From contig NZ_CP133597.1 of NCBI RefSeq assembly GCF_031200575.1, positions 1,612,001 through 1,676,000 of the forward strand: 64,000 nucleotides of DNA, given 5' to 3'. This DNA comes from Ferroplasma sp. (GTDB taxonomy: Archaea > Thermoplasmatota > Thermoplasmata > Thermoplasmatales > Thermoplasmataceae). A program made the position numbers and the translations under genes. This document shows, piece by piece, positions 1 through 64,000 of this stretch; within the stretch, counting starts at the first letter, position 1, and every line of letters begins with the position of its first letter. The notes below the pieces were generated by a model, which saw only the letters and a program-made list of their open reading frames with translations, was not told the DNA's origin and ran no database searches.

Positions 1-967
1 AAGCATTCTGTACATATCTGTTTACAAAAATTAGAGAGGACATAAGGGCAGCTACAGGAAGGCCTGACACTGATAGAACCGGCATATTATCCACATTGAA
101 CAGGGCTATAGTCCGTCCAGGCCTTATGGAAACACCTGAAAACAGCATTTTGCCCAGTCTGGATATTGCATCAGTGGTTAGGTCTTTCCTTCCCAGGCTG
201 CTTCCTCCTGTTACTATAATTATATCGCATTTTTTCCTGATATTTGATATCTTTTCTATTATGGAATCCACACTGTCATCAGCCATGCCACCATCTATTA
301 TATCCATGAATGCCCGCCTGTAAAATGATCTTAATAGGGACCCCGTGGAATTATTTATCTGGCCAGTTACCAGTTCCCTTCCGGTATTTACAATGCCGAT
401 TGTAATATTCCGGTACACGGTGGCTGATTTAATGCCTGCCGCAGTCATGGATGAAATGTTCTGGGGCCTTATTATGGATTTCTCTCCCAGTATAAGGCTC
501 CCCCTGCTTATATCCTCCCCTATTGAAGCTACATTTTCCCCGGCAAGTACCGGCGAGTAAATGTAAATATAATCGCCAGATTGTTCACAATTTTCAACCT
601 TGATTACGGCATCTGCACCTTCTGGCATGATGGAACCTGTATAGATTTCCCTGCATTGCCCATCCTTAAGCGGGTATCCTGCACCACCTCCTGCCATATT
701 CACACCGGAGAGCTCAAGCCTTGCAGGGTTATGATCCGAGGCATTGGATGTATTTATGTGTTTTACAGCGTAACCATCCATGGCAGCCTTATTCTTATCA
801 GGAATGTCCATAGGTGAAAATACACTGCATGCAGAAATTTTACCTGCAGCATCCTCAATATTTACCCTTTCACGGCCGGGCAAATGCCATGGCACAGCAT
901 CGAATATGGAAACTGCCTCACTGTATGGCAGCAAACTTTCAAACCGCTCCATAATACGTTTTACCAT
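1..967 (-). CDS. moeA: Molybdopterin molybdenumtransferase MoeA (3' end cut by window edge)
   Basis: Inserts molybdate (or tungstate) into adenylylated molybdopterin in the last step of molybdenum cofactor synthesis. Reading leftward from an ATG at 967, the protein shows the N-terminal MoeA signature around KAAMDGYAV and a MoCF-type domain with TGGSSLGRKD. The segment just before the window edge reads SVSGLPVAAL where family members normally have GLPGNPVSA, so the usual Gly-Asn-Pro step of that loop appears to be missing. The last part of the protein, including the C-terminal domain IV, lies outside the window. The start is supported by a codon run without stops from 967; a second in-frame ATG lies at 952. 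The gene is divergent from the TauE-type gene at 1115. The family call is firm; the metal (Mo or W) cannot be told. Confidence 0.88.
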   Translation of the reverse strand, partial: MVKRIMERFESLLPYSEAVSIFDAVPWHLPGRERVNIEDAAGKISACSVFSPMDIPDKNKAAMDGYAVKHINTSNASDHNPARLELSGVNMAGGGAGYPLKDGQCREIYTGSIMPEGADAVIKVENCEQSGDYIYIYSPVLAGENVASIGEDISRGSLILGEKSIIRPQNISSMTAAGIKSATVYRNITIGIVNTGRELVTGQINNSTGSLLRSFYRRAFMDIIDGGMADDSVDSIIEKISNIRKKCDIIIVTGGSSLGRKDLTTDAISRLGKMLFSGVSIRPGRTIALFNVDNMPVLSVSGLPVAALMSSLIFVNRYVQNA

Positions 968-1114
968 AGGCTTACGTAGTGTTATTTATTCTTTGTATTA
1001 ATGTTTATAGCCAGTTTAACAGAATAAAGCATAGTTGATGGCCGGCAATTTATTCCATAGATAAATATAATATCTATCAATAAATAATAAATATGGTTAA
1101 GTAATAAAGTGTAA

Positions 1115-2104
1115 ATGACATTAATTCTGATAATTGTCAAATTCCTTACAATCGTCTTTGGTTCTATCATTGCTGGATTCATAGGATCCCTTACTGGTCT
1201 TGGGGGCGGGACAGTTCTTGTGCCAGTTCTTACGCTTTTCTACGGCATACCTTTCATCTTCGCAGCAGGTGCAAGTCTGATATCGACAATAGCAACCTCA
1301 GCTGGTTCGGCAAGTGCGTACACGAAGAAGAAGATTGCGAATATAAAAATAGGTATTGGCCTGGAGATAGCAACAACCACAGGTGCTATTGTAGGCTCCC
1401 TGACTCTTGTTTTTATAGATAAGCATGCCCTCATCTGGGTTGTATATGTGATCTTCGGGCTGGTTCTTCTGTTTTCCCTTATTCCTACTATCAAGAAAAT
1501 AGGAAAGGAGGTGCCGCCGGAGATGAAACCGGACTGGAGCACTAAGTTATTCCAGCTAACGGGGTCTTATTACGACGAGAGGCTTAGAAAAACAATAAAA
1601 TATCACGGTGTCAGATGGTGGCTTGGAGAAATAGTCATGTTCTTTGCGGGATTTGTTTCCGGGCTTCTGGGCATTGGATCCGGAGCATTGAAGGTTCTGG
1701 GAATGGACTGGGCAATGAATCTTCCAATGAAGGTTACAACCACATCCAGCAATTTCATGATAGGAATTACGGCTGCAACGGGCAGTTCAATATACTGGTA
1801 TGAGGGATATATAAATCTGTTTATTGCAGCAGCCACGGCAATAGGCGTTCTTATAGGTGCTTTTTTCGGTGCTAAAGTTCTGGTCAGAATTTCCAATGAA
1901 AATATAAGATGGATATTCTTTGCAATTTTATCTTTCCTGGGATTTGGCATGGTGTTCAAGGGGTTGCACCTGATAAATTTCCTGATAACCTTTTCACTGA
2001 TGATACAGTTCTTTATATCTGTGATAATATCTATAGTTTTAATAGGTTTGCTATTCTATAATTCAAAAAGAAAGGAATGGGTGAGAAAAAATGCGAAATC
2101 ATGA
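1115..2104 (+). CDS. TauE/SafE-family anion permease
   Basis: A 329-residue polytopic membrane protein of the TauE/SafE (DUF81) family, whose members export sulfite, sulfoacetate or related organic anions. The N-terminal repeat has the Gly-rich motif GSLTGLGGGTVLVPVL and the second half has the matching GFVSGLLGIGSGALKV, the internal duplication typical of the family. About eight hydrophobic segments are visible, with a charged cytoplasmic loop near residues 125-170. A TATA-like stretch at 1084-1094 sits about 26 bases before the ATG, which suggests a leaderless transcript. The gene overlaps the next gene (DUF1634) by 14 bases, so the two are almost surely cotranscribed. The exact substrate is not readable; sulfite or another sulfur anion is a reasonable inference in an acidophile. 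Confidence 0.85.
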   Translation: MTLILIIVKFLTIVFGSIIAGFIGSLTGLGGGTVLVPVLTLFYGIPFIFAAGASLISTIATSAGSASAYTKKKIANIKIGIGLEIATTTGAIVGSLTLVFIDKHALIWVVYVIFGLVLLFSLIPTIKKIGKEVPPEMKPDWSTKLFQLTGSYYDERLRKTIKYHGVRWWLGEIVMFFAGFVSGLLGIGSGALKVLGMDWAMNLPMKVTTTSSNFMIGITAATGSSIYWYEGYINLFIAAATAIGVLIGAFFGAKVLVRISNENIRWIFFAILSFLGFGMVFKGLHLINFLITFSLMIQFFISVIISIVLIGLLFYNSKRKEWVRKNAKS

Positions 2105-2492
2105 TGATGAAGTAATTATAAGCTATTTCCTGAGGGCAGGAGTTCTTATAAGCGTATCTTTTATTATTGCAGGTGTTATAATACTGTTTGCCAAAAATGG
2201 AGGGGATGGGTTTACACTTTCCCAGATGTCCAGTTACAATTATGCACTTGCACACGGAATAGATTCCAGGTCTGTGTCACTAAATAAAATTTTATCTGGT
2301 CTTTCAGCAATCGATGGGCTTTATTTCATAACGGTAGGGCTCTGGGTTCTCATATTCACGCCCATAACAGTGGTCTTCATAGGATGGATTTCCTTCCTGG
2401 ATGATAAAAACTACCTTTATGTGGGAATGGCATCCATAGTGCTTTTCAACCTGTTCTTTGCGATGCTTGTTGTACCAAGATTTCTTATATAA
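2091..2492 (+). CDS. DUF1634 membrane protein, partner of the TauE permease
   Basis: A 133-residue protein with three predicted membrane helices (about residues 12-33, 75-98 and 108-130) matching the DUF1634 family. Members of this family are often found directly beside TauE/SafE permeases in archaea and bacteria, and here the start codon lies inside the last codons of the permease gene. A role as accessory or regulatory subunit of the exporter is therefore likely, but this is inference from gene order. The helix between residues 75 and 98 contains a run of Val/Ile/Phe followed by a short loop with Asp-Asp-Lys. Confidence 0.75.
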   Translation: MRNHDDEVIISYFLRAGVLISVSFIIAGVIILFAKNGGDGFTLSQMSSYNYALAHGIDSRSVSLNKILSGLSAIDGLYFITVGLWVLIFTPITVVFIGWISFLDDKNYLYVGMASIVLFNLFFAMLVVPRFLI

Positions 2493-2533
2493 AATTGGAA
2501 AAATTATAATATTTTATACCAATACAATGCCAT

Positions 2534-2992
2534 ATGGCTGCAGGTAATTCATTTTTTGGATTTGCCAGGGGATTCGAGATCAGGGATAGCGAAAGCATAA
2601 TGGAGATAATTAAATGTTCCCTATCTGAATATTACACAAAATCACTGATACTGGATCTTTACAGATCGTGGCCACAGGCTTTCATAGTGTACGATAATTT
2701 CGATTCAGTTGTAGGATTCATAATAGGTGCAAAATATTCCGGGACTGAGGGTAGAATCCTCCTGTTTGCAGTTAAAAAATCCTTCAGGGAAGCTGGGGTG
2801 GGACAGGCCCTATTAAACAGGGAATTGCAGGTAATGACTGGTGCCGGGCTTTCTACAGTAAGGCTGGAGGTAAGGACAGACAATGAAAATGGAATTAAAT
2901 TTTATAAAAAGAATGGCTTTTCAATAATATCCACGCTGAAAAATTATTATTCTGACCTGTCAGATGCATACTTAATGTGGAAAATAATTTAA
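2534..2992 (+). CDS. GNAT-family N-acetyltransferase (RimI-like)
   Basis: A 152-residue GNAT acetyltransferase that transfers an acetyl group from acetyl-CoA to an amine. Motif A for CoA binding is seen as REAGVGQALLNREL (around residues 90-103), and the C-terminal motif B reads ENGIKFYKKNGFSII, both typical for RimI/Ard1-type protein N-terminal acetyltransferases. The start at 2534 lies in an AT-rich upstream stretch and is the first ATG. The gene is 41 bases after the DUF1634 gene and could belong to the same transcript. The substrate is unknown; N-terminal or lysine acetylation of a protein is a guess from the RimI-like C-terminus. Confidence 0.8.
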   Translation: MAAGNSFFGFARGFEIRDSESIMEIIKCSLSEYYTKSLILDLYRSWPQAFIVYDNFDSVVGFIIGAKYSGTEGRILLFAVKKSFREAGVGQALLNRELQVMTGAGLSTVRLEVRTDNENGIKFYKKNGFSIISTLKNYYSDLSDAYLMWKII

Positions 2993-3026
2993 AGTACAAT
3001 ATGGAATTTTAGAAAAATTATAAAAA

Positions 3027-4241
3027 TCAGAAGACCTCTGCCTTCCCGTCAACAAACATCTGCGTAAGCTGATCTATATGTGCCAGCTTGTCATCGGCTA
3101 TTGCCCTGATGTTGTTTTTGTGTTTTGATGGGTCAACATTGTCCTCATATATGAGCTGCAGTGATGCAACATGGGGCTCATCCACAGGCCTGCCTATCTG
3201 TGATACTATTCTTACAAGGACTTCTTTTATGTCTCCTCCTTCTTCCTCTACAACCTTTGAGGCGATCTGGTTGGAAAGCACATTGTAAAGTTTGCCTACA
3301 TGTGTTACAGGGTTCTTGCCCGCAGCTGCTTCCATGCTCATGGGCCTGTATGGCGTTATAATACCGTTTACCCTGTTGCCCCTTCCAACCGATCCATCGT
3401 CCCCGTTTTCCATTGAAAGCCCGGTAACGGTGAGGTAATACACACTATCAGATTTTACATCCCCTGTATTGACATATACCTGAAGATCATTATCTGTGTA
3501 TTTCATTGCGTTGTCCTTGATCTTGTCAATCAGCTCTTCCTTTATGGAGTTGTATTCAGTGGGGTCTTTAACATACTTATCTACATATGCTGCGGCAACT
3601 GTTAGGTTTATTGTCTTGCCCTTCCTAAATCCCATAACCTTTATATCGTAACCTATCCCGGGAAGGGATTTCTTAAGATCGCCATTGATGTATTTTTCAG
3701 TAAGCTTTACTATGCTTTCTGTGTCTGTAAATGGCGCAAAACCAACACCAAAAGATGTGTCGTTTGCCTTGAATTTCCTTGTGTCGTACAGTCCTCTCAG
3801 ATCCACTGAGCCGTTGCCGATCCTTGAATCTATCATTACATCGGAGTCTATATCAAGATCCGGGAAATGCTCTCTAAGATAGTCCTTTGCTGATTTTATT
3901 GCTATTGACTTGACCGGTATCCTCTCATCTCCAACTGTTGCTGTTGCACGCCCGCTCAAAAGTATATATGTGGGCTCCAGTACATTTCCGCCCTTGAACT
4001 TTGGATCTGCCTGTCCGCCAACCACTTCAACCTGATCGGTATTGTGGTGCAATATCCTGCCGTACTGCTTAATGTAATATTTGCTCAGGGACCTGCTAAC
4101 AGATTCTGCTATTCCATCTGCAACACTGTCAGGATGGCCAATGCCCTTCCTTTCAACAATTTCTACTTCTCTGCTCATGGTAGGGCTCTGCTTTATAGCC
4201 TCTACCTGGATATTTCTTTCCTGCTTTAACTGTGATTCCAT
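3027..4241 (-). CDS. mat: S-adenosylmethionine synthetase, archaeal type
   Basis: Makes S-adenosylmethionine from methionine and ATP. The 404-residue protein is the archaeal type II enzyme, which differs strongly from bacterial MetK. It carries the conserved [17 protein letters not shown] near the N-terminus, the [18 protein letters not shown] segment, [11 protein letters not shown], and the glycine- and arginine-rich [20 protein letters not shown] that closes the active site. Length is normal for the family (about 400). The ATG at 4241 gives an N-terminal extension of about 20 residues before [11 protein letters not shown]; this is usual. The gene is alone on its strand, convergent with the GNAT gene and divergent from purH. 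It feeds methylation and the methylthioadenosine salvage gene at 34.0-34.8 kb. Confidence 0.96.
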
Positions 4242-4386
4242 AAGGCACAGATGGGTATAAGTTTTTAAACCTTTTGTCTTTACACCCTATAAATTACTGA
4301 TTATTCAAAAATATTACTGTTAATAATTTTTATCCCATAGGGATTTATTTGCAATAAATATTTATCACATTTTTTAATATTGTAAC

Positions 4387-5889
4387 ATGAAGGCTTTTAT
4401 CAGCGTTTATAACAAGACAGGATTGGTAGATTTTTTAAATGCCATCAGCTCCCAGCTGGATGGGATATACGGTACAGAGGGTACTGTCAGATACCTTAAG
4501 GATAATGGCATAGATGCTGTAAACTCATCAACACTCACAGGTTTCGATGACCTGCTGGGAGGCAGGGTCAAAACACTACATCCAGCAGTTTTTTCCGGGA
4601 TCCTCTCAAAAAGGGACACAGAGAGCAATAAACAGCTGGAAAAATATGGCTATATGGATTTTGATATTTTGATCTGCAATTTATACCCATTTGTTGAGGC
4701 TTCAAAATCAAATGATTTGTCTAAAATGATAGAGAATATAGATATAGGTGGCCTTTCTCTAATCAGGGCAGCAGCCAAGAATTACATGAACGTTGCTGTC
4801 CTATCCGATCCGTCTGATTACGACACTGTAAAGAATTGCCTGAAAAAATCAGGGGAAATTGACATGAAAACCAGGGAAATGCTTGCTTTGCGTGCATTTT
4901 CAAGATCCGCGGACTATGATGTCCAGATATATAACAGGCTCTACAGGAGATTAAATGATAGCCAGCCGGAGGACCTATTCATACATGGATATGGAAGAAC
5001 TGACCTGAGATACGGAGAAAATCCTGACCAGGAGGCATACATGTTCAAGACAGGTGAAACATACGGTATACCCAACGCTGTGCAGATAGGTGGAAAGGAA
5101 CTTTCATATAATAATATACTCGATGCAAATGCTGCCCTGGAAACCGTACAGGATTTCGATGATATAACCTCAGTTATAGTAAAGCACAGAACCCCGTCAG
5201 GTGTTTCAAGCGCGGATACGCTCAGGGAAGCCTTCGTTAACTCCTACAATGCAGATCCTGAATCAGCATATGGATTTGTTGTGGCACTGAACAGAAAGCT
5301 TGATGTGGCAACTGCCAGGGAAATGCAGAAAAAATTCATTGAGGTACTTATAGCCCCTGATTTCGACAGCGAGGCTCTGGAACTGTTCAAAAAGAAGAAG
5401 AATATGAGGATACTTAAATGTTCCATGGAGAAAGACCCAGAAAAGGCAGTGTCATCTGTATCCGGCGGGGTTCTTTTACAGGACAGGCTGAAATGGGAGT
5501 ATCCAAAGCTGGAATTAAAATCCAGCACAGAGGCGGATCCTGAAAAATACAGGGATCTGGAATTTGCCTGGAAGGTTGTTGCACATACAAAGAGCAATGC
5601 CATGGTACTGGCAAAAAACAGGACAACAGTTGGTATTGGAGCAGGGCAGACATCCAGAATAGAATCATTGAGAATTGCCATAGAGAGGGGAGGAGAGAAT
5701 GTTAAGGGCTCTGTTCTTGCGTCAGATGCATTCCTTCCATTTGACGATTCTGTTATAGAATGTTATAAACATGGAATTGATGGAATTATCCAGCCTGGGG
5801 GGTCAATCCGTGATGAGGACGTCATAAAACGCTGCAACGAATATAAGATACCACTGTACTTTACAGGGAAGAGGGTGTTTCTCCATTAA
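4387..5889 (+). CDS. purH: Bifunctional AICAR transformylase / IMP cyclohydrolase
   Basis: Catalyses the last two steps of de novo purine synthesis: formylation of AICAR with 10-formyl-tetrahydrofolate, then ring closure to IMP. Residues 1-140 form the MGS-like cyclohydrolase domain (starts MKAFISVYNKTGL, with GGRVKTLHPAVFSGIL). The rest is the transformylase domain with the catalytic Lys-His pair in VIVKHRTPSGVSS, the helix HTKSNAMVLAKN, and the C-terminal DAFLPFDDSV and IIQPGGSIRDEDVI. Bacterial enzymes have KHANPCGVA; here the Asn and Cys positions are Thr and Ser. Length (500) is normal, and both domains look intact. Its stop codon overlaps the convergent protease gene by four bases. Confidence 0.95.
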   Translation: MKAFISVYNKTGLVDFLNAISSQLDGIYGTEGTVRYLKDNGIDAVNSSTLTGFDDLLGGRVKTLHPAVFSGILSKRDTESNKQLEKYGYMDFDILICNLYPFVEASKSNDLSKMIENIDIGGLSLIRAAAKNYMNVAVLSDPSDYDTVKNCLKKSGEIDMKTREMLALRAFSRSADYDVQIYNRLYRRLNDSQPEDLFIHGYGRTDLRYGENPDQEAYMFKTGETYGIPNAVQIGGKELSYNNILDANAALETVQDFDDITSVIVKHRTPSGVSSADTLREAFVNSYNADPESAYGFVVALNRKLDVATAREMQKKFIEVLIAPDFDSEALELFKKKKNMRILKCSMEKDPEKAVSSVSGGVLLQDRLKWEYPKLELKSSTEADPEKYRDLEFAWKVVAHTKSNAMVLAKNRTTVGIGAGQTSRIESLRIAIERGGENVKGSVLASDAFLPFDDSVIECYKHGIDGIIQPGGSIRDEDVIKRCNEYKIPLYFTGKRVFLH

Positions 5890-6779
5890 ATCATTATAAT
5901 TGATAAAGCCACCAGGAATCCCAGTATGGCACCTGTATTGATAAATGGCAGGCCTGGTGCGGGTTTCCCCCTGCTGAAAAAGAACAGGAATATGAGAGCC
6001 CCGATGGCACCTGCAAGTGTCAGTACTGCAAATAATATGGAATGCGCCGGGTTATAAATAAAGGATGACACTATGAGTATTTCAGGTATTGCCATATCTC
6101 CGAATCCCAGCATTATAATGGCCTGATCCCCACGATTTTCGAATGTAAGATCCTTCATTCTGAGATTTTTTGAGGATGGAAGCATGAACATAAGCGGGAA
6201 CTGGTTATCCACTGCCGCCCTTGCAAGAGTTACCATATGCTTCGTTTTATATACCGAGATATAGTCATAAACAGCAAAAACAATGAGAAGGGTTATTGCT
6301 ATCTCGGGCCTCAGGAGTATCCCCAGTATACCTGCTGCCCCTGATATCATTATTACGCCTGCTGCATCTGTTACGTACCATTCATTCCTGAATATAAGCA
6401 TGTATGCGAAGAACACTGTAATTACGCCTATTATAAGATAATATTCTGTTAGGTTAACTGCAACTATACTGGCAATTATGGATGCCACCAGGAATATCAT
6501 GTATAGCACAAGTATAAGAAACACAATTTTCATAATGCCTGCATGTTTCTTAACAATGTAAAGTGCAGCTGCTGTGAATATGACAATAAAGACAATGTAA
6601 TAAAGAACGAATACAAAGGATATGCCACTGGATTCGTTCGCTATCTCCGGAACTGCCTGAAGATAGGATGATATAAGTAGTCCAAATGCCGTTGAGATAA
6701 GGAAAAGTACTATTCCGAAAATCTCACTGTTTATTTTTTTGCTCACTCTTTTCACTTTTATCCTTTCCGTTGTATTCAC
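5886..6779 (-). CDS. Presenilin/signal-peptide-peptidase-like membrane aspartic protease (family A22)
   Basis: A 297-residue polytopic membrane protein with all three intramembrane-protease signatures: a Tyr-Asp pair in VYDYISVYKTKHM (helix 6), Gly-Phe-Gly-Asp in LGFGDMAIPE (helix 7), and a PALP-like PGLPFINTGA near the C-terminus. Archaeal members of this group (DUF1119, for example MCMJR1) cleave substrates inside the membrane. About nine helices are visible. The ATG at 6779 makes the gene overlap the end of topA by 56 bases; internal GTG codons at 6758 and 6749 would shorten this but not remove it, so translational coupling to topA is likely. The substrate is unknown. Confidence 0.85.
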   Translation of the reverse strand: MNTTERIKVKRVSKKINSEIFGIVLFLISTAFGLLISSYLQAVPEIANESSGISFVFVLYYIVFIVIFTAAALYIVKKHAGIMKIVFLILVLYMIFLVASIIASIVAVNLTEYYLIIGVITVFFAYMLIFRNEWYVTDAAGVIMISGAAGILGILLRPEIAITLLIVFAVYDYISVYKTKHMVTLARAAVDNQFPLMFMLPSSKNLRMKDLTFENRGDQAIIMLGFGDMAIPEILIVSSFIYNPAHSILFAVLTLAGAIGALIFLFFFSRGKPAPGLPFINTGAILGFLVALSIIMI

Positions 6780-9003
6780 ACTTCATATTGGGGCAGAACT
6801 TCCATTTGCGTTTTCCATTTACCATGATAAGCAGTGGGGCATTGCAGTAGGGGCAGGTTTCTCCTGTGCTCATTATTACTCCTTTCTGTGGGAGTGGATA
6901 TGTAACAGTGCATTTCGGATAATTTGAGCATCCCAGGAATCTTTTGCCGTACCGTGACTGCCTGATGATAAGGTCTCCGCCATCAGAGGGGCATTTCCCC
7001 ACTGTTATCTTTTTCTGGTTGTACTCGCATTTTGGGTCTATGCATCTGTACTCTGGAGACTGCCCCTTTCTGATTATCTTTATAATAGGCAGTGAGCATA
7101 CATCACACTTTTTATCGGTCATCTGTATCAGGCCGGTGGCGTTTACATTGAAGTTTATCCTGCAATTTTCGTTGGAACATTTAATTTTTGAAAAATTCCT
7201 GTATTTTATCAGGGATATATCCCCGCCGTCCAGTGGGCATTTACCGATTACATCGCCCTTATTGGCATATGACGTTATGGTTTCTTTTATTTCATCACGG
7301 TTTATTCTGAAACCTTTCAAGGCATCATGAAGCATCTGCCTGGACTCATTTACCACTTCATCAATCCTTTTTTTGTTTTCTGCTATTTTATCCATTTCTG
7401 CTTCCAGGGCTGCAGTCATGTCCGGCTTCGCTATGTCTGAATCTATTACAGTTATGGATTTTATGAATCCGATCCCCAGCGGAGTGGGTTTCAATGGATT
7501 TCCAGTTGCAAAATTTCTGTCATTAAGTTTCTGTATAATATCGTGCCTGGTACTTTTTGTACCGAGATTCAGTGATTCCATAATTTTAAGGAGGGATGCC
7601 ACATCATATCTCCGGGGCGGTTCCGTGTATTTTTCCTCCATATCCCATTTCTTTCCCTTAACAGTCTCTCCAACAACCAGTTCTGGCAGGCTGGTTTCCC
7701 GGAGTTTTCTATATTTGTATATGTCAAACCATCCATTATCAAGAATTTTTTCACCGGAGGATTTGAAATTGTAGCCATTGATATCTATCTCTGCATCAGA
7801 TTTTTTTATCAATGCATTCTTATAGAGTGTGGCAAGGAATCTCCTGACTATGAGCTCATAAATATTTTTGTATGCCCCGGTAAGGGCTTTCTTTGGATAT
7901 GATACTGGATATATGGGGGGATGATCCGTGGTTTCAACCTTTCCCTTGGATGGGTACATCTTCTCCTGGGAAAGAACCATCTTTGCCTCATTATCGAATT
8001 CGGTTCCCTCAAACTTTTTTACAATGCTTTTCAATGGTATCGACCGCTGGTAAACAGTGTTATCTGTCCTTGGATAGCTTATGAGCCCACTCATATATAG
8101 CTTTTCAGCAATTTTCATTGCATTTGATGGGGTGACACCGATTCTGGATGCCTCCCTAAGGAAATCCGTTGTGCTGAATGGAGGTGGCCTGTATACTTCT
8201 TTTTTCTCGATCTTATATGATTTTACTGTTCCATTATTACCATTTATGGAATTGAATATTTTATTTGCTTCTTCCTCATCCTTTATGTTTTCTTCATACG
8301 TGCCGGGAAAATCTATACCCTTATTGAACGTTACAGTTATAACAAAATATTTCTCCGGGACAAAATTCGTGATTTCTTCCTCACGGTTTACCAGAATGGC
8401 AAGTGTTGGGGTCTGCACACGGCCTACTGATATAAAGTCCTTCCACAGGCGATTGCTTGTTACTGAAAAAAATCTGGTGAGTACAGCCCCCCAGAGCAGG
8501 TCAATCTCCTCCCTGGCCTTTGCCGAATCAGCCAACCCGTAATTCACATCCAGTAAGTTGTCAAATGCCTCCTTTACCTCCTGCGATGTCAGGGCGCTGA
8601 ACTTTGCCCTCTTGATTTTGGTATAGCCAGGTTCTATGAATTTAAGGGCCTCCACACCGATTAGTTCTCCCTCCCTATCATAATCCGTGGCAATTACAAT
8701 GTTGTCTATGCCGGAAAATGATTTTAAGGCCGAGGAGGCACGCTGATTTGTGACTTTATATATTATACTGGAGTCAATGAGCCGGTCCAGGTCAGATTTT
8801 GCCCAGTCCCTGAATTCCTCCGGAAAATCTGCACCCAGTATATGCCCGCTCAGTGATACCATTATATTCTGTTCGTTATTTCTTTCAAATTCTATGTAGC
8901 TAATATTTTTGACCTTCTTCTGCCTGGATGTTTTATCAGAAAGTATGTAGGAAATTCTTCTACCTGCATCCATCTTCTCTGCAATAATCAAATTGAGTAC
9001 CAA
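6724..9003 (-). CDS. topA: DNA topoisomerase I (type IA)
   Basis: Relaxes negatively supercoiled DNA by single-strand passage. The 759-residue protein starts with a TOPRIM domain (NLIIAEKMDAGRR, then the acidic ATDYDREGELIG) and contains the catalytic tyrosine in GLISYPRTDNTVY. The C-terminal third (about residues 575-755) carries several zinc-ribbon units with Cys pairs such as CPLDGGD...CSNENC, CDVC, CPSDGGD...CSNYPKC and CPYC...CPNMKC. It reads on the minus strand from an ATG at 9003 with an AT-rich promoter region shared with the divergent gene at 9128. The downstream protease gene begins inside its last codons. No reverse-gyrase helicase domain is present, as expected for a moderately thermophilic organism. 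Confidence 0.95.
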   Translation of the reverse strand: MVLNLIIAEKMDAGRRISYILSDKTSRQKKVKNISYIEFERNNEQNIMVSLSGHILGADFPEEFRDWAKSDLDRLIDSSIIYKVTNQRASSALKSFSGIDNIVIATDYDREGELIGVEALKFIEPGYTKIKRAKFSALTSQEVKEAFDNLLDVNYGLADSAKAREEIDLLWGAVLTRFFSVTSNRLWKDFISVGRVQTPTLAILVNREEEITNFVPEKYFVITVTFNKGIDFPGTYEENIKDEEEANKIFNSINGNNGTVKSYKIEKKEVYRPPPFSTTDFLREASRIGVTPSNAMKIAEKLYMSGLISYPRTDNTVYQRSIPLKSIVKKFEGTEFDNEAKMVLSQEKMYPSKGKVETTDHPPIYPVSYPKKALTGAYKNIYELIVRRFLATLYKNALIKKSDAEIDINGYNFKSSGEKILDNGWFDIYKYRKLRETSLPELVVGETVKGKKWDMEEKYTEPPRRYDVASLLKIMESLNLGTKSTRHDIIQKLNDRNFATGNPLKPTPLGIGFIKSITVIDSDIAKPDMTAALEAEMDKIAENKKRIDEVVNESRQMLHDALKGFRINRDEIKETITSYANKGDVIGKCPLDGGDISLIKYRNFSKIKCSNENCRINFNVNATGLIQMTDKKCDVCSLPIIKIIRKGQSPEYRCIDPKCEYNQKKITVGKCPSDGGDLIIRQSRYGKRFLGCSNYPKCTVTYPLPQKGVIMSTGETCPYCNAPLLIMVNGKRKWKFCPNMKCEYNGKDKSEKSEQKNKQ

Positions 9004-9127
9004 AGTAATCTACTAACAATTAACAATACTAAATAAATATTTTTAATGGTGTCTAACTTTTGTACAATTCGAAAATTAAAAAAATTTTAAGCAATATTTA
9101 AATATACCATTTGACTATATATTATAT

Positions 9128-9403
9128 ATGACAGAAGTAATTGTTATACATAAATGGAAAGATGAGCAGAAAAACGATGTAATGAAATTTGCCACAACAA
9201 TAATGGATATGGCAAAATCAAAGAAGTTGCCTGCAGGACTAAAACTGGAAGAATTATTCCTTGGGCAGAAAGAAAATGAGGCAGTTTGCAGATGGGACGT
9301 TGATACACTTGACCATCTGATGGAAACCGCAAAATCAATGAAGCCAACCTGGGAAATACAGGCCATAGAAGTTGACCAGAAATTCAAGAAAGGATTGTTC
9401 TAA
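9128..9403 (+). CDS. Small conserved protein of unknown function
   Basis: A 91-residue soluble protein rich in Lys and Glu (begins MTEVIVIHKWKDEQ). The predicted pattern is one strand, a long helix around residues 14-35, a strand around AVCRWDV and another helix around DHLMETAKSM, which resembles small alpha-beta ferredoxin-like dimer proteins; the family is not recognised with certainty. It is preceded by a clear AT-rich promoter (TATATATTATATATG at 9114-9130) that would give a leaderless message, so it is likely a real, expressed gene. Its stop overlaps the convergent gene at 9400 by four bases. Confidence 0.7.
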   Translation: MTEVIVIHKWKDEQKNDVMKFATTIMDMAKSKKLPAGLKLEELFLGQKENEAVCRWDVDTLDHLMETAKSMKPTWEIQAIEVDQKFKKGLF

Positions 9404-9801
9404 GTTTTTTTGTGCTTTTTTGGAGGTATGCCCAGATGTGTGGCATATTCCTCAATTTTTTGTATCTGTTCCTTATGAAGACCGAAAAATATACCTTTTC
9501 CCTTTCCACGAACATATAATTTTCCCTCAAGATTAATAATATTGCCGAGAACTCTGCTTACAATAATTATTTCATGTCCTTTCACTGGGATCCTTACTTT
9601 ATCTGAATTCCATGCAACCTCAGGATAATCACTGTGCCTGGGCGGCAATATCCTATTAAATTTTCTGTCCTCCACGTCTATATGGGTAACTCTTGCCCTG
9701 CCATGACCCTTTACATGAATGAATACAATCGCATTTTCCATTTTTTCCCCGTCCAGAAATATGTCCGCCGGGACCATTATTTTGCCAGGCATCCTATTCA
9801 A
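9400..9801 (-). CDS. Hypothetical basic protein
   Basis: A 133-residue protein, basic (ends in a Lys/His-rich PPKKHKKT) and without membrane segments. The middle part is predicted as mostly beta strands (VFIHVKGHGRARVTHIDVED and VRIPVKGHEIIIVSRV). The end of the protein has a helix-forming stretch KEQIQKIEEYATHLG. The pattern could fit an RNA-binding or small beta-barrel protein, but no family is recognised. The ATG at 9801 is followed by a second ATG three codons on. It is convergent with the gene at 9128 and lies just upstream of, and on the other strand from, tRNA-Val. Confidence 0.6.
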   Translation of the reverse strand: MNRMPGKIMVPADIFLDGEKMENAIVFIHVKGHGRARVTHIDVEDRKFNRILPPRHSDYPEVAWNSDKVRIPVKGHEIIIVSRVLGNIINLEGKLYVRGKGKGIFFGLHKEQIQKIEEYATHLGIPPKKHKKT

Positions 9802-9899
9802 TGAATACTGAAATAATATTTAAACCGCAGCAGTAGATTTTAGTCCTACAGAAAAAGCAGAAAAAAAGGTTATTATATTATTAAATACTTATCCAGTAA

Positions 9900-9972
9900 G
9901 GGCTCGTAGTCTAGTGGTTATGATACCGCCCTTACAAGGCGGTGGTCACCGGTTCAAATCCGGTCGGGCCCA
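9900..9972 (+). tRNA. tRNA-Val (anticodon UAC)
   Basis: A 73-base cloverleaf. The acceptor stem pairs GGGCTCG (9900-9906) with CGGGCCC (9965-9971), including one G-U pair, followed by discriminator A. The anticodon stem CCGCC/GGCGG encloses the loop CTTACAA, giving anticodon TAC for valine GUA. The T arm GGTTCAAATCC is canonical. No intron and no encoded CCA are seen. A TATA-like TTAAATACTTA lies at about 9880-9890. No integrase or attachment-site repeat is found next to it. Confidence 0.95.
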
Positions 9973-10403
9973 TTGCAACTTTCATTTTCAAACATTACAA
10001 ATTGAGTTATAAAATGGGAAATATAATTTATTTTTGTTCTTTCCTTTGCATGTTCTGGTTTGGTTTTTAAGAAGATATCAATAGTTAGATAAATGTAACT
10101 GCCCTTTTTCTGATCTGGTCAATTGATACGAACTAAGATAATAAGAAGATTTCAAATATTAGTACCATGAGAAGATATAAGGATAATTCAATAACCATGA
10201 GTAAAAAGTTACAAAGACCCACAAATAGACTGATCATAATTTCCAATAACTCCAGGCAGGTAACTGCATTCTAAACGGAAATAATAGATGCGTTTGATTT
10301 GACTCTATTTGCTGAGCTGGTTCAAAGTATAATATAAATTAAAATGTTGAGGCCATAATAAACGTTTTATAAATCCTTATTTATTCTTTTCAGATGCGCT
10401 GCG
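9973..10403. other. Intergenic region without a convincing gene
   Basis: This 431-base AT-rich stretch has only short open frames. A 25-codon frame from an ATG at 10197 is the longest plausible one and has no recognisable product. The end (10360-10403) contains the promoter of the acetyltransferase gene. Nothing else is supported. Confidence 0.5.
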
Positions 10404-10922
10404 GTGAATGATAATAAAACAAATCTAGAGGAAATCAAAATTAGGAAAATAGATAATTGTAGATGGTCTGAATTTCAGGCACTTCGCCTTGAGGCACTCA
10501 AAACAGTTCCAGAAGCATTTGGCAGTTCTTATGAGGATGAATATTCTTTCCAGGAAGAAGTGTGGAGCTCTAGAATGCCAAATATGTTATTTGCAATTTA
10601 CCGAGACTCCATTATTGGCATGGTGGGTTTAAAAATTAGAATTAGACCAAAAACAAAACACATTGCAGATATATTCAGTTTTTATGTCAGTGAAAAATAT
10701 CAGGGAAATGGCGTTGGGTCAAAACTCATGGAGGAAGCTATTCACCTGATAAGGAAAAATCCTGAGGTAAGAAAAGTAAGTTTAAGTGTTTGTTGTGCTA
10801 TGGAAACAGCCATACACCTATACCGTAATTTTGGTTTTCTGGTCTCTGGTACACTGGTTAAGGAATTAAACGTCAATGTTAAATTTTATGACGAATTCAT
10901 AATGGAAAAAGTTCTTTGGTAG
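10404..10922 (+). CDS. GNAT-family acetyltransferase
   Basis: A 172-residue acetyltransferase of the GNAT superfamily. The N-terminal half begins with EIKIRKIDNCRWSEFQALRL, where the Arg-Leu pair and the following GSSYEDE segment match small-molecule and antibiotic-type GNAT enzymes. CoA-binding motif A is FYVSEKYQGNGVGSKLMEEA and motif B is AIHLYRNFGFLVSGTL. The start codon is a GTG at 10404; the nearby ATG codons are out of frame. It is flanked by two non-coding stretches and shows no operon partner. The acceptor molecule cannot be told from sequence. Confidence 0.8.
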   Translation: MNDNKTNLEEIKIRKIDNCRWSEFQALRLEALKTVPEAFGSSYEDEYSFQEEVWSSRMPNMLFAIYRDSIIGMVGLKIRIRPKTKHIADIFSFYVSEKYQGNGVGSKLMEEAIHLIRKNPEVRKVSLSVCCAMETAIHLYRNFGFLVSGTLVKELNVNVKFYDEFIMEKVLW

Positions 10923-11189
10923 GTTAAATGTGACGAGATATTATATGGAAGTCAAATAGTCTCTAATTAGAAATTTCAATAGAAAAATAAATTTTCGTGT
11001 AGATATAATCATTGCCTTATATCTAAATATCCTGATATATTTGACATAATCAGAATAGCTCCATTATCTGATTCCAATTCATCTATAAAAGTAAAATAAA
11101 TTACCTCAATGCATATTTTACCTAAAAAAATAATAAATACAATTCAATTACAAAATTATATATAGAAAGACAATAACTATCATTCCATC

Positions 11190-13274
11190 ATGAGTGGAGT
11201 TATTGCCAATTATATAAAAATACCACAGAGACACACTAAAGATTTCTGGTCTATAGAAAAAATCAATCATATAAGATCTCTTTCAAACTCACCTGAAGCT
11301 TCTGAAATTTTTGAGAAAAATCCAGGTAGTTTAAGAATACTGGACAGGATTGGCTTCAGGAATAATATAACTAAAGGCCCCATAAAATCAGGAGCCAATA
11401 CAGAAGCATCGCTGGCTGGAGTGAATCTTTCAGTTCCTGTTTATCTTGGTGATATGTCATACGGCGCCCTCAGCGGAAATCCAAATATTGCCATAGCAAA
11501 AACTGCTGAGATAACCAGAACCATGGCAGGAACCGGTGAAGGAGGGCTTTATAAATCCGTGGCAGATACAAAGAGAATATTTGTCCAGTGGGCATCTGCC
11601 AGATTCGGGGTAAGTGCTAATGAGTTAAAATCAGGTGCAGGCATAGTTATCAAGATAGGGCAGGGCGCAAAACCTGGAATAGGTGGGCATTTGCCTGGGA
11701 ATAAGGTAACCCATGATATTTCAGTTGCGAGAAAAATTCCTGAGGGAATTGATGCAATTTCCCCTGCACCACATCATGATATATATTCCATAGAGGATCT
11801 TGCACAGCGGATAGAAGCACTAAAAATAATGTCTGATAAACCCATTTATGTGAAGGTTGCTGCAACCAATTATATACCTTACATAGTAACAGGAATAGCA
11901 AGATCCGGGGCAGCAGGGGTTATTATTGATGGACATGGGGCGGGAACAGGTGCTGCCCCGGTAACAGTGCGGGATAGCCTGGGGATACCTATAGAAATGG
12001 CTGTGGCCTCCTCCCATAATATTCTTGTTAAAGAAGGCCTGAGAAAGAATTTCAGCATAATCGCTGCGGGGCAGGTTGCTGATTCCACAGATGCAATGAA
12101 GCTATATGCACTGGGCGCAGATGTGGTAAGCCTCGGAACATCCGCATTGATAGCAATGGGATGTGTTATGGTACGTAAATGCAATCTCGGATACTGCCCT
12201 GCAGCCCTTACCAACAAGGCAGATAATAGAACTTTGATAGATTTGGATTTTGGAATACAGAACTTGGTTAATTTCGTTAATGGCTTTAAAATGGAAATAG
12301 CAGAGATGATGTCCTGTCTCGGAATAAAAAACATGGAAGAATTGATTGGAAATACAGATATTTTATACGGTGAAGGACTTTCTGAAAACACCTTAGAGGT
12401 GCTGGGAATTAGCTCCCCGTCACCTCAAAATTTAGGCTTCAAGCAGGGAGCATTCTATCCGGATAAAAAATACATTAATGAACTTATGATTAAGGGAGAA
12501 CCGGTAATAAGCAGCATGGGAAGCAATGCACCTCCAGACGTTGAATTGCCCTCCAGGATAATTGACTGGCTTAGACTTGATGGCGCACAGGTTACCAGGC
12601 CATCCATAGATCCTTACAGGGAGGATATAAATCTTAATTTCTCCCTGTGTGGTGGATCAATAAACATATCGATGCCTGTATTTATTAAGGTTAGTGGCGC
12701 GGATGTAGAAATAAAAAATGCGCTTTCATGGGCTGCCATGTTCACGGGAACTATGATTGTTGATGATCAGCCCCAGAAAGAATTTAAAAGTATTTCCATA
12801 ACTGGAAACACTGTGTACAGATATAAAAAACACAGTTACTCCATGGTTAATGAACATTATTATTCGGCTGATGGCTTTGTTATCAGGCAGGATGATAATA
12901 TGGAAATAAGTATAGCAGGGCTGGACCAGGAATTAAAGAGAAGAGGTATACGGGAAAACTATGATATTATAGCGGAAATTGATCGTTTAAGGAACACCGG
13001 GGACATAGTTAAGTATCTTGCTCTTGGTTGCGACTCTTTAATAATTTCATATAAAATATTTGAAGAGGGATTGAATAACAGTTACAGGAACCTCAGAGAA
13101 AAAGCCGTTAACTTTCTTTTAGGCATGAAAAAAGAAATTAGCCTGATTTCTGGAGCAATGGGTATAGCCAATTTACAGTATTCTATTGTTGGGAATACTG
13201 AATTACTTAGAGCCATAAATCTTGATAATACCATAGCAAAAAAAATAAATGTGGCGGAGGCAGGATCAACATGA
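11190..13274 (+). CDS. gltB: Glutamate synthase FMN/iron-sulfur subunit with a degenerate second domain
   Basis: The FMN-binding catalytic part of glutamate synthase, which joins ammonia to 2-oxoglutarate. Residues 1-405 form the (beta/alpha)8 barrel: GDMSYGALSGNP, IGQGAKPGIGGHLPGNKV, DGHGAGTGAAPV and the 3Fe-4S cysteines in GCVMVRKCNLGYCPAAL (spacing Cys-x5-Cys-x4-Cys). Residues about 430-694 form an extra domain. Its last part (KYLALGCDSLIISYKIFEEG, then VNFLLGMKKEISLI and IVGNTELL) lines up with the end of the first barrel (LYALGADVVSLGTSALIAMG, VNFVNGFKMEIAEM, LIGNTDIL) but has no cysteine cluster. This points to an internal, decayed duplication. The stop overlaps the next gene by four bases, so the two subunits are coupled. 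A TATA-like stretch lies before 11190. Confidence 0.9.
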   Translation: MSGVIANYIKIPQRHTKDFWSIEKINHIRSLSNSPEASEIFEKNPGSLRILDRIGFRNNITKGPIKSGANTEASLAGVNLSVPVYLGDMSYGALSGNPNIAIAKTAEITRTMAGTGEGGLYKSVADTKRIFVQWASARFGVSANELKSGAGIVIKIGQGAKPGIGGHLPGNKVTHDISVARKIPEGIDAISPAPHHDIYSIEDLAQRIEALKIMSDKPIYVKVAATNYIPYIVTGIARSGAAGVIIDGHGAGTGAAPVTVRDSLGIPIEMAVASSHNILVKEGLRKNFSIIAAGQVADSTDAMKLYALGADVVSLGTSALIAMGCVMVRKCNLGYCPAALTNKADNRTLIDLDFGIQNLVNFVNGFKMEIAEMMSCLGIKNMEELIGNTDILYGEGLSENTLEVLGISSPSPQNLGFKQGAFYPDKKYINELMIKGEPVISSMGSNAPPDVELPSRIIDWLRLDGAQVTRPSIDPYREDINLNFSLCGGSINISMPVFIKVSGADVEIKNALSWAAMFTGTMIVDDQPQKEFKSISITGNTVYRYKKHSYSMVNEHYYSADGFVIRQDDNMEISIAGLDQELKRRGIRENYDIIAEIDRLRNTGDIVKYLALGCDSLIISYKIFEEGLNNSYRNLREKAVNFLLGMKKEISLISGAMGIANLQYSIVGNTELLRAINLDNTIAKKINVAEAGST

Positions 13275-15169
13275 ACTACATACCTTCAAGTTGCGGCCTT
13301 TTTGGAATAATGAGAAAAAAAGAATCCGGTAAAATTCCCGGGAGTATTCCCGTGAAATGCCTGGATTATATAAGGTACCGCGGTAGTGATAAGGGTTCTG
13401 GATACGCATCATTTAACTTAAACGATACCAATAGCTTTACGGTTAAAATATTTTACAATGATGAGGAGGAGAAACTACGGACATTGCTTCAGGAACACGG
13501 AATAGGGATAAATAGTTCATACATGGAAAAAGGCAGGTCAATAAAAAGCTGCTGTTATGATATAGCCTTTGAAGACAGCAGGTCCCTGGATGAGGTTAAT
13601 GCAGCACTGTGGAATGAAGGTAATGGAAGATTGTACAGTGCAGGAAAATCACTCCTTGTGTACAAAGGTGTCGGATATCCTGATGCGGTGGGTGACGAGT
13701 ATGCTTTAAATGAAAAGAATGCAGATATGTGGCTGGCCCATACCAGGCAGCCCACAAATTCTCCGGGATATTTACCCTACTGGTCACATCCATTTTCCAC
13801 ATTTAATATTGCAATAGTGCACAATGGCGATATAAGTTCATTCGGAGCCAACAGGGAGTACCTGAAATCAAGGGGAGTAACAAGCTTTGTTGGTACTGAC
13901 AGTGAGGTGATAGCCCATATTTTTAGGGAGCTGATAGGAGAATATGATCTCATTACTGCATTAAAAATAATGTCAGGAAATATGGATGACCCGGAGATTA
14001 GGTATAAAACACGGGGATGTGTGCTGGATGGGCCCTATACACTTATAATAGGTTACGATGATGGACATGATATATACATGATTGCAATGGCGGACAGGAC
14101 TAAGCTCAGGCCTGCCATACTCGGCGAGGATGAAAACAATGTTTTTGTAGCCAGTGAGGAAAGCCAGATAAGAATTATAAGCCCAGAGGCTAAAATATGG
14201 ACTCTCGAACCCGGATCATTTTTTATATCTTCAATGAGAAATGGGATAATAAAATATGGAAGGAAAAATTTGAAAACTAGAGGGAAAGTACATAAAATAA
14301 AGAAAAAGGGAATTGATGCTAGAAATATAGAGTATAATAGACTTGATAGTGAGATAATTAGGTTTATGGATAACAGTGTGCATATAAATAATGTGGCAGG
14401 TCACAGGCATATAGGCATAACGTTTCCTGATAAACACCGCAATATTACATTGTACGGTAATGCAGGAAATTGCCTCATGAACCTTAATGAGAATAATAAC
14501 GTAACCGTGAGGGGCAATGTGGCTGATGATTGCTGTGATTCCATGAGCGGAGGCATGCTAAAAATATTTGGGGAGGCTGGCGATGTACTTGGACAGGCGC
14601 TCAGTGGAGGAAGAATATATGTGGAGGGGAATGTTGGAAATAGAGCATGCATCCAGATGAGAGAATATGGAAGTTCTATACCCTGTGTTGTTATAAATGG
14701 AAAATTCGATGATTATCTCGGGGAATATATGGCAGGGGGTACAATTATAGTCCTATCTAATAGCAGTAGAAATTTTGGAAAGTATATCGGATCTGGTATG
14801 CTTGGTGGCAAAATATTTATCAGAGGGAGGGTCAAAAGCCAGAATATAGGAGTGCAGCCATCGAATCTGATCAAATCAGGGATGTTAAAAGCACTGAAAA
14901 TTGCCGGCATAATTGAAAACGCCCAGTATAATAAAATGATGAAAGAAAATTTTATCGATATAATTAGAGAGCTGCCGGAAGATGCACAGATCTATGCCAG
15001 AAAATATTATTCAGGACATCAAATACCTGATTATGAATACAGAAGTCTTTCTTCTGGGGAAAAACATGACTTAAAGTCTATTATTCATGATTTTGATAGC
15101 GAAATAGGAAAAAATAGTTTAAAATACCTGAATGATAAATTCACTGTTATAAGGTCCAGGAAAGTTTGA
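13271..15169 (+). CDS. Glutamate synthase amidotransferase subunit fused to GXGXG domain
   Basis: A 632-residue protein with two glutamate synthase domains. Residues 8-390 are a class II glutamine amidotransferase: nucleophile Cys8 in SSCGLFGIM, then LAHTRQPTNSPGY, IVHNGDISSFG and GTDSEVIAHIF. Residues about 395-560 are the GXGXG beta-helix domain (GNAGNCLMNL, SGGMLKIFGEAGDVLGQALS, GGRIYVEGNVGNRACIQM, GSGMLGGKIFIRG). In bacterial GltB these domains are in the order amidotransferase, FMN, GXGXG in one chain; here the FMN domain is a separate upstream gene, and the two outer domains are fused. If Cys8 is the true nucleophile, seven residues must be removed, or the start must be re-placed; no later start codon is suitable. 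Confidence 0.9.
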   Translation: MNYIPSSCGLFGIMRKKESGKIPGSIPVKCLDYIRYRGSDKGSGYASFNLNDTNSFTVKIFYNDEEEKLRTLLQEHGIGINSSYMEKGRSIKSCCYDIAFEDSRSLDEVNAALWNEGNGRLYSAGKSLLVYKGVGYPDAVGDEYALNEKNADMWLAHTRQPTNSPGYLPYWSHPFSTFNIAIVHNGDISSFGANREYLKSRGVTSFVGTDSEVIAHIFRELIGEYDLITALKIMSGNMDDPEIRYKTRGCVLDGPYTLIIGYDDGHDIYMIAMADRTKLRPAILGEDENNVFVASEESQIRIISPEAKIWTLEPGSFFISSMRNGIIKYGRKNLKTRGKVHKIKKKGIDARNIEYNRLDSEIIRFMDNSVHINNVAGHRHIGITFPDKHRNITLYGNAGNCLMNLNENNNVTVRGNVADDCCDSMSGGMLKIFGEAGDVLGQALSGGRIYVEGNVGNRACIQMREYGSSIPCVVINGKFDDYLGEYMAGGTIIVLSNSSRNFGKYIGSGMLGGKIFIRGRVKSQNIGVQPSNLIKSGMLKALKIAGIIENAQYNKMMKENFIDIIRELPEDAQIYARKYYSGHQIPDYEYRSLSSGEKHDLKSIIHDFDSEIGKNSLKYLNDKFTVIRSRKV

Positions 15170-15325
15170 TTCCCTGAAAAACTTTAGCATCTGTTCTATA
15201 TTTTTATCTATATTTAGAGAAAATTCAAAAAAGAACTCCATTCCGAATATCAAATGCTATTTATTGGAACTATGCTTAGAATAAATAAAACAAATCATTT
15301 ATATCCATATTGCTGATTATATTAA

Positions 15326-15775
15326 ATGAAGAATGAAAATTTCTTTTGCGAGATAACAAAGAGCGAAATGGGATTCGATCAAGATGTGTTTTTATATTTT
15401 TCAATGATGGATTACCTTACTGCTTTGACCGCCGAAATTAAAAATTTAGACCCTAAATATGAACATTACGATGACATACTGGATATAGCATGGATACTCC
15501 CGGACGACCATTATAAAAACTTAAAAATACTAAGTGAAATAGATATTGAAAAATATAAGGATTATAGAAAGGAAACTCCTGAGATTTTGAAGAAATGTGG
15601 TGAGGCTTCAATAATGCTTTATAAGGCATACTCGGAGGCAAGGATTGCATTGAATTATTTTGTTAAAATTTCAAAGGACAAGAGATTTGAAAAATACTTT
15701 AATGATGAAAACCTTGTTATTTTAAAAAATCTGAAAAATTTTTATCTGGCAAGATTCTATGACCTTAATATATAA
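15326..15775 (+). CDS. Hypothetical all-helical protein
   Basis: A 149-residue acidic protein predicted to be almost entirely alpha-helical (for example residues 25-45 and 85-145, rich in Lys, Glu, Leu and Tyr). No membrane segment, signal peptide or known motif is visible. It starts at an ATG preceded by an AT-rich stretch (TTATATCCATATT, 15299-15311) that could serve as promoter. It lies between the glutamate synthase pair and a gene-poor stretch. I do not recognise the family. Confidence 0.55.
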   Translation: MKNENFFCEITKSEMGFDQDVFLYFSMMDYLTALTAEIKNLDPKYEHYDDILDIAWILPDDHYKNLKILSEIDIEKYKDYRKETPEILKKCGEASIMLYKAYSEARIALNYFVKISKDKRFEKYFNDENLVILKNLKNFYLARFYDLNI

Positions 15776-15818
15776 AATTTTAATTAACATGCTTTACATT
15801 TTTACCTCTTCCTTCCAT

Positions 15819-16034
15819 TTAACCCACGTTTGTCATATTATATTTTGAAGCAATTATGGATATAATGTTATCTGATATTTTTATCCTGTATTTTAACAGG
15901 AATTTCTTTATGGCCAGTGAAGCTGATAATGTTTTTGTCACTTCTGATTTTTAAAAGAATTTCCTACATTCTATTATATTTCTTTCCATTTCCTGCATAA
16001 TCAATTCCCTCCATACTGATGGCAATTTTAGCAT
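15819..16034 (-). pseudogene. Broken small open frame
   Basis: Reading leftward from an ATG at 16034, the frame encodes 27 residues (begins MLKLPSVWRELIMQEMERN), meets a TAA, and continues in the same frame for 43 more codons (KSEVTKTLSASLAIKKFLLK...) to a TAA at 15819. The residue composition on both sides of the internal stop is protein-like and helical, so a gene inactivated by one nonsense change is possible. No family is recognised. The rest of the gap 15776-16305 (530 bases) shows no gene. Confidence 0.3.
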
Positions 16035-16305
16035 ATTTTATTCCCCTGGCCTTTACTGACAATGGTTTATCAATGACAGTTCAGTAGGTGCTCTTCTTCT
16101 TGTTTTATGATGTATTTTATCTTCCGGCTTTTTAATTTGTTCTTAATATATTAATTTTAATATTATATATACCTTCACAGGAACTCAATTCAGGATATCA
16201 TACTGAGGTTATGATTTTAAACACTTTATTTATGATGCAATAAAACCATGGAATTTGGAGAAAAATAATTATATTAACTCCAAAAACCACGAGATATTTT
16301 AAAAT

Positions 16306-17511
16306 TCATACCTGTGTATTTATTTTTGGCACGCCCAGAAGGTCGTTATCCTTCCAGTACTTTATGTATATAATAATTATAGAGATCACGACAGGAAGTA
16401 TCAGCAGTGCAAATGTTTTTTCAAAACCTATATACGGTATTATCGCTGCAAATATTAACGGTATTACCATGAAAAGGCTCATATTATAAGCATAATAATA
16501 TGAATTAACAGCGTTTCTCTCCTCAATTGATGAACCCCTTGAAATCTCCACGGTGGATACAGGGAATATAGACCCGTGGGGTATGCCCAGTAACATCATT
16601 ACAGCCACAAACGCTGTATAATCTGGAAGGAAAGGAAATAATATAAGGGCAAAAACAGTGATAGCTGGTGCGAAGATAAGTGGATGCCTTAGGTTTTTGA
16701 ATGGCCTGATGCTGATATATATCCTTGTGAACATTGACACCGCAAAAAAGAAAACAAATGGCAGATAAGCCATGTAGCTGCTGACGTGGAACCTTGTCTG
16801 GGCAAATATTGCAAGGAAAACTGTAAGTGCTGCAAATGGAACATTATAAGTTGTAATTGTTAGTATGGAGGAAATAAATCCCTTATTCTTTCTTATAAAT
16901 GTGCCATGGGTTTCCTTTTTATTCTCAGGGAATTCCATGAAAAATGATGTGAATATGCCGATAAGGCCCAGGGGTGCAAAAAATAAAAATAATGTTCTGT
17001 AACTTATTATTGTAAGTAAGTAGGTCTCAAGGCTCGGGCCGAAAACCAGACTGAAGCTCAATCCTACTGAGTATATTGCAAGAAGCCTCTCCCTGCCTGT
17101 TTTGTCCGGATACAGTGTAGCGGATGTCACAATATTGGGCAGAATTATTCCATATGCAAGCCCGATGACAAATGAGATTATGAACACGCTGATATCTCCA
17201 GAAAAATAATATGAAATCATAAGTGCTGTTAAAACAAAATTTGCAACTATGAACATCCTCTTTCTCAGGACAGACCCCATGAGTGGATTGATAAATAGAG
17301 TGGCCAGGACTGTTCCGAGATATATTATAGCGGTAACCAGTGCTGTACCTATATATGAAAAATCCAGTATGTATTTTGAATATAGTGGCACAGTGGTAAC
17401 CACCATATTATTTGTGCTTCTCATTGATATGGCCATAAGAATCAATATTACAGAATAAAGGATAAAGAGCTTTCTGCCCGGAACCTGTTTGTTCATGAAA
17501 GTCCAGTACAC
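16306..17511 (-). CDS. MFS transporter (downstream of P450)
   Basis: A 401-residue membrane protein with about 12 hydrophobic segments and a longer central loop near residues 195-215 (FPENKKETHGTFIRKNKG), the layout of the major facilitator superfamily. A loop between helices 2 and 3 reads NPLMGSVLRKR, a variant of the usual Gly-x3-Asp-Arg-x-Gly-Arg-Lys motif in which the Asp is missing. It is 73 bases downstream of the P450 gene on the same strand, so the two may be cotranscribed and the transporter may move the P450 substrate or product. The substrate cannot be predicted. Confidence 0.8.
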   Translation of the reverse strand: MYWTFMNKQVPGRKLFILYSVILILMAISMRSTNNMVVTTVPLYSKYILDFSYIGTALVTAIIYLGTVLATLFINPLMGSVLRKRMFIVANFVLTALMISYYFSGDISVFIISFVIGLAYGIILPNIVTSATLYPDKTGRERLLAIYSVGLSFSLVFGPSLETYLLTIISYRTLFLFFAPLGLIGIFTSFFMEFPENKKETHGTFIRKNKGFISSILTITTYNVPFAALTVFLAIFAQTRFHVSSYMAYLPFVFFFAVSMFTRIYISIRPFKNLRHPLIFAPAITVFALILFPFLPDYTAFVAVMMLLGIPHGSIFPVSTVEISRGSSIEERNAVNSYYYAYNMSLFMVIPLIFAAIIPYIGFEKTFALLILPVVISIIIIYIKYWKDNDLLGVPKINTQV

Positions 17512-17584
17512 AATTTTATAAAGTCATTGGGCTGTAGCGCAAAATTTAAAAGCCTGTGCTGGAATTTATATAATATAAAATGCC

Positions 17585-18736
17585 TCACATATTCCTGAAT
17601 TCCGGTTTTATAAGCATTTTTCTGAACCCATACATTATATCGCTGTCCAGCCGGTCCTGGGGTGAGGGAATTTTTACATCATATGATATTATCTCCCTGG
17701 AGAACTCTTCCAGTGCAATCTGTGCCTCCATTCTGGCAAGGGGTGCGCCGAGGCAGAAGTGTATCCCCTGGCCAAAGGCTATATGCCGTTTTGCCTCCCT
17801 GTGAGGGTTAAATATTTCTCCATCTGGGAATATGCTTTCATCCCTGTTGGCTGATCCTATATACAGGCATAGTATGTCATCCTTCAGGATTTCTATACCG
17901 CTTAATTCGGTATCAACCTTTGCATAACGCCTGGTTGACTGCACAGGAGACCGGTATCTAAGGGTTTCCTCAACCACAGATGGTATGATATCCGGATTGG
18001 CTACCATCTCACTGTAAACCCCTCCTGATTCATATATTGATAAAAGCGCGTTTGTGATTAGATTCGTGGTAGTTTCATTTCCTGCAACTAATAGCAGGAT
18101 TGCGAATCCAGCTATTTCCCTGTCAGTGAGCTTCCTGCCATCTATCTCAACCCGTGAAAGCCTGCTTATAAGGTTATCCTTCTTTCCCTCCCTATCAATT
18201 TTCCCGTAAAAGTAATCCGCCATCTCAAACTGTGTCTCTATATCAGGCCCCCTCCCAAGGGATGTGGCAAGCTTATCTGACCAGTTCCTGAAAAGATCAG
18301 AATCGGATTGAGGCACGCCGAGCATCTCTGATATAACAGTAATAGGAAGTAGGTAGGAAAGCCCTGTTACAGCATCCTGCCATTCATTGTTCTTCATATT
18401 TTTAATGAGCCCGGAGGCTATTTTTCTTACACGACCCCGGTACGATTCTATTGTTGCGGGTGTGAACGCATCGCTTACGAGATTTCTGAGGGTTGTGTGT
18501 AAGGGTGGGTCCAGTATAAGTATGCTTGGAGTTGTCTTCTGGTTCATCATCTCGGCCATTTCCCCTCCAAGCAGGTCCCTGAACTGGGAAGAGAAAATCC
18601 GGTAATTGGATAGTACCGATGTGATATCCTTATATCTGAAAACATGAATTGTATTTCCGGATCTGGCGACAGGCAATTCGTTCCTCATCCTTTTATACCA
18701 TTCAAATGGCTCCTCGGTGTAATCTGGTATGTACAT
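17585..18736 (-). CDS. Cytochrome P450 monooxygenase
   Basis: A 383-residue soluble P450 similar in size to archaeal thermoacidophile enzymes such as CYP119 and CYP231. The I-helix oxygen-binding motif is LLVAGNETTTNLI, the K-helix ExxR pair is in VEETLRYRSPV, and the heme-thiolate loop is AFGQGIHFCLGAPLARME with the axial Cys. No membrane anchor is present. The ATG at 18736 places the protein start at MYIPDYTEEPFEWYKRM, which aligns with the usual N-terminus. No ferredoxin or reductase gene is near, so redox partners must be encoded elsewhere. The adjacent MFS gene suggests uptake or export of a linked compound. Substrate unknown. Confidence 0.93.
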   Translation of the reverse strand: MYIPDYTEEPFEWYKRMRNELPVARSGNTIHVFRYKDITSVLSNYRIFSSQFRDLLGGEMAEMMNQKTTPSILILDPPLHTTLRNLVSDAFTPATIESYRGRVRKIASGLIKNMKNNEWQDAVTGLSYLLPITVISEMLGVPQSDSDLFRNWSDKLATSLGRGPDIETQFEMADYFYGKIDREGKKDNLISRLSRVEIDGRKLTDREIAGFAILLLVAGNETTTNLITNALLSIYESGGVYSEMVANPDIIPSVVEETLRYRSPVQSTRRYAKVDTELSGIEILKDDILCLYIGSANRDESIFPDGEIFNPHREAKRHIAFGQGIHFCLGAPLARMEAQIALEEFSREIISYDVKIPSPQDRLDSDIMYGFRKMLIKPEFRNM

Positions 18737-18848
18737 ATTTTAAAATACTCAGGGTGTATATTACACTTATCAATGTTACATCAGAAAAATTACCGGCATA
18801 TTTTTTCAATCCATAAAAATAAAAAGGATTGTATTATTAACTCCCTAG

Positions 18849-19625
18849 ATGATCCAGAAATATAGCAATGGTAAGCCAACCTACAATGATGATTTTGATT
18901 ATATATTGGTATCAAACGTCAAGATAGAGGGTGATAGGCGTGATGCCATTGTTAATTCTGCCTATTCAGCGAATGACGATATTGTATTACTTTTTGGAAA
19001 ACAGGGGCTGCTCACATTCATATATGGAATTCTGATAAAACTGTCACTGTCAGTTAAAAGAGGGAAAATGCTTCCTTTCGGTACAGTTTATTCCAGAAAT
19101 GCCTACGATTATCTTATATCTAAAAATCTGACCCCGGAGCCCGGGAAGAATATGGTTCTTGGAAATGCCATGCTTCTAAAAAACAGAAGTTTTCAGTATA
19201 ATATTGTGAATACCGGCATTATATGCAGGGACACCATAACATTCGGGGATTTCCTTGACCTAACCATAAGAAGGGGAAACATGTTCAAATATGTCCTTGT
19301 GGGCATATCAGGCGTTATAGTGAATGAGGCCATACTTCTAATGCTCCACGGCATCATTGGAAGGGATTTGAGTATTCTGCCGGCCATTGAGATATCCATT
19401 ATCTGGAACTTTATTCTCAACAATAAGTTTACATTCGGCGGGAGGGGACATTTCTATATGAGGCTGGCAAAATACAATGCATTTAACCTTATAGGCTTCG
19501 GTGCAAACCTGGGAGTTTACTATTCTGCACTGTTCTATAAAACTAATATATATGTTGCTGATTTTCTTGGCATACTGGTTGCATTTATAATTACTTATAC
19601 AACGGCTACTCTTATAGTGTGGTAA
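18849..19625 (+). CDS. GtrA-like membrane protein with shortened N-terminal glycosyltransferase-like part
   Basis: A 258-residue protein. Residues about 145-258 form a four-helix GtrA domain (FKYVLVGISGVIVNEAIL... then IWNFILNNKFTFG), a family that carries polyprenyl-phosphate sugars across the membrane. In many archaea this domain is fused to a full glycosyltransferase-2 (dolichol-phosphate sugar synthase) domain of about 220 residues; here only about 140 residues precede it. They hold no clear DxD nucleotide-sugar motif, only weak similarity in the GNAMLLKNRSF segment. The N-terminal part may thus be degenerate or a different fold. The stop is one base before the next gene, so both are an operon. 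Role in surface glycosylation is inferred. Confidence 0.65.
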   Translation: MIQKYSNGKPTYNDDFDYILVSNVKIEGDRRDAIVNSAYSANDDIVLLFGKQGLLTFIYGILIKLSLSVKRGKMLPFGTVYSRNAYDYLISKNLTPEPGKNMVLGNAMLLKNRSFQYNIVNTGIICRDTITFGDFLDLTIRRGNMFKYVLVGISGVIVNEAILLMLHGIIGRDLSILPAIEISIIWNFILNNKFTFGGRGHFYMRLAKYNAFNLIGFGANLGVYYSALFYKTNIYVADFLGILVAFIITYTTATLIVW

Positions 19626-19626
19626 C

Positions 19627-21474
19627 ATGGAAAAATATGGGGAGGAGAGGCTTCAGCGGATAATATTAAACGAAACTGCCACTATCCTTATTCTCTGCGC
19701 ATTTGTTTCTTTCGGGCTTTTCGGTTATTTGAACATATACGCTATAATCCTTGAAACATTTCTGCTGCTGGTTTCTGTGCTAATTCTGGCTGTATCAAAT
19801 TTGAACGGACATATAAAATCACGGATCCTGTACCAGCAAGCATTCCTTTACTCTGTAATGATCCTCGTCGACCTTGCCATCGCCATGGCCATTCCTGGCA
19901 CAGCCATGAAAATAATACTTGAAGCTCTGGCCACAGCATCATTACTGTTCGTGTCGTATGAATTTTACAAGAACCCTACAATGTATGATTTCCTTAAGGA
20001 TAGGGCACCCATCGTCAGGCCAGTTTACATCATAATCGCAGTAGCATTCCTTATAGCAGTATCGGCAATTTCTGTAATATTTGTATTTGAACCTACAGAT
20101 GAATTCCTTATAGACCTATATTCTGCCATGAAGTTTCTACATGGATTTAATCCCTATAATCCTGCGGTAACAGAAGGGGTTTTTTCATATTTTAAAACGT
20201 TTAACCTTGACCTGAACGTGACCCCAACAATGTCGGGAAAGGATATTACACTGCAGGGATATCCGGCACTGGCATTTCTGATCTACATACCATATGTCTA
20301 CATTGGAAAGTTTGCAAATATAATAATATCTATAATATCCTTTATACCATTTATACTTGTATACCTAAAATTCAGGGATAAAAATATAGCACTTTATGCC
20401 ATGCTCTCCATTTTACTTAATGTTATATTCCTTTACAGTGCGGCATTCTCACTGATAGGGCTTGTATGGGTTGTGTTCCTCATGGCTTCATATTACCTGA
20501 GGCAAAAGCCGGTTTACTCCGGACTGTTCTTCGGGCTATCCCTGTCGGCAAAGCAGTTTCCTGCATTCATGTTTCCATTCATGTTTTACATGATTTACCG
20601 TGAGAATGGACTGAAAGAGGCGGTAAAGTGGACAGTTTCAGCATTTATCCTTTTCATGACCATAAATGGCTATTTCATTGCAAGGTCTCCTGTACTGTAT
20701 TTCAGGGACATAATGTCATCTGAAACCATGGGATTGATTGGTATAGGATTCGGCCCCTCACAGCTATCTTTCCTGAACCTTATACATATACCACCTGATT
20801 TTTTTACGGCACTCCTGATTACTTCATTTCTGTTTCTTCTTTCAATGTACATTGTGCATTATGATACGCTGAAATTCACATTATTTGTTTTTCCTCTATT
20901 TATTATGATATTCAACTACAGGCTACTTATAACATATGTGGCATTCTGGCCCATAATATCGGTGATCTCCATAGAGGATATTGACTATAAGAGAAAGCTT
21001 AGGATCGATAAAAGGGCGTTGAAGCGTTATGCAGTGTATGCAGTAGCAGTTTTGATAGCTGTCATGGTTATAGGCGCCTATTATAATTCCACAGCACATG
21101 ATCCTGTAAGGATAGATTCGGTGCATATGGTTTTAAACCATGGAAATGCCAGCGGGATCATGGTTAACGTAACATATACCGGTAGTGCACCGGAGGCCCT
21201 GTATTTCAGGGGGATAATCAACGAAACAAATTACAATGGCCTGCTGTTCAATTACTCTGGGAATGTTATTAATAATGGAAAATCAACAATAATGCTTTAT
21301 CCTGTCCGAGGTGAGGTTATACCGGATAATACAACCCTGGATTTAATTGCCTATAATGGCACTATACAGGGTTCAGCTGCATATAGGGTAACGAACTGGA
21401 ATGTCACAGCTTACCATGATTTGCTATATAATCCTCCGCAAAATAGGTTATCACTAAGTCAGAGCCTGCCCTGA
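19627..21474 (+). CDS. Polytopic membrane glycosyltransferase-like protein (GT-C type)
   Basis: A 615-residue protein with about 11-13 membrane helices up to residue 480 and a C-terminal non-membrane beta-rich part (residues 490-615, extracellular by prediction, with several Asn-x-Ser/Thr sites). The first large outer loop, after helix 4, has PTDEFLIDLYSAMKFLHGFNPYNPAV. This acidic plus Asn-Pro-Tyr pattern is typical of GT-C lipid-linked sugar transferases such as DUF2029/mannosyltransferase relatives. It follows the GtrA-like gene by one base. Together they probably add sugars to surface glycans or lipids. Its last 71 bases overlap the convergent hemB gene, an unusually large convergent overlap. 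Confidence 0.7.
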   Translation: MEKYGEERLQRIILNETATILILCAFVSFGLFGYLNIYAIILETFLLLVSVLILAVSNLNGHIKSRILYQQAFLYSVMILVDLAIAMAIPGTAMKIILEALATASLLFVSYEFYKNPTMYDFLKDRAPIVRPVYIIIAVAFLIAVSAISVIFVFEPTDEFLIDLYSAMKFLHGFNPYNPAVTEGVFSYFKTFNLDLNVTPTMSGKDITLQGYPALAFLIYIPYVYIGKFANIIISIISFIPFILVYLKFRDKNIALYAMLSILLNVIFLYSAAFSLIGLVWVVFLMASYYLRQKPVYSGLFFGLSLSAKQFPAFMFPFMFYMIYRENGLKEAVKWTVSAFILFMTINGYFIARSPVLYFRDIMSSETMGLIGIGFGPSQLSFLNLIHIPPDFFTALLITSFLFLLSMYIVHYDTLKFTLFVFPLFIMIFNYRLLITYVAFWPIISVISIEDIDYKRKLRIDKRALKRYAVYAVAVLIAVMVIGAYYNSTAHDPVRIDSVHMVLNHGNASGIMVNVTYTGSAPEALYFRGIINETNYNGLLFNYSGNVINNGKSTIMLYPVRGEVIPDNTTLDLIAYNGTIQGSAAYRVTNWNVTAYHDLLYNPPQNRLSLSQSLP

Positions 21475-22372
21475 ACAGGGATGTAAGTGCCTCCATTGCG
21501 GTATCAGGTGCGAGAAGGCCAGAGGCTATGGCATTCTTGATCATGCTGTATTCTCCGCTTACCATGTATGTTGCAAGTGGCATGTTATAGTATTCCTTTG
21601 CACGGTAAATCATATCAAGATAGAATAATGCAGGCTTTACCATTATAACATCGGCGCCCTCCTGTATATCAAGGTCTATTTCCCTCATGGCCTCATTTCC
21701 GTTATGGTAATCCATCTGGTAGCTCTTCCTGTCCCCGAATTGCGGGGTTGAATCAGCCGCATCCCTGAATGGCCCGTAGAGATTGGATGCAAATTTAGAG
21801 CTGTATGCCATGATCAGTGTATTTACGAAACCTTCCCTATCCAGGGCATCCCTAATGGCACCAACCTGGCCGTCCATCATACCCGAGGGTGCAACCATAT
21901 CAACACCGGCTTCAGCATAGCTTAGAGCCTCCCTGCCATAAATTTCAAGAGTCTTATCGTTATTTACATAGCCGTTTTCTATTACACCGCAGTGGCCCGT
22001 ATCTGTATACTCGCAGAGGCAGAGGTCTGCAATGGTATTCAGGGATGTATTTTTCTTTGCGGATGCTATTGCCCTCTGAACTATGCCGTTCCTATCGTAT
22101 GATGATGTGCCGCATGAGTCTTTTTTCGCCGGTATGCCGAAAATTATAATATTCTTGACGCCAATTTCCTCAAGATGCATTATATATTTTTCATATTCAG
22201 AAATGGAGTACCGGTAAATGCCTGGCATGGATTTAATAGCCGTTTTACTTTTCTCGGTTTCATCAACAAAGACCGGCATTATGAGCTTATCAGGATTTAT
22301 GCTGGTCTCCCGGAACATATTTCTGATATTGCCGTTTAATCTGTATCTTCTTAATCTTTCAACAGGGAACAT
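21404..22372 (-). CDS. hemB: Delta-aminolevulinic acid dehydratase (porphobilinogen synthase)
   Basis: Condenses two 5-aminolevulinate molecules to porphobilinogen in heme synthesis. The 322-residue protein has the zinc-binding cysteines in DLCLCEYTDTGHCGVI, the first catalytic lysine in AYSSKFASNLYGPFRDA and the Schiff-base lysine in VIMVKPALFYLDMI. The RYR...NMFRETSI start and the length are normal. It reads leftward from 22372, 39 bases after queC on the same strand (queC 22412-23131). Heme made here would supply the P450 at 17.6 kb and respiratory cytochromes. Its C-terminal end (ITYFAEDYIANHGKL) is coded by bases also used by the opposite-strand gene. Confidence 0.95.
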   Translation of the reverse strand: MFPVERLRRYRLNGNIRNMFRETSINPDKLIMPVFVDETEKSKTAIKSMPGIYRYSISEYEKYIMHLEEIGVKNIIIFGIPAKKDSCGTSSYDRNGIVQRAIASAKKNTSLNTIADLCLCEYTDTGHCGVIENGYVNNDKTLEIYGREALSYAEAGVDMVAPSGMMDGQVGAIRDALDREGFVNTLIMAYSSKFASNLYGPFRDAADSTPQFGDRKSYQMDYHNGNEAMREIDLDIQEGADVIMVKPALFYLDMIYRAKEYYNMPLATYMVSGEYSMIKNAIASGLLAPDTAMEALTSLFRAGSDLVITYFAEDYIANHGKL

Positions 22373-22411
22373 ATCCCAATTATTATTTCAGGCTAATTAA
22401 ATATTTTCAAT

Positions 22412-23131
22412 TCAAAGTTTTCCATGGGATTTCAGATACTTGAAATAAAAATCCGGGTATTCTTCATATTCTATATCATCAAAATCGCCTGCTTCCATGA
22501 ATCCCTTCAGCCTGAGAATGCATGAATCACATCTGCCACAGGCTTTCTCCCTCCCATTATAGCATGACCATGTCAGTTTATAGGGCACTCCCAGTTTTCT
22601 CCCAAGTTTTACTATATCTGCCTTTGTGAGGTACTGCAATGGCACATTGATCTTAAATCCCTTTTCAATGCCATATTCTGTTCCCAAATTCAGCGTCCTT
22701 TCCATTGCATTATAAAAATCTGGCCTGCAATCGGGGTATCCTGAGTAATCTATGGCGTTTGCGCCTATGAATATGGTGCCTGCCCCTATCACCTCCCCAT
22801 AGGCCGCTGCAAGTGAAATGAATATTGTATTCCTTGCAGGCACATATGTAACGGGTATGCTGCCATCTATTGAATCGATGCCACGCTCCGGGACTTCAAT
22901 ATCGTCTGTGAGGGCCGACCCACCGATCTGCCTGAGGTTTATATTGACCTTCTTTAGTTCAAGGCCGTAATAGCTGCAGATTTTTTCAGAGCTCTGCACT
23001 TCCCTGGCATGCCTCTGGCCATAATCAAAGCTCAATGGAAAAACTCTGTAGCCATGATCTAATGCATAGGCAAGAACCGTGGGCGAATCAAGCCCTCCTG
23101 ATATTAAAACCACTGCTCTTTTATCTTCCAT
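22412..23131 (-). CDS. queC: 7-cyano-7-deazaguanine synthase
   Basis: Makes preQ0 from 7-carboxy-7-deazaguanine with ATP and ammonia; in archaea this is a step toward archaeosine in tRNA. The 239-residue protein has the PP-loop SGGLDSPTVLAYA, the segment SFDYGQRHARE, and the zinc site CGRCDSCILRLKGF near the C-terminus (with another Cys in WSCYNG). All expected motifs are intact. It lies between the dehydrogenase gene upstream and hemB downstream on the same strand, with short spacers (22 and 39 bases). Confidence 0.95.
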   Translation of the reverse strand: MEDKRAVVLISGGLDSPTVLAYALDHGYRVFPLSFDYGQRHAREVQSSEKICSYYGLELKKVNINLRQIGGSALTDDIEVPERGIDSIDGSIPVTYVPARNTIFISLAAAYGEVIGAGTIFIGANAIDYSGYPDCRPDFYNAMERTLNLGTEYGIEKGFKINVPLQYLTKADIVKLGRKLGVPYKLTWSCYNGREKACGRCDSCILRLKGFMEAGDFDDIEYEEYPDFYFKYLKSHGKL

Positions 23132-23153
23132 GGTACCCTATGTTTATGTAATA

Positions 23154-24089
23154 TTATAATTTATAGAGAGGCTTTTTTCCATTCAGCACATTAAAGAGGT
23201 TTGTTACAGCTGTTTCTGCCATTTTCTCCCTGGTTTCATATGTTGCACTGCCCAGATGCGGGGTCATCACAACATTTTCCATTGATGCCAGGGGATTCCC
23301 GCTGTCAACCGGCTCATTCTCGAATACATCCAGTGCAGCACCCCTGATAATATGGTTTTCCAGGGCCCTTACAAGGTCATCCTCATTGACTACTTTGCCC
23401 CTTGTGCCGTTTACCAGAAATGCTGATTTCTTCATTTTTGATATTCTTTCGTAGTTCATGAAATGGAAGGTTTCACCGTTGAGGTCCAGGGCAATCACCA
23501 CAAAATCTGATTCAGAAAGGAGGTAATCGAGATCAACATATTCTGCATCTACGTTATGTATAGACCTGCTGTAATAGATGGCTTTCATATCAAATCCCTT
23601 AGATCTTTTCAGCACGGCATTTCCTATGCGGCCCATGCCTATTATCCCCAGGGTTTTCCCGTGAACCTCGGATCCCAGCATGAATCCTGGCTTCCATCCA
23701 GATTTCCACCCATCATGGCGTATCAGGCTATCCCCTGCGACAATGTTCCTGGCAGCTGCCAGCATTATTCCAAATATCAGGTCAGCAGTTGCCTCGGTGA
23801 GTACTTCCGGGGTGTATGTTACAGTGATTCCTCTGGATTTAGCGTATTCAACATCTATATGGTCATATCCAACGCTGTAGGTGCTTATTACCTTTAATCT
23901 GGATGCACAGTCAATTATCTCCCTGTCGATTTTCTCATTAAGCGTTACCAGGATGCCATCTGCATCCACTATGTTTGATAGGATCCACTGCCTCATATCC
24001 CCCTTGCCAGGAAAAATATGTATATCGAAATTTTCATGGCCATCAAGGTAATTTCCTGGAAGCTGCCTGGTAACAAGAATCTTCATCAT
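23154..24089 (-). CDS. D-2-hydroxyacid dehydrogenase (NAD-dependent)
   Basis: A 311-residue member of the D-isomer-specific 2-hydroxyacid dehydrogenase family (glyoxylate/hydroxypyruvate reductases, phosphoglycerate dehydrogenase relatives). The Rossmann motif is GIIGMGRIGNAVLKRS, the catalytic Arg is in LVNGTRGKVV, Glu in FENEPV and His in MTPHLGSAT. It has no C-terminal ACT domain, so it is more like glyoxylate reductase than SerA. A broad substrate such as glyoxylate or hydroxypyruvate is inferred. The ATG at 24089 overlaps an upstream frame of the divergent DedA gene; see that entry for why the DedA start is placed later. Confidence 0.88.
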   Translation of the reverse strand: MMKILVTRQLPGNYLDGHENFDIHIFPGKGDMRQWILSNIVDADGILVTLNEKIDREIIDCASRLKVISTYSVGYDHIDVEYAKSRGITVTYTPEVLTEATADLIFGIMLAAARNIVAGDSLIRHDGWKSGWKPGFMLGSEVHGKTLGIIGMGRIGNAVLKRSKGFDMKAIYYSRSIHNVDAEYVDLDYLLSESDFVVIALDLNGETFHFMNYERISKMKKSAFLVNGTRGKVVNEDDLVRALENHIIRGAALDVFENEPVDSGNPLASMENVVMTPHLGSATYETREKMAETAVTNLFNVLNGKKPLYKL

Positions 24090-24138
24090 GGATAATTATT
24101 ATAATTTGGCTAAAGAATTTTTCCCATTGACCGTAAGT

Positions 24139-24152
24139 ATTAATTATATATA
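24139..24152 (+). promoter_or_regulatory. TATA-like promoter of the DedA gene
   Basis: An AT run containing AATTATATATATT lies about 25 bases before the ATG at 24172, the spacing expected for an archaeal TATA box of a leaderless transcript. It lies inside the frame that a start at 24088 would translate, which argues for the later start. Confidence 0.45.
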
Positions 24153-24171
24153 TTTCATGGGGTTAATTGAC

Positions 24172-24837
24172 ATGAGCGTAATTACTTCCATTACAGTTAG
24201 TTTAATAAAATTCGTAGAGGTCCTTATTATTAAACTTGGCTTTGCCGGTGTATTTTTCCTGATGCTGCTGGAGGGTATGCTCCTGCCCATTCCTTCTGAG
24301 GTTGTAATGACCTTTTCCGGTTATCTTGCATTTTATGGCCTCATGGATCCTCTGGGTCCATATCCATCAGTATTAATCCTGCTGCTTGCCGGGTCTGTGG
24401 GAGATCTTGTGGGTGCCTGGATTGCCTATGCTATAGGCAAGTACGGAGGTGACCCCTTCATAATACACTATGGAAAATACTTCTTCCTGAAGAGCGATAC
24501 AATAGAGAGGACAAAGGCATGGTTCAGCAGATATGGAGACCTTTCTGTATTTACAACCAGGTTCCTGCCAGTATTCAGGACGTTTATTTCTATTCCTGCT
24601 GGAATAGCCACAATGGATTTCAAAAAATTTTCCATTTACACTCTTACAGGTGATTTGATTTACAACGCTGTACTGATTTATCTGGGCATACTTTTCGGGT
24701 CTCACTGGGAACTGCTCCTTAAGTATTTTGATGAATACTCCTATGTAGGCATAGCTGCCTTTGTTGTTGTTATAGTATACCTGGTTGTAAAGGTAATGAA
24801 CTCCAGAAAAAAACGTAATATACCTTTAAACAAATAA
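24172..24837 (+). CDS. DedA-family (SNARE-associated/VTT) membrane protein
   Basis: A membrane protein of the DedA/VTT superfamily, known as lipid scramblases or flippases (for example undecaprenyl-phosphate recycling in bacteria). Conserved blocks: FFLMLLEGMLLPIPSEVVM, GDLVGAWIAYAIGKYGG, FTTRFLPVFRTFISIPAGI and FSIYTLTGDLIYN. I place the start at the ATG at 24172 (MSVITSITVSL) because of the TATA box at 24139-24152. ATG codons at 24157 and 24088 are in frame too, but the latter would overlap the divergent dehydrogenase start. It is followed 30 bases later by an MFS gene on the same strand. Confidence 0.85.
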   Translation: MSVITSITVSLIKFVEVLIIKLGFAGVFFLMLLEGMLLPIPSEVVMTFSGYLAFYGLMDPLGPYPSVLILLLAGSVGDLVGAWIAYAIGKYGGDPFIIHYGKYFFLKSDTIERTKAWFSRYGDLSVFTTRFLPVFRTFISIPAGIATMDFKKFSIYTLTGDLIYNAVLIYLGILFGSHWELLLKYFDEYSYVGIAAFVVVIVYLVVKVMNSRKKRNIPLNK

Positions 24838-24867
24838 ATAATATACTAATAAAGAATATAGTTAATT

Positions 24868-26097
24868 ATGTTTTCTGATTCTCCTGAAGAAGTAAACAAA
24901 TCGTTTAAATACCTCATTATTTCAAGAGCCACCAGGAGTTCAGCCCTGATATTCGTTACACTGGCATTACCTCTTTACCTTCATTTTCTCCACTTTTCTG
25001 CCATATTCATTGGGCTTCTTTATATACCTATAACACTGTTCAACGTCTTCCTTACACTTATTCTTGGGAGACTTGGAGACAAAATAGGCTATTCAAGAAT
25101 ATTATTCCTTGGAGAGATATTTCCTGTTGTAGGCATGCTGTTGATTACAGTATCCACAAATATATACTTTATTGGAACAGGTGCAGTAATAGCCGGGATA
25201 ACCGGAGGGGCAGGCGGTATGCGTGGTGCCTTTTCACCGGGGATGACAGCATTCGTGGCAAATAATTACGGTGCTGAAAAGAACAGGGTAGGCAGGCTTT
25301 CCCTTTTACTGGCGACGGCCTCGGCATTTTCAATATTCGGAGGCATATTCCTGAGCTCGTATGAATACATAGAGAACATAATAGGCGTTATTATGTTCTA
25401 CCGCACATTTTTCTTTGTTTCTTTTATACTTGTACTCGCATCCCTTGTGTCATTATCAAGGCTCAAAGAATACAGAAGGCCGAAAAAAACAACAAGGGTT
25501 ATGAAAAAACAGAGTTTCTGGTTCCTTATGAGGATTATTTTACCAAACAGCATCAACGCGGCTGCAATCGGGATATCAATGCCACTGCTTCCACTGCTGT
25601 TTGAGCTTAAATACCATGTGGACCCCAGCATGATCGGGTATGTATATACGGTAGGGTATGCTGTGACCGCAATAGGGTCTTATGTATCGGGAAAATACAT
25701 AAACGGCAGGTTTGATTCCCTGAAAATAGCATCCATAGCACATATATTGCAGGGAGCACTTTTCATTGTCATTGCATTTACACCATTATTCTTCCTTGCT
25801 GGAATAATTTACGTGGGAAGGATGGGTATTGCCGGCATTGGGTCGCCAATGAGGGGTGCGATCAATGTTCGTGGAATTGACAAGGAGGATTATGGCACTT
25901 CAACTGCCGTACAGGGGGTATCAGGCAGGGCATCGCAGCTCACAAGTGGTGCATCCGGTTATCTGATGGATTTAAATTTCGCCTTCCCACTATTGATTGG
26001 AGGGTCGTTGCAGGCTATAGGTGGGGTACTTTATTACACCATGATAAAATCATGGCGCCCCGATAAGTATAATAATGCTGGAAAAGCAAAGGCGTGA
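24868..26097 (+). CDS. MFS transporter (first of tandem pair)
   Basis: A 409-residue, 12-helix major facilitator. The loop after helix 2 reads ILGRLGDKIGYSRIL, matching the family motif Gly-x-Leu-x-Asp-x-x-Gly. Other hallmarks are GGAGGMRGAFSPGMTAF in helix 4-5 and a charged central loop (SRLKEYRRPKKTTRVMKKQ). The following gene is another MFS member one base away; both are 24-27% alike by eye only in the general pattern, so they could be an old tandem duplication or two half-partners. Substrates unknown. Confidence 0.8.
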   Translation: MFSDSPEEVNKSFKYLIISRATRSSALIFVTLALPLYLHFLHFSAIFIGLLYIPITLFNVFLTLILGRLGDKIGYSRILFLGEIFPVVGMLLITVSTNIYFIGTGAVIAGITGGAGGMRGAFSPGMTAFVANNYGAEKNRVGRLSLLLATASAFSIFGGIFLSSYEYIENIIGVIMFYRTFFFVSFILVLASLVSLSRLKEYRRPKKTTRVMKKQSFWFLMRIILPNSINAAAIGISMPLLPLLFELKYHVDPSMIGYVYTVGYAVTAIGSYVSGKYINGRFDSLKIASIAHILQGALFIVIAFTPLFFLAGIIYVGRMGIAGIGSPMRGAINVRGIDKEDYGTSTAVQGVSGRASQLTSGASGYLMDLNFAFPLLIGGSLQAIGGVLYYTMIKSWRPDKYNNAGKAKA

Positions 26098-26098
26098 A

Positions 26099-27331
26099 AT
26101 GGATAGCATAGATAGGAGAGTCTGGTACCTGGGATTTACGCGTCTTATAAGGGCATCTGGAAGGGTATCCACATTTATATTTCTGCCACTGATTTTTGTG
26201 TTCATCTACCATATATCATTCCTGGAAACTGGTATAGTGCTGGGCATTGCAATACTGGTAATGTCCATAGTCCAGTATTATTCAGGCATACTAACCGACA
26301 GGGTAGGCAGGCGCGTATTCTTAATACTTATACCAATACCGGCAGGATTGCTATACATAGCCATGTATTTCACCGTACTCTACAGAATGCCGGCAATCCT
26401 GTTGATTCTGCTATTTTATTCTACCATCATAGTAAATGCATTGCAATATCCAGCAATACAGGCATCCATAGCTGATGTTACATCCCTGAGCCAGAGGCTA
26501 TCAGGATATACCATTATAAGGGTTCTTGCAAATGCCGGTGCAGCCATTGGGCCTATACTGGGAGCCATTCTATCTGTTTACGGATTCCAGTACATATTCC
26601 TGCTGGCCGGAATCAGCACTTTCATAGAAATAGGCATACTTTATTTCAATGTAAGGGAAACATACTTTCCATCTAAGGCACTTTACCTTACAAAATCAGA
26701 CATAAAACTTGCCTATAAAGATAGATTCTTCATAGTTTTCATTGTTATAGGCATACTTATGGCATTCATGCTCAGGCAGAGAGGTGCATCACTGACATTA
26801 TACGCATTTGATTTTGAGGGGCTTCCCATTCTCTATTTAGCTTATATATACTCCCTGAATGGAATACTTGTTGTGCTGCTGCAGTATCCCATATTCAAGG
26901 TAATGAATAAGTCATCAAATCCTGTCCTGTTCAGGTCATTCGGGATGATATTTTACTTCCTCGGCTTTATTGTATTGATGTTTTCAAAGGACATATTGTA
27001 TTTCCTGATTTCCATGGGAATCATGACAATCGGAGAGGATTTTGTTGCTCCCACAACACAGACCATAATCACGTCCATAGCCCCGGGGAATATGAAAGGA
27101 ACATACATAGGAATTTACAATCTATTCATTAGTGCCGGGTCATTCTCCGGGTCCATAGTAGGGCTTTATATGTTATCCTACTATGAAAACCAGACCGCCA
27201 TATTCTGGCTCATAATTGCACTGGGCAGCTTTGTGGTGGGCATACTTTATTTTGCCATTAATGGATCATTTCTGAAGAGAATGAACATTCAGGCAGCAAA
27301 GAAGCCATTAAGAAAAACCGCTGCAAAATAA
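26099..27331 (+). CDS. MFS transporter (second of tandem pair)
   Basis: A major facilitator of 410 residues from the ATG at 26099, which directly follows the stop of the previous gene (26095-26097); an ATG at 26075 is also in frame but would overlap the upstream gene by 23 bases. The motif YSGILTDRVGRRVFL between helices 2 and 3 is a good copy of the family signature (Gly-x3-Asp-Arg-x-Gly-Arg-Arg). The C-terminal tail is basic (KRMNIQAAKKPLRKTAAK). It probably shares a transcript with the gene before it. Drug or metabolite export is typical for this group; nothing more specific can be said. Confidence 0.8.
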   Translation: MDSIDRRVWYLGFTRLIRASGRVSTFIFLPLIFVFIYHISFLETGIVLGIAILVMSIVQYYSGILTDRVGRRVFLILIPIPAGLLYIAMYFTVLYRMPAILLILLFYSTIIVNALQYPAIQASIADVTSLSQRLSGYTIIRVLANAGAAIGPILGAILSVYGFQYIFLLAGISTFIEIGILYFNVRETYFPSKALYLTKSDIKLAYKDRFFIVFIVIGILMAFMLRQRGASLTLYAFDFEGLPILYLAYIYSLNGILVVLLQYPIFKVMNKSSNPVLFRSFGMIFYFLGFIVLMFSKDILYFLISMGIMTIGEDFVAPTTQTIITSIAPGNMKGTYIGIYNLFISAGSFSGSIVGLYMLSYYENQTAIFWLIIALGSFVVGILYFAINGSFLKRMNIQAAKKPLRKTAAK

Positions 27332-27359
27332 TATTGTATAAGAAATATATAAATTATAA

Positions 27360-27959
27360 TCAGGAGAATATAGATTTTATTTTGTCATCAAGATTTATTG
27401 CACCCAGGCATAGAACCCTTAGTGGTTCCTTCCCTATTACTGTCATTGACGCATTTTTTATTGCCATGCCGAAACTATCCGCCTCTGAAAATCCAAGATA
27501 GTATGAGGCTATTGCCCGGATAGGATCGGAATGTGACACAAATATGTACCTTCCACGGTTATCATCCATGCATCCCTTCACACGTTTCCACAGGTGTTCC
27601 CAGGGCTCCATTTCCAGATTGTCCCTCATCTTACCGGTTATATGGGAATTCGGGTACAGCTCATCCTGAAATTCGGTAATGCGGTGGCCGTTTGCCTTTC
27701 CCAGATATACCTCTCTCAGGCGGTCGTCTATCTTTATGCTCAAGCCGGTATAATTGGATATTATGGTGGCAGTATCATAGGCCCTCTTTATAGGACTGCT
27801 TACTATACCGTCGAATTTAAGGCCACGCAGTTGCATTGCTGTCCTTTCAACCTGCTTTTTACCCTGATCTGTAAGAGAATTGTTTTCAGTATCGTCAGAC
27901 AGTAGTTTTGCAACATTAATATCGCTTTCACCATGCCTGATGAATATGTAAGCTTTCAT
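27360..27959 (-). CDS. Histidine phosphatase (phosphoglycerate mutase-like)
   Basis: A 199-residue protein of the histidine phosphatase superfamily. The phospho-acceptor motif is FIRHGESDIN at residues 6-15, with the second Arg in VSSPIKRAYDTA, catalytic Glu near LREVYLGKANG and the second His in FVSHSDPIRAIAS. This set fits cofactor-dependent phosphoglycerate mutase, alpha-ribazole phosphatase (CobC) or broad phosphatases. No cobalamin gene is near, so a general sugar-phosphate phosphatase is more likely. It converges with the MFS gene upstream on the plus strand. Confidence 0.85.
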   Translation of the reverse strand: MKAYIFIRHGESDINVAKLLSDDTENNSLTDQGKKQVERTAMQLRGLKFDGIVSSPIKRAYDTATIISNYTGLSIKIDDRLREVYLGKANGHRITEFQDELYPNSHITGKMRDNLEMEPWEHLWKRVKGCMDDNRGRYIFVSHSDPIRAIASYYLGFSEADSFGMAIKNASMTVIGKEPLRVLCLGAINLDDKIKSIFS

Positions 27960-28117
27960 GGATAGTGATAAAACTGCCCTTAATAAATTTGTATATTATT
28001 AGGATTGCAACATGGTTATACTGACATAATTTGATGGTGCATCCATGGTATGCAACCATACTTGCCATATTATGAAAGGCACAGAAAACTATAATAGAAT
28101 ATAACAATTGCTGTACT

Positions 28118-28507
28118 ATGGAAATTTTCAAAAAGGAAAGGATGATAACAACCACTAAAAGTATGGATGATCTTGTCAGGGCTTTTTCAACCTATCTTAC
28201 CGATAACAAATGGAGAGTGCAGAGCAACATACAGCAGGACAAGGCTATACTTCAGGCACAGAAATTTGGCATTCTAAGGGGATTGGTTGCTGCTGACAGG
28301 GCACTTACGTTCGTATTTACACAGGATTCGGGGCAGATTAAGGTAGAGGTTGGAGTCGGGAGGCTCCTTGGGGATCTGGCTGTTACAGCCATAGAGGTTA
28401 TCCTGATTTCTGAGATATTCATAGTTGTGGATATTCCAGAAATTGCATGGTCAGACCATGTGGAGAAGGAGCTTCTGGATGAGCTGCAGAACATAGCCAA
28501 TCAATAA
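28118..28507 (+). CDS. Hypothetical protein, alpha-beta fold
   Basis: A 129-residue protein. Residues 10-90 look like an alternating helix/strand domain (LVRAFSTYLTDNKWRVQSN, then ALTFVFTQDSGQIKVEVGVG), and residues 90-113 form a hydrophobic stretch (DLAVTAIEVILISEIFIVVD) that could be a membrane-associated helix. It ends in an acidic helix (EKELLDELQNIANQ). A second in-frame ATG at 28142 could be the true start. No family is recognised with confidence; this arrangement resembles uncharacterised archaeal proteins whose beta domain is fused to zinc ribbons, but no cysteines occur here. Confidence 0.6.
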   Translation: MEIFKKERMITTTKSMDDLVRAFSTYLTDNKWRVQSNIQQDKAILQAQKFGILRGLVAADRALTFVFTQDSGQIKVEVGVGRLLGDLAVTAIEVILISEIFIVVDIPEIAWSDHVEKELLDELQNIANQ

Positions 28508-28550
28508 TGAATTGGTTAATCCCGATTCTATCTCAGGAAGAATGCTTTTG

Positions 28551-28835
28551 CTATGAATCCATTTTGTTATGGGCCATAATAAAAATAAATCTTATAAATA
28601 AGAATAAAAGGCCTAAGAAGAGCGGATATATTATCCAATAGATGAACAGGTGCTGATACGATGCATTGTCTAATCTCTTTTCCAGAAAAAAGTTAAAAAT
28701 TGCTATGGCAATCGGTTCATAAAAACCAGGGATACTGCTATTACATCGAATGATCTTTTTATCTCTTGAGTTAAAGTTGATTTCATACTTCTGATGTTGG
28801 ATAGAGATTCTTAAATAAAAATATTTCCACTTCAT
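28551..28835 (-). CDS. Putative small membrane protein
   Basis: A 94-residue frame with one strong membrane segment near the C-terminus (residues about 62-88, IYWIIYPLFLGLLFLFIRFIFIM) after a basic, soluble start. The helix could support a real gene, but nothing else is known, and the frame might be chance in this AT-rich stretch. It is on the same strand as the overlapping pair at 29.1-30.4 kb, 245 bases downstream of it. Confidence 0.3.
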   Translation of the reverse strand: MKWKYFYLRISIQHQKYEINFNSRDKKIIRCNSSIPGFYEPIAIAIFNFFLEKRLDNASYQHLFIYWIIYPLFLGLLFLFIRFIFIMAHNKMDS

Positions 28836-29080
28836 GAGACATTGAGCATCGACCTCGTATAATAATTGTGTTTATCCTAACAGTTCCCTCCATCTATTTA
28901 ATGGGATATTATCCAGGATTCATTCATTGCACTGATATATTTTTTAGAATAATTCCTTTTATAGTTGAAAAACGATTCTCTTCCATATCCAGATTCGATT
29001 CCAACATGATTGGCTTTGTGATTATAAAAAAGTGACTGAAAACTCTATTAAATAAAAACCTGAACGTAGTTATTTATATC

Positions 29081-29569
29081 CTATCTGGTTATAAAAATAT
29101 ATATCATATAAAAGGTGAATGGCAAGAACAGAATAGAAAAAAGCACCAACAATAATTCAAAAATTCTGTTATATTTTTTGGTATATTTTTTTATATCGCT
29201 CTTATTATCTAATATTTTGCCATCTATTTTGTTAAAACTATTATATATATTTATGGCAATAAATTCGTATATTGTTGTCAAATAAAAAAATACGTATATA
29301 AATGGTGTCCTGTCCCAAAGGAAAAAACTCACTATATTATTTGCTATATAAAATATTGATATCCTGATTAAAAGGCTTTTAGATCTTTTCATGTCTAATT
29401 GCAGTGGTTTGCCGGGATATATAATAAATTTTATATGATAAAGATCATGAAACCATTTATAAAATACCCCGAAAGTAATGAAAAAAATTACAGCGAGAAA
29501 TACTATAAAAATAACATTCAGTCCGAATTCCATAAATCTCACCATGGAGGTTCTTCGAATGGATTCCAT
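29081..29569 (-). CDS. Four-helix membrane protein coupled to the secreted protein
   Basis: A 162-residue protein with four predicted membrane helices (about residues 14-38, 68-84, 87-109 and 135-160), separated by short basic loops such as KPLQLDMKRSKS and DIKKYTKKYNR. Its start lies inside the last 31 bases of the upstream gene (29539-30375) on the same strand, so translation is probably coupled. No known family is recognised. In this arrangement a small polytopic protein next to a secreted Ala-rich protein may act as a dedicated exporter or self-protection (immunity) protein, but this is only inference from order. Confidence 0.5.
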   Translation of the reverse strand: MESIRRTSMVRFMEFGLNVIFIVFLAVIFFITFGVFYKWFHDLYHIKFIIYPGKPLQLDMKRSKSLLIRISIFYIANNIVSFFLWDRTPFIYVFFYLTTIYEFIAINIYNSFNKIDGKILDNKSDIKKYTKKYNRIFELLLVLFSILFLPFTFYMIYIFITR

Positions 29570-30375
29570 ACACTTTTGTGAGGTGCCATGGCAAATAAGG
29601 GATTTTTACCGAATTTACCTCCGCCTATGGCAAGAGGAACATAGACCCCGCTACTATGCGAATCTGGAGAACCGGTAAATGCACCTTCTTCCCCATATGC
29701 ACCTATATCATAAAAATGCCACCATTGTGTATCCCAGCTTACCCCCAGATCAAAATATACAGTGGGGTCATGCTGTGTATCTGCATATATGTTAAGTGCT
29801 ACATAATCTGCAGCAAGAACTGCAATAACTGGTACGAGTGCTGAATCCGCCAGTGCGGCAAGAAAATCAGAAATTGCTCCTAGCAAGTTGCTACTTCCAG
29901 CAATTACTGCTTCCCCGAATACAGCAACTATATCAGCAGGTGAAGTTCCAGGAGATAATGCAGGAATCTTTATCACCGAAAGTACTGCTTCATGATTTTT
30001 AGGGAATTTATAATAGGTTCCTATGCAATCCCCAGAAACTTCCTTGAAATCCTTTGTACGCTTAACAGTCAAATTCAAATATATGCGATTTCCGTTTGAA
30101 TATACGGAAACAATACCATAGTTGCCGGTTTTAACTATGTGCTGGCTTTGCATGTAATTACCACTGTAGATGAATGTGAGGTTCATATTAATTTCTTGCC
30201 TACCGAAATGATATGTATAATTTTCAGTCTTTATCAACGATTGGTTTTGACCGGTAGTTAAGTCTCCTATCTGTGCCTTATTTGAAACGTGCATATTATC
30301 TGCTGCTGGAACCAGTGCCAGCATGATAAACATAACAGCCACAAAAACACCTATTATTATCCTCCTTTTATTCAT
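29539..30375 (-). CDS. Secreted Ala-rich protein of unknown function
   Basis: A 278-residue protein with an N-terminal signal peptide (basic NKRR, then IIIGVFVAVMFIMLALVPAA). Residues 25-130 have an Asn/Ser/Thr-rich beta pattern. Residues about 140-200 form a long Ala/Val/Leu-rich stretch (for example GSSNLLGAISDFLAALADS and VPVIAVLAADYVALNIYAD) that could insert into membranes. The C-terminal 75 residues are aromatic and Gly-rich (WDTQWWHFYDIGAYG). There is no lipobox or C-terminal anchor, so the mature protein is likely released or held by the Ala-rich segment. It overlaps the four-helix protein downstream. A toxin, bacteriocin-like or surface role is possible, but no family match is claimed. 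Confidence 0.6.
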   Translation of the reverse strand: MNKRRIIIGVFVAVMFIMLALVPAADNMHVSNKAQIGDLTTGQNQSLIKTENYTYHFGRQEINMNLTFIYSGNYMQSQHIVKTGNYGIVSVYSNGNRIYLNLTVKRTKDFKEVSGDCIGTYYKFPKNHEAVLSVIKIPALSPGTSPADIVAVFGEAVIAGSSNLLGAISDFLAALADSALVPVIAVLAADYVALNIYADTQHDPTVYFDLGVSWDTQWWHFYDIGAYGEEGAFTGSPDSHSSGVYVPLAIGGGKFGKNPLFAMAPHKSVWNPFEEPPW

Positions 30376-30699
30376 AATGATATCAATGCATGAATATATA
30401 TAACAATATTAATAAATAGTTTATAAGTTAAACATTTTAACTAGTATAAACCTAATTATTAAATTCAAATAATAATCATAGAGAAATTTAATAGTCAGTC
30501 AAGAAAAAGAGCATTTTAAAAAGATGATGCATAAGTTCATAAATAACAATATAAGTATGTAGATGATTAACCATAACTTCCATACCTACACTCCATAGAA
30601 AGTACACGTGAAGTGATAGAGTAAATACTGTTTTTGTTGCCTTAATCTTATATAAATAAGGAATTTAATATATAATAAAAAATAATCTCATAAAGAAAT
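30376..30699. other. Divergent intergenic region
   Basis: A 324-base AT-rich stretch separates the secreted-protein gene (leftward) and the MFS gene (rightward). Both ends contain TATA-like runs (TATATATAACAATATT near 30394-30409; TAATATATAATAAAAAATA near 30666-30684). No open frame with coding character is seen. Confidence 0.5.
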
Positions 30700-31875
30700 A
30701 TGGTTAAGGAATATTTTTTTGCATTGCCGGTTTACGCCTCAAGATTGATTTATGGAATTAACTGGTTTGCAATAACCCCGGCATTTATCCTTATAGAAAG
30801 CCAGCTCCATCTATCGGAGCTGGAAATAGGATTTGTTGCAACAAGTTTCTTTGCCGGACTCATGCCATTTCAATTTATCGGCGGCATTCTTGCCTCCAGG
30901 ATTTCTCCTAGGTTTATAGTAATAATAGGATTGTTCCTGATCGGTTTATTCTCAATCCTGACAGGCGAATCGGAAAACTTCCTGGAAATCTTTATGTCAC
31001 ATATGTCTGTTGGAATTGGGAGCGCCCTGTTTTCATCCCCTGCACTGGCACTTTTATCGGATGGCCAGGATAGCAGAACTGTATCAAGGCGAACTGGGAT
31101 ATATAATGCATTATTCGGGATCGGATCTGGAATTGGTATTACAGGCTGGATCATTATTGACTCTATCACAGGATGGAGAATTTCCATGTTTATTTCCGGA
31201 ATTCTGGCACTTGCTGTAATACCATTTATGTTTCGGTTCACAGAAAGTAACGGTACAGTGTATAAATCCAGGGACGTACCAGTCACTTTCAAAAAAATTA
31301 TAATGAATAAATACAGGTGGATGCTGGGATTTTCAGCCGGTATCGGTGCACTGTCAGAAACAGTTATAGGTCAGATGTTCGTTTATTATTCTGAAAAAAC
31401 AAAAATCATGAGTCCGCTGGATTCAGGTATTACAGTATCCATTTACTTTATAATGGGAATATTCGGAGGATACCTATACGGAAGACACTTCGGAATGTCC
31501 CATCATAAGACGTTTATTTATGTATTTACGGCTATTGTTACATCATTGCTATTTATATCCATTCCAGCTGTCAGTAATCTGTATATTTTGACGGGCGTTG
31601 TATGGATTATCGGTGCATTGACAGTTGCTCTTCTCACTATGCTCTATTATACAGTTATGTCCATAGATCGTAACAGCAGAAGCATGTCATTTTCCCTGGG
31701 ATTCAATAATTTCATGCAGAAGATTATAGCAGTGGCTTCGCCGGCATTATTTGTATATATAGCATTGAATGCAAATTACTCATATTCCTGGTATATCCTG
31801 GGAATTTCCGGGCTTATTTTAGTATTTTTGTATCCCGGAATATATAAAAATTTCAACATAACCGGAACTGATTGA
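30700..31875 (+). CDS. MFS transporter
   Basis: A 391-residue, 12-helix major facilitator. The region after helix 2 reads FIGGILASRISPRFIV, a weak version of the family motif; helix 4 has GIGSALFSSPALALLSD, and the following loop has VSRRTGIYNALFGIGSGIG, similar to the RxGxxxxxxxxG pattern of antiporters (motif C), hinting at an exporter. It is alone, with a promoter-like AT run 20-35 bases before the ATG. It ends shortly before tRNA-Arg on the other strand. Confidence 0.78.
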   Translation: MVKEYFFALPVYASRLIYGINWFAITPAFILIESQLHLSELEIGFVATSFFAGLMPFQFIGGILASRISPRFIVIIGLFLIGLFSILTGESENFLEIFMSHMSVGIGSALFSSPALALLSDGQDSRTVSRRTGIYNALFGIGSGIGITGWIIIDSITGWRISMFISGILALAVIPFMFRFTESNGTVYKSRDVPVTFKKIIMNKYRWMLGFSAGIGALSETVIGQMFVYYSEKTKIMSPLDSGITVSIYFIMGIFGGYLYGRHFGMSHHKTFIYVFTAIVTSLLFISIPAVSNLYILTGVVWIIGALTVALLTMLYYTVMSIDRNSRSMSFSLGFNNFMQKIIAVASPALFVYIALNANYSYSWYILGISGLILVFLYPGIYKNFNITGTD

Positions 31876-31931
31876 GGCATTGTTCTCCCGGGAAGCCTAT
31901 GGGATTTGCAAGGTAAATACATTTTTCAATA

Positions 31932-32006
31932 CGGGCTCGGTGGGATTTGGACCCACGATCACCGACTTAGAAGGACGGTGCCTTATCCATACTAGGCCAC
32001 GAGCCC
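31932..32006 (-). tRNA. tRNA-Arg (anticodon UCU)
   Basis: Read on the minus strand, the acceptor stem pairs GGGCTCG (32006-32000) with CGAGCCC (31939-31933), all seven pairs matched, followed by discriminator G. The D stem is GCCT/AGGC; the T arm is GTGGGTCCAAATCCCAC. The anticodon loop CTTCTAA gives anticodon TCT (AGA codon). The anticodon stem CCGTC/GTCGG holds a T-T mismatch at positions 30 and 40; the other four pairs are good. No intron or encoded CCA. The mismatch is unusual but tRNAs with one are known. Confidence 0.92.
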
Positions 32007-32096
32007 GCTTCCAATATTTTAGGATATAATATAAGTATTTCTATGGTGTCACCCTGTGGTGCAGATTTTTATACTTTATTCAAATGACCGGTTACC

Positions 32097-32807
32097 ATGG
32101 CTGTACCAGATGACATACCATTTTCTGAATTCGGCAAACCGGAAAAAATTAAAAAAATCAACGGGCGCCTTTCCTTTGACAATGACCTGTACGGATTTCA
32201 GGGGAAGAAGGTCTATCAGTATATATTCCTTTACTGGATTTCAGACGATTCCATAGTAAACAGCGGCAAAAAGACTGTTAAAATATCAGTAAATGGAAAT
32301 CTGCTGCAGCGAAAGGTCCTTTACAGGCAGAACGTTTTCGACAGATTCGGGGACACCAGATGGTCATTCAGCGTTGGAAATTCAATAAATAATGGTATGA
32401 TACTGTGTTATTACCATAACAGGGAAGGGCACAAATCATATGCACACATATTCATTGACCCGGGATTGAAGAGAAAAGCTGCGAAAGCAGTGCAGGAAAC
32501 ACTTGTAAATGCGGCCATGAAATACGGGATGGCCATAAGAGAGGGATATGTATTCTATGAATATATAGACAGCGAGAATTACAGGGATTCAAACACCGTG
32601 GAAGAACACAGTAATGATGAGGACCTGTTCAGCATCCTGGAAATTGATCCTACAGATAATCCAGAATTGATAAAAAACGCATACAGGAGAATGGCGAAGT
32701 TATACCATCCCGATCTAACCACACCTGAAAATGAGGAGGAATATTCAGAAAAAATGAAAAATATAAATTATGCCTATGAAAAATTATATAAAAAATATTA
32801 TAGATAA
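32097..32807 (+). CDS. J-domain protein with unique N-terminal part
   Basis: A 236-residue protein ending in a J-domain (about residues 175-236): DLFSILEIDPTDNPELIKNA, the HPD motif in LYHPDLTTPEN and the terminal helix MKNINYAYEKLYKKY. J-domains stimulate DnaK/Hsp70 ATPase. In contrast to DnaJ the J-domain lies at the C-terminus and there is no Gly/Phe region or zinc domain. The first 150 residues are beta-rich (for example VYQYIFLYWISDDSIV and KSYAHIFIDPGL) and are not recognised; they may recruit a client. The ATG at 32097 comes soon after a TATA-like TTATACTTTATT. It converges with the nuclease gene two bases away. Confidence 0.82.
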   Translation: MAVPDDIPFSEFGKPEKIKKINGRLSFDNDLYGFQGKKVYQYIFLYWISDDSIVNSGKKTVKISVNGNLLQRKVLYRQNVFDRFGDTRWSFSVGNSINNGMILCYYHNREGHKSYAHIFIDPGLKRKAAKAVQETLVNAAMKYGMAIREGYVFYEYIDSENYRDSNTVEEHSNDEDLFSILEIDPTDNPELIKNAYRRMAKLYHPDLTTPENEEEYSEKMKNINYAYEKLYKKYYR

Positions 32808-32808
32808 T

Positions 32809-34038
32809 TTACTGAACCTCAAATTCATGCCCGTTGAACGGTAATATGAATTTGTATTCCGGCAATGATTCCTGAAGTTTTTCCCTCTGGTCGCCGTGGC
32901 ATAATACAACGGTTTCAGGATCCACTCCCTTTATGAATTTTACAAGGTCAGAATGTCCCGCATGTGCAGAAAGATCGAAGAAATCTACTTTCATTGCAGG
33001 TTTTATTGTTGCACCGGCAATCTGGATGGTCCCGTTTTCTATAAGGCTCCTTCCATTTGTGCCATCAACCTGATATCCCGTAAGGAATATTGCCGATTTG
33101 GGATCTTCAGCGAAGGCGTCTATATATCCAAGCACCGGCCCGCCATCAAGCATTCCGGATGTTGTTATAATTATATCAGCTTCCTCTATTGCCTCCTTTC
33201 TCATTCTGTTGTTCCTTACCTGTATTACACGTCCCATTGATTTTCTGAACAGTTTAGGATCCTTTAGGAATCCAGGGGTATCCATGTATATTCCTGATAT
33301 CCTGTTTCCCATGCCGTCCACATATATTCTGTAGTCCATATCCCTGAGTGTCATGATCATTTCCTGGGTTCTTCCTATGGCAAATGTGGGTAAAATTACT
33401 CTTCCGCCGTTTTCGATGGTTTCCCTTATGCTGTCCTTGAGCCTCTGGATAACCTCATCACGATCTTCATGATCCCTGCCGGCATAGGTGCTTTCCATGA
33501 TCAGTATATCTGTTTTCACAGGCTTTGCCCCGTATAAAAGATTTGTGTCCCTTGTGTAAAGGTCCCCTGTGATCATGAAAGATTTAGAATCCTGGAACCA
33601 CCACATTGATGAACCTGGAATGTGCCCTGCACTGTGTGCCACTGCCGTGAGATTGTCCACCTGGAATGGCTGCTCATACTTTGCAGTGACCATAGACTTG
33701 AAGAGGTTGTCAACATCCTCCTCATTGAACATCTTTGTATAGTTCTCCAGCCTCATGATTTTCAGTGAATCCATAAGTATTGGCTTTATGCTGTTGGCTG
33801 TCATCGCCGTGGCATGGAAATTTGCCTCGAAACTATGGTAATACACTGGGAGTGCACCTGTGTGGTCCAGATGCGCATGTGTCAGGAATATGTCGTTCAC
33901 CTTTTCAGGTGGCATTGGATATTCCGGTGGCTTTTCCGGCTCTATGCCGTAATCTATCATTATCTTGCTCTGCTTATCCTCTATCTTTATTGCCAGTCTT
34001 CCGACTTCTTCGGCTCCGCCGAGAAATTTTATTTTCAT
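32809..34038 (-). CDS. Beta-CASP metallo-beta-lactamase nuclease (aCPSF2-like)
   Basis: A 409-residue RNA-processing nuclease of the beta-CASP group. The zinc motif is LTHAHLDHTGALP; other metal ligands lie in AHSAGHIPGSS and ITGDLYTRD. Beta-CASP motifs include the acidic LIMESTYAGRDH, then ILPTFAIGRTQEM, and the His in FFDLSAHAGHSDL near the C-terminus. It lacks the N-terminal KH domains of aCPSF1, and its length fits aCPSF2 (about 420) better than archaeal RNase J (about 450, with a different C-terminal part). A role in RNA 3'-end maturation or decay is likely. It is followed by mtnP upstream on the same strand at a distance of 6 bases. Confidence 0.85.
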   Translation of the reverse strand: MKIKFLGGAEEVGRLAIKIEDKQSKIMIDYGIEPEKPPEYPMPPEKVNDIFLTHAHLDHTGALPVYYHSFEANFHATAMTANSIKPILMDSLKIMRLENYTKMFNEEDVDNLFKSMVTAKYEQPFQVDNLTAVAHSAGHIPGSSMWWFQDSKSFMITGDLYTRDTNLLYGAKPVKTDILIMESTYAGRDHEDRDEVIQRLKDSIRETIENGGRVILPTFAIGRTQEMIMTLRDMDYRIYVDGMGNRISGIYMDTPGFLKDPKLFRKSMGRVIQVRNNRMRKEAIEEADIIITTSGMLDGGPVLGYIDAFAEDPKSAIFLTGYQVDGTNGRSLIENGTIQIAGATIKPAMKVDFFDLSAHAGHSDLVKFIKGVDPETVVLCHGDQREKLQESLPEYKFILPFNGHEFEVQ

Positions 34039-34044
34039 TTTATA

Positions 34045-34818
34045 TCACGCTTTTGCATTTTCTAATCTCAAAGAACATTTGCAATTCCTTTGACCGTTAA
34101 TTTGTGGAACTAGATTATATAACATTTTTGATACCTTTTCTTCGCTTTCCTTCATAATCTGCATTACATCTGAGGCTTCCACTGCCTCATCCTTCCATGC
34201 ATCGTAATCTGTAACTGTTGCAAGCATGCCATAACACATGGACATTTCAGCTGCCAGGTTAATTTCCGGTACAAGAGTCATTCCTATTATATCCGCGAAA
34301 TTTTTAAACATCTTTGATTCGGACCTTGTTGAAAATCTGGGTCCCTCTATACACAGATAAGAACCGCTTCTGTGAACCGGGTAAGATAATTTTTTGCCGG
34401 TTTCATATGCTTTTGCACTTATATCGCTGCAGAATGGGTCTGCCATTGATATATGGTAAACATCAGGGCCATTGTAATATGTTAATTCCCTGCGTTTTGT
34501 AAAATCTATAAACTGATCAGGTATAACTATATCTCCAGGATGGTATTCCTCATTGAGGGACCCAACAGCATTCAGGCCTATAATACGCTCAACGCCTAGT
34601 TTATGCATTGCGTATATATTTGCCTTATAATTTACCATGTGTGGTGGAAAAGTGTGTTTCTTCCCGTGCCTGGGCAAAAATGCAACTTCTACCCCGTTTA
34701 TTTCCCCTATTTCAACGGGAGCTGATGGTTTCCCATATGGTGTTTCAACATCAATTGTTTTCTTGCTTTCCATTATACTGTAAAGGCCACTGCCTCCTAT
34801 TATTCCTATGTATGTCAT
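34045..34818 (-). CDS. mtnP: S-methyl-5'-thioadenosine phosphorylase
   Basis: Splits methylthioadenosine (a by-product of polyamine synthesis from SAM) into adenine and methylthioribose-1-phosphate. The 257-residue protein opens with [11 protein letters not shown], has the phosphate-binding [17 protein letters not shown] and [17 protein letters not shown], and the substrate-region [13 protein letters not shown] and [14 protein letters not shown]. Cys-Ser-Cys-type C-terminal residues ([10 protein letters not shown]) resemble the CxC disulfide at the end of archaeal MTA phosphorylases. The set fits MTAP II; a 6-oxopurine specificity cannot be fully excluded. It is 6 bases upstream of the beta-CASP gene. 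Confidence 0.92.
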
Positions 34819-34862
34819 TGTTTATCCCATTAATTATATGTTACTATATCTCACAATAATAT

Positions 34863-35591
34863 TTATTCATTTCTAAATATTTTATCATCCTGCCTTAAAA
34901 GAAATTTATTAATGCCTGATCCATACTGGGCTGCTGTTTTGTTCCTGGAATATATTTCGTCCGGCATATTAATTTTCTTTGCTATTTCGCGGAGGATTAT
35001 CTTATTCCTCGTATCACTTATATTGTCATCCCTGGTTATATTGTGCCTCATTCTAAGAATTCCCGGGGAAAGGTAAGGTGTAATAAGTTCCTTTCCGTAA
35101 TATTCTGCCATTTTCTTTTCCCTGGGAATAGTTACATTGAAAAGCCTGTTCATGTATGTATCGTTTTTCAGCCTGGGATTATCTATAAATCTACGATACC
35201 CATAGAATATTTCATCCGCTCCCTGGCCTGTTACAACGTATTTCTCAGGTATGAAATCCATGAGTATGAAAAGGACAAGCTCATATCCCATTTCCATCCT
35301 TGTAATTTTTGGATCTATTTGCTTCAGCTGTGCTGCATAGCTCTGGATATCAATATCATCCAGTATTATTTTCTTTACATGGATATTTAGAATCATTGAT
35401 GCCTCATCGGCATTTTCTATATCCCTTGAATCTGAAAAGCCTAGGGTATATGGTATGTATTTGTAACCCGAAAGTCCAAGAAGAAGAGAGCTGTCTAAAC
35501 CGCCTGAATACGCAATGGCGCACGGCAGATTTGCAGTTTTCTCAACTGCCGCCTTTAGCTCTTCATAAACATCTTCAACTATATTCTGCAT
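34863..35591 (-). CDS. Stand-alone asparagine-synthetase-like ATP-pyrophosphatase domain
   Basis: A 242-residue N-type ATP-pyrophosphatase. The P-loop is AIAYSGGLDSSLLLGLSG and the second conserved segment is VVTGQGADEIFYGYRRF, both as in the synthetase half of asparagine synthetase B. The N-terminal glutaminase half (about 200 residues) is absent, and the enzyme would need free ammonia or another donor. The C-terminal end has LITPYLSPGILRMRHNI and a cluster of basic residues (SRNKTAAQYGSGI). Such short forms occur in Thermoplasmatales with unknown substrate. The gene is 44 bases from mtnP on the same strand. Confidence 0.7.
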   Translation of the reverse strand: MQNIVEDVYEELKAAVEKTANLPCAIAYSGGLDSSLLLGLSGYKYIPYTLGFSDSRDIENADEASMILNIHVKKIILDDIDIQSYAAQLKQIDPKITRMEMGYELVLFILMDFIPEKYVVTGQGADEIFYGYRRFIDNPRLKNDTYMNRLFNVTIPREKKMAEYYGKELITPYLSPGILRMRHNITRDDNISDTRNKIILREIAKKINMPDEIYSRNKTAAQYGSGINKFLLRQDDKIFRNE

Positions 35592-35722
35592 ATGTTTTAT
35601 TATTCTTATTGATTATTTAAACTTAAGGTTATAGCAACTGGCAACTCAAGTAAAAACTACAGGACACAGGGAATTACCAGTATTTCAGGTCCTATCTATA
35701 CAGAAAAGATTATGAAAAAACT

Positions 35723-36046
35723 ATGAAACATGCAAAAATGGTAGTAGATTCTGGAAATAAGTCCATTGTAATATCCTTATTCTGCCAGCTTGTTGAAAAT
35801 TCAGAGAAAGCAAAGGTTTATAAATTTCTGGATTTTGAGCATGAGGAGGAGCTTAATGATGTATTTTCACTGTTAAAATCAGTGGCAATCGGCATATATT
35901 CAGGTTATGAACAAGCTGTGAAGGAGCTGGAAAGAAAGGAATATCTAAACTGCGAATATATGGATTTGATAAGAGATGACTTTACCGGCAGGGCAAAAGA
36001 TTTTATTGAAAAATATGTGGCTTCTGAATGCGGAGATTATAAATAA
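35723..36046 (+). CDS. Hypothetical helical protein
   Basis: A 107-residue acidic, helix-rich protein without signal or membrane segment (begins MKHAKMVVDSGNKSIVISLF; middle FLDFEHEEELNDVFSLLKS). It has one Cys near each end. No family recognised. It lies on the plus strand 92 bases before ribL, which has its own TATA-like promoter, so the two need not be cotranscribed. Confidence 0.5.
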   Translation: MKHAKMVVDSGNKSIVISLFCQLVENSEKAKVYKFLDFEHEEELNDVFSLLKSVAIGIYSGYEQAVKELERKEYLNCEYMDLIRDDFTGRAKDFIEKYVASECGDYK

Positions 36047-36105
36047 GAGATAAATCTATAAAAATATAAATCATACAATGATTAATATCATGATTAACTA
36101 TCGAA

Positions 36106-36118
36106 TTATTTATAAAAG
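36106..36118 (+). promoter_or_regulatory. TATA-like promoter of ribL
   Basis: TTATTTATAAAAG is centred about 27 bases before the ATG at 36139, the spacing of a leaderless archaeal promoter. Confidence 0.4.
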
Positions 36119-36138
36119 TCAAAGTATTTAACTTATCA

Positions 36139-36558
36139 ATGATAAAGGTGATGGCATCCGGAGTTTTTGATATTTTGCATTTAGGTCATATACATTATTT
36201 AAAGGAGTCAAAATCCTTTGGTGACTATCTGGTGGTTATCATAGCATCAGATTATTACGCTGAAAAACATGGAAAAGAGCTTATTTTCAACGAAAAGGAA
36301 AGGGCACAGATGGTTTCAGAACTCAGGGTTGTTGATGAGGCTGTTGTAGGCCATAGCAATGATAACATATTCCAGACAGTTGCCGAGCAGAAACCTGATA
36401 TAATTACACTTGGCTACGACCAGAAATTCGACGATTCATATATAGAAAGTGAATGCCGGAAGCTTGGGCTCAACACGAAGGTAAAAAGGGTATCTCCTTA
36501 CAATGGTATAATCAACAGCTCATCAAAGATAAGAAAGAAAATTTTAGAAACTATGTGA
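36139..36558 (+). CDS. ribL: FAD synthase (archaeal RibL)
   Basis: A 139-residue nucleotidyltransferase that joins AMP from ATP to FMN, giving FAD. It has the HxGH signature (GVFDILHLGHIHYLKESK) at residues 8-25, NEKERAQMVSELRVVDE, and the C-terminal SPYNGIINSSSKIRK in place of ISSTxxR. Its small size and lack of a flavokinase domain match the archaeal RibL family rather than bacterial RibF. FAD and FMN made in this pathway would serve the glutamate synthase and other flavoenzymes. A related glycerol-3-phosphate cytidylyltransferase is an alternative, but the C-terminal tail supports RibL. Confidence 0.85.
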   Translation: MIKVMASGVFDILHLGHIHYLKESKSFGDYLVVIIASDYYAEKHGKELIFNEKERAQMVSELRVVDEAVVGHSNDNIFQTVAEQKPDIITLGYDQKFDDSYIESECRKLGLNTKVKRVSPYNGIINSSSKIRKKILETM

Positions 36559-36562
36559 GAAA

Positions 36563-36946
36563 TTAGTTTATTCCCTGGTTATTCTGGGACCTTGTTGATT
36601 CTTCGTATCTTTTCTGTATTGCCTGTTCCAGTTCCTTGTATTTCTCCTCAAGTGACTTCTGCTGGTTCTCCAGTGTTTTAAGTCTCATCTGGCTCAACTC
36701 ACGCTGCTCATCCAGGTCAGAGATCAATTTTTCCTTATCATCAATTTTATAAATAACCGGGCCGACATTTTTGTATACAGGCACATCCTTTCCTATGCCA
36801 TTAAGTTCCTTCAATGTTTTTTCAAGTTCCTTTACCTTCATGTCCAGCTGGTATCTCTGGCTGGCTATCTGCTCAATCTGTGCCTGCATATCCTGTGCCT
36901 GCTTTATCTGGTTCTGCAAATACGCATTTAAATTAGGTTCTACCAT
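36563..36946 (-). CDS. pfdB: Prefoldin beta subunit
   Basis: A 127-residue, almost wholly coiled-coil protein: two long helices (residues 8-45 and 80-125) joined by a beta hairpin (VPVYKNVGPVIYKID), which is the prefoldin beta layout. With the alpha subunit it forms the hexameric holder chaperone that hands unfolded proteins to the thermosome. The gene overlaps the end of pcc1 by 7 bases on the same strand. The alpha subunit is not in this window. Confidence 0.9.
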   Translation of the reverse strand: MVEPNLNAYLQNQIKQAQDMQAQIEQIASQRYQLDMKVKELEKTLKELNGIGKDVPVYKNVGPVIYKIDDKEKLISDLDEQRELSQMRLKTLENQQKSLEEKYKELEQAIQKRYEESTRSQNNQGIN

Positions 36947-37173
36947 ACATCTTCCTCCATTATTTTTTTTGTTACGTTCAATACCCTGGTAATTGAAGAA
37001 ATACTGGCCCTCAGGGATGAGGGATCTGGCGCTTCTATAACTATATAGATATTTAACTCATCCTCATCCAGGCTCACAGTTGACCTCCCAAAGGTTTCAG
37101 TAACCTCCGGCTTTATTGCCTCCAGATACTTCAAATACTCTGCTTTTTTCAGGGTAAGTTTAACCTTGAACAT
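36940..37173 (-). CDS. pcc1: KEOPS complex subunit Pcc1
   Basis: A 77-residue protein of the Pcc1 family, the small dimerising subunit of the KEOPS complex that makes N6-threonylcarbamoyladenosine (t6A) in tRNAs. The predicted fold is beta-alpha-beta-beta-alpha: FKVKLTLKKAEYLKYLEAI, then TVSLDEDELNIYIVIEAPD and LRASISSITRVLNVTKKI, closely fitting the family. It overlaps prefoldin beta by 7 bases, and follows the CruF-type gene by 30 bases on the same strand. The Pcc1-prefoldin beta neighbourhood is common in Euryarchaeota. Confidence 0.88.
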   Translation of the reverse strand: MFKVKLTLKKAEYLKYLEAIKPEVTETFGRSTVSLDEDELNIYIVIEAPDPSSLRASISSITRVLNVTKKIMEEDVW

Positions 37174-37203
37174 TCAAATTCATTATATTATATTATTATA
37201 TAA

Positions 37204-37935
37204 CTATTTGTTGTCAGGAAAATTCAGAGATGAGTATGTGTTTTTATTATTCCACGTCAGGTATCCGGAAACAAATATGGAGGCGAAAATAATGGAGGAG
37301 ATTATCGCAGGAAGAAATAGGCCTACAACAGCATCCTCTATGCACTGAAAGAATCCAAGCAAAACATAAAATATTAAACCGTTAATATCAGCTTTATTTT
37401 CATCTCTTATCAAAAAATAAAGTATGGAATAGATAAAAGTGGAAGTAATTAACCAGCCGATAAAATTTGTCACAGGGACTCCGAAATAGATTCCAGGAAT
37501 TGCCCAGTGCCATAGATGCCTGGAAAATCTTGGATCAAAGGATATATCCAGAGCTGTGAGCAGTATCGCAGGAATCATGATGCGCCCCCTGGTGGCCAAT
37601 GAAGAAAAATAAAGCAGGGAGGACCATAGAAATGGTATCGCGAAAGGGACCGACAACAGCTCAGGGCCCAGAATAGTAGAATATGAATATTTCCCAAATG
37701 GTATTCCTGTATGAACTCCAATAATTTCTACAATAAATGATAAGGAATATGATACAGAGAAAAAAATGGCAGTATATTTTGTGCCTTTAAGCCTTATAGA
37801 ATGGAAAAAATAAACCGGTATAAAAACTATTTCGGCTGCAACAGAAAGTTCATAATTATGAGTGAAAAGATATATTACAAGCATGATGGAGCCGAATATT
37901 ATGTACCCATAGGCTATTTTCCATTCAATATCCAT
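37204..37935 (-). CDS. cruF: CruF-family carotenoid hydratase
   Basis: A 243-residue membrane protein (about seven helices) of the CruF/DUF422 family. In haloarchaea the relative hydrates bisanhydrobacterioruberin to C50 bacterioruberin. The family's conserved core is visible: EIIGVHTGIPFGKYSYS, VPFAIPFLWSS, ALDISFDPRFSRHLWHW and the YFGVPVTNFIGWL block with Pro-Val-Thr-Asn-Phe. No phytoene synthase or lycopene elongase gene is in the window, so the pigment is unclear. It precedes pcc1 and pfdB on the same strand with a 30-base spacer. Confidence 0.8.
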   Translation of the reverse strand: MDIEWKIAYGYIIFGSIMLVIYLFTHNYELSVAAEIVFIPVYFFHSIRLKGTKYTAIFFSVSYSLSFIVEIIGVHTGIPFGKYSYSTILGPELLSVPFAIPFLWSSLLYFSSLATRGRIMIPAILLTALDISFDPRFSRHLWHWAIPGIYFGVPVTNFIGWLITSTFIYSILYFLIRDENKADINGLIFYVLLGFFQCIEDAVVGLFLPAIISSIIFASIFVSGYLTWNNKNTYSSLNFPDNK

Positions 37936-38013
37936 TAATCATAAATTATTCTCAGCTACTATATATTTGCTTTGGCTGAATTATCTTTATATATCCAAAA
38001 ATTATAACTCCCC

Positions 38014-38511
38014 GTGATAGGCTTAAACACATCAAATATATTCATTTTTATCGTCATTTTACTTATATTGTTCCGGGTCATATACCGTAGATTAAAATTC
38101 GGGCTCCAGGGAAGACAGTTTAAAACATACAGATTGTTTACCACGCCTATTATCTATTCATTTCTTCTTATATTCTTCATGGCGGAATTTGAGGGGAACA
38201 TGGAATATATTCTAATTATCCTTTTATTGATTTTCGCCGGTACGATTCCGGGGATTATATACGGGCAGCAGGTAACATTCTTTGATAAAAGCGGGATGGT
38301 ATTTTATAAGAGGTCCCCATACATTACCATATTCTGGGCTGTTGCATTCATGATAAGAATCCTTCTGGAGTTTATATATCCTAATAATACTCTAGCATTA
38401 TTTACTGTGGATGCACTTCTTGCAATAACTCTGGGTTTAATTATAGGTGAATCCATAAAAACTTATGAAAAATATAAGGAATATACAGATAATAATACTG
38501 GTATTTTATAA
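38014..38511 (+). CDS. CcdC-like membrane protein
   Basis: A 165-residue protein with five predicted membrane helices (about residues 9-28, 46-57, 64-82, 103-118 and 128-148). The layout, and the motif GYGQ-like YGQQVTFFDKSGMVFYKRSP after helix 3, resemble the DUF1453/CcdC family of bacterial cytochrome maturation-associated proteins, but the match is moderate. Its start codon is a GTG at 38014, with the TATA-like TTTATATAT (37986-37994) 24 bases upstream. It overlaps the convergent glycosylase gene by 6 bases. Confidence 0.6.
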   Translation: MIGLNTSNIFIFIVILLILFRVIYRRLKFGLQGRQFKTYRLFTTPIIYSFLLIFFMAEFEGNMEYILIILLLIFAGTIPGIIYGQQVTFFDKSGMVFYKRSPYITIFWAVAFMIRILLEFIYPNNTLALFTVDALLAITLGLIIGESIKTYEKYKEYTDNNTGIL

Positions 38512-39141
38512 TTTTTTTCCCGTCTTGCAAGAATCTCTCAGAAAGCAGGAATCGCATAAGGGCTTTTTCCTGCAGAAGTCTTTTCCAAGATTGACAAGCA
38601 TGCCATGGAAATTTTTCAACAAATTCACATCAGGAAATTCTTCTTCTGCAATTTTTCTTATTTCCTTTCTGGTGAATTTTTTGCCATAATACCTTTCAAG
38701 AAACCTGAATGTATATGCATCCACCACAAATACTGGATAGTCAAGTGCATAGAGCATAATGGATTCCTTCGTCTCATTTCCAACACCTTTGAGACCAGAT
38801 ATAAAATTCTCAATCTCTTTTATATTCCTTCCCTTCATGCACTCTATTGAACCGTAATTATTGATAATTCCATTTGAAATTTCCTTTAAATATATGCTTT
38901 TCTGGTTAAAAAAACCTGAACTGCGAATCAATTCCCTCAATTTATCAACGGGCAAGTTTCTTATATCGTCCAGTGTAATTATACCGGATTCCTTCATCTT
39001 TGCTATTGCCTTTTCCACATTTTTCCATGATGTGTTCTGCGTTAATATACATCCTATTACCGTTTCATCATCAGATTCGGAGGGCCACCATCTGAGGTCC
39101 CCGTAATGGCTGAAAAGGTTGTTGTAAAGATTCTTGAACAT
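38506..39141 (-). CDS. HhH-GPD DNA glycosylase (endonuclease III-like)
   Basis: A 211-residue base-excision repair glycosylase. The helix-hairpin-helix is ISGLKGVGNETKESIML and the catalytic Asp is in YPVFVVDAYTFRFLERYYG. The C-terminal 4Fe-4S cluster ligands are in FCRKKPLCDSCFLRDSC (Cys-x6-Cys-x2-Cys-x5-Cys). The first block ILTQNTSWKNVEKAI matches the usual N-terminus. The usual lysine before the Gly-Pro-Asp loop (Lys-120 in Nth, in LPGVGRKTA) is replaced: here the loop reads LKGVGNETKES. This suggests a monofunctional glycosylase of the kind with Tyr/Asn at that site rather than a full lyase, similar to archaeal MIG-like or GO-glycosylase forms. Confidence 0.85.
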   Translation of the reverse strand: MFKNLYNNLFSHYGDLRWWPSESDDETVIGCILTQNTSWKNVEKAIAKMKESGIITLDDIRNLPVDKLRELIRSSGFFNQKSIYLKEISNGIINNYGSIECMKGRNIKEIENFISGLKGVGNETKESIMLYALDYPVFVVDAYTFRFLERYYGKKFTRKEIRKIAEEEFPDVNLLKNFHGMLVNLGKDFCRKKPLCDSCFLRDSCKTGKKL

Positions 39142-39210
39142 TGTTATTGTATATATAAATCCTTAAAAAATATATTTATCAAATTTAATATGGCTTGATA
39201 TAAATTCCCT

Positions 39211-39828
39211 TTATTTTATCACACTTAAGGCAACCAGTGCATCAAGGAAGTACTGTATTGCAAAACCTGCAACCAGAAGCCCGAAAATCCTGGTAATTGC
39301 TGTCATGACTTTGTCCCCAAGGAGTGTCAGAATTTTTGATGAGTATATGAAAAATATGTAAACAATTGCCAGTACAAGCAGTACAGATACTATTGTAAGA
39401 ACTCTTGTTTCAAAGCTACCCTTCATCAATATGATTACAAGGGATATTGCGCCGGGACCCGCTAGGAGTGGTGTGGCGAATGGAACTATGCCCATATTTT
39501 TTGTGTTCTCCACTGATGTATCTGGCTTGGCACCCTGCCTGACCATTTCTATTCCCATTAAAAGCAATATAATGCCGCCTGCTATCTCAAGGGCTTCTAT
39601 GGATATTCCGAAGAATCCGATTATAATATCACCAACAAGTGCGAACAGGATTATTATAATGCCAGCATAAAGCACGGCATCCTTGGATATGGTCCTTCTG
39701 GTATCCCTGTTAAATGAACCTGCCATTCCAACGAATATTGCCAAACTCCCAAATGGGTCGATGACCACAAGCAGTGGCATGAAAACCTTCAGGAAATCGG
39801 TAATAAACGTCATGCTACGGTATGGCAA
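39211..39828 (-). CDS. MarC-family membrane protein
   Basis: A 205-residue membrane protein with six helices, of the MarC/YchE/YhgN family. Visible blocks are LLVVIDPFGSLAIFVGMA near the N-terminus, FGISIEALEIAGGIILLLMGIEM and GIVPFATPLLAGPGAISLVI. The function of this widespread family is not firmly established (amino-acid or drug efflux has been suggested). The start is either the ATG at 39828 or the one at 39813. It is divergent from the sulfoquinovose-synthase-like gene. Confidence 0.85.
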   Translation of the reverse strand: MPYRSMTFITDFLKVFMPLLVVIDPFGSLAIFVGMAGSFNRDTRRTISKDAVLYAGIIIILFALVGDIIIGFFGISIEALEIAGGIILLLMGIEMVRQGAKPDTSVENTKNMGIVPFATPLLAGPGAISLVIILMKGSFETRVLTIVSVLLVLAIVYIFFIYSSKILTLLGDKVMTAITRIFGLLVAGFAIQYFLDALVALSVIK

Positions 39829-39915
39829 TTATGTATATAAATTGAATTTTTTATTCAACGTGCAAACTATTAAAATAATGGAAAAAATCATATATTATTT
39901 TTGTATGGCACCACA

Positions 39916-41055
39916 ATGAAGGTACTTATTCTGGGAATAGATGGATACATAGGTTTTCCACTGGCGCTGCGCCTGCTGGATAGGGGATATGAAGTCTCCG
40001 GTGCGGACAACTTCTATACCAGAAACAGGGTACGGAAGGTAGGTTCAAAATCGGCTATTAAAATTAATTCATTTTCAACTAGAAATAAAAAACTGAATAA
40101 TGCCATTCAATTCTACAGAGGAGATGTAAGCAATTCCAAATTTGTTTATGATATTATCAGGGATGCAAAACCGGATGCAATTGTCCATCTTGCAGAGCAG
40201 AGATCCGCCCCCTATTCCATGATCTCACTGAAAACTGCAATTGAAACCCTGGATAAGAATATTGAAAGTACCATGAACATTATATATGCCGTAAAGGACC
40301 TAAATAAGGATATACACATTGTTAAACTCGGCTCCATGGGTGAGTATGGCACTCCGAACATAGACATACCGGAAGGATTTCTCAATGTAAGCTACAATGG
40401 AAGATCCGACAACCTCCCGTTTCCCAGGATGGGGCAGTCATGGTACCATCTGTCAAAGATATTCGATACGTACGGCCTGATGCTTGCAGAAAGGATATGG
40501 AATATGAATGTCAGTGATGTAATGCAGGGCGTGGTATACGGAACCAGAACTCCTGAAATTTCAAAGTATAAGCTATTTACAAGATTTGATATAGACCAGG
40601 TTTACGGTACAGTATTGAATAGGTTCATTTCCCAGGCAGTTATAGGATACCCTCTTACAGTGTACGGGAAAGGCAACCAGAAACGTGCATTCCTGTCCCT
40701 GGAGGATAGCGTTGAATGCCTCAATTTGATTATTGACCATCCACCTGAAAGAGAATACAGGGTTTATAACCAGTTCGATGAATATTATCCACTTAATTAT
40801 CTTGCAGAAACTGTAAAAAATCAGTACAAATCCCTTTACAACCGTGATATCAGCATAGATCATGTGCCGAACCCGAGGGTTGAGCTGGAGGATCATTATT
40901 ATAACCCGGTCAATGAGAATCTCAGAAAAATAGGTTATAAACGCCAGAGATCCCTTGATGATGAGGTCCCGGTAATGATAAAGGATGTCAGGAGAAATAT
41001 GAATACAGTATACAGCCTTAAAAATGTCATAAAACCTGCAACTAACTGGAGATAG
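39916..41055 (+). CDS. UDP-sulfoquinovose synthase-like (SQD1/Agl3) epimerase family enzyme
   Basis: An NAD-dependent short-chain-type sugar nucleotide enzyme of about 379 residues. It starts with the Rossmann motif LILGIDGYIGFPLALRLL, followed by GADNFYTRNRVRKVGSKSA, which matches SQD1/Agl3 enzymes, as do HLAEQRSAPYSMIS, LGSMGEYGTPNI, WYHLSKIFDTYG (Tyr-x3-Lys) and the QGVVYGTRTPE block. These convert UDP-glucose and sulfite to UDP-sulfoquinovose; in Sulfolobus, Agl3 serves S-layer N-glycans. The ATG at 39916 is chosen over a TTG at 39901 (which lies directly after an AT-rich promoter run). The gene is convergent with the sugar nucleotidyltransferase by 14 bases, whose product would be its substrate. 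Confidence 0.85.
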   Translation: MKVLILGIDGYIGFPLALRLLDRGYEVSGADNFYTRNRVRKVGSKSAIKINSFSTRNKKLNNAIQFYRGDVSNSKFVYDIIRDAKPDAIVHLAEQRSAPYSMISLKTAIETLDKNIESTMNIIYAVKDLNKDIHIVKLGSMGEYGTPNIDIPEGFLNVSYNGRSDNLPFPRMGQSWYHLSKIFDTYGLMLAERIWNMNVSDVMQGVVYGTRTPEISKYKLFTRFDIDQVYGTVLNRFISQAVIGYPLTVYGKGNQKRAFLSLEDSVECLNLIIDHPPEREYRVYNQFDEYYPLNYLAETVKNQYKSLYNRDISIDHVPNPRVELEDHYYNPVNENLRKIGYKRQRSLDDEVPVMIKDVRRNMNTVYSLKNVIKPATNWR

Positions 41056-41764
41056 ATTTTTTGCAGAATTTGTATGTCCTCTCCAGTAACCTATAATAAT
41101 TATCGCTGTTCCCTATACTTATCCAGTCATCCTTTCTGATTTTGAAATATTCAACAGTATTGCCCTTTAATATGAATCTGTTTATTGCAGGGGTAAGTTC
41201 AGGCCCACGTACCAGATCAAGGACATCCCGCCTGAAAACATAGAATGCAGCCATTGCATAATTTGATTCAGGATTCGCCGGCTTTTCAACCACGCTGGTA
41301 ACGTTCCTGCTGGTAATGTACGCCACACCGTACTTTTCAGGATTCAGAACAGACATTACAGTTAGGACACTGTTACCGGTTTTCTTATAAAGTTTTATAA
41401 TTTTTTTGATTTTCGAGGTATCAATTATTATGCCATCCCCGGCATTCAGGATGAAATCACCCTTAATATAGTCCCTGGCAAGCGATACAGCCTTCCCATA
41501 GCCCTCCGGCTTTTTCTGGTATATAAACTCAGTCTTCATTCTCAGCGTTGACAGATAATCGGCTGTATGGTGATCCCTATGGTCTAGTACAACGAAAAAT
41601 TTTCTAACACCAGAATCTGAAAGATTGTGCATTATGCAGTCCAGAACAGGCCTGAGCACAATTTTCCCATTTCTAACTGCGTACAGTGGAAGCATTTCCT
41701 TTCTCATGCCCCTGGGGAGATTTGCCCGGGTTCCGAGTCCAGCAGCAGTAATAAGTGCATCCAT
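41042..41764 (-). CDS. Sugar-1-phosphate nucleotidyltransferase (UDP-glucose pyrophosphorylase-like)
   Basis: A 240-residue nucleotidyltransferase that makes a nucleoside diphosphate sugar, most likely UDP-glucose. The opening ITAAGLGTRANLPRGMRKEMLPLY matches GalU-like enzymes (Gly-x-Gly-Thr-Arg, then Lys-Glu-Met-Leu-Pro). VVLDHRDHHTADYL and the phosphate-binding EKKPEGYGKAVSLAR segment follow, then NAGDGIIIDTSK and VVEKPANPESNYAMAAFYVF. It is convergent with the SQD1-like gene (3' ends overlap 14 bases), so coexpression is not given by an operon but the pair is metabolically consistent. Confidence 0.85.
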   Translation of the reverse strand: MDALITAAGLGTRANLPRGMRKEMLPLYAVRNGKIVLRPVLDCIMHNLSDSGVRKFFVVLDHRDHHTADYLSTLRMKTEFIYQKKPEGYGKAVSLARDYIKGDFILNAGDGIIIDTSKIKKIIKLYKKTGNSVLTVMSVLNPEKYGVAYITSRNVTSVVEKPANPESNYAMAAFYVFRRDVLDLVRGPELTPAINRFILKGNTVEYFKIRKDDWISIGNSDNYYRLLERTYKFCKKSISS

Positions 41765-41823
41765 GCAGGGTTATTACAATTGTTTTATTAAATAGTACCG
41801 CCTATTTTTGAGAAATGTCATTA

Positions 41824-41836
41824 ATATACTATTAAT
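41824..41836 (+). promoter_or_regulatory. TATA-like promoter of the tRNA thiolase gene
   Basis: An AT run ATATACTATTAAT lies 23-35 bases before the ATG at 41859, fitting an archaeal promoter for a leaderless message, and supports choosing 41859 over the earlier start at 41808. Confidence 0.4.
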
Positions 41837-41858
41837 ACTTATAAGCGATTATAAAACA

Positions 41859-42794
41859 ATGGAATGCTCTATATGTGGTGCCCAGGCGGTTTATGAGGTG
41901 AAATACAATGGCTCATCCCTATGCAAAAAGCACTTCATGGAATATGTGGAAAAAAGAGTTAAGCGTGAAATAAGGAACCAGGTAGATTTTTCCAGAAAAA
42001 ACATGAAAATTTCCGTTGCAATATCTGGAGGAAAGGATAGCTCTGTGACGTTATACCTGATTAACAAGATTTTATCTAACAGGAGAAACCTTGAGATAAC
42101 AGCCTTTACTGTTGATGAGGGGATAGAGGGTTACAGAAGCACCGGGCTGCAAAAGGCGGAAAAACTTTGCAAAAATCTGGGAATAAAGCATGATGTGATA
42201 TCTTATAAAGAAAATTATGGCTATACTTTAGATGAAATAATGAAAATAGACAAAAAAACAATATCCTGTTCCCACTGCGGGCCAATGAGGAGACAGCTCA
42301 TGAATAAGATATCCGAATATTCAAATTCCGATTACGTTGCGCTTGGGATTAACCTGGATGATTATTCACAGTCAATATTAATGAACGTTTCAAAGGGAGA
42401 TGTTTCCAGGTATGCAAGAATGGCCCCACATTCTTATACACGGGATGGACTTGTTCCCAGAATATTACCACTGAGAAAGATACCAGAAAAGGAGGTTGTT
42501 CTTTATGCCCTGCTCAGTGGCATAGACTTTGATTCCAGCTGGTGCCCTTATTACAGCATGGCGCAGAGGAATACATTCAGGGAAGTTATAGATAAACTGG
42601 AAAGGGAGACCCCTGGAACAAAATTTGCCATTGTAAAATTTTTTGATGAGACGAGACCGGCAATAAAGAAGAATATCAGCACTGAAAGTGTGATTCTTAA
42701 TAAGTGCAAAATATGTGGCGCACCTACCCCCGGTGAGGTATGTGAGGTATGTGAAGACCTGGAAAGCATAAGAAATCTTGAACGGGCAACATAG
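41859..42794 (+). CDS. tRNA 2-thiolation enzyme (TtuA/Ncs6 family)
   Basis: An ATP-pyrophosphatase that adds sulfur to a uridine of tRNA (s2U34 by Ncs6 or s2T54 by TtuA). From the ATG at 41859 it has an N-terminal zinc ribbon (ECSICGAQAVYEV... CKKHFMEY), the PP-loop ISGGKDSSVTLYLI, two central cysteines (SCSHCGPMRRQLM) that bind an iron-sulfur cluster with the distant Cys in SSWCPYYS, and a C-terminal zinc ribbon (CKICGAPTPGEVCEVC). All catalytic cysteines are present. Both ribbons are typical of the TtuA/Ncs6 group. The gene ends 36 bases before tRNA-Ile. Confidence 0.9.
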   Translation: MECSICGAQAVYEVKYNGSSLCKKHFMEYVEKRVKREIRNQVDFSRKNMKISVAISGGKDSSVTLYLINKILSNRRNLEITAFTVDEGIEGYRSTGLQKAEKLCKNLGIKHDVISYKENYGYTLDEIMKIDKKTISCSHCGPMRRQLMNKISEYSNSDYVALGINLDDYSQSILMNVSKGDVSRYARMAPHSYTRDGLVPRILPLRKIPEKEVVLYALLSGIDFDSSWCPYYSMAQRNTFREVIDKLERETPGTKFAIVKFFDETRPAIKKNISTESVILNKCKICGAPTPGEVCEVCEDLESIRNLERAT

Positions 42795-42830
42795 AAATAT
42801 TTATTAAATTTCTAACAATAGGGGTCTTAC

Positions 42831-42905
42831 GGGGTTGTAGCTTAGCTTGGTTGGAGCACCCGGCTGATAACCGGGAGGTCACCGGTTCAAATCCGGTCAG
42901 CCCCA
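42831..42905 (+). tRNA. tRNA-Ile (anticodon GAU)
   Basis: A 75-base cloverleaf. The acceptor stem GGGGTTG (42831-42837) pairs with CAGCCCC (42898-42904) with one G-U; discriminator A. The anticodon stem CCCGG/CCGGG encloses CTGATAA, anticodon GAT. The T arm CCGGTTCAAATCCGG is regular. No intron, no encoded CCA. Its last 19 bases are overlapped by the end of an integrase fragment on the other strand, which marks this tRNA as the attachment site of an integrated element. Confidence 0.96.
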
Positions 42906-43357
42906 TCGGGTGCAGGTGCGGGTACAAACATTTTTGAACCCCCTGGGCCGTTTTCCGTTTTTTGCCATCGCTTGAAAACACTGTTGTATACGTCTTTTAT
43001 GGAATGCGCCACTTCCTCGCTGGTGATGTGGGTGTACCTCTGGGTGGTCGCCAGGCTCGAATGCCCCAAATGGATTTGCACCTGCCTGATGTCCACCGGA
43101 ATGCTTCCGCGATAGCCTAAAAGAAGCATTGTTGCGCACTTATGCCTGGCAGCATGGGCATGTAACCTGGGCACCCCTGCCTTCGCCCCAATTTCCTTTA
43201 TCCTCTTTCTTGCATAGGGGTAGGATATCCTTCCTGACTTGGTTGTGAATAGCGCCTTGGGATTTGTTGCATACCTGTAATTTTTTACATAATTGTTCAG
43301 GGCATCCATTGCCATGTCAGGGAGGCCTACAGTCCTGGGCTTCTCCCCCTTCTCCAT
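42887..43357 (-). pseudogene. Tyrosine recombinase (integrase), C-terminal fragment
   Basis: A 156-residue fragment beginning at MEKGEKPRTVGLP, which corresponds to the conserved Lys-bearing beta turn in the middle of the catalytic domain of XerC/phage-type integrases. It then has HAARHKCATML (the His-x-x-Arg block) and LGHSSLATTQRYTHI with the nucleophilic Tyr. The upstream part with the N-terminal DNA-binding domain and the first catalytic Arg is missing; an in-frame TAG lies directly before the ATG. Without the first Arg it cannot be active alone. Its stop lies inside tRNA-Ile, showing it belonged to an element inserted there. The codon use is richer in G and C than its neighbours. Confidence 0.85.
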
Positions 43358-43674
43358 ATTCCTCTAGGCAAATAATATCTTCATTATCCTCCATACCCGT
43401 AGCATATACTGAGCATTTATAAACATACAAGCTTATAACCGTTTAATCGCCTCGTAGCAATTCTGTGAGATTTAGAATAGAAGACACTACAAAGTTCTAT
43501 TCAACACATTAAATAAGGTTAGAGATTGAGACTAAGGGTGAATATCCTTTAGAACGACCTCGAAGGACAAGTAAGTTGACAGCTACCCTCAATTCTCAAA
43601 GTTTATAAGGTCAGGTAATGAAGGCTAAATAAGGTATTCCATGATTTCTATAAATAATACATTTTAAACCTTCT
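43358..43674. other. Intergenic, no gene seen
   Basis: A 317-base stretch between the integrase fragment and the MFS gene. Short open frames only. I see no inverted repeats at its edges and no direct repeat of the tRNA-Ile 3' end. Confidence 0.4.
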
Positions 43675-45063
43675 CTACTCATTATTTTTTTTATTCATCA
43701 TTTCAAACTGAATCTCTTCAAGACTACGTTTATCAATCTTCCTTCCTCTCAGTCCTAATAGTACCATTACTGTGCCGAATAGTCCTATAATACCATATAC
43801 AGCAAAGAGCCTGAATACATCATGCCCGAGGAATAAAATAGGAGTTATGAGGAGGCCAACAACGCTGGCAATTCTGTTACCGAACATAACAACTCCACTA
43901 GAAGTTCCTCGAAATTCAGTGGGAAACAGCTCCGAACCGGCATTATTCATTACCGGTATTGCAATGTATGAGAAGAAGAATATTCCAGAGAATATGCCAA
44001 TAAGAGCAACAGGATTGTGGTATATCAGTATAACAGCAAAAGAAAATATTGTTTCCAATCCACCGCCTATAACTCCCCATCTGAGTCTACCCACAGTATC
44101 TATGGTTCTCGCTATTACCAATGTCGAAATAACCTGGACGAACAGAAATAATGCACTGAAGAGATATGTACTTGCTTTCTGAATCCCCAGTGCAGATAAA
44201 ATTGTAGGATTTAATGTAGCGAGTGCCCCGGTTATTAGATTAAAACTGAAAACAGCAAATGTAATAGGTATAATTATCAAGGCGTATGTTAAATAATTTT
44301 TCCTTATGTTTTTTTCCATTTTAGGCTGGAAAAGATCATTCCGTGCGGTCTCCATATCCTTGTCTGTGAACATTCTACCGGTGGCAAGTTTTACGCTCTT
44401 TGCTGCTATGGAATACTTTTTCTTTTCAATTGCCCATCTGGTGGATTCTGGGAGTTTGAAAGAGAGCGCTAGACCGACTACTGATGGAACCAGGACAGAA
44501 CCCAGAACTATCCTCCACTCATATGGTACTGGCCCGATCAATATATATGCAAAGTATCCGAAAAGATATGCTACTGTACCTCCGATCGTAAATGATACCC
44601 AGATATATGAGATTCCACGTCCCCTGTATTTTGTAGGCATAAATTCGCCTATCATGGCCATGGCTGATGGATAATATGTACCGGTGGCGAATCCTAACAT
44701 GAATCTGGATACATTCAGCTCCAGTGGCGTTGCAGATATAATGGAGGATATGCTAAAAATTGTCATTAGTAATAGAGGTATAATAATCATAGCACGTCTC
44801 CCGAACTTATCTACAAGAGGACCGATGAATATAACACCTAGGGCGGAACCGGCAAATAGCATTGCCGCAGTATATGAGAAAGCCGAGGTCGTATAAAGAA
44901 AATATGGGATTATACTGAATGTGCTTGCTCCTAGTTCTCCTATAACATAAAGGTCCACGAAAGCTCCTATAGAAATAATAAAGATTAACGTAACATGGAA
45001 TCTGGAATACCTTGCCTCATTCATTGCCTTTATGGGTTCCGGAAGTACTTCAAGCTGTGACAT
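43675..45063 (-). CDS. MFS transporter, sugar/organic-acid type (island)
   Basis: A 462-residue, 12-helix transporter of the sugar porter/aromatic acid group. The helix 2-3 motif is GPLVDKFGRRAMI, with a second copy ARTIDTVGRLRWG between helices 8 and 9; GFATGTYYPSAMAMIGEFMPTKYRGRGIS and PTEFRGTSSGVVMFGNR are signatures of this group. The C-terminal tail is charged (SLEEIQFEMMNKKNN). Members carry organic acids, aromatic acids or sugars with protons. It shares a 21-base motif upstream with the aminotransferase operon (45329-45349), so it may supply the substrate of that pathway. It overlaps a small frame upstream by 14 bases. Confidence 0.82.
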   Translation of the reverse strand: MSQLEVLPEPIKAMNEARYSRFHVTLIFIISIGAFVDLYVIGELGASTFSIIPYFLYTTSAFSYTAAMLFAGSALGVIFIGPLVDKFGRRAMIIIPLLLMTIFSISSIISATPLELNVSRFMLGFATGTYYPSAMAMIGEFMPTKYRGRGISYIWVSFTIGGTVAYLFGYFAYILIGPVPYEWRIVLGSVLVPSVVGLALSFKLPESTRWAIEKKKYSIAAKSVKLATGRMFTDKDMETARNDLFQPKMEKNIRKNYLTYALIIIPITFAVFSFNLITGALATLNPTILSALGIQKASTYLFSALFLFVQVISTLVIARTIDTVGRLRWGVIGGGLETIFSFAVILIYHNPVALIGIFSGIFFFSYIAIPVMNNAGSELFPTEFRGTSSGVVMFGNRIASVVGLLITPILFLGHDVFRLFAVYGIIGLFGTVMVLLGLRGRKIDKRSLEEIQFEMMNKKNNE

Positions 45064-45250
45064 TCAATATACCTCCAATTCTAACAAGTCTCATTGTTTT
45101 CATTTTTTCAATATTATCTTCTGCCGAATTTTGGGCATATAACCATACAGCATTATAAACATATATCCCGGCAAGATTTTCTTCTTGTGTTCTAGAACTA
45201 GACACTATATCAGGACTTGCCCCCAATGTCATATTATTAAATGTTTTCAT
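45050..45250 (-). CDS. Small open frame before the MFS gene
   Basis: A 66-codon frame on the minus strand whose end overlaps the MFS start by 14 bases. No motif or family is recognised (contains YNAVWLYAQNSAEDNIEKM). The overlap may mean that it is a leader peptide or a remnant gene cotranscribed with the transporter. Weak evidence; it may be chance. Confidence 0.3.
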   Translation of the reverse strand: MKTFNNMTLGASPDIVSSSRTQEENLAGIYVYNAVWLYAQNSAEDNIEKMKTMRLVRIGGILNVTA

Positions 45251-45267
45251 TAGCTATCAATTTCCTC

Positions 45268-45290
45268 ACATAATCTTACTTCGATTATGT
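45268..45290. promoter_or_regulatory. Inverted repeat upstream of the MFS transcription unit
   Basis: ACATAATC at 45268-45275 and its exact complement GATTATGT at 45283-45290 are separated by 7 bases. It lies 18 bases upstream of the small frame start at 45250. An 8-base perfect palindrome at this spacing fits a dimeric regulator site, possibly for the Lrp-type protein at 50.6 kb (inference). Confidence 0.4.
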
Positions 45291-45328
45291 TAATATTTAT
45301 AACTGTATATTATATATAATAATTTTGT

Positions 45329-45349
45329 ATTAAACATAAATAATGTATC
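45329..45349. promoter_or_regulatory. Shared upstream motif, MFS copy
   Basis: The 21-base motif here (ATTAAACATAAATAATGTATC) matches 50504-50524 upstream of the aminotransferase gene in 18 of 21 positions, in the same orientation. The distance to the small frame at 45250 is 79 bases. Confidence 0.35.
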
Positions 45350-45456
45350 GTATTATCTCTATATTATAGGATATTATATCATTATAACCTTAACTCTTCG
45401 TATTTTGTGTAATATGAACTCACATTCTCCTGTTTTATCTTCCTGACTGAGTGAGC

Positions 45457-45990
45457 GAATACAAGGCAAAGGGTGTTAAAATAAGGGTTGCAGAGAACAA
45501 TTACTATGCATATGAGATGACAAGCAGGTTGAATAGTAAAGGCAAGGTCAATGGGGCTGGTCAGATCGGACTAGGATTATGGAAATATAGCAATGCTGTA
45601 TGGATTAGCCAGTAAGACCGTTATAACGACTTTAAAGGAAATATATCCTGCAATGTGGGAGAGGATAATATCATATGGCAACACTGAGAAATAAACAGCC
45701 ACTGCTAATGAAGCCTATGCACTACCTATATGAGAAGCCATATACCTGATGAGATGAACATATAATATTCACATACGTGTTCCTAAACCTTCTTTCACTA
45801 TACCTGTACTTTTAGGTACCCAAGATAATGAATGGGCAATATAGCGTAAGGGGTGTTCTGCATTTATTGTCAAGAATAAAGGCGTGTCTTACAGAATAGA
45901 GAAATCATTGGGGAGATACCTAGAAAGGCGAATGGGATCATTTCTGACATGAACATAGACATGGACATATTAAATAAAAAGGCTTGATTT
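45457..45990 (+). pseudogene. Decayed IS4/IS1634-like transposase
   Basis: The frame from 45457 reads EYKAKGVKIRVAENNYYAYE... to a TAA, the usual opening of Thermoplasmatales IS1634/IS4-type transposases. A shift at about 45613 leads on to TVITTLKEIYPAMWERIISY, again a match to the same transposase (residues about 60-80 downstream), then another stop at 45694. Further pieces to about 45990 are less clear (for example LHLLSRIKACLTE). At least three stops or shifts are present, so it is inactive. No inverted ends found. Confidence 0.5.
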
Positions 45991-46227
45991 AAGGATTATA
46001 AATAAAAATATACAATAACAATACTTCTGCAAAATTACAATTAAAGTGAAAAGATATTAATATGACTCCAACAGTTTGTGTAGCTGAACTGACTTAACAT
46101 ATAGATGAATTTTCTGATATGATGGTATATAGGATGAAGAGATCTATAAGGAAACATTTTACGAGTACATGCTCGGAATAATGCTCCCTCCCGAGTTTAT
46201 GGGAAGAGCATATTAAGTATTTCAGGT

Positions 46228-47652
46228 TTACATTTTATCTTTATCTATATTCACCGTTGCGATATCCCCTACTTTCTTTGCTCTTATTTCAGTGTATATG
46301 ATTCCTAGAACTATCCATATTGCAGCTACTACAGCATACACACCATATGGAAATCCTGGGAATGGTATAACAGTATAATATATAGCAACAGCTATCAAAA
46401 TTGACGCGATAAGAGGAATTAAGAAGTGATATACTATAGAGAAATGGTGATGATTTTTCCTAATAAATATGCCAAGACCAATATTATTAATAAAATGAAC
46501 CAGTAATAGCATTATACCTATCATCACGAATGGATATACTCCTCCATTAAAAGGTCCAAAAAATATACCGTTTATGATGGCGAAAGCAAATCCTGCAATT
46601 GTAATAAGTATTAACACCCTGTGTGGTGATTTATACTTTTTATGGGTCGCATGAAGCCATTTTGGCAATATTCCGTCTCTTGCCATTGCATACATAGTTC
46701 TAGAAACTGAATTATTTATTGCAAGACCAAACATTAGATAACTATTGTATATAATCGCAACGAAAATCATAGCTACTATAAATCCAAATTTTTGGTGAAA
46801 CACTATAATCCCTGGGTCAGGTGATGTTGCAAAAGAAGCCATATTAGAAGCACCCCATGATACCGTGAGCGCATAAGTTATCATGATAATACTTAAATTT
46901 AGGAGCATTACCCATACCATTGATCGCGGAATAAATTTCTTCGGTTCTTTAGATTCTTCTCCAAGCGCAACTACAGAGCCAGAACCGGATAAGGTCGTTA
47001 TTCCTATAATAAAACCTAAAAATATTGGAGCTATGCTACCGTTTGTAAACTTTAACGTAAACGTATTAAATGTGTTGGATGATCCTGCCATGATTATAAG
47101 TATTATACTTGTTACCATCAAAAATGAAACTTCGATTATTCCAGCTATTAAGGCATAGTTTAAAGATAATTTTATTCCTTTATATTCAAATAGAAACACA
47201 AATAGCATATATGGTAAGATCAGGATTATCCAGAGGTATGGAATTGTTGAAATATCTGGGCTTAATAAATAAATCAAAGAAGCTGCACCCAGAAAACCAA
47301 AAGCAGGATAAGCAAGAAGTTCATCCCCCATGAAAAGCCAACCCGTTAATATCCCCCATTTTTTTCCAAGGGAATTGGCCGCAAAACCATAATATCCTGC
47401 AGAGCTAGATAGATATTTTGAAAATTGATAATTTGTATTTAATAATACGAAATAACCCACCCAAGTTAATAAAATTACAAGCGGAGTGGCGCCCAAAGCA
47501 ATAGCAGCCGTACCAGTGACAAGCAATGCAACATCTGCCGCCGGAGCTACGTGGGATTCGGCCTGAAAAACATCATGCCAAAACCCAACTGCCTTTTTTT
47601 TAAGCCCTCGCCCTTCCAAGATATCATCATTAATTGCGCTGGATTCATACAT
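46228..47652 (-). CDS. APC-family amino acid permease
   Basis: A 474-residue, 12-helix amino acid/polyamine/organocation transporter. The opening AVGFWHDVFQAESHVAPAADVA is followed by GTAAIALGATPLVIL, then the GEESKEPKKFIPRSMVW block (helix 6-7 loop) that is a hallmark of APC permeases; AMARDGILPKWLHATHKKYKSP is the helix 8-9 loop hallmark. It is directly downstream (1-base gap) of the semialdehyde dehydrogenase in the same operon, so uptake of the amino acid degraded there is likely. The substrate could be beta-alanine, gamma-aminobutyrate or a branched beta-amino acid. Confidence 0.9.
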   Translation of the reverse strand: MYESSAINDDILEGRGLKKKAVGFWHDVFQAESHVAPAADVALLVTGTAAIALGATPLVILLTWVGYFVLLNTNYQFSKYLSSSAGYYGFAANSLGKKWGILTGWLFMGDELLAYPAFGFLGAASLIYLLSPDISTIPYLWIILILPYMLFVFLFEYKGIKLSLNYALIAGIIEVSFLMVTSIILIIMAGSSNTFNTFTLKFTNGSIAPIFLGFIIGITTLSGSGSVVALGEESKEPKKFIPRSMVWVMLLNLSIIMITYALTVSWGASNMASFATSPDPGIIVFHQKFGFIVAMIFVAIIYNSYLMFGLAINNSVSRTMYAMARDGILPKWLHATHKKYKSPHRVLILITIAGFAFAIINGIFFGPFNGGVYPFVMIGIMLLLVHFINNIGLGIFIRKNHHHFSIVYHFLIPLIASILIAVAIYYTVIPFPGFPYGVYAVVAAIWIVLGIIYTEIRAKKVGDIATVNIDKDKM

Positions 47653-47653
47653 G

Positions 47654-49120
47654 TTACCATCTCTTTATTACTACCTTGCTGTCCGTGTAGAACATTACAT
47701 GGTCAGGCCCACCCTGGGCGTGTAGATCCCCGAAGAACGAATCTTTGTAACCTGCAAACGGATAAAAAGCTATAGGTGCTGCCACTCCTATATTCACCCC
47801 TATATTTCCTGCCTGTACTCCTTCTATATATTTTTCCGCGTATTCCCCGGATTTTGTAAATATTGTAGAGGCATTCCCATACTGGCTTTTATTAATGATC
47901 TCAATTGCATCATCTATGTTTTTAGCTTCTATTACGCTCGCCACCGGTCCAAATATTTCTTCCCGGACAAGTTTCATATCAGAATTGGCATTATCGAATA
48001 TAGAAGGACCAAGGAAATATCCTGAAGAGTATTTTCCCGGGCTAAACTTTCTCCCATCAAGTATTAAATTTGCGCCTTCATTCTCACCTGAATCAATATA
48101 TTTCAGAACTCTGTCTCTATGTTCCGATCTTATCAATGGGCCCAATGTTACATTATCATCCAACCCGTAACCTAACTTAAGCTTTTCTGCTTCCATTTTG
48201 AATTTATCTACTAGTTTTTTATGGTTTTCCGGCAAGGTTACTAAAACTGACCCGGCTAGGCATCGTTCACCTGCATTTCCGTAAAAAGATGAGATAAGGT
48301 GGGGAACAACTTTATCCAGATCAGCATCTGGCATGACCAGCTCATAGTTTTTAGCGGAAGCACCGGCCTGTGCACGTTTATGATTTGCCGCAGCGGTGGA
48401 AACTATGTACTTGGCAGCTCCTGTAGAACCAACGAAGCTCACCCCAGATATCTTTCTATTATTCAGAATTGCATTTACTGTGTTAACAGACCCATTGACT
48501 ATGTTAATTACTCCAGGTGGAAAACCGGCCTGGTTGAGAAGATCTATGGTTTTTTGAAGTGTCAGGGGCGTTTTCTCTGAGGGCTTGACAATTATAGTAT
48601 TTCCTAGGCCAACAGCATATGGTATAAACCAGAAAGCTACCATTATGGGAAAATTAAATGGTGCAATTGCAGCAAAGACTCCCATGGGCACCCTGAAAAG
48701 TTCCTCATCAATCCCTCCGGCAATGTTTTTACTGTTTCTTCCCATGATATTGTATGTTGAAGAACATGCTGCCTCAACATTTTCAATCGCCCGCATAACC
48801 TCTCCCTGAGATTCCTTGAACGTTTTTCCATGTTCAATTGTAACCATTCTGGCCAGTTCATCTGCATTTTCCCGCATAAGATTTTCAAGCCTAAAAAGGA
48901 ACTTTATCCTATCTGTAATTGGTATTTTAGACCATTTTAAGAATGCACTATACGCCTGATCAACCGCTTTATCAACGTTCTCCTTTTCAGTATCATAAAC
49001 CGTGGCTATCTTCTTGCCAAATGCCGGATTATATACATCGAATTCGCTATCTCCACTATTTCCTTCTCTTTTTCCGTTGATGTAGTTAAATACATCATAT
49101 TCCATATTTTCTGCTTTCAT
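47654..49120 (-). CDS. mmsA: Malonate/methylmalonate-semialdehyde dehydrogenase (CoA-acylating)
   Basis: A 488-residue aldehyde dehydrogenase of the MMSDH type. It converts malonate or methylmalonate semialdehyde to acetyl-CoA or propionyl-CoA with NAD and CoA. The opening NYINGKREGNSGDSEFDVYN, the catalytic Cys in GNAGERCLAGSVLVTL and the C-terminal YPFAGYKDSFFGDLHAQGG, followed by FYTDSKVVIKRW, are specific for this CoA-using subgroup rather than common aldehyde dehydrogenases. It overlaps the aminotransferase gene by four bases, and the permease follows by one base. The three genes form one minus-strand operon for beta-amino acid oxidation. Confidence 0.93.
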   Translation of the reverse strand: MKAENMEYDVFNYINGKREGNSGDSEFDVYNPAFGKKIATVYDTEKENVDKAVDQAYSAFLKWSKIPITDRIKFLFRLENLMRENADELARMVTIEHGKTFKESQGEVMRAIENVEAACSSTYNIMGRNSKNIAGGIDEELFRVPMGVFAAIAPFNFPIMVAFWFIPYAVGLGNTIIVKPSEKTPLTLQKTIDLLNQAGFPPGVINIVNGSVNTVNAILNNRKISGVSFVGSTGAAKYIVSTAAANHKRAQAGASAKNYELVMPDADLDKVVPHLISSFYGNAGERCLAGSVLVTLPENHKKLVDKFKMEAEKLKLGYGLDDNVTLGPLIRSEHRDRVLKYIDSGENEGANLILDGRKFSPGKYSSGYFLGPSIFDNANSDMKLVREEIFGPVASVIEAKNIDDAIEIINKSQYGNASTIFTKSGEYAEKYIEGVQAGNIGVNIGVAAPIAFYPFAGYKDSFFGDLHAQGGPDHVMFYTDSKVVIKRW

Positions 49121-50469
49121 TTGATAACCTCCTTATCAGATATTTCCAGTGCCTCATCTATAACACTGAAACCTTGTTCTAATTCTTCCCTGCTTATAAT
49201 CAGCGGTGGGGCAACAATAAAATGGGAAATCCACGTACTTAGGTAAACACCATGATCCATAGCATATTTCGCAATTTTTGCAACAATTTGTGGCCTTCCT
49301 GCAATTTTGTCATCTGCAGTGGTAAATGGTATCCGTTTTTCACGATCCTTATTAAGTTCTACAGCCCCGAAAAGACCTATACTACGTACATCTCCAACAG
49401 ATGGATGCTTTTCTTTCAGTTCCTGTAATTTCTTTGCAAAGAAAGATTCCTGTTTTTTAACATTGTCTAGAACATAATCCCTGTATTCATCTATGGCCGC
49501 TGATGCGGCGGCAAGCATCAAGGGATGTGCCTCATATGTATGCCCATGGGCGAAAATATTATCCTCAAAGTAATCGGATATTTTTCTGTCCACCGCTGTC
49601 AGCGACAGTGGAGCATATGCTGCAGTTATTCCCTTTGCCGCTGTAAGAATATCAGGTTTTACATTCCAGTGGTTAACAGCAAACCATTCCCCAGTGCGGC
49701 AGAAACCTGTCATGACCTCATCTGCAATTAGCAGGACATCATTTTCCTCTGTTATTTCCCTGATTCTTTTGACAAATCCGTCTGGTGGCACAACCACACC
49801 GTTAGTTCCGGTTACTGGTTCAAAAATTACGGCAGCGATGTTGCCTTCCTGCTTTATTATATATTCCAAATTCTCTGCACAGGCTAGATTGCATTCTGGG
49901 TACTTGAGTCCGAATGGGCAGTGGTAGCAGAATTGAGGTGCAACCCTGACAAATCCTGGAGCAGTTTCATAATTATCTACGAGTTTGCGTCTGAAATCTC
50001 CTGTGAGTTGTAGGCTTCCCAGTGTTGACCCATGATAAGAATTATAAAATGATATTATTTTGTTCTTATTTTTCTTGGAATTATACATCCTGGCAATTTT
50101 GATTGCGGCTTCATTTGCCTCGGTTCCTGAAGTTCCATAGAAAAATTTGGTCAAATTATCAGGAATTATAGATTTTAGTTTCTGTGAAACTTCTTCACGG
50201 ATATCAGTATCAAAGGATGGCGCAATGTAAGCAAGTTTATCTGCCTGTTTTTTAATTGCTTCTATGACTCTCTTATTTCCATGGCCCAGATTGGAGCACA
50301 TCAACTGGGAGGACATATCCAGATATTTATTTCCACCTGAATCTTTAAAATAACATCCCTCAGCCGATACTATTTTTAGCGGATGCCAATCCCTCTGCCT
50401 GCTCCAAGTCACAAAGGTATTTTCTGTTGTACTTTTAATATCTTCTATACTTGATTTCACAATGATCAA
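49117..50469 (-). CDS. Class III aminotransferase (beta-alanine/omega-amino acid type)
   Basis: A 450-residue PLP-dependent class III (omega) aminotransferase. PLP contacts are visible in FYGTSGTEANEAAIKIAR, FYNSYHGSTLGSL, the Asp in LLIADEVMTGFCRTGEWFA, and the Schiff-base Lys in PDILTAAKGITAAYAPL, then HGHTYEAHPL. The WSRQRDWHP start and Cys-rich insert FCYHCPFGLKYPECNLACAEN (five cysteines) resemble archaeal members. Located first in an operon with mmsA and an APC permease, it likely transfers the amino group from beta-alanine or 3-aminoisobutyrate to pyruvate or 2-oxoglutarate. Gamma-aminobutyrate is an alternative. The start is ATG at 50469. Confidence 0.9.
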   Translation of the reverse strand: MIIVKSSIEDIKSTTENTFVTWSRQRDWHPLKIVSAEGCYFKDSGGNKYLDMSSQLMCSNLGHGNKRVIEAIKKQADKLAYIAPSFDTDIREEVSQKLKSIIPDNLTKFFYGTSGTEANEAAIKIARMYNSKKNKNKIISFYNSYHGSTLGSLQLTGDFRRKLVDNYETAPGFVRVAPQFCYHCPFGLKYPECNLACAENLEYIIKQEGNIAAVIFEPVTGTNGVVVPPDGFVKRIREITEENDVLLIADEVMTGFCRTGEWFAVNHWNVKPDILTAAKGITAAYAPLSLTAVDRKISDYFEDNIFAHGHTYEAHPLMLAAASAAIDEYRDYVLDNVKKQESFFAKKLQELKEKHPSVGDVRSIGLFGAVELNKDREKRIPFTTADDKIAGRPQIVAKIAKYAMDHGVYLSTWISHFIVAPPLIISREELEQGFSVIDEALEISDKEVIK

Positions 50470-50649
50470 TATTATAATTGTAACTTATATATAAATATTT
50501 GTTATTATACGTAAATAATATATCAATATATAGTGTATAATGAATTTATTATATTATATTTTATGTATTTTATGATATTATTTATCTTTAAAAATATAAA
50601 AATTTAAAATTAGCCAGAATTAATATATTTACATTAATTATCCTCATCC
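50470..50649. promoter_or_regulatory. Divergent promoter region between aminotransferase operon and Lrp gene
   Basis: 180 very AT-rich bases between two divergent genes. They hold the shared motif at 50504-50524, a near-palindrome around TTATTATACGTAAATAAT, and TATA-like runs in both directions (TTATATATAAATATTT at about 50485-50500). The arrangement fits control of the operon by the adjacent Lrp/AsnC protein. Confidence 0.5.
50504..50524. promoter_or_regulatory. Shared upstream motif, aminotransferase copy
   Basis: ATTATACGTAAATAATATATC lies 35 bases upstream of the aminotransferase start and matches 45329-45349 in 18 of 21 positions. The core is ACRTAAATAATRTATC. Confidence 0.38.
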
Positions 50650-51105
50650 ATGGATATGAAAGATATTGAGATCATAAAAAGCATGATGGCCTTGAAAACG
50701 AATAATCTCCAGACTATTGCCGATACGGTAGGCATATCAAAATCTTCAGTACAGAAGAGGATAAAAAAAATGGAGGAGGACCATATAATAAAGGGTTTTA
50801 TTCCAGAATTAAATGAGGATCTATTGCCTGAAACATCAACTGCCATATCTATGATAAAGGCAAAATATGGGCCGGGTTATGCCGAGGAGATAGGTAAGCA
50901 AATTTCACAGATTACTGGGATATGTTCTCTGTATTATATCCTCGGAGATTATGATTTTATGGCTGTAATAAAAGCTAGAGGAAGAAAGGATTTAGAGAGA
51001 ATAATTAATAGTATTTCAGCAATAGAAAGGGTTGAAAGAAGTAATACCATTACCGTACTTAGCACTATGCTAGAAGACTTAACTCTATTTTACCGCCTAG
51101 ATTGA
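50650..51105 (+). CDS. Lrp/AsnC-family transcription regulator
   Basis: A 151-residue regulator. Residues 5-55 form a winged helix-turn-helix (LQTIADTVGISKSSVQKRIKKMEEDHIIKG), and residues 65-150 a RAM ligand-binding domain (YYILGDYDFMAVIKARGRKDLERIINSIS). Such proteins bind amino acids and control amino acid transport or breakdown. It is divergent from the aminotransferase-mmsA-permease operon, the classic place for its own regulator. It has ATG at 50650 (MDMKD) or 50656. Length is normal for a full Lrp. Confidence 0.92.
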   Translation: MDMKDIEIIKSMMALKTNNLQTIADTVGISKSSVQKRIKKMEEDHIIKGFIPELNEDLLPETSTAISMIKAKYGPGYAEEIGKQISQITGICSLYYILGDYDFMAVIKARGRKDLERIINSISAIERVERSNTITVLSTMLEDLTLFYRLD

Positions 51106-51759
51106 ATCTATATATTTTAAAGAATTTCGTATAATATATTGAAACAAGCAAGGTTGCACTATTCATTTTGCTAAAAATTTCAATTTAGTGACATTTCCGG
51201 GAAGATAGTTATAAACTATTCATTATATTAATTCTAGCGATTATAGGAAACTTCCAAAAAATTCAAAAACCTAATATAAATATCTAAATATTGTAGCATC
51301 AAGAATCTACATGTTTCATTAATCTCTAACTCCCGCTATTTTGAGACCCATTCACAGATACATAATTAATCTTGAGGCCATTTCAGACTTGATGATTTAT
51401 TTTTGTTATTTGCAAGGATATCCCGTGCACTCAAAATGAATATGAGATTGATGATTCTGTGGTGTGAAAGAAATGCAGTTTCCAGAATTAATGTATAAAA
51501 AAGTAAGATTGCCCTATTCCAAGTTATAACCTGATTAGTGTGAGGACCCGTTTCAATGAAATCACCAGTAAATGGGCTTGGCGCAGTTGGTGGTAATGCA
51601 CATTCGGTTAATGAGTATGTCCTAAACTATTCTATTCCTGAAAGAACTGCACTGCTTTATAGTATTTTAAACCAATCAAGAGCGATTGCTGATAGTTTGC
51701 CATATGATTAAATTCATGAAAACTATAGCGAGAAAAAAGCGATAATAGTTACAGCTATA
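51106..51759. other. Gene-poor stretch with a peptidase fragment
   Basis: 654 bases between the Lrp gene and the surface protein. Only the 156-base M20 peptidase fragment (51556-51711) is recognised; 51106-51555 has no coding pattern I can support. Confidence 0.4.
51556..51711 (+). pseudogene. C-terminal fragment of an M20-family peptidase
   Basis: A 51-codon frame from an ATG at 51556 reads GLGAVGGNAHSVNEYVLNY and ends ERTALLYSILNQS..., which looks like the last part of M20 metallopeptidases (ArgE/DapE/carboxypeptidase), where a Gly-rich loop is followed by Ala-His-Ser-x-Asn-Glu-Tyr. The His is the final zinc ligand. The upstream frame meets stops at once, so only the end of the gene remains. 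It could be left from a rearrangement when the island formed. Confidence 0.45.
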
Positions 51760-54215
51760 TTACCTATTTTTACGTCTTCTTATTAAATACAGTGCTGTCA
51801 ACAAAGCTATAACTGCGCCACTCACTATAGAATACAAATCAATTCTAGAAATTGATATAGGTTTGCTTATTTTCTGGTAGTTCAATTTAACAGTTACATT
51901 GTGACCATTCACCACGACTTTATAATGAGTTTTTATTATTCTATAATTGCTTATATTAGTAACAGTAAATGTGTATGTTCCATTTAAAACAATAAACGTA
52001 ATGTTTTCAGGCGATGCTGTATGTTTAGATATGCCATTGCCAGTAACATACCATGTTATATTGGATGATAATCCTGATTCTACGAAATTAACCTTATATG
52101 TTTTTAAAAAGTTTATAGATTTTGATATATCGGAACCATGAACAACAATTATACCAGATGCTGGAGAACCTAAATACTTATTATTCTCAACCTCTATATT
52201 AAAATCATACGTTCCATTTAAAACTGGAAAAGTATAAGATGTGTTTTTGGTCTCCCCTGAATTGATATAGATTGATCCATAAGTTAAATTCACAAACCAT
52301 CCTGTTCCAGGAGAAATTCCGGTAGCCGTAAACGTCAAAGAATAATTTTCCGTGGCTGGAGTTCCTGTATAGATTATGGATATCGTACCAGAAACACCAT
52401 TTGCAACATATATATAATTGTTTAATGGGTCATATGCTATTGAATTAGGAGACTCGCCAACGCCTATATTTTCTATAATTTTATTTGTTGCACTATCTAT
52501 TATTGATACATTCGCTGTAGAAGACTCTCCAACGTATATATAATTGTTTAATGGGTCATATGCAATTCCATCTGGAATAGATTGCATGTATATATTTTTA
52601 GCCACACTATTAGTTGTGGTATTAATTACTACAACATGCCTACAAAATAATTCCAGAGCATAGATATAGTTGTTAAAAGAATCATAAACTATGTCATCAG
52701 TGGCCGATCCTACCGGAATTTCCTTTATTATTGTATTTGTCGTACCATTTATAACAGTGATATTGCCCGAATTCATATGGGTAACATACAGATAGTTGTT
52801 TATTGGATTATATGCCACATCTGCAGGGCAATTTTCCACGGTTATGTGTTTAATCAGTTTATTAGTAGATTTTTCCCTAACAGAGACATAGCTATTATGT
52901 ATCCTAGGAAGATAAACGTATCCATTTGACGGGTCATATGCGGAATAAGGATTGTTCATATTTCCGGATCTTATTGCCCCGTTTGAACTGTTTAACAAAT
53001 AATACTGACAATTGGTGCCGTTTACAAAACCAACTTCTCTGTTTTCCGGATTATATGAAATACTGTATGGATCTGTCCCAACCTTTATACTTTTTATTAT
53101 TGTATTTGTTGTGCCATTTAAAACTGTGATATTATCGGACCAGGAATTGTCAACAAATATATGATCATTATGAGGATCATATGTAAAAGCAGTTGGACAG
53201 TCGCCTACCATGAGCTTATTTTTTATTTCATTATTCTTTAACATATAGACATTGTTATTTCCAATACTGGAGATATAAACATATTGGTTTATAGGATCAT
53301 AGAAAATCTGCCTGACCGGTGTGTCAATCGGTATAAAACAAAATGACGGATTCTTTACACCGTATACTCCAACTACTCCCATAAGCATTCCAATTGCATA
53401 AGTATAATTGTTTGATGGGTCATATACTGCAGGGCCATTAGCACATTCTACGGACATTGTAGTAATCACATTAAGTGTTGTGGCATTGATTATTGTGAGC
53501 CATCCATAGTGAGAGGAACAAGATGTCAGGCCAGAAATGTAAACATGATTATTTGCATATGTGTATGAAACACTTACAGGTGTATAATTAACTTTTATGC
53601 TCTTAACAACTTCATTGGTATTTCCGTTTATAATGGAGATATTATTGGAACCATAGTTTACTACAAAAATAAAATTTGATGAATTACTGTATGCAATGCT
53701 AACTGGATCTAAGCCTACACCTATATTCTTTATTATTTTATTGGTTGTGGTATTTATAACCGATATGGAGTTTGAACCAGTGGCTATATATATATATATT
53801 TATTAGAATTATCATATAAAATCGGACATGTACTTATATTAAGAGATATAGATTTTACAATAGTGCCACTACTAACATTCATAATGTAAACACTTTTTGA
53901 AAGTTCACTTGAAACATAAAGATAGTTATTAGAACTGTCATATGCAATGCCAATCGGACACTTCGCGTTTGGGCCATTAAAATTCCCGGGCATTAAAGTA
54001 TTATTATTCACTTCAAGTGTTGACTTAACATACTCACTGTTATTTTTATTATTGGCGGTACCATATATTTTATATTCATCGTGCATGGTACTTGAAGTCG
54101 AAATGTTCTCATTATAAATGCCAGGAGTTGCAATGAATTGAAATGGAGGGGCTATCATTATTATCGCAATAATTATAATCAATACAATAAATATTGACTG
54201 TTTTATATTAAACAC
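51760..54215 (-). CDS. YVTN beta-propeller surface protein, split by a frameshift in a (TA)7 tract
   Basis: A large secreted surface protein in two overlapping frames. The first part (54215 down to 53784) has a signal peptide (IFIVLIIIIAIIMIA) and the first YVTN propeller repeats, ending YDNSNKYIYI before a TAG. The second part (from about 53783 to 51760, an internal ATG exists at 53469) continues the same repeat pattern: IATGSNSISVINTTTNKIIK and so on. At least nine propeller repeats are visible (NNYIYVANGVSGTISII is one). After them come two Ig-like beta domains (starting SLTFTATGISPG and KVNFVESGLSS), a membrane helix and the tail RRRKNR. With six or nine TA units the frame is continuous, giving about 817 residues (six units). 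Seven units, as here, terminate it early. Confidence 0.8.
53785..53798. repeat. (TA)7 dinucleotide tract at the frameshift
   Basis: Seven TA units sit inside the YVTN gene, exactly where the two reading frames part. Loss of one unit or gain of two restores the open frame. This is the type of tract in which slipped-strand replication makes genes switch on and off. Confidence 0.8.
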
Positions 54216-54397
54216 CCATATATGATTATATAAATTTTTTATATTTATATTTTAAGGTTGTCTAGCATTTCTATCTATATTTAAGTAGTATTTAAAGAGT
54301 ATATCATATTAATTTTACTATTTTCTATTTATTTTACTTTATTGCCATAGCTTAAGCTAATGCTATTGCAAATCACGAATAGATTATTATAGAAGTT

Positions 54398-55494
54398 TTA
54401 ATTTCTTGCTTCAGGATCCTTAAATTCCTGATTGTTCTTCAATACGGAATATATGATATTCAATAATTTATTGGAACAGGATATTATTAGTTCGTTTCCA
54501 CTCATTCCTGCTTCCTTTTTACGGCAATAATACCTCTTGACAACAGGATTAAACCTTATTGCTGATATAGTTGAAAGGTATAATGTATGCCTTATTATAG
54601 AATTGCCACTCTTAGATATGTGTGATGATGTATTATATCTGCCTGATTGTTTAGTTACAGGGACCACTCCTGTATATGCCCTTAATTTTACCACACTATC
54701 AAACGTTTATATCACCTATATTTGATAAAATAACTGAACCTGTTATTATTCCTATTCCAGACATTGTCTTTATCTTTGAATCTATATTATTGTATATACC
54801 TTCCATTATTGCTAATGTTTCATTCAACTGTTTGTTCAATAATGCAATTGCATCAATATTTATTTTTATATCATATTTTTACTGCATTGCTGTTATTGCC
54901 TGATATGCTCAGTATTGCATTCTTTCCTGTATCTATGTACTTTATTTTATAATTGCCATTCTTTATATTATCAATATTGCTTATTATTTCATTAAGGTAC
55001 TTTGCATTTATATCTATTATTGATGGCATTCCCGGATACAGTAAATCTAAATCCCTGATTAAGGCATTCTTAACTGCTGTTATCTTCTTATTTATCCTGA
55101 AATATGTATTTGCATATTCCTTTAATTCAGGATAATTAAACATATTAACAGTATTATTCCCTGATATTATAGGATACCTTGCTATAGCTTCTGAATCTAT
55201 TTTATCGGTCTTGTTCTTCCTTATTCTTGATTTCTTTATTATTTTTGTCTCTATTGAGTTTAACAGCAAAGGATTAAAGTTATGGCCAATTAAAAAGCTG
55301 TATAAATTTAAATGGTATATGTTAGTTGATTCCATTCCTATCCTTGCATTGCCATAGTTTCCTATAATGTTTAACATCTCATTAAAGCCATTACTGTTGT
55401 TTGATATAATGCCAGACCTTATCCTGTTTAAATCACTGTCTATAATGCAGTAATCAAACTTTCTCTTGGCTATGTCTATTCCAATATATATCAT
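54398..55494 (-). mobile_element. IS110-family transposase, inactivated by two frameshifts
   Basis: The first part (55494 to 54871) encodes the N-terminal DEDD catalytic domain: MIYIGIDIAKRKFDYCIID, GMESTNIYHLNLYSFL, KNKTDKIDSEAIARYP. The frame is lost near 54880 and a second frame continues KINIDAIALLNKQLNETLAI and TMSGIGIITGSVILSNIGD. A further shift near 54695-54700 leads to the final frame with DSVVKLRAYTGVVPVTKQSG and SISKSGNSIIRHTLYL-like residues, the transposase_20 domain. All parts of the protein are present, so the decay is recent. IS110 elements have no terminal inverted repeats, and I cannot fix the element ends. Confidence 0.8.
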
Positions 55495-55791
55495 ATATTC
55501 TCTCCTGGCCTGTTATATCCTTCCATATTCTTAGCAGTCTTGCTTATTATCAGTGTATTAAACACAATATATCATATCAGCATACATGAATATGAAAAGG
55601 GTAAATACAGACTATTTATAGTGGATTAAACCACAAGGAACTCACAGTACTCCCTGATCATGGCCATAATGGAGTTATGGTTAAAATCATTATACAAGGA
55701 ACTCAATTCGGGATAACATAGTTGTCTTGCATTTCAGTAAATATCATTCAAATGTAGTCATAGTTTAAATTCAGGATTGCAATATATTGCT
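55495..55791. other. Intergenic region between transposase and NifX-like gene
   Basis: 297 bases without a gene; contains likely 3'/5' flank of the IS110 element and the TATA-like TAGTTTAAAT (55761-55770) about 25-30 bases before the ATG at 55792. Confidence 0.35.
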
Positions 55792-56172
55792 ATGACAACA
55801 AGAATTGGAATACCTGTAGATGGGATCACCGTCAGTGGACCGGGAGAAGGAGCAGAAGTGCATATTTACGAAATTGAGAATACAAAATATAAATTAATAG
55901 AAAGTTATGAAAATCCAGCCCTGAAAGCAACCTCAACTAGGGGTATACATATGCTAAAATCGGTATTGGCAAAAAATGTTGATGCCATAATAGTATCAGA
56001 AATTGGAGCCCCTGGAGTACGTTTTCTGAAAGATAAGATAAAGATATATTTTTCAAATAACATGAATGAAAATGAAGCACTAGAATTCTATATAAAGGGA
56101 AAATTAGAGGAAGTGACATTACCGACTCATAAATCTCCTCATCACGAGGGAAATGTTCATGAACTGAAATAG
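55792..56172 (+). CDS. NifX/NifB-like cofactor-binding domain protein
   Basis: A 126-residue protein (ATG at 55792, MTTRIGIPVDG; the in-frame TTG at 55777 is less likely) of the dinitrogenase iron-molybdenum cofactor family (NifX/NafY). Archaeal single-domain members occur widely and their job is not settled; metal cofactor or iron-sulfur trafficking is the usual guess. Conserved: GEGAEVHIYEIE, RGIHMLKSVLAKNVDAIIVS and GAPGVRFLKDKIKIYF. The tail ends in His-rich THKSPHHEGNVHELK that may bind metal. No nitrogenase genes are in the window. It is flanked by mobile-element remnants. Confidence 0.75.
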   Translation: MTTRIGIPVDGITVSGPGEGAEVHIYEIENTKYKLIESYENPALKATSTRGIHMLKSVLAKNVDAIIVSEIGAPGVRFLKDKIKIYFSNNMNENEALEFYIKGKLEEVTLPTHKSPHHEGNVHELK

Positions 56173-56356
56173 AATAATTTTTATATATTTTCAAAATAAT
56201 TATGCATCTACCTGGCATGTATAAATAGCAGGAATGGAAATATCAGTACAGTTTAGTCTGATACATTTCCAATTTAACCATTCAGATACTAAATAAATAT
56301 CCAAATTTTTCATCCTCTATTACACTTTCATGTGGATTAATGGATAAATATGCAAA

Positions 56357-56633
56357 TTACCGCATCTGAAATATATGCTCGTCTTCAAAAGCCCCACTGC
56401 TCCTAAATCCATAGACCATCTTCTCTATGAGTGATTTGAGTTGATCCCTCCGCACCTGCATTTGTGATTTTGTGTACGAAATAGTTCTTTATCCTTTCCA
56501 TCTCATCCTCTGTGGGAAACCATGCCTCGGGCGTCCTTGCCTCCTTGAGGTGCAGTGGTGAAACATCCAGGTTCCTGTACCTTATCCACACCCTCAAGTC
56601 CTTGAATTCATGGTTGAGTGCACCTGCATGCAA
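56357..56633 (-). pseudogene. Tyrosine recombinase (integrase), N-terminal fragment with frameshift
   Basis: On the minus strand from 56633 the frame reads HEFKDLRVWIRYRNLDVSPL, then EARTPEAWFPTEDEMERIKN, which matches the join between the N-terminal SAM-like domain and the start of the catalytic domain in archaeal integrases. After KNYFVHK the frame ends at 56403 in unrelated residues, while a +1 shift gives MQVRRDQLKSLIEKMVYGFR and ends at 56357. The catalytic residues are missing. The fragment has the same orientation as the C-terminal fragment at 42.9-43.4 kb. It could be a piece of that gene or of another one. Confidence 0.6.
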
Positions 56634-56700
56634 AATTTAAGCTGCCATTTATTAACATTATCATAGATAAAATACAATACATAGAAATATTTAAATATTA

Positions 56701-56724
56701 ATTATTATTATAATTATTATTATT
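56701..56724. repeat. (ATT)n trinucleotide tract next to a start codon
   Basis: Three ATT units, one ATA unit and four ATT units run without a gap into the ATG at 56725. The tract lies between the TATA-like ATTTAAATA (about 56688-56696) and the start codon. Change in unit number would alter promoter-to-start spacing by steps of three. Confidence 0.7.
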
Positions 56725-58299
56725 ATGCATAATAGATTTAAAATCTTTATATCCATGGTGGTGGTTGCAATGTTTTTGGGAACGGGGCTTGCATCAGGCA
56801 GGGGAACGGCAGACAGAACCAGCAGCAATGCAGCCGGGGAACTGTCCCCTGCATTTGGTGAGGTTGTAAATACATGGTCACTGTCAGGGAGAACATGTGC
56901 ACCATCATCTGCAAGCCCAGGGATCACTGTTGCACTGAAAATAGATGTAACATCATTTTCTGAATCATCAGGCGCCGGGCCAACAGTAATGTATTTCGTT
57001 GTCAATGGGAAAAGGATACATTCAACAGATGTTGATGGGACAGGCGTATATACATATAACTGGTCACCTGGATATGCAAACACAACAGTAAACTTCCATG
57101 CTGAGTACCTTTCCGGTTCAGAATTTATGGAAAAACCATCTATGCACTATGCTGAAAGAAGGCCCATGGTATTCTTCAGGAATTCATACTCCACATTCGG
57201 GAATTCAGACATATACATAACATGGCTGCAGGACTGCCACAGGTATATGGGATATGAAGGGAACAATAAGATATATTTAAGCACGGGTTCAGGTAGTTTT
57301 TATAAAATTTATAACATAGAAATAGTCGGGAAGTCTAATGATGTATATAAAAGGTCATCTAATTTATGTACATCAAACGATAGCACCATAGAGGCCATAA
57401 CATCTTACGGAGATTCATGCTATGATTCCTCTTTGCAGATTAATATTAACCTTACATCAATAAGCGAGGGCAATTATTATATGCCCACTAATGGAGAGTA
57501 TTCCGGTTTATGGAAGGAATATATTGATGTAAATACAAATGCTCCATCAAGTATAGCACCCGGAATTACAAATGATATACAGACAGCATATAATAATGGT
57601 TTCAATATTTCAACAGATTCAGGTAATAGGGGAACCATAATAGACCATGATGTATGCTCATTAATGCTCGATGGCCTATCACTCATACCAGTAGCAGGAT
57701 ATGCAGCAACTGCAATAAGTGCTGCAAGCACAACAGCTAATTTAATAAGTACAGTATCATCTAAAAACAGTCCTCCTGGGACAACTGATAATAAAATAGC
57801 TGGAATAGAATACTGCCTTAATGGGGATCATGTTCTATTTGGTGCAGGCACCGTTGATGAGATAGATGTGCCACATTCGGACCTTAACCATAATTTTTCC
57901 ATAACGGTGAAATATTATAATGAGTATATGTGTGATGGTAACACAATAACTCCATTTAAAACAGCATCAACTACACAGACTTTGAATGCTGTAACAGCAT
58001 CTGCTATATACGGAACAGTGGGACTAAAACCCGGATGTTCGGATAATAATAACGATTATGATACATCACTTAATTCAACAATTTACATAAAGGATGTTAA
58101 AAGTGGTAACTTCTATAAAGTTCCTATTAAAGACGGGAAATATTTATTCTTTGCAGAGCCAAATACTAAATATGAATTACTTTATTATGATAAATCCAAT
58201 GAAGGATTTAAAAATTTTAAAAATAGTTCCGGTTCAACAATATCGTATGTAGAATCTCGCAGTCCTGGAGACTCAGTTCCTACCGATATATTTATGTGA
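56725..58299 (+). CDS. Large secreted protein, first of a tandem paralog family
   Basis: A 524-residue protein with signal peptide (FKIFISMVVVAMFLGTGLA) and no obvious C-terminal anchor. It is rich in Ser, Thr, Asn, Gly and Tyr. It has eight or more Cys in spaced positions, which suggests disulfides outside the cell. Residues about 295-345 contain an Ala-rich hydrophobic stretch (SLIPVAGYAATAISAASTT) similar in style to that of the secreted protein at 29.5 kb. The last 110 residues (from SAIYGTVGLKPGCSDNNND) are shared with the next gene. The first 300 bases are richer in G and C than the rest, hinting at mosaic origin. Function unknown. Confidence 0.65.
   Translation: MHNRFKIFISMVVVAMFLGTGLASGRGTADRTSSNAAGELSPAFGEVVNTWSLSGRTCAPSSASPGITVALKIDVTSFSESSGAGPTVMYFVVNGKRIHSTDVDGTGVYTYNWSPGYANTTVNFHAEYLSGSEFMEKPSMHYAERRPMVFFRNSYSTFGNSDIYITWLQDCHRYMGYEGNNKIYLSTGSGSFYKIYNIEIVGKSNDVYKRSSNLCTSNDSTIEAITSYGDSCYDSSLQININLTSISEGNYYMPTNGEYSGLWKEYIDVNTNAPSSIAPGITNDIQTAYNNGFNISTDSGNRGTIIDHDVCSLMLDGLSLIPVAGYAATAISAASTTANLISTVSSKNSPPGTTDNKIAGIEYCLNGDHVLFGAGTVDEIDVPHSDLNHNFSITVKYYNEYMCDGNTITPFKTASTTQTLNAVTASAIYGTVGLKPGCSDNNNDYDTSLNSTIYIKDVKSGNFYKVPIKDGKYLFFAEPNTKYELLYYDKSNEGFKNFKNSSGSTISYVESRSPGDSVPTDIFM
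58035..58073 (+). repeat. 39-base direct repeat, copy 1
   Basis: In the C-terminal domain of the first secreted gene; identical to 58922-58960. It encodes the Cys-Ser-Asp-Asn-Asn-Asn loop. Confidence 0.85.
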
Positions 58300-59180
58300 T
58301 TTATATGGTTAACATCAAATCCCATTACAAGATGATAATTGCGATTATAATTGTTGTGATATTAGTATCATCCCTAAGTATATACTTCTATCCACATAAT
58401 GATACAGAGTACTACAACAATGGAAAGAGTGTTGATGTAAGATACTTCAACTGTGAAAGTTATGAATACTGCAGGAATAATAGCTATAATGTATCATCAT
58501 ATTCCATAAATAATAATAAAGTAGAATACCTTAATTCCACAATGATGAATGTATTTTATGCGGATGTTCCAGGAGGTAATGAGTTTTCATTCACCATGAA
58601 TATGCATATTAAAGGCATAAATGCAAGGTATGTTTATGTTACTGTAACAGGTGATAATAATACACAGTACCTTGAAACAAATGTTTTTGCAGGCTCCAAT
58701 GCAACGTCATATGAAACCTCCAGTGACAGCAGTGTAATAAGGATTAATGCAACTGAGAACTTGAATGGATATGAATTCAGCATCTCAGATATGAATGCTT
58801 ATGTAAGGAATGGTGTTTATAATTTCACTGTTAAGGTATCTGCAGGTAAATTGTATAATGTATTCTATATTGATACATTAAAGGAGAGTGCTGTATACGG
58901 GACAGTAGGATTAAAACCTGAATGTTCGGATAATAATAACGATTATGATACATCACTTAACTCCACTATGTTTGTTTACAACAATAGTACAGGAAGATAC
59001 AATATTGTAAATATAAGGGATGGGAGGTTTTATTTCTTTACAGTTCCTGGTGATTTATATAAAATGTATTATTTAAACAATAATAATTTAACATTGTTTA
59101 AGTACAATGATGGTAAAAATATTACATTGATTAACACTCCATTAAAAATAGAATCAATGCAGTATAATATTTACGAGTGA
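58296..59180 (+). CDS. Membrane-anchored secreted paralog 2
   Basis: A protein of about 290 residues (GTG at 58296 overlaps the previous stop by four bases; ATG at 58305 is the alternative start). The N-terminal helix (YKMIIAIIIVVILVSSLSIY) is an uncleaved anchor or signal. The following 170 residues are beta-rich and full of Asn-x-Ser/Thr sites. The C-terminal domain SAVYGTVGLKPECSDNNND is almost identical to that of the first gene, and 39 bases in it (58922-58960) are identical to 58035-58073. Cys are few and spaced like in the family. Function unknown. Confidence 0.65.
   Translation: MIYMVNIKSHYKMIIAIIIVVILVSSLSIYFYPHNDTEYYNNGKSVDVRYFNCESYEYCRNNSYNVSSYSINNNKVEYLNSTMMNVFYADVPGGNEFSFTMNMHIKGINARYVYVTVTGDNNTQYLETNVFAGSNATSYETSSDSSVIRINATENLNGYEFSISDMNAYVRNGVYNFTVKVSAGKLYNVFYIDTLKESAVYGTVGLKPECSDNNNDYDTSLNSTMFVYNNSTGRYNIVNIRDGRFYFFTVPGDLYKMYYLNNNNLTLFKYNDGKNITLINTPLKIESMQYNIYE
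58317..58366 (+). repeat. 50-base direct repeat, copy 1
   Basis: Encodes the anchor helix start of paralog 2 and is identical to 59196-59245. The identity at silent codon positions means recent duplication or gene conversion. Confidence 0.85.
58922..58960 (+). repeat. 39-base direct repeat, copy 2
   Basis: In the C-terminal domain of paralog 2; identical to 58035-58073. Confidence 0.85.
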
Positions 59181-59186
59181 TTTCAC

Positions 59187-60002
59187 ATGAATCTAAAATC
59201 CCATTACAAGATGATAATTGCGATTATAATTGTTGTGATATTAGTCTCTAGCATGGCAATTTACTTCTATCCCCATAATAATACACATTACTATAATAAT
59301 GGAGACAGCATCCATTTCCTTTATGCTGGTACTGATGTTATACATGATTACAGGGAATACAACTGCAGTGTCTCCTCATATTCTGTAGGGAATGGAAAAC
59401 CATCATACCTCAATTCAACAGCCCTGATTGAACGCTCCTATTCCTCCTGTACACTGGGACAGATATCATTCAATATGAATATAAAGACACACAATATAAA
59501 TAGTGGCAATATTAGGGTGTCAATATCTGCCAACCACTTCTGTGCAGACCTTACATACAAAAATAAAGAATATTTCAATGATTACCCCAGGGGCGTTTCC
59601 ATTCTAATAGGTAATACAGGAAATGTAAATATTAGTGGCATTATGTTTGGGTTCCATCCTAATGATACAAGAACTGTTATAACAGTATCATCAGGCAAAT
59701 TGACAAATACATACTACATAACAACACAGGTACAGAGTGCTGTATACGGCCATGTTGATTATACCGGCACATACAATATAGACAGGGTAAATGGCGAGTT
59801 TATTATGGAAAACGAAAACAATTCACATATGAATATAGTAGATGTACATAATGGATACTATTATTATTTTGTCCATCCTGATACAGGATACAGAATATAC
59901 TCAATAAAAAATAGTACATTGAAACAAATAGGGACAATTGGAAATAAAACAATATCCAGTGGAAGCAGCTACCGTTATGTAATATGTAGTGATGACTTAT
60001 GA
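59187..60002 (+). CDS. Membrane-anchored secreted paralog 3
   Basis: A 271-residue paralog of the gene before it. Its N-terminal anchor (MNLKSHYKMIIAIIIVVILV) is encoded by 50 bases identical to those of paralog 2 (59196-59245 and 58317-58366). The middle domain has diverged strongly, and the C-terminal SAVYGHVDYTGTYNID domain is related but lacks the shared Asn-rich loop. It begins 6 bases after the previous stop and its own stop overlaps the next degraded copy. So the array has conserved ends and variable centres. Function unknown. Confidence 0.65.
   Translation: MNLKSHYKMIIAIIIVVILVSSMAIYFYPHNNTHYYNNGDSIHFLYAGTDVIHDYREYNCSVSSYSVGNGKPSYLNSTALIERSYSSCTLGQISFNMNIKTHNINSGNIRVSISANHFCADLTYKNKEYFNDYPRGVSILIGNTGNVNISGIMFGFHPNDTRTVITVSSGKLTNTYYITTQVQSAVYGHVDYTGTYNIDRVNGEFIMENENNSHMNIVDVHNGYYYYFVHPDTGYRIYSIKNSTLKQIGTIGNKTISSGSSYRYVICSDDL
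59196..59245 (+). repeat. 50-base direct repeat, copy 2
   Basis: Copy of 58317-58366 at the start of paralog 3. Confidence 0.85.
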
Positions 60003-60117
60003 ATATTAAAAATCATATAAGATAATAATTTCAGTAATAATCATAATAGTATTAGACTCTAGCATGGCAATTTATTTCTATTCAAGTAAGACAGAGTACT
60101 ATGTACACTACGGTTAA
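59999..60117 (+). pseudogene. Degenerate fourth member of the paralog family
   Basis: An ATG at 59999 overlaps the stop of paralog 3, but the frame stops after 8 codons. A shift gives IISVIIIIVLDSSMAIYFY, a weak copy of the anchor helix of paralogs 2 and 3 (VILVSSMAIYFYPHNNT), and then ends near 60117. The rest of the gene is gone. Confidence 0.55.
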
Positions 60118-60709
60118 AATTTACCTATTTTCACTGGAATTAAATTCCACACCTATATTGAAAATTTAAATAGAACAGTAGACCAGCTTTTTAAGGCATT
60201 TTTAGTGTTTTTATTCAGATAATAAGATGCATAATGTTCATAACTATTACTCAGAATAAATAAAAAAGCGTTATAAGGTTGAAGAGGGCAAAGAAAAGTA
60301 CCGCTGCTTATACAGAGTTTGCAGGCATAATATGTGGAAAAGAGAATAAAAGATGAGCGGTGAGATAAACATGGCAATTGCAGATATATAGATCTCCATG
60401 CCTAACATTAAAGAGTCACTAGTCACTACTATGTTCCAATCTATGCCTATAATTTAACGATTTAAATAGTTGTTGGATTGATGCATTTAAGGATGTAGTA
60501 ATTTTGAGGGATAAGTTTCACTAACAATAAGATAAAATATGGCAATTATTGCCACTCAAAGGATCATAATCATGATAAATCGAGATCAAGGGGGAGCTGT
60601 ATGCTGTAATTTCACGGCTAAACTAATTATTGGCTGAATTTTTGTGGTTAAACTTGTGTATTGAATTATACACCTTACTGCCTGATGCTGATAAAAATAC
60701 AATGAGTTT
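60118..60709. other. Gene-poor stretch after the paralog array
   Basis: 592 bases with no complete gene. A short plus-strand frame near 60261-60345 encodes a basic, Cys-containing stretch (KRYKVEEGKEKYRCLYRVCR) that resembles a zinc-finger piece of a transposase or regulator, but it is too short to name. The remainder looks random. Confidence 0.35.
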
Positions 60710-61342
60710 TTATTTTAGTTTATATCCACAGTTGGGGCAATAGGTCATATCATCTGTAACAGGAAAACCACATCGTGGGCATCTCTTTGCAGTGTCTGGC
60801 AGATTTTCATTATTGCTGTCCTCAGCCATATTTTCCCTGATATTTTCATATGGATTTTTTTTCTTGTCATCACCGAATACAGCCATGCCTATGTTAGCCC
60901 TGGGCGCCTTTGCCCTAGCCATATCCAGCTCATGCTTCTTATTTTCCAGCATTTCCTTTTCCTTTCTATTTGATTCGTCCCTTTTAGCCACAGTTGCCAG
61001 CCTAGTAATTTGGTCCACCCATGACTTTGATTTTTTTACAGCAAAATCTACACGGCTTAATTTCTGAGACTCGCCGTAATACTCTATACTTAATACCTGT
61101 TTTGTAAATATTGGAAATGCAGGTTTTGCATAATTGGCATTCTCCACATTATAAAGAAATAGATTAATGTCCAGTTCTGCAGGAGAAGCCCGGAAAAAGG
61201 ATTTCTGGCCCTTTTTTTCAAATATAATCCTCTTATCTGTAAGGAAGAGCAATCCTTTAATATAGTTGTTGTTCTCAATTTTTTTAGCTTTTGAGCTTAA
61301 GAATTCATGCTCATCATTTTCATATATCGGCATCGTATACAT
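60710..61342 (-). CDS. PH-like domain protein with C-terminal zinc ribbon
   Basis: A 210-residue protein. Residues 5-105 look like a PH/GRAM-type domain (YIKGLLFLTDKRIIFEKKG and FPIFTKQVLSIEYYGES), the kind found in archaeal and bacterial stress and membrane-associated proteins. Residues 110-150 form a charged helix (RDESNRKEKEMLENKKHELD). The end is a zinc ribbon, CPRCGFPVTDDMTYCPNCG. Proteins with this order are common in archaea with unknown roles, perhaps membrane-lipid sensing. The GRAM-like assignment rests on the pattern TDKRIIFE only. Confidence 0.65.
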   Translation of the reverse strand: MYTMPIYENDEHEFLSSKAKKIENNNYIKGLLFLTDKRIIFEKKGQKSFFRASPAELDINLFLYNVENANYAKPAFPIFTKQVLSIEYYGESQKLSRVDFAVKKSKSWVDQITRLATVAKRDESNRKEKEMLENKKHELDMARAKAPRANIGMAVFGDDKKKNPYENIRENMAEDSNNENLPDTAKRCPRCGFPVTDDMTYCPNCGYKLK

Positions 61343-61550
61343 ATAATGTATAAGATAATAAATTTTATCTTAGAAAGCACCTTAATTCGAACATGATACG
61401 CCGGTATTATTTATGGCAGTTAGTTCAAACATTATATAATTTTCAGTAAAAAATTTAAATATATACCATGAGCGAATTTCTATGCCACATGCTTTAATAA
61501 AATGCATGGCATAAAATAAAATTTAAATATTCCTCTGTTTTTATATTAAT

Positions 61551-63209
61551 ATGGTAAAAAGAGAGATACATGCGCCGCACGGCAATAAATTGAATACAAA
61601 GGGCTGGTCCCAGGAGGGGGCACTTAGATTGATTATGAATAATCTTGACCCGATGGTTGCCAAGGACCCTGACAACTTAATAGTTTATGGAGGAAAAGGA
61701 AAAGCAGCAAGAAACTGGGAGGCCTATGATAAAATCATAGAATCACTTAAATCGCTGGAAAACGACGAAACATTGCTGGTACAGTCTGGAAAACCGGTTG
61801 GCATTTTCAGGACAACAAAGGAGGCACCCAGGGTTCTCATAGTAAATGCCCAGATAGTCCCGCACTGGGCGACTGATGATGTTTTCTGGGACCTTGAGGC
61901 CAGAGGGCTTACAATGTTCGGCCAGATGACTGCGGGTTCCTGGGTTTACATAGGCACGCAGGGAGTTCTACAGGGGACATACGAAACACTATACGCCCTG
62001 GCCAGAAAGGTATATCATGCCGATAATCTAAAAGGCAAATGGTTCCTGTCGGCAGGCCTCGGGGAAATGGGAGGTGCACAGCCATTGGCAGCGAAGATGA
62101 ATGGTGCCACCAGCATAATAGTTGAGGTGGATAAGGAGAAAATAAACAGGAGATTGAGGGATAAGTATCTGGATAAATACGCTGAAAGCTTAGATGATGC
62201 TCTCAAAATGAAAGATGAGGCACTGAAATCCGGGAACCCTGTATCTATTGCCGTGCTTGGGAATGCTGCAACAGTTTACCAGGAATTGCAGGATAGGGGC
62301 ATTATACCTGATATTGTTTCAGATCAGACTGCAGCCCATGACATAAATCTTGGCTATGTACCTGAGGGCTATAGCATAGAAAACTTCCAGAAATTCCGTG
62401 CAGAACATCCGGAGGAATTCAAGAAGAAGGTTTATGAAACCATAGTAAAACAGGTAAAATGCATGCTCTACTTCCAGTCAAAGGGTTCTTCTGTATTTGA
62501 TTACGGAAATGATATAAGAACCAGGGCAAAAGAGGGAGGGCTGGAAAATGCATTCGATATACTTGGATATGTCCCTGCCTACATAAGAGACCTGTTTGCA
62601 GTTGGGTCTGGCCCGTTCCGGTGGCTGGCCCTTTCGGGCAATCCAGAAGATATAAGAAAAATAGATGATGCTATAATAAAAAATATTGATGACAAACATC
62701 TCACTGACTGGATAAAGCTTGCAAAGGAGTATGTGCACTTCCAGGGATTGCCTGCCAGAATATGCTACGCCTCATATGGCGAGAGGGAAAAAATCGGATT
62801 AATGATAAATGATATGGTAAGAAGCGGTGAGCTGGAGGCACCTGTTGCAATCGGAAGGGATCACCATGACACCGGGTCTGTAGCATCCCCGTACAGGGAA
62901 ACAGAGGCGATGAAGGATGGGAGCGATGCCATAGCAGACTGGCCCATACTCAACGCACTTTTGAATGCTGTCTCCGGTGCATCATGGGTGTCAGTGCATC
63001 ACGGCGGGGGAACAGGAATAGGAAATGCAATCCATTCAGGTTTTGTAATAGTTGCTGACGGAACCGATGATGCTGCAAAAAGGATTAAGCGTGTGCTGAA
63101 TGCTGATCCTGGAATAGGTGTGATAAGGCACGCTGATGCAGGATATGAGTCATCCAGGGAAATAATAAAGAATGGACCTAAATTCAAAAGTCCATACTTC
63201 AGCAAATAG
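61551..63209 (+). CDS. hutU: Urocanate hydratase
   Basis: Adds water to urocanate, the second step of histidine breakdown, with tightly bound NAD acting as an electrophile. The 552-residue protein is of normal length. Conserved blocks include [87 protein letters not shown] and the NAD-binding [21 protein letters not shown]-like TTTAAATATTCC lies about 25 bases before the ATG. It is convergent with a truncated MFS transporter gene. No other hut gene (histidase, imidazolonepropionase) is in the window. Confidence 0.96.
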
Positions 63210-63216
63210 TTTTATC

Positions 63217-64000
63217 CTATTTTAAAACTATTTTTTTCGTTTCCGGAAGTAGAAGAGTGAGCAGTATGGCAACAGCCATGATGGCAGCAAGGAAGTAGTA
63301 TGCATTGAAATAATTTTTTCCGTGTATGAGCAGAGACATTGCAATTACGCCTATTACTGCACCGATTTTCCCCATCATTGATGAGAAGCCGTAGGAGGTG
63401 CCCCTGAATTCTGTTACAGTAACCTCCGCAGGTATTATTCCCACTGTTGCCCCGTCAAAGGCATTGAATAGCTCAAGGAATGATACTATGGCAATGATTC
63501 CTGCAAGATAGTAAAAATGGGGCAGTACAAGGAACAGTGCACCCATGAAAATAAATCCGGTTATCTGTATTCCCTTCCTTCCGTATTTATCCACCTTCAT
63601 CATCACAAATATTCCAGATATTATGCCGATAATAAGAAAGAATGTGGTAACTATGGCATTGTCAACATTGGTTACAAAATGCCCAAGTTTCAGTATTGTT
63701 GGAAGGGTCAATGAAAGCCCGTAGGCAACGATATCGTAAAGGAACCATATAAGTGCGGCTATAACAATGTTTTTGTAATATTTTTTTGAAAACATCTGAA
63801 AGAATTTTGTCTTCTCCTTCTTCTGCTCCCACATCTTTGATTCTGGAAGGGAAAACCTCATGAATTCGACTATAATTGCAGGAATGACGGCCAGGCCCAG
63901 CATGATCCTCCACCCCAGGTTTCCCAGCGGGAACATGAACATGGCCACAATGGCGCTGCTGATTGATCCTATGCTGAAAAATACAGTTGCCATTGCAAGG
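63217..64000 (-). CDS. MFS transporter (N-terminal part cut by window edge)
   Basis: The C-terminal two thirds of an MFS transporter, sugar/aromatic-acid group: VDKYGRKGIQITGFIF (helix 8-9 motif), ITEVTVTEFRGTSYGFSSMMGKIG-like residues VTEFRGTSYGFSSMMGKIG, and a central charged loop SLPESKMWEQKKEKTKFFQM. It ends with LLLPETKKIVLK. The frame is open to the end of the window, so the true start lies outside. It resembles the island MFS at 43.7 kb. Next to hutU it may carry histidine or urocanate (inference). Confidence 0.8.
   Translation of the reverse strand, partial: LAMATVFFSIGSISSAIVAMFMFPLGNLGWRIMLGLAVIPAIIVEFMRFSLPESKMWEQKKEKTKFFQMFSKKYYKNIVIAALIWFLYDIVAYGLSLTLPTILKLGHFVTNVDNAIVTTFFLIIGIISGIFVMMKVDKYGRKGIQITGFIFMGALFLVLPHFYYLAGIIAIVSFLELFNAFDGATVGIIPAEVTVTEFRGTSYGFSSMMGKIGAVIGVIAMSLLIHGKNYFNAYYFLAAIMAVAILLTLLLPETKKIVLK

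What the first reader, a model, noticed from the sequence alone, without database searches (positions are those of the whole stretch)
29081..30375. Secreted Ala-rich protein overlapping a four-helix membrane protein
A secreted protein with a long Ala/Val/Leu-rich segment and aromatic C-terminus is translationally coupled to a small polytopic protein with no known family. This is the layout of many toxin/bacteriocin and immunity or export pairs, and the secreted proteins at 56.7 kb show a similar Ala-rich stretch. It may be an undescribed archaeal antagonism or surface system.
Basis: inference. Interest (0 to 1): 0.5.

Follow-up and report, generated by a model that had tools for sequence, protein, structure and literature searches.

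The report
Swappable secreted toxin–immunity pairs in Ferroplasma
The gene pair looks like one member of a large set of interchangeable secreted-toxin and membrane-immunity gene pairs that the acid-loving archaeon Ferroplasma may use against close relatives; no killing activity has been tested yet.

Summary
In detail: a 278-aa secreted-type protein (SEC, 29539-30375, minus) overlaps a 162-aa four-helix membrane protein (MEM, 29081-29569, minus). Neither matched a known family. (1) A small membrane gene follows 32 of 36 secreted relatives, against 11 of 368 background genes. (2) SEC's leader and/or its 65-bp upstream region recur before nine C-terminal groups with no or only weak mutual similarity, and partners follow those groups. 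(3) Cassettes swap: two genes of one genome, 98.5% identical over 930 bp, switch to unrelated C-termini and partners, with an old-type partner stranded behind the new one; two near-identical genomes differ similarly at one locus. (4) The window pair lies in a ~2.1-kb insertion: three relatives have the empty site, a fourth another cassette. (5) Where I found only one member of a pair broken, it was the secreted gene (10 loci to 0, hand tally). Best reading: a lineage-specific archaeal polymorphic-toxin/archaeocin-like arsenal; SEC probably acts at membranes and MEM protects. Toxicity, secretion and mechanism are inferred.

The parts
30376..30440 (-). Shared promoter/5'-UTR module upstream of SEC
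   Evidence: Aligned with 16 other upstream regions. The core pattern, written from the family, matches once in the 64-kb window (0 mismatches; 0 of 100 shuffles). Model R1, of which it is a training sequence, hits it at E 4.8e-8. That it is a promoter is inferred.
30298..30375 (-). Conserved leader (signal-peptide-like), residues 1-26 of SEC
   Evidence: Leader profile A1, which includes this sequence, hits the site at E 2.3e-17. Cleavage site not predicted.
29539..30375 (-). SEC: 278-aa secreted-type protein, proposed toxin (class A)
   Evidence: Intact ORF; relatives in 17 of 117 genomes of the order, own genome included; dN/dS 0.10.
29815..29877 (-). Ala/Val/Leu-rich hydrophobic segment, SEC residues 167-187
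   Evidence: Highest-hydropathy 21-mer after the leader.
29542..29772 (-). Conserved aromatic C-terminal module, SEC residues 202-278, ending WNPFEEPPW
   Evidence: All nine invariant columns of the 19-sequence alignment lie here: Y207 S213 G225 Y227 G228 G231 G243 W270 P276.
29081..29569 (-). MEM: 162-aa four-helix membrane protein, proposed immunity protein
   Evidence: Intact ORF; four hydrophobic segments; four helices in the AlphaFold2 model; linked to other class A partners.
28551..28835 (-). 94-aa ORF with one hydrophobic segment inside the inserted segment; membership uncertain
   Evidence: Only a self-match in the 32 sequences searched (window part and L038-L068) and no significant match to 46 partner proteins.
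28528..30650 (.). Approximate extent of the inserted segment carrying the pair
   Evidence: Flanks lie 80-205 bp apart in G065, G067 and G068.
31931..32007 (-). tRNA-Arg (TCT) near the insertion slot
   Evidence: ARAGORN.

Best explanation
SEC and MEM are one cassette of a lineage-specific polymorphic toxin/immunity (archaeocin-like) system of Ferroplasma and its family. A constant 5' module (promoter, 5'-UTR, signal peptide) serves a variable secreted toxin. The toxin's C-terminal part and the gene right behind it are exchanged together. SEC is exported, and its hydrophobic Ala-rich segment with the aromatic tail probably inserts into, or acts at, the membrane of neighbouring wall-less relatives. 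MEM sits in the producer's membrane and blocks it. Shown here: gene layout, shared upstream region and leader, group-specific partners, in-place C-terminus-plus-partner swaps with stranded old-type partners (in classes G and C), gain of the window pair as one segment, purifying selection. Inferred: promoter function, secretion, toxicity, membrane as target, MEM as immunity, close relatives as targets.
For: 32 of 36 SEC-type genes with a readable C-terminal end have a 60-210-aa gene with at least 2 hydrophobic segments starting within 60 nt of their stop, against 11 of 368 other genes in the same loci; by inspection at least three of those 11 (L053, L151, L154) are toxin-type genes themselves. 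An earlier count with another ORF picker gave 24 of 42 against 10 of 380. Of 72 partner-partner matches at E<=0.01 among 46 partners, 64 are within toxin class; the 8 others are weak (best 3e-5). In genome G064, L102 and L104 share 930 bp at 98.5% and 243 of 245 N-terminal residues, then have unrelated C-termini (z 0.7) and unrelated partners (z -0.6), whereas L103 and L104 share both (200 of 256 and 138 of 194 identical). A 195-aa gene of the L104-partner kind lies behind the new partner in L102. At one locus of G060 and G061, 6,044 bp at 96.1% run into the toxin gene; the rest of the toxin is only 38% identical (75 of 195 columns), the adjacent partner differs, the flank resumes at 94.2%, and a gene of the G061 partner's family is stranded in G060. 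The upstream-region model (17 training sites) gives 36 hits at E<=1e-6 in 10 genomes; by my reading 33 precede leader-type frames, 1 a probable relic and 2 (one orthologous locus) an unrelated gene; 16 of the 36 are training sites. Empty sites for the window pair in G065, G067 and G068; a class J cassette with the same upstream region in G062. Secreted gene broken with partner open at 10 loci, the reverse at none that I found (hand tally, not a systematic screen).
Against: No toxicity, expression or secretion data. No recognisable toxin domain or fold: SEC's AlphaFold2 model is unusable (pLDDT 32). The decay bias is only modestly unlikely by chance because the secreted gene is 2-3 times longer, and several stops lie in draft assemblies. 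Membrane segments come from a hydropathy scale, not a trained predictor. Classes E, F, H and the L102 and L107 types lack a strong hydrophobic segment, and E and the L107 type nevertheless have small multi-pass partners, so the link between toxin hydrophobicity and partner topology is not strict. The swaps were seen in classes C and G, not in class A itself.
Confidence: 0.72

Rival explanations
1. SEC is a variable surface or adhesion protein and MEM its membrane anchor or assembly partner; swapping reflects antigenic or virus-receptor diversification rather than toxicity.
For: Secreted-type, variable, lineage-specific, usually with a membrane partner. Variable surface modules with class-matched membrane partners are described in Thermococcales (PMC8416519, passages).
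Against: Old-type partners persist after their secreted gene is gone or replaced (L102, L062, L194, L187), which an anchor without cargo would not explain. Genomes carry several different types at once.
Confidence: 0.15
2. SEC is a secreted signal (pheromone-like) precursor and MEM its receptor, protease or exporter.
For: Shared upstream region and leader with a small membrane partner.
Against: The parts after the leader run from about 130 to 590 aa and differ between groups. MEM and ten other partners show no Pfam match above its curated cut-off, and partners differ per group although the leader to be handled is the same.
Confidence: 0.05
3. The cassettes are cargo of mobile elements or proviruses, and SEC acts for the element, like the secreted toxins of fuselloviruses that inhibit uninfected cells.
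For: Insertion with empty sites and a nearby tRNA; several other loci lie next to genes that look like transposases (by inspection). Fusellovirus toxins keep mainly their signal peptide conserved (PMC13431529, passages).
Against: No credible virus, phage or plasmid relatives. The six flanking window genes scanned are MFS transporters, a histidine phosphatase, a DnaJ-domain protein and a beta-CASP nuclease-type protein; the inserted segment is only ~2.1 kb.
Confidence: 0.06

Closest known systems
Polymorphic toxin systems (archaeal examples: Makarova et al. 2019, mBio 00715-19; not held, known here from citations and recall)
   Same: Constant N-terminal part, variable C-terminal part, adjacent group-specific partner gene, stranded partner genes, in-place C-terminal exchange.
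   Different: The constant part common to the groups is only upstream region plus leader (plus ~220 aa in class G), not a large delivery protein. No known toxin domain; many partners are multi-pass membrane proteins.
Archaeocins, especially sulfolobicins (Sulfolobus) and halocins
   Same: Archaeal antagonistic proteins; sulfolobicins come from thermoacidophiles and are reported to act on close relatives (PMC4609331, passages).
   Different: No sulfolobicin or halocin sequence could be compared here. SEC has one cysteine after residue 35, unlike cysteine-rich halocin C8 (recalled).
Fusellovirus secreted toxins (SSV1 ORF a291, SSV9 ORF b310)
   Same: ~300-aa secreted proteins with a conserved signal peptide and divergent remainder; growth inhibition shown for SSV1 (PMC13431529, passages).
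   Different: Virus-encoded, with a hydrolase-like predicted fold; the word 'immunity' does not occur in that paper's text. SEC has no credible match in the phage/virus records.
VARTIG hypervariable modules of Thermococcales
   Same: Variable secreted protein followed by class-matched membrane proteins (PMC8416519, passages).
   Different: Large multi-Ig-domain proteins; no Pfam domain in SEC or its 18 aligned relatives.
Pore-forming bacteriocins or colicins with multi-pass immunity proteins (recalled)
   Same: Hydrophobic segment in the secreted protein and a small multi-pass partner in classes A-D, I, J and K.
   Different: No sequence match; MEM's model has no fold match; SEC's fold could not be tested.

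Membership tests
Polymorphic toxin system | Near-identical N-terminal part joined to different C-terminal parts | tested here: met
   L102 and L104 in one genome: 243 of 245 N-terminal residues identical, C-termini unrelated. L062 and L066: C-termini 38% identical. Shown for classes G and C; SEC itself shares only leader and upstream region with other groups.
Polymorphic toxin system | Adjacent partner specific to the C-terminal type | tested here: met
   64 of 72 partner matches within class; 32 of 36 with adjacent partner.
Polymorphic toxin system | Stranded or arrayed partner (immunity) genes | tested here: met
   L102, L062, L186, L194.
Polymorphic toxin system | Known delivery domain or known toxin domain | tested here: not met
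   No match reaching a curated cut-off in Pfam or NCBIfam, and none below E 0.04 in PADLOC or PHROGs. So it is described as working like such a system, not filed under a named family.
Toxin/immunity (any) | Toxic protein neutralised by partner | not testable with these tools
   Needs expression and killing assays.
Sulfolobicin | Sequence homology to SulA/SulB | not tested
   The paper describing the genes is not held; no sequence at hand.
Halocin C8 family | Cysteine-rich mature peptide (recalled) | tested here: not met
   One cysteine after residue 35 in SEC; no family match.
S-layer protein or enzyme | Match to a known family | tested here: not met
   No match for SEC or the 19-member alignment above noise.
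Fusellovirus toxin | Sequence relation to viral proteins | tested here: not met
   No credible match in phage/virus records or viral contigs. Relation by fold could not be tested because SEC's model failed.

The most novel reading that the evidence does not exclude
Ferroplasma carries a polymorphic weapon system, not described in what I could search, whose constant element is a promoter plus signal peptide that any secreted toxin can be plugged into. Cassettes of about nine distinct toxin groups with cognate immunity are exchanged in place at a few chromosomal slots. The hydrophobic-segment groups (including SEC) would be membrane-permeabilising toxins for cells that lack a wall and live in strong acid, each blocked by a small multi-pass immunity protein; most soluble groups (F, G, H) use partners with large ectodomains.
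Probability: 0.5. Interest if true: 0.78.

Novelty: new variant of a known kind. Interest (0 to 1): 0.64.

Why it matters
Antagonism among archaea is poorly known, and for Ferroplasma and Thermoplasmatales the literature searches here turned up no described secreted toxin/immunity system (listings; Makarova 2019 could not be read and may list some of these genes). If right, this gives a compact, testable arsenal in organisms that can be cultured, several new families of likely toxins and immunity proteins, and a clear case of immunity-gene retention and toxin exchange in archaea. Proteins that attack tetraether membranes in strong acid would also be of biophysical interest.

Tried and rejected
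Tried without result: Pfam, NCBIfam, PHROGs and PADLOC scans of SEC, MEM and other classes and a Pfam scan of ten other partners (nothing above a curated cut-off); PDB sequence searches (nothing credible); phage, plasmid and viral-contig searches. AlphaFold2 of SEC with three sequences gave pLDDT 32, so no fold search was made with it. Foldseek of the MEM model gave nothing below E 0.9.

Considered and rejected: that MEM is not co-conserved. The sequence search alone suggests this (2 of 117 genomes), but the neighbourhoods and partner comparison show a fast-diverging partner. That some intact secreted genes lack a partner: L042, L044, L061 and L065 first seemed so because my ORF picker dropped overlapping frames; the partners are open in another frame (L042, L044 and L065 also). 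L049 has none, at a contig edge. That all C-terminal types are unrelated: an all-against-all test showed A, B and K related (best E 2e-10) and D, I and J related (best 1e-8), with weaker links between other groups (best 5e-5, B to E, in a 32-sequence set); I therefore speak of nine groups in the genus, joined where E<=1e-5. That class E is lactococcin-972-like: an impression, not supported by Pfam or NCBIfam.

Results against the reading: 4 of 36 secreted genes lack a qualifying partner (L038 runs off its contig, L147 and L047 score one hydrophobic segment, L049 none). That list of 36 was assembled by hand; classes F, G (except the L107 type) and H were left out because their partners have one or two segments and are 185-302 aa, and L151, L153, L154 and L195 were not in it. 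One upstream-model hit (L192, two orthologous copies) precedes an unrelated gene. Near-identical orthologous loci (L041, L060, L065 or L061, L063, L108, L112) were dropped before the counts. The leader search reported 10 of 10 genomes, but hits in G067 and G068 are weak (E about 0.003). The 20 of 400 genomes include own genome, relics and leader-only matches.

Full report
What is there. On the minus strand, 30375-29539 encodes a 278-aa protein (SEC) with an N-terminal hydrophobic leader, an Ala/Val/Leu-rich stretch and an aromatic C-terminus ending WNPFEEPPW. 29569-29081 encodes a 162-aa protein with four hydrophobic segments (MEM), overlapping SEC by 31 bp at its first ATG. Against the closest relative (G065), dN/dS is 0.10 for SEC and 0.22-0.28 for MEM, with high dS.

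Known families. SEC, its 19-member alignment and MEM match nothing credible in Pfam, NCBIfam, PHROGs, PADLOC or PDB sequences. SEC relatives occur in 17 of 117 genomes of the order, own genome included. A profile hits 20 of 400 genomes drawn from the class, all in the window's own family; some of these hits are relics or leader-only matches. No credible virus, phage or plasmid relative was found.

The layout is conserved though MEM's sequence is not. MEM itself finds relatives in 2 of 117 genomes, own genome included. For SEC-type genes whose C-terminal end could be read, however, 32 of 36 (a hand-assembled list) are followed within 60 nt by a 60-210-aa gene with at least two hydrophobic segments, against 11 of 368 other genes in the same loci (Fisher p about 1e-33). 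At least three of the 11 background cases look like toxin-type genes themselves. Misses and omissions are listed in Tried and rejected. MEM joins the class A partners by one strong and some weak matches. The AlphaFold2 model of MEM has four helices (pLDDT 69.6) and no fold match; SEC's model is unusable.

A shared 5' module with different payloads. Residues 1-34 of SEC and eleven relatives define a leader found at E below 1e-9 in 8 of 10 genus genomes, in front of proteins of about 150 to 620 aa. The 65 bp before the start codon are also conserved across types. A sequence-only model of those 65 bp gives 36 hits at E<=1e-6 in the 10 genomes. By my reading 33 precede leader-type frames (several broken), one a relic and two (one orthologous locus) an unrelated gene; 16 of the 36 were training sites. 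The model led to further pairs that the leader search had missed or scored weakly (L186, L189, L191; L195 at E 1.7e-4). An all-against-all comparison of 32 C-terminal parts joins A, B and K, and D, I and J, and leaves C, E, F, G, H and the L102, L107 and L154 types apart at E<=1e-5. Within the genus, leader and/or upstream region thus serve nine such groups, the upstream region at E<=1e-6 seven of them. In another genus of the family the leaders differ but are again shared between class A and class C (70% and 63% identical between classes, 10-27% to Ferroplasma class A). So the leader follows the lineage, while the C-terminal type occurs across lineages.

Partners follow the C-terminus. Among 46 partner proteins, 64 of 72 matches at E<=0.01 are between partners of the same toxin class; the eight others are weak. 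In genome G064, L102 and L104 are 98.5% identical over 930 bp, from 188 bp upstream to about codon 247, where detectable identity stops. The C-termini (z 0.7) and the adjacent partners (z -0.6) are unrelated, while L103 and L104, which share the C-terminal type, share the partner too. Behind the new partner of L102 lies an open 195-aa gene related to the partner of L104, which I read as the immunity gene of a displaced cassette. At one locus of G060 and G061, 6,044 bp at 96.1% run into the toxin gene up to about codon 193. The rest of the toxin is 38% identical (75 of 195 columns, gaps counted), the adjacent partners do not match each other, the flank resumes at 94.2%, and a 110-aa gene of the G061 partner's family lies behind the new partner in G060. 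Three other regions compared between these two genomes are 97.4-100% identical in their longest matches.

The window pair sits in an insertion. Its flanks (to 28.53 kb and from 30.65 kb) lie 80-205 bp apart in G065, G067 and G068, which lack the pair at this place. In G062 the same slot, between the histidine phosphatase gene and the tRNA and DnaJ-domain gene, holds a class J pair with a matching upstream region (81% over 59 bp). A tRNA-Arg lies at 31931-32007. I did not define a target duplication or a mobile element. From the gene tables, by inspection, other slots also hold different types in different species: one flank carries class A in G066 and G064 and class C in G060 and G061; another carries class D in G060 and G061 and class B relics in G000 and G067.

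Decay. In L038, L050, L054, L055, L117, L147, L148, L153, L187 and L194 the secreted gene is broken, truncated or gone while the partner gene is open (in L038 to the contig end). L045, L047, L052 and L057 look 5'-truncated as well. In L145 both are broken; L043 has no partner and its end resembles part of a transposase-like gene of L191 (by eye). I found no clear intact secreted gene with a broken partner; four apparent ones were an ORF-picking artefact. If the partner makes up about 29% of the pair's length, 10 to 0 has a chance of roughly 0.03 (my arithmetic), so this is supporting evidence only, and draft-assembly errors may add stops.

Mechanism. Classes A-D, I, J and K have a hydrophobic 21-mer after the leader (mean hydropathy 1.7-2.6) and small multi-pass partners. 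Classes E, F, H and the L102 and L107 types score 0.2-1.3 and G 1.3-1.6; F, G, H and L102 partners are 185-302 aa with only one or two hydrophobic segments, so most of each protein should lie off the membrane. E and the L107 type break the pattern: no strong hydrophobic segment but small multi-pass partners. The simplest reading is that SEC acts on or in the target membrane and MEM protects the producer there, as for pore-forming bacteriocins (recalled analogy). Secretion, toxicity and target are inferred.

Literature. The closest printed parallels are polymorphic toxin systems and archaeocins of archaea (Makarova et al. 2019, not held; seen only as cited in PMC8416519 and PMC12352652, passages), VARTIG modules (PMC8416519, passages), sulfolobicins (PMC4609331, passages) and fusellovirus toxins (PMC13431529, passages). 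A Thermoplasmatales genome paper reports that antiSMASH and BACTIBASE found no secondary-metabolite or bacteriocin loci in the E-plasma genome (PMC10354927, passages). Searches pairing Ferroplasma or Thermoplasmatales/Thermoplasmata with bacteriocin, archaeocin, polymorphic toxin or immunity terms gave 0 to 10 papers each, none titled on such a system, and one search showed 8 of 86 (listings). Most subscription papers are missing from that library.

Noticed in passing
56725-60002 (+): A 524-aa secreted-type protein overlaps a 294-aa one, followed by a 271-aa one; by eye they share a C-terminal stretch (AVYG..). No hit of the leader or upstream model there, but the layout (long secreted protein plus single-pass neighbours) resembles class G.
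   Followed up: partly
L191 (G000:C1 around 1056000): The window's own genome has a second apparently intact pair of another type (class H secreted protein plus 278-aa two-segment partner) with the same upstream region, near a transposase-like gene.
   Followed up: partly
L043, L145, L187 (G000): Relics of class A, B and G toxins in the window's genome; the class G partner in L187 is still open.
   Followed up: partly
L185: The class H pair is followed by an ABC ATPase (PF00005) and a six-segment protein without Pfam match, perhaps a dedicated transporter.
   Followed up: partly
28551-28835 (-): 94-aa ORF with one hydrophobic segment lies in the inserted segment and had no relatives in the sequences searched; it may be a remnant of an older partner gene.
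   Followed up: partly
L196, L197, L198, L199: The slot between the histidine phosphatase gene and tRNA-Arg lacks the cassette in three species, holds class A in the window and class J in G062; a small hotspot.
   Followed up: partly
L068 and L110: Class E proteins have a Thr/Ser/Trp-rich part that looked lactococcin-972-like to me; Pfam and NCBIfam do not support it for L068.
   Followed up: partly
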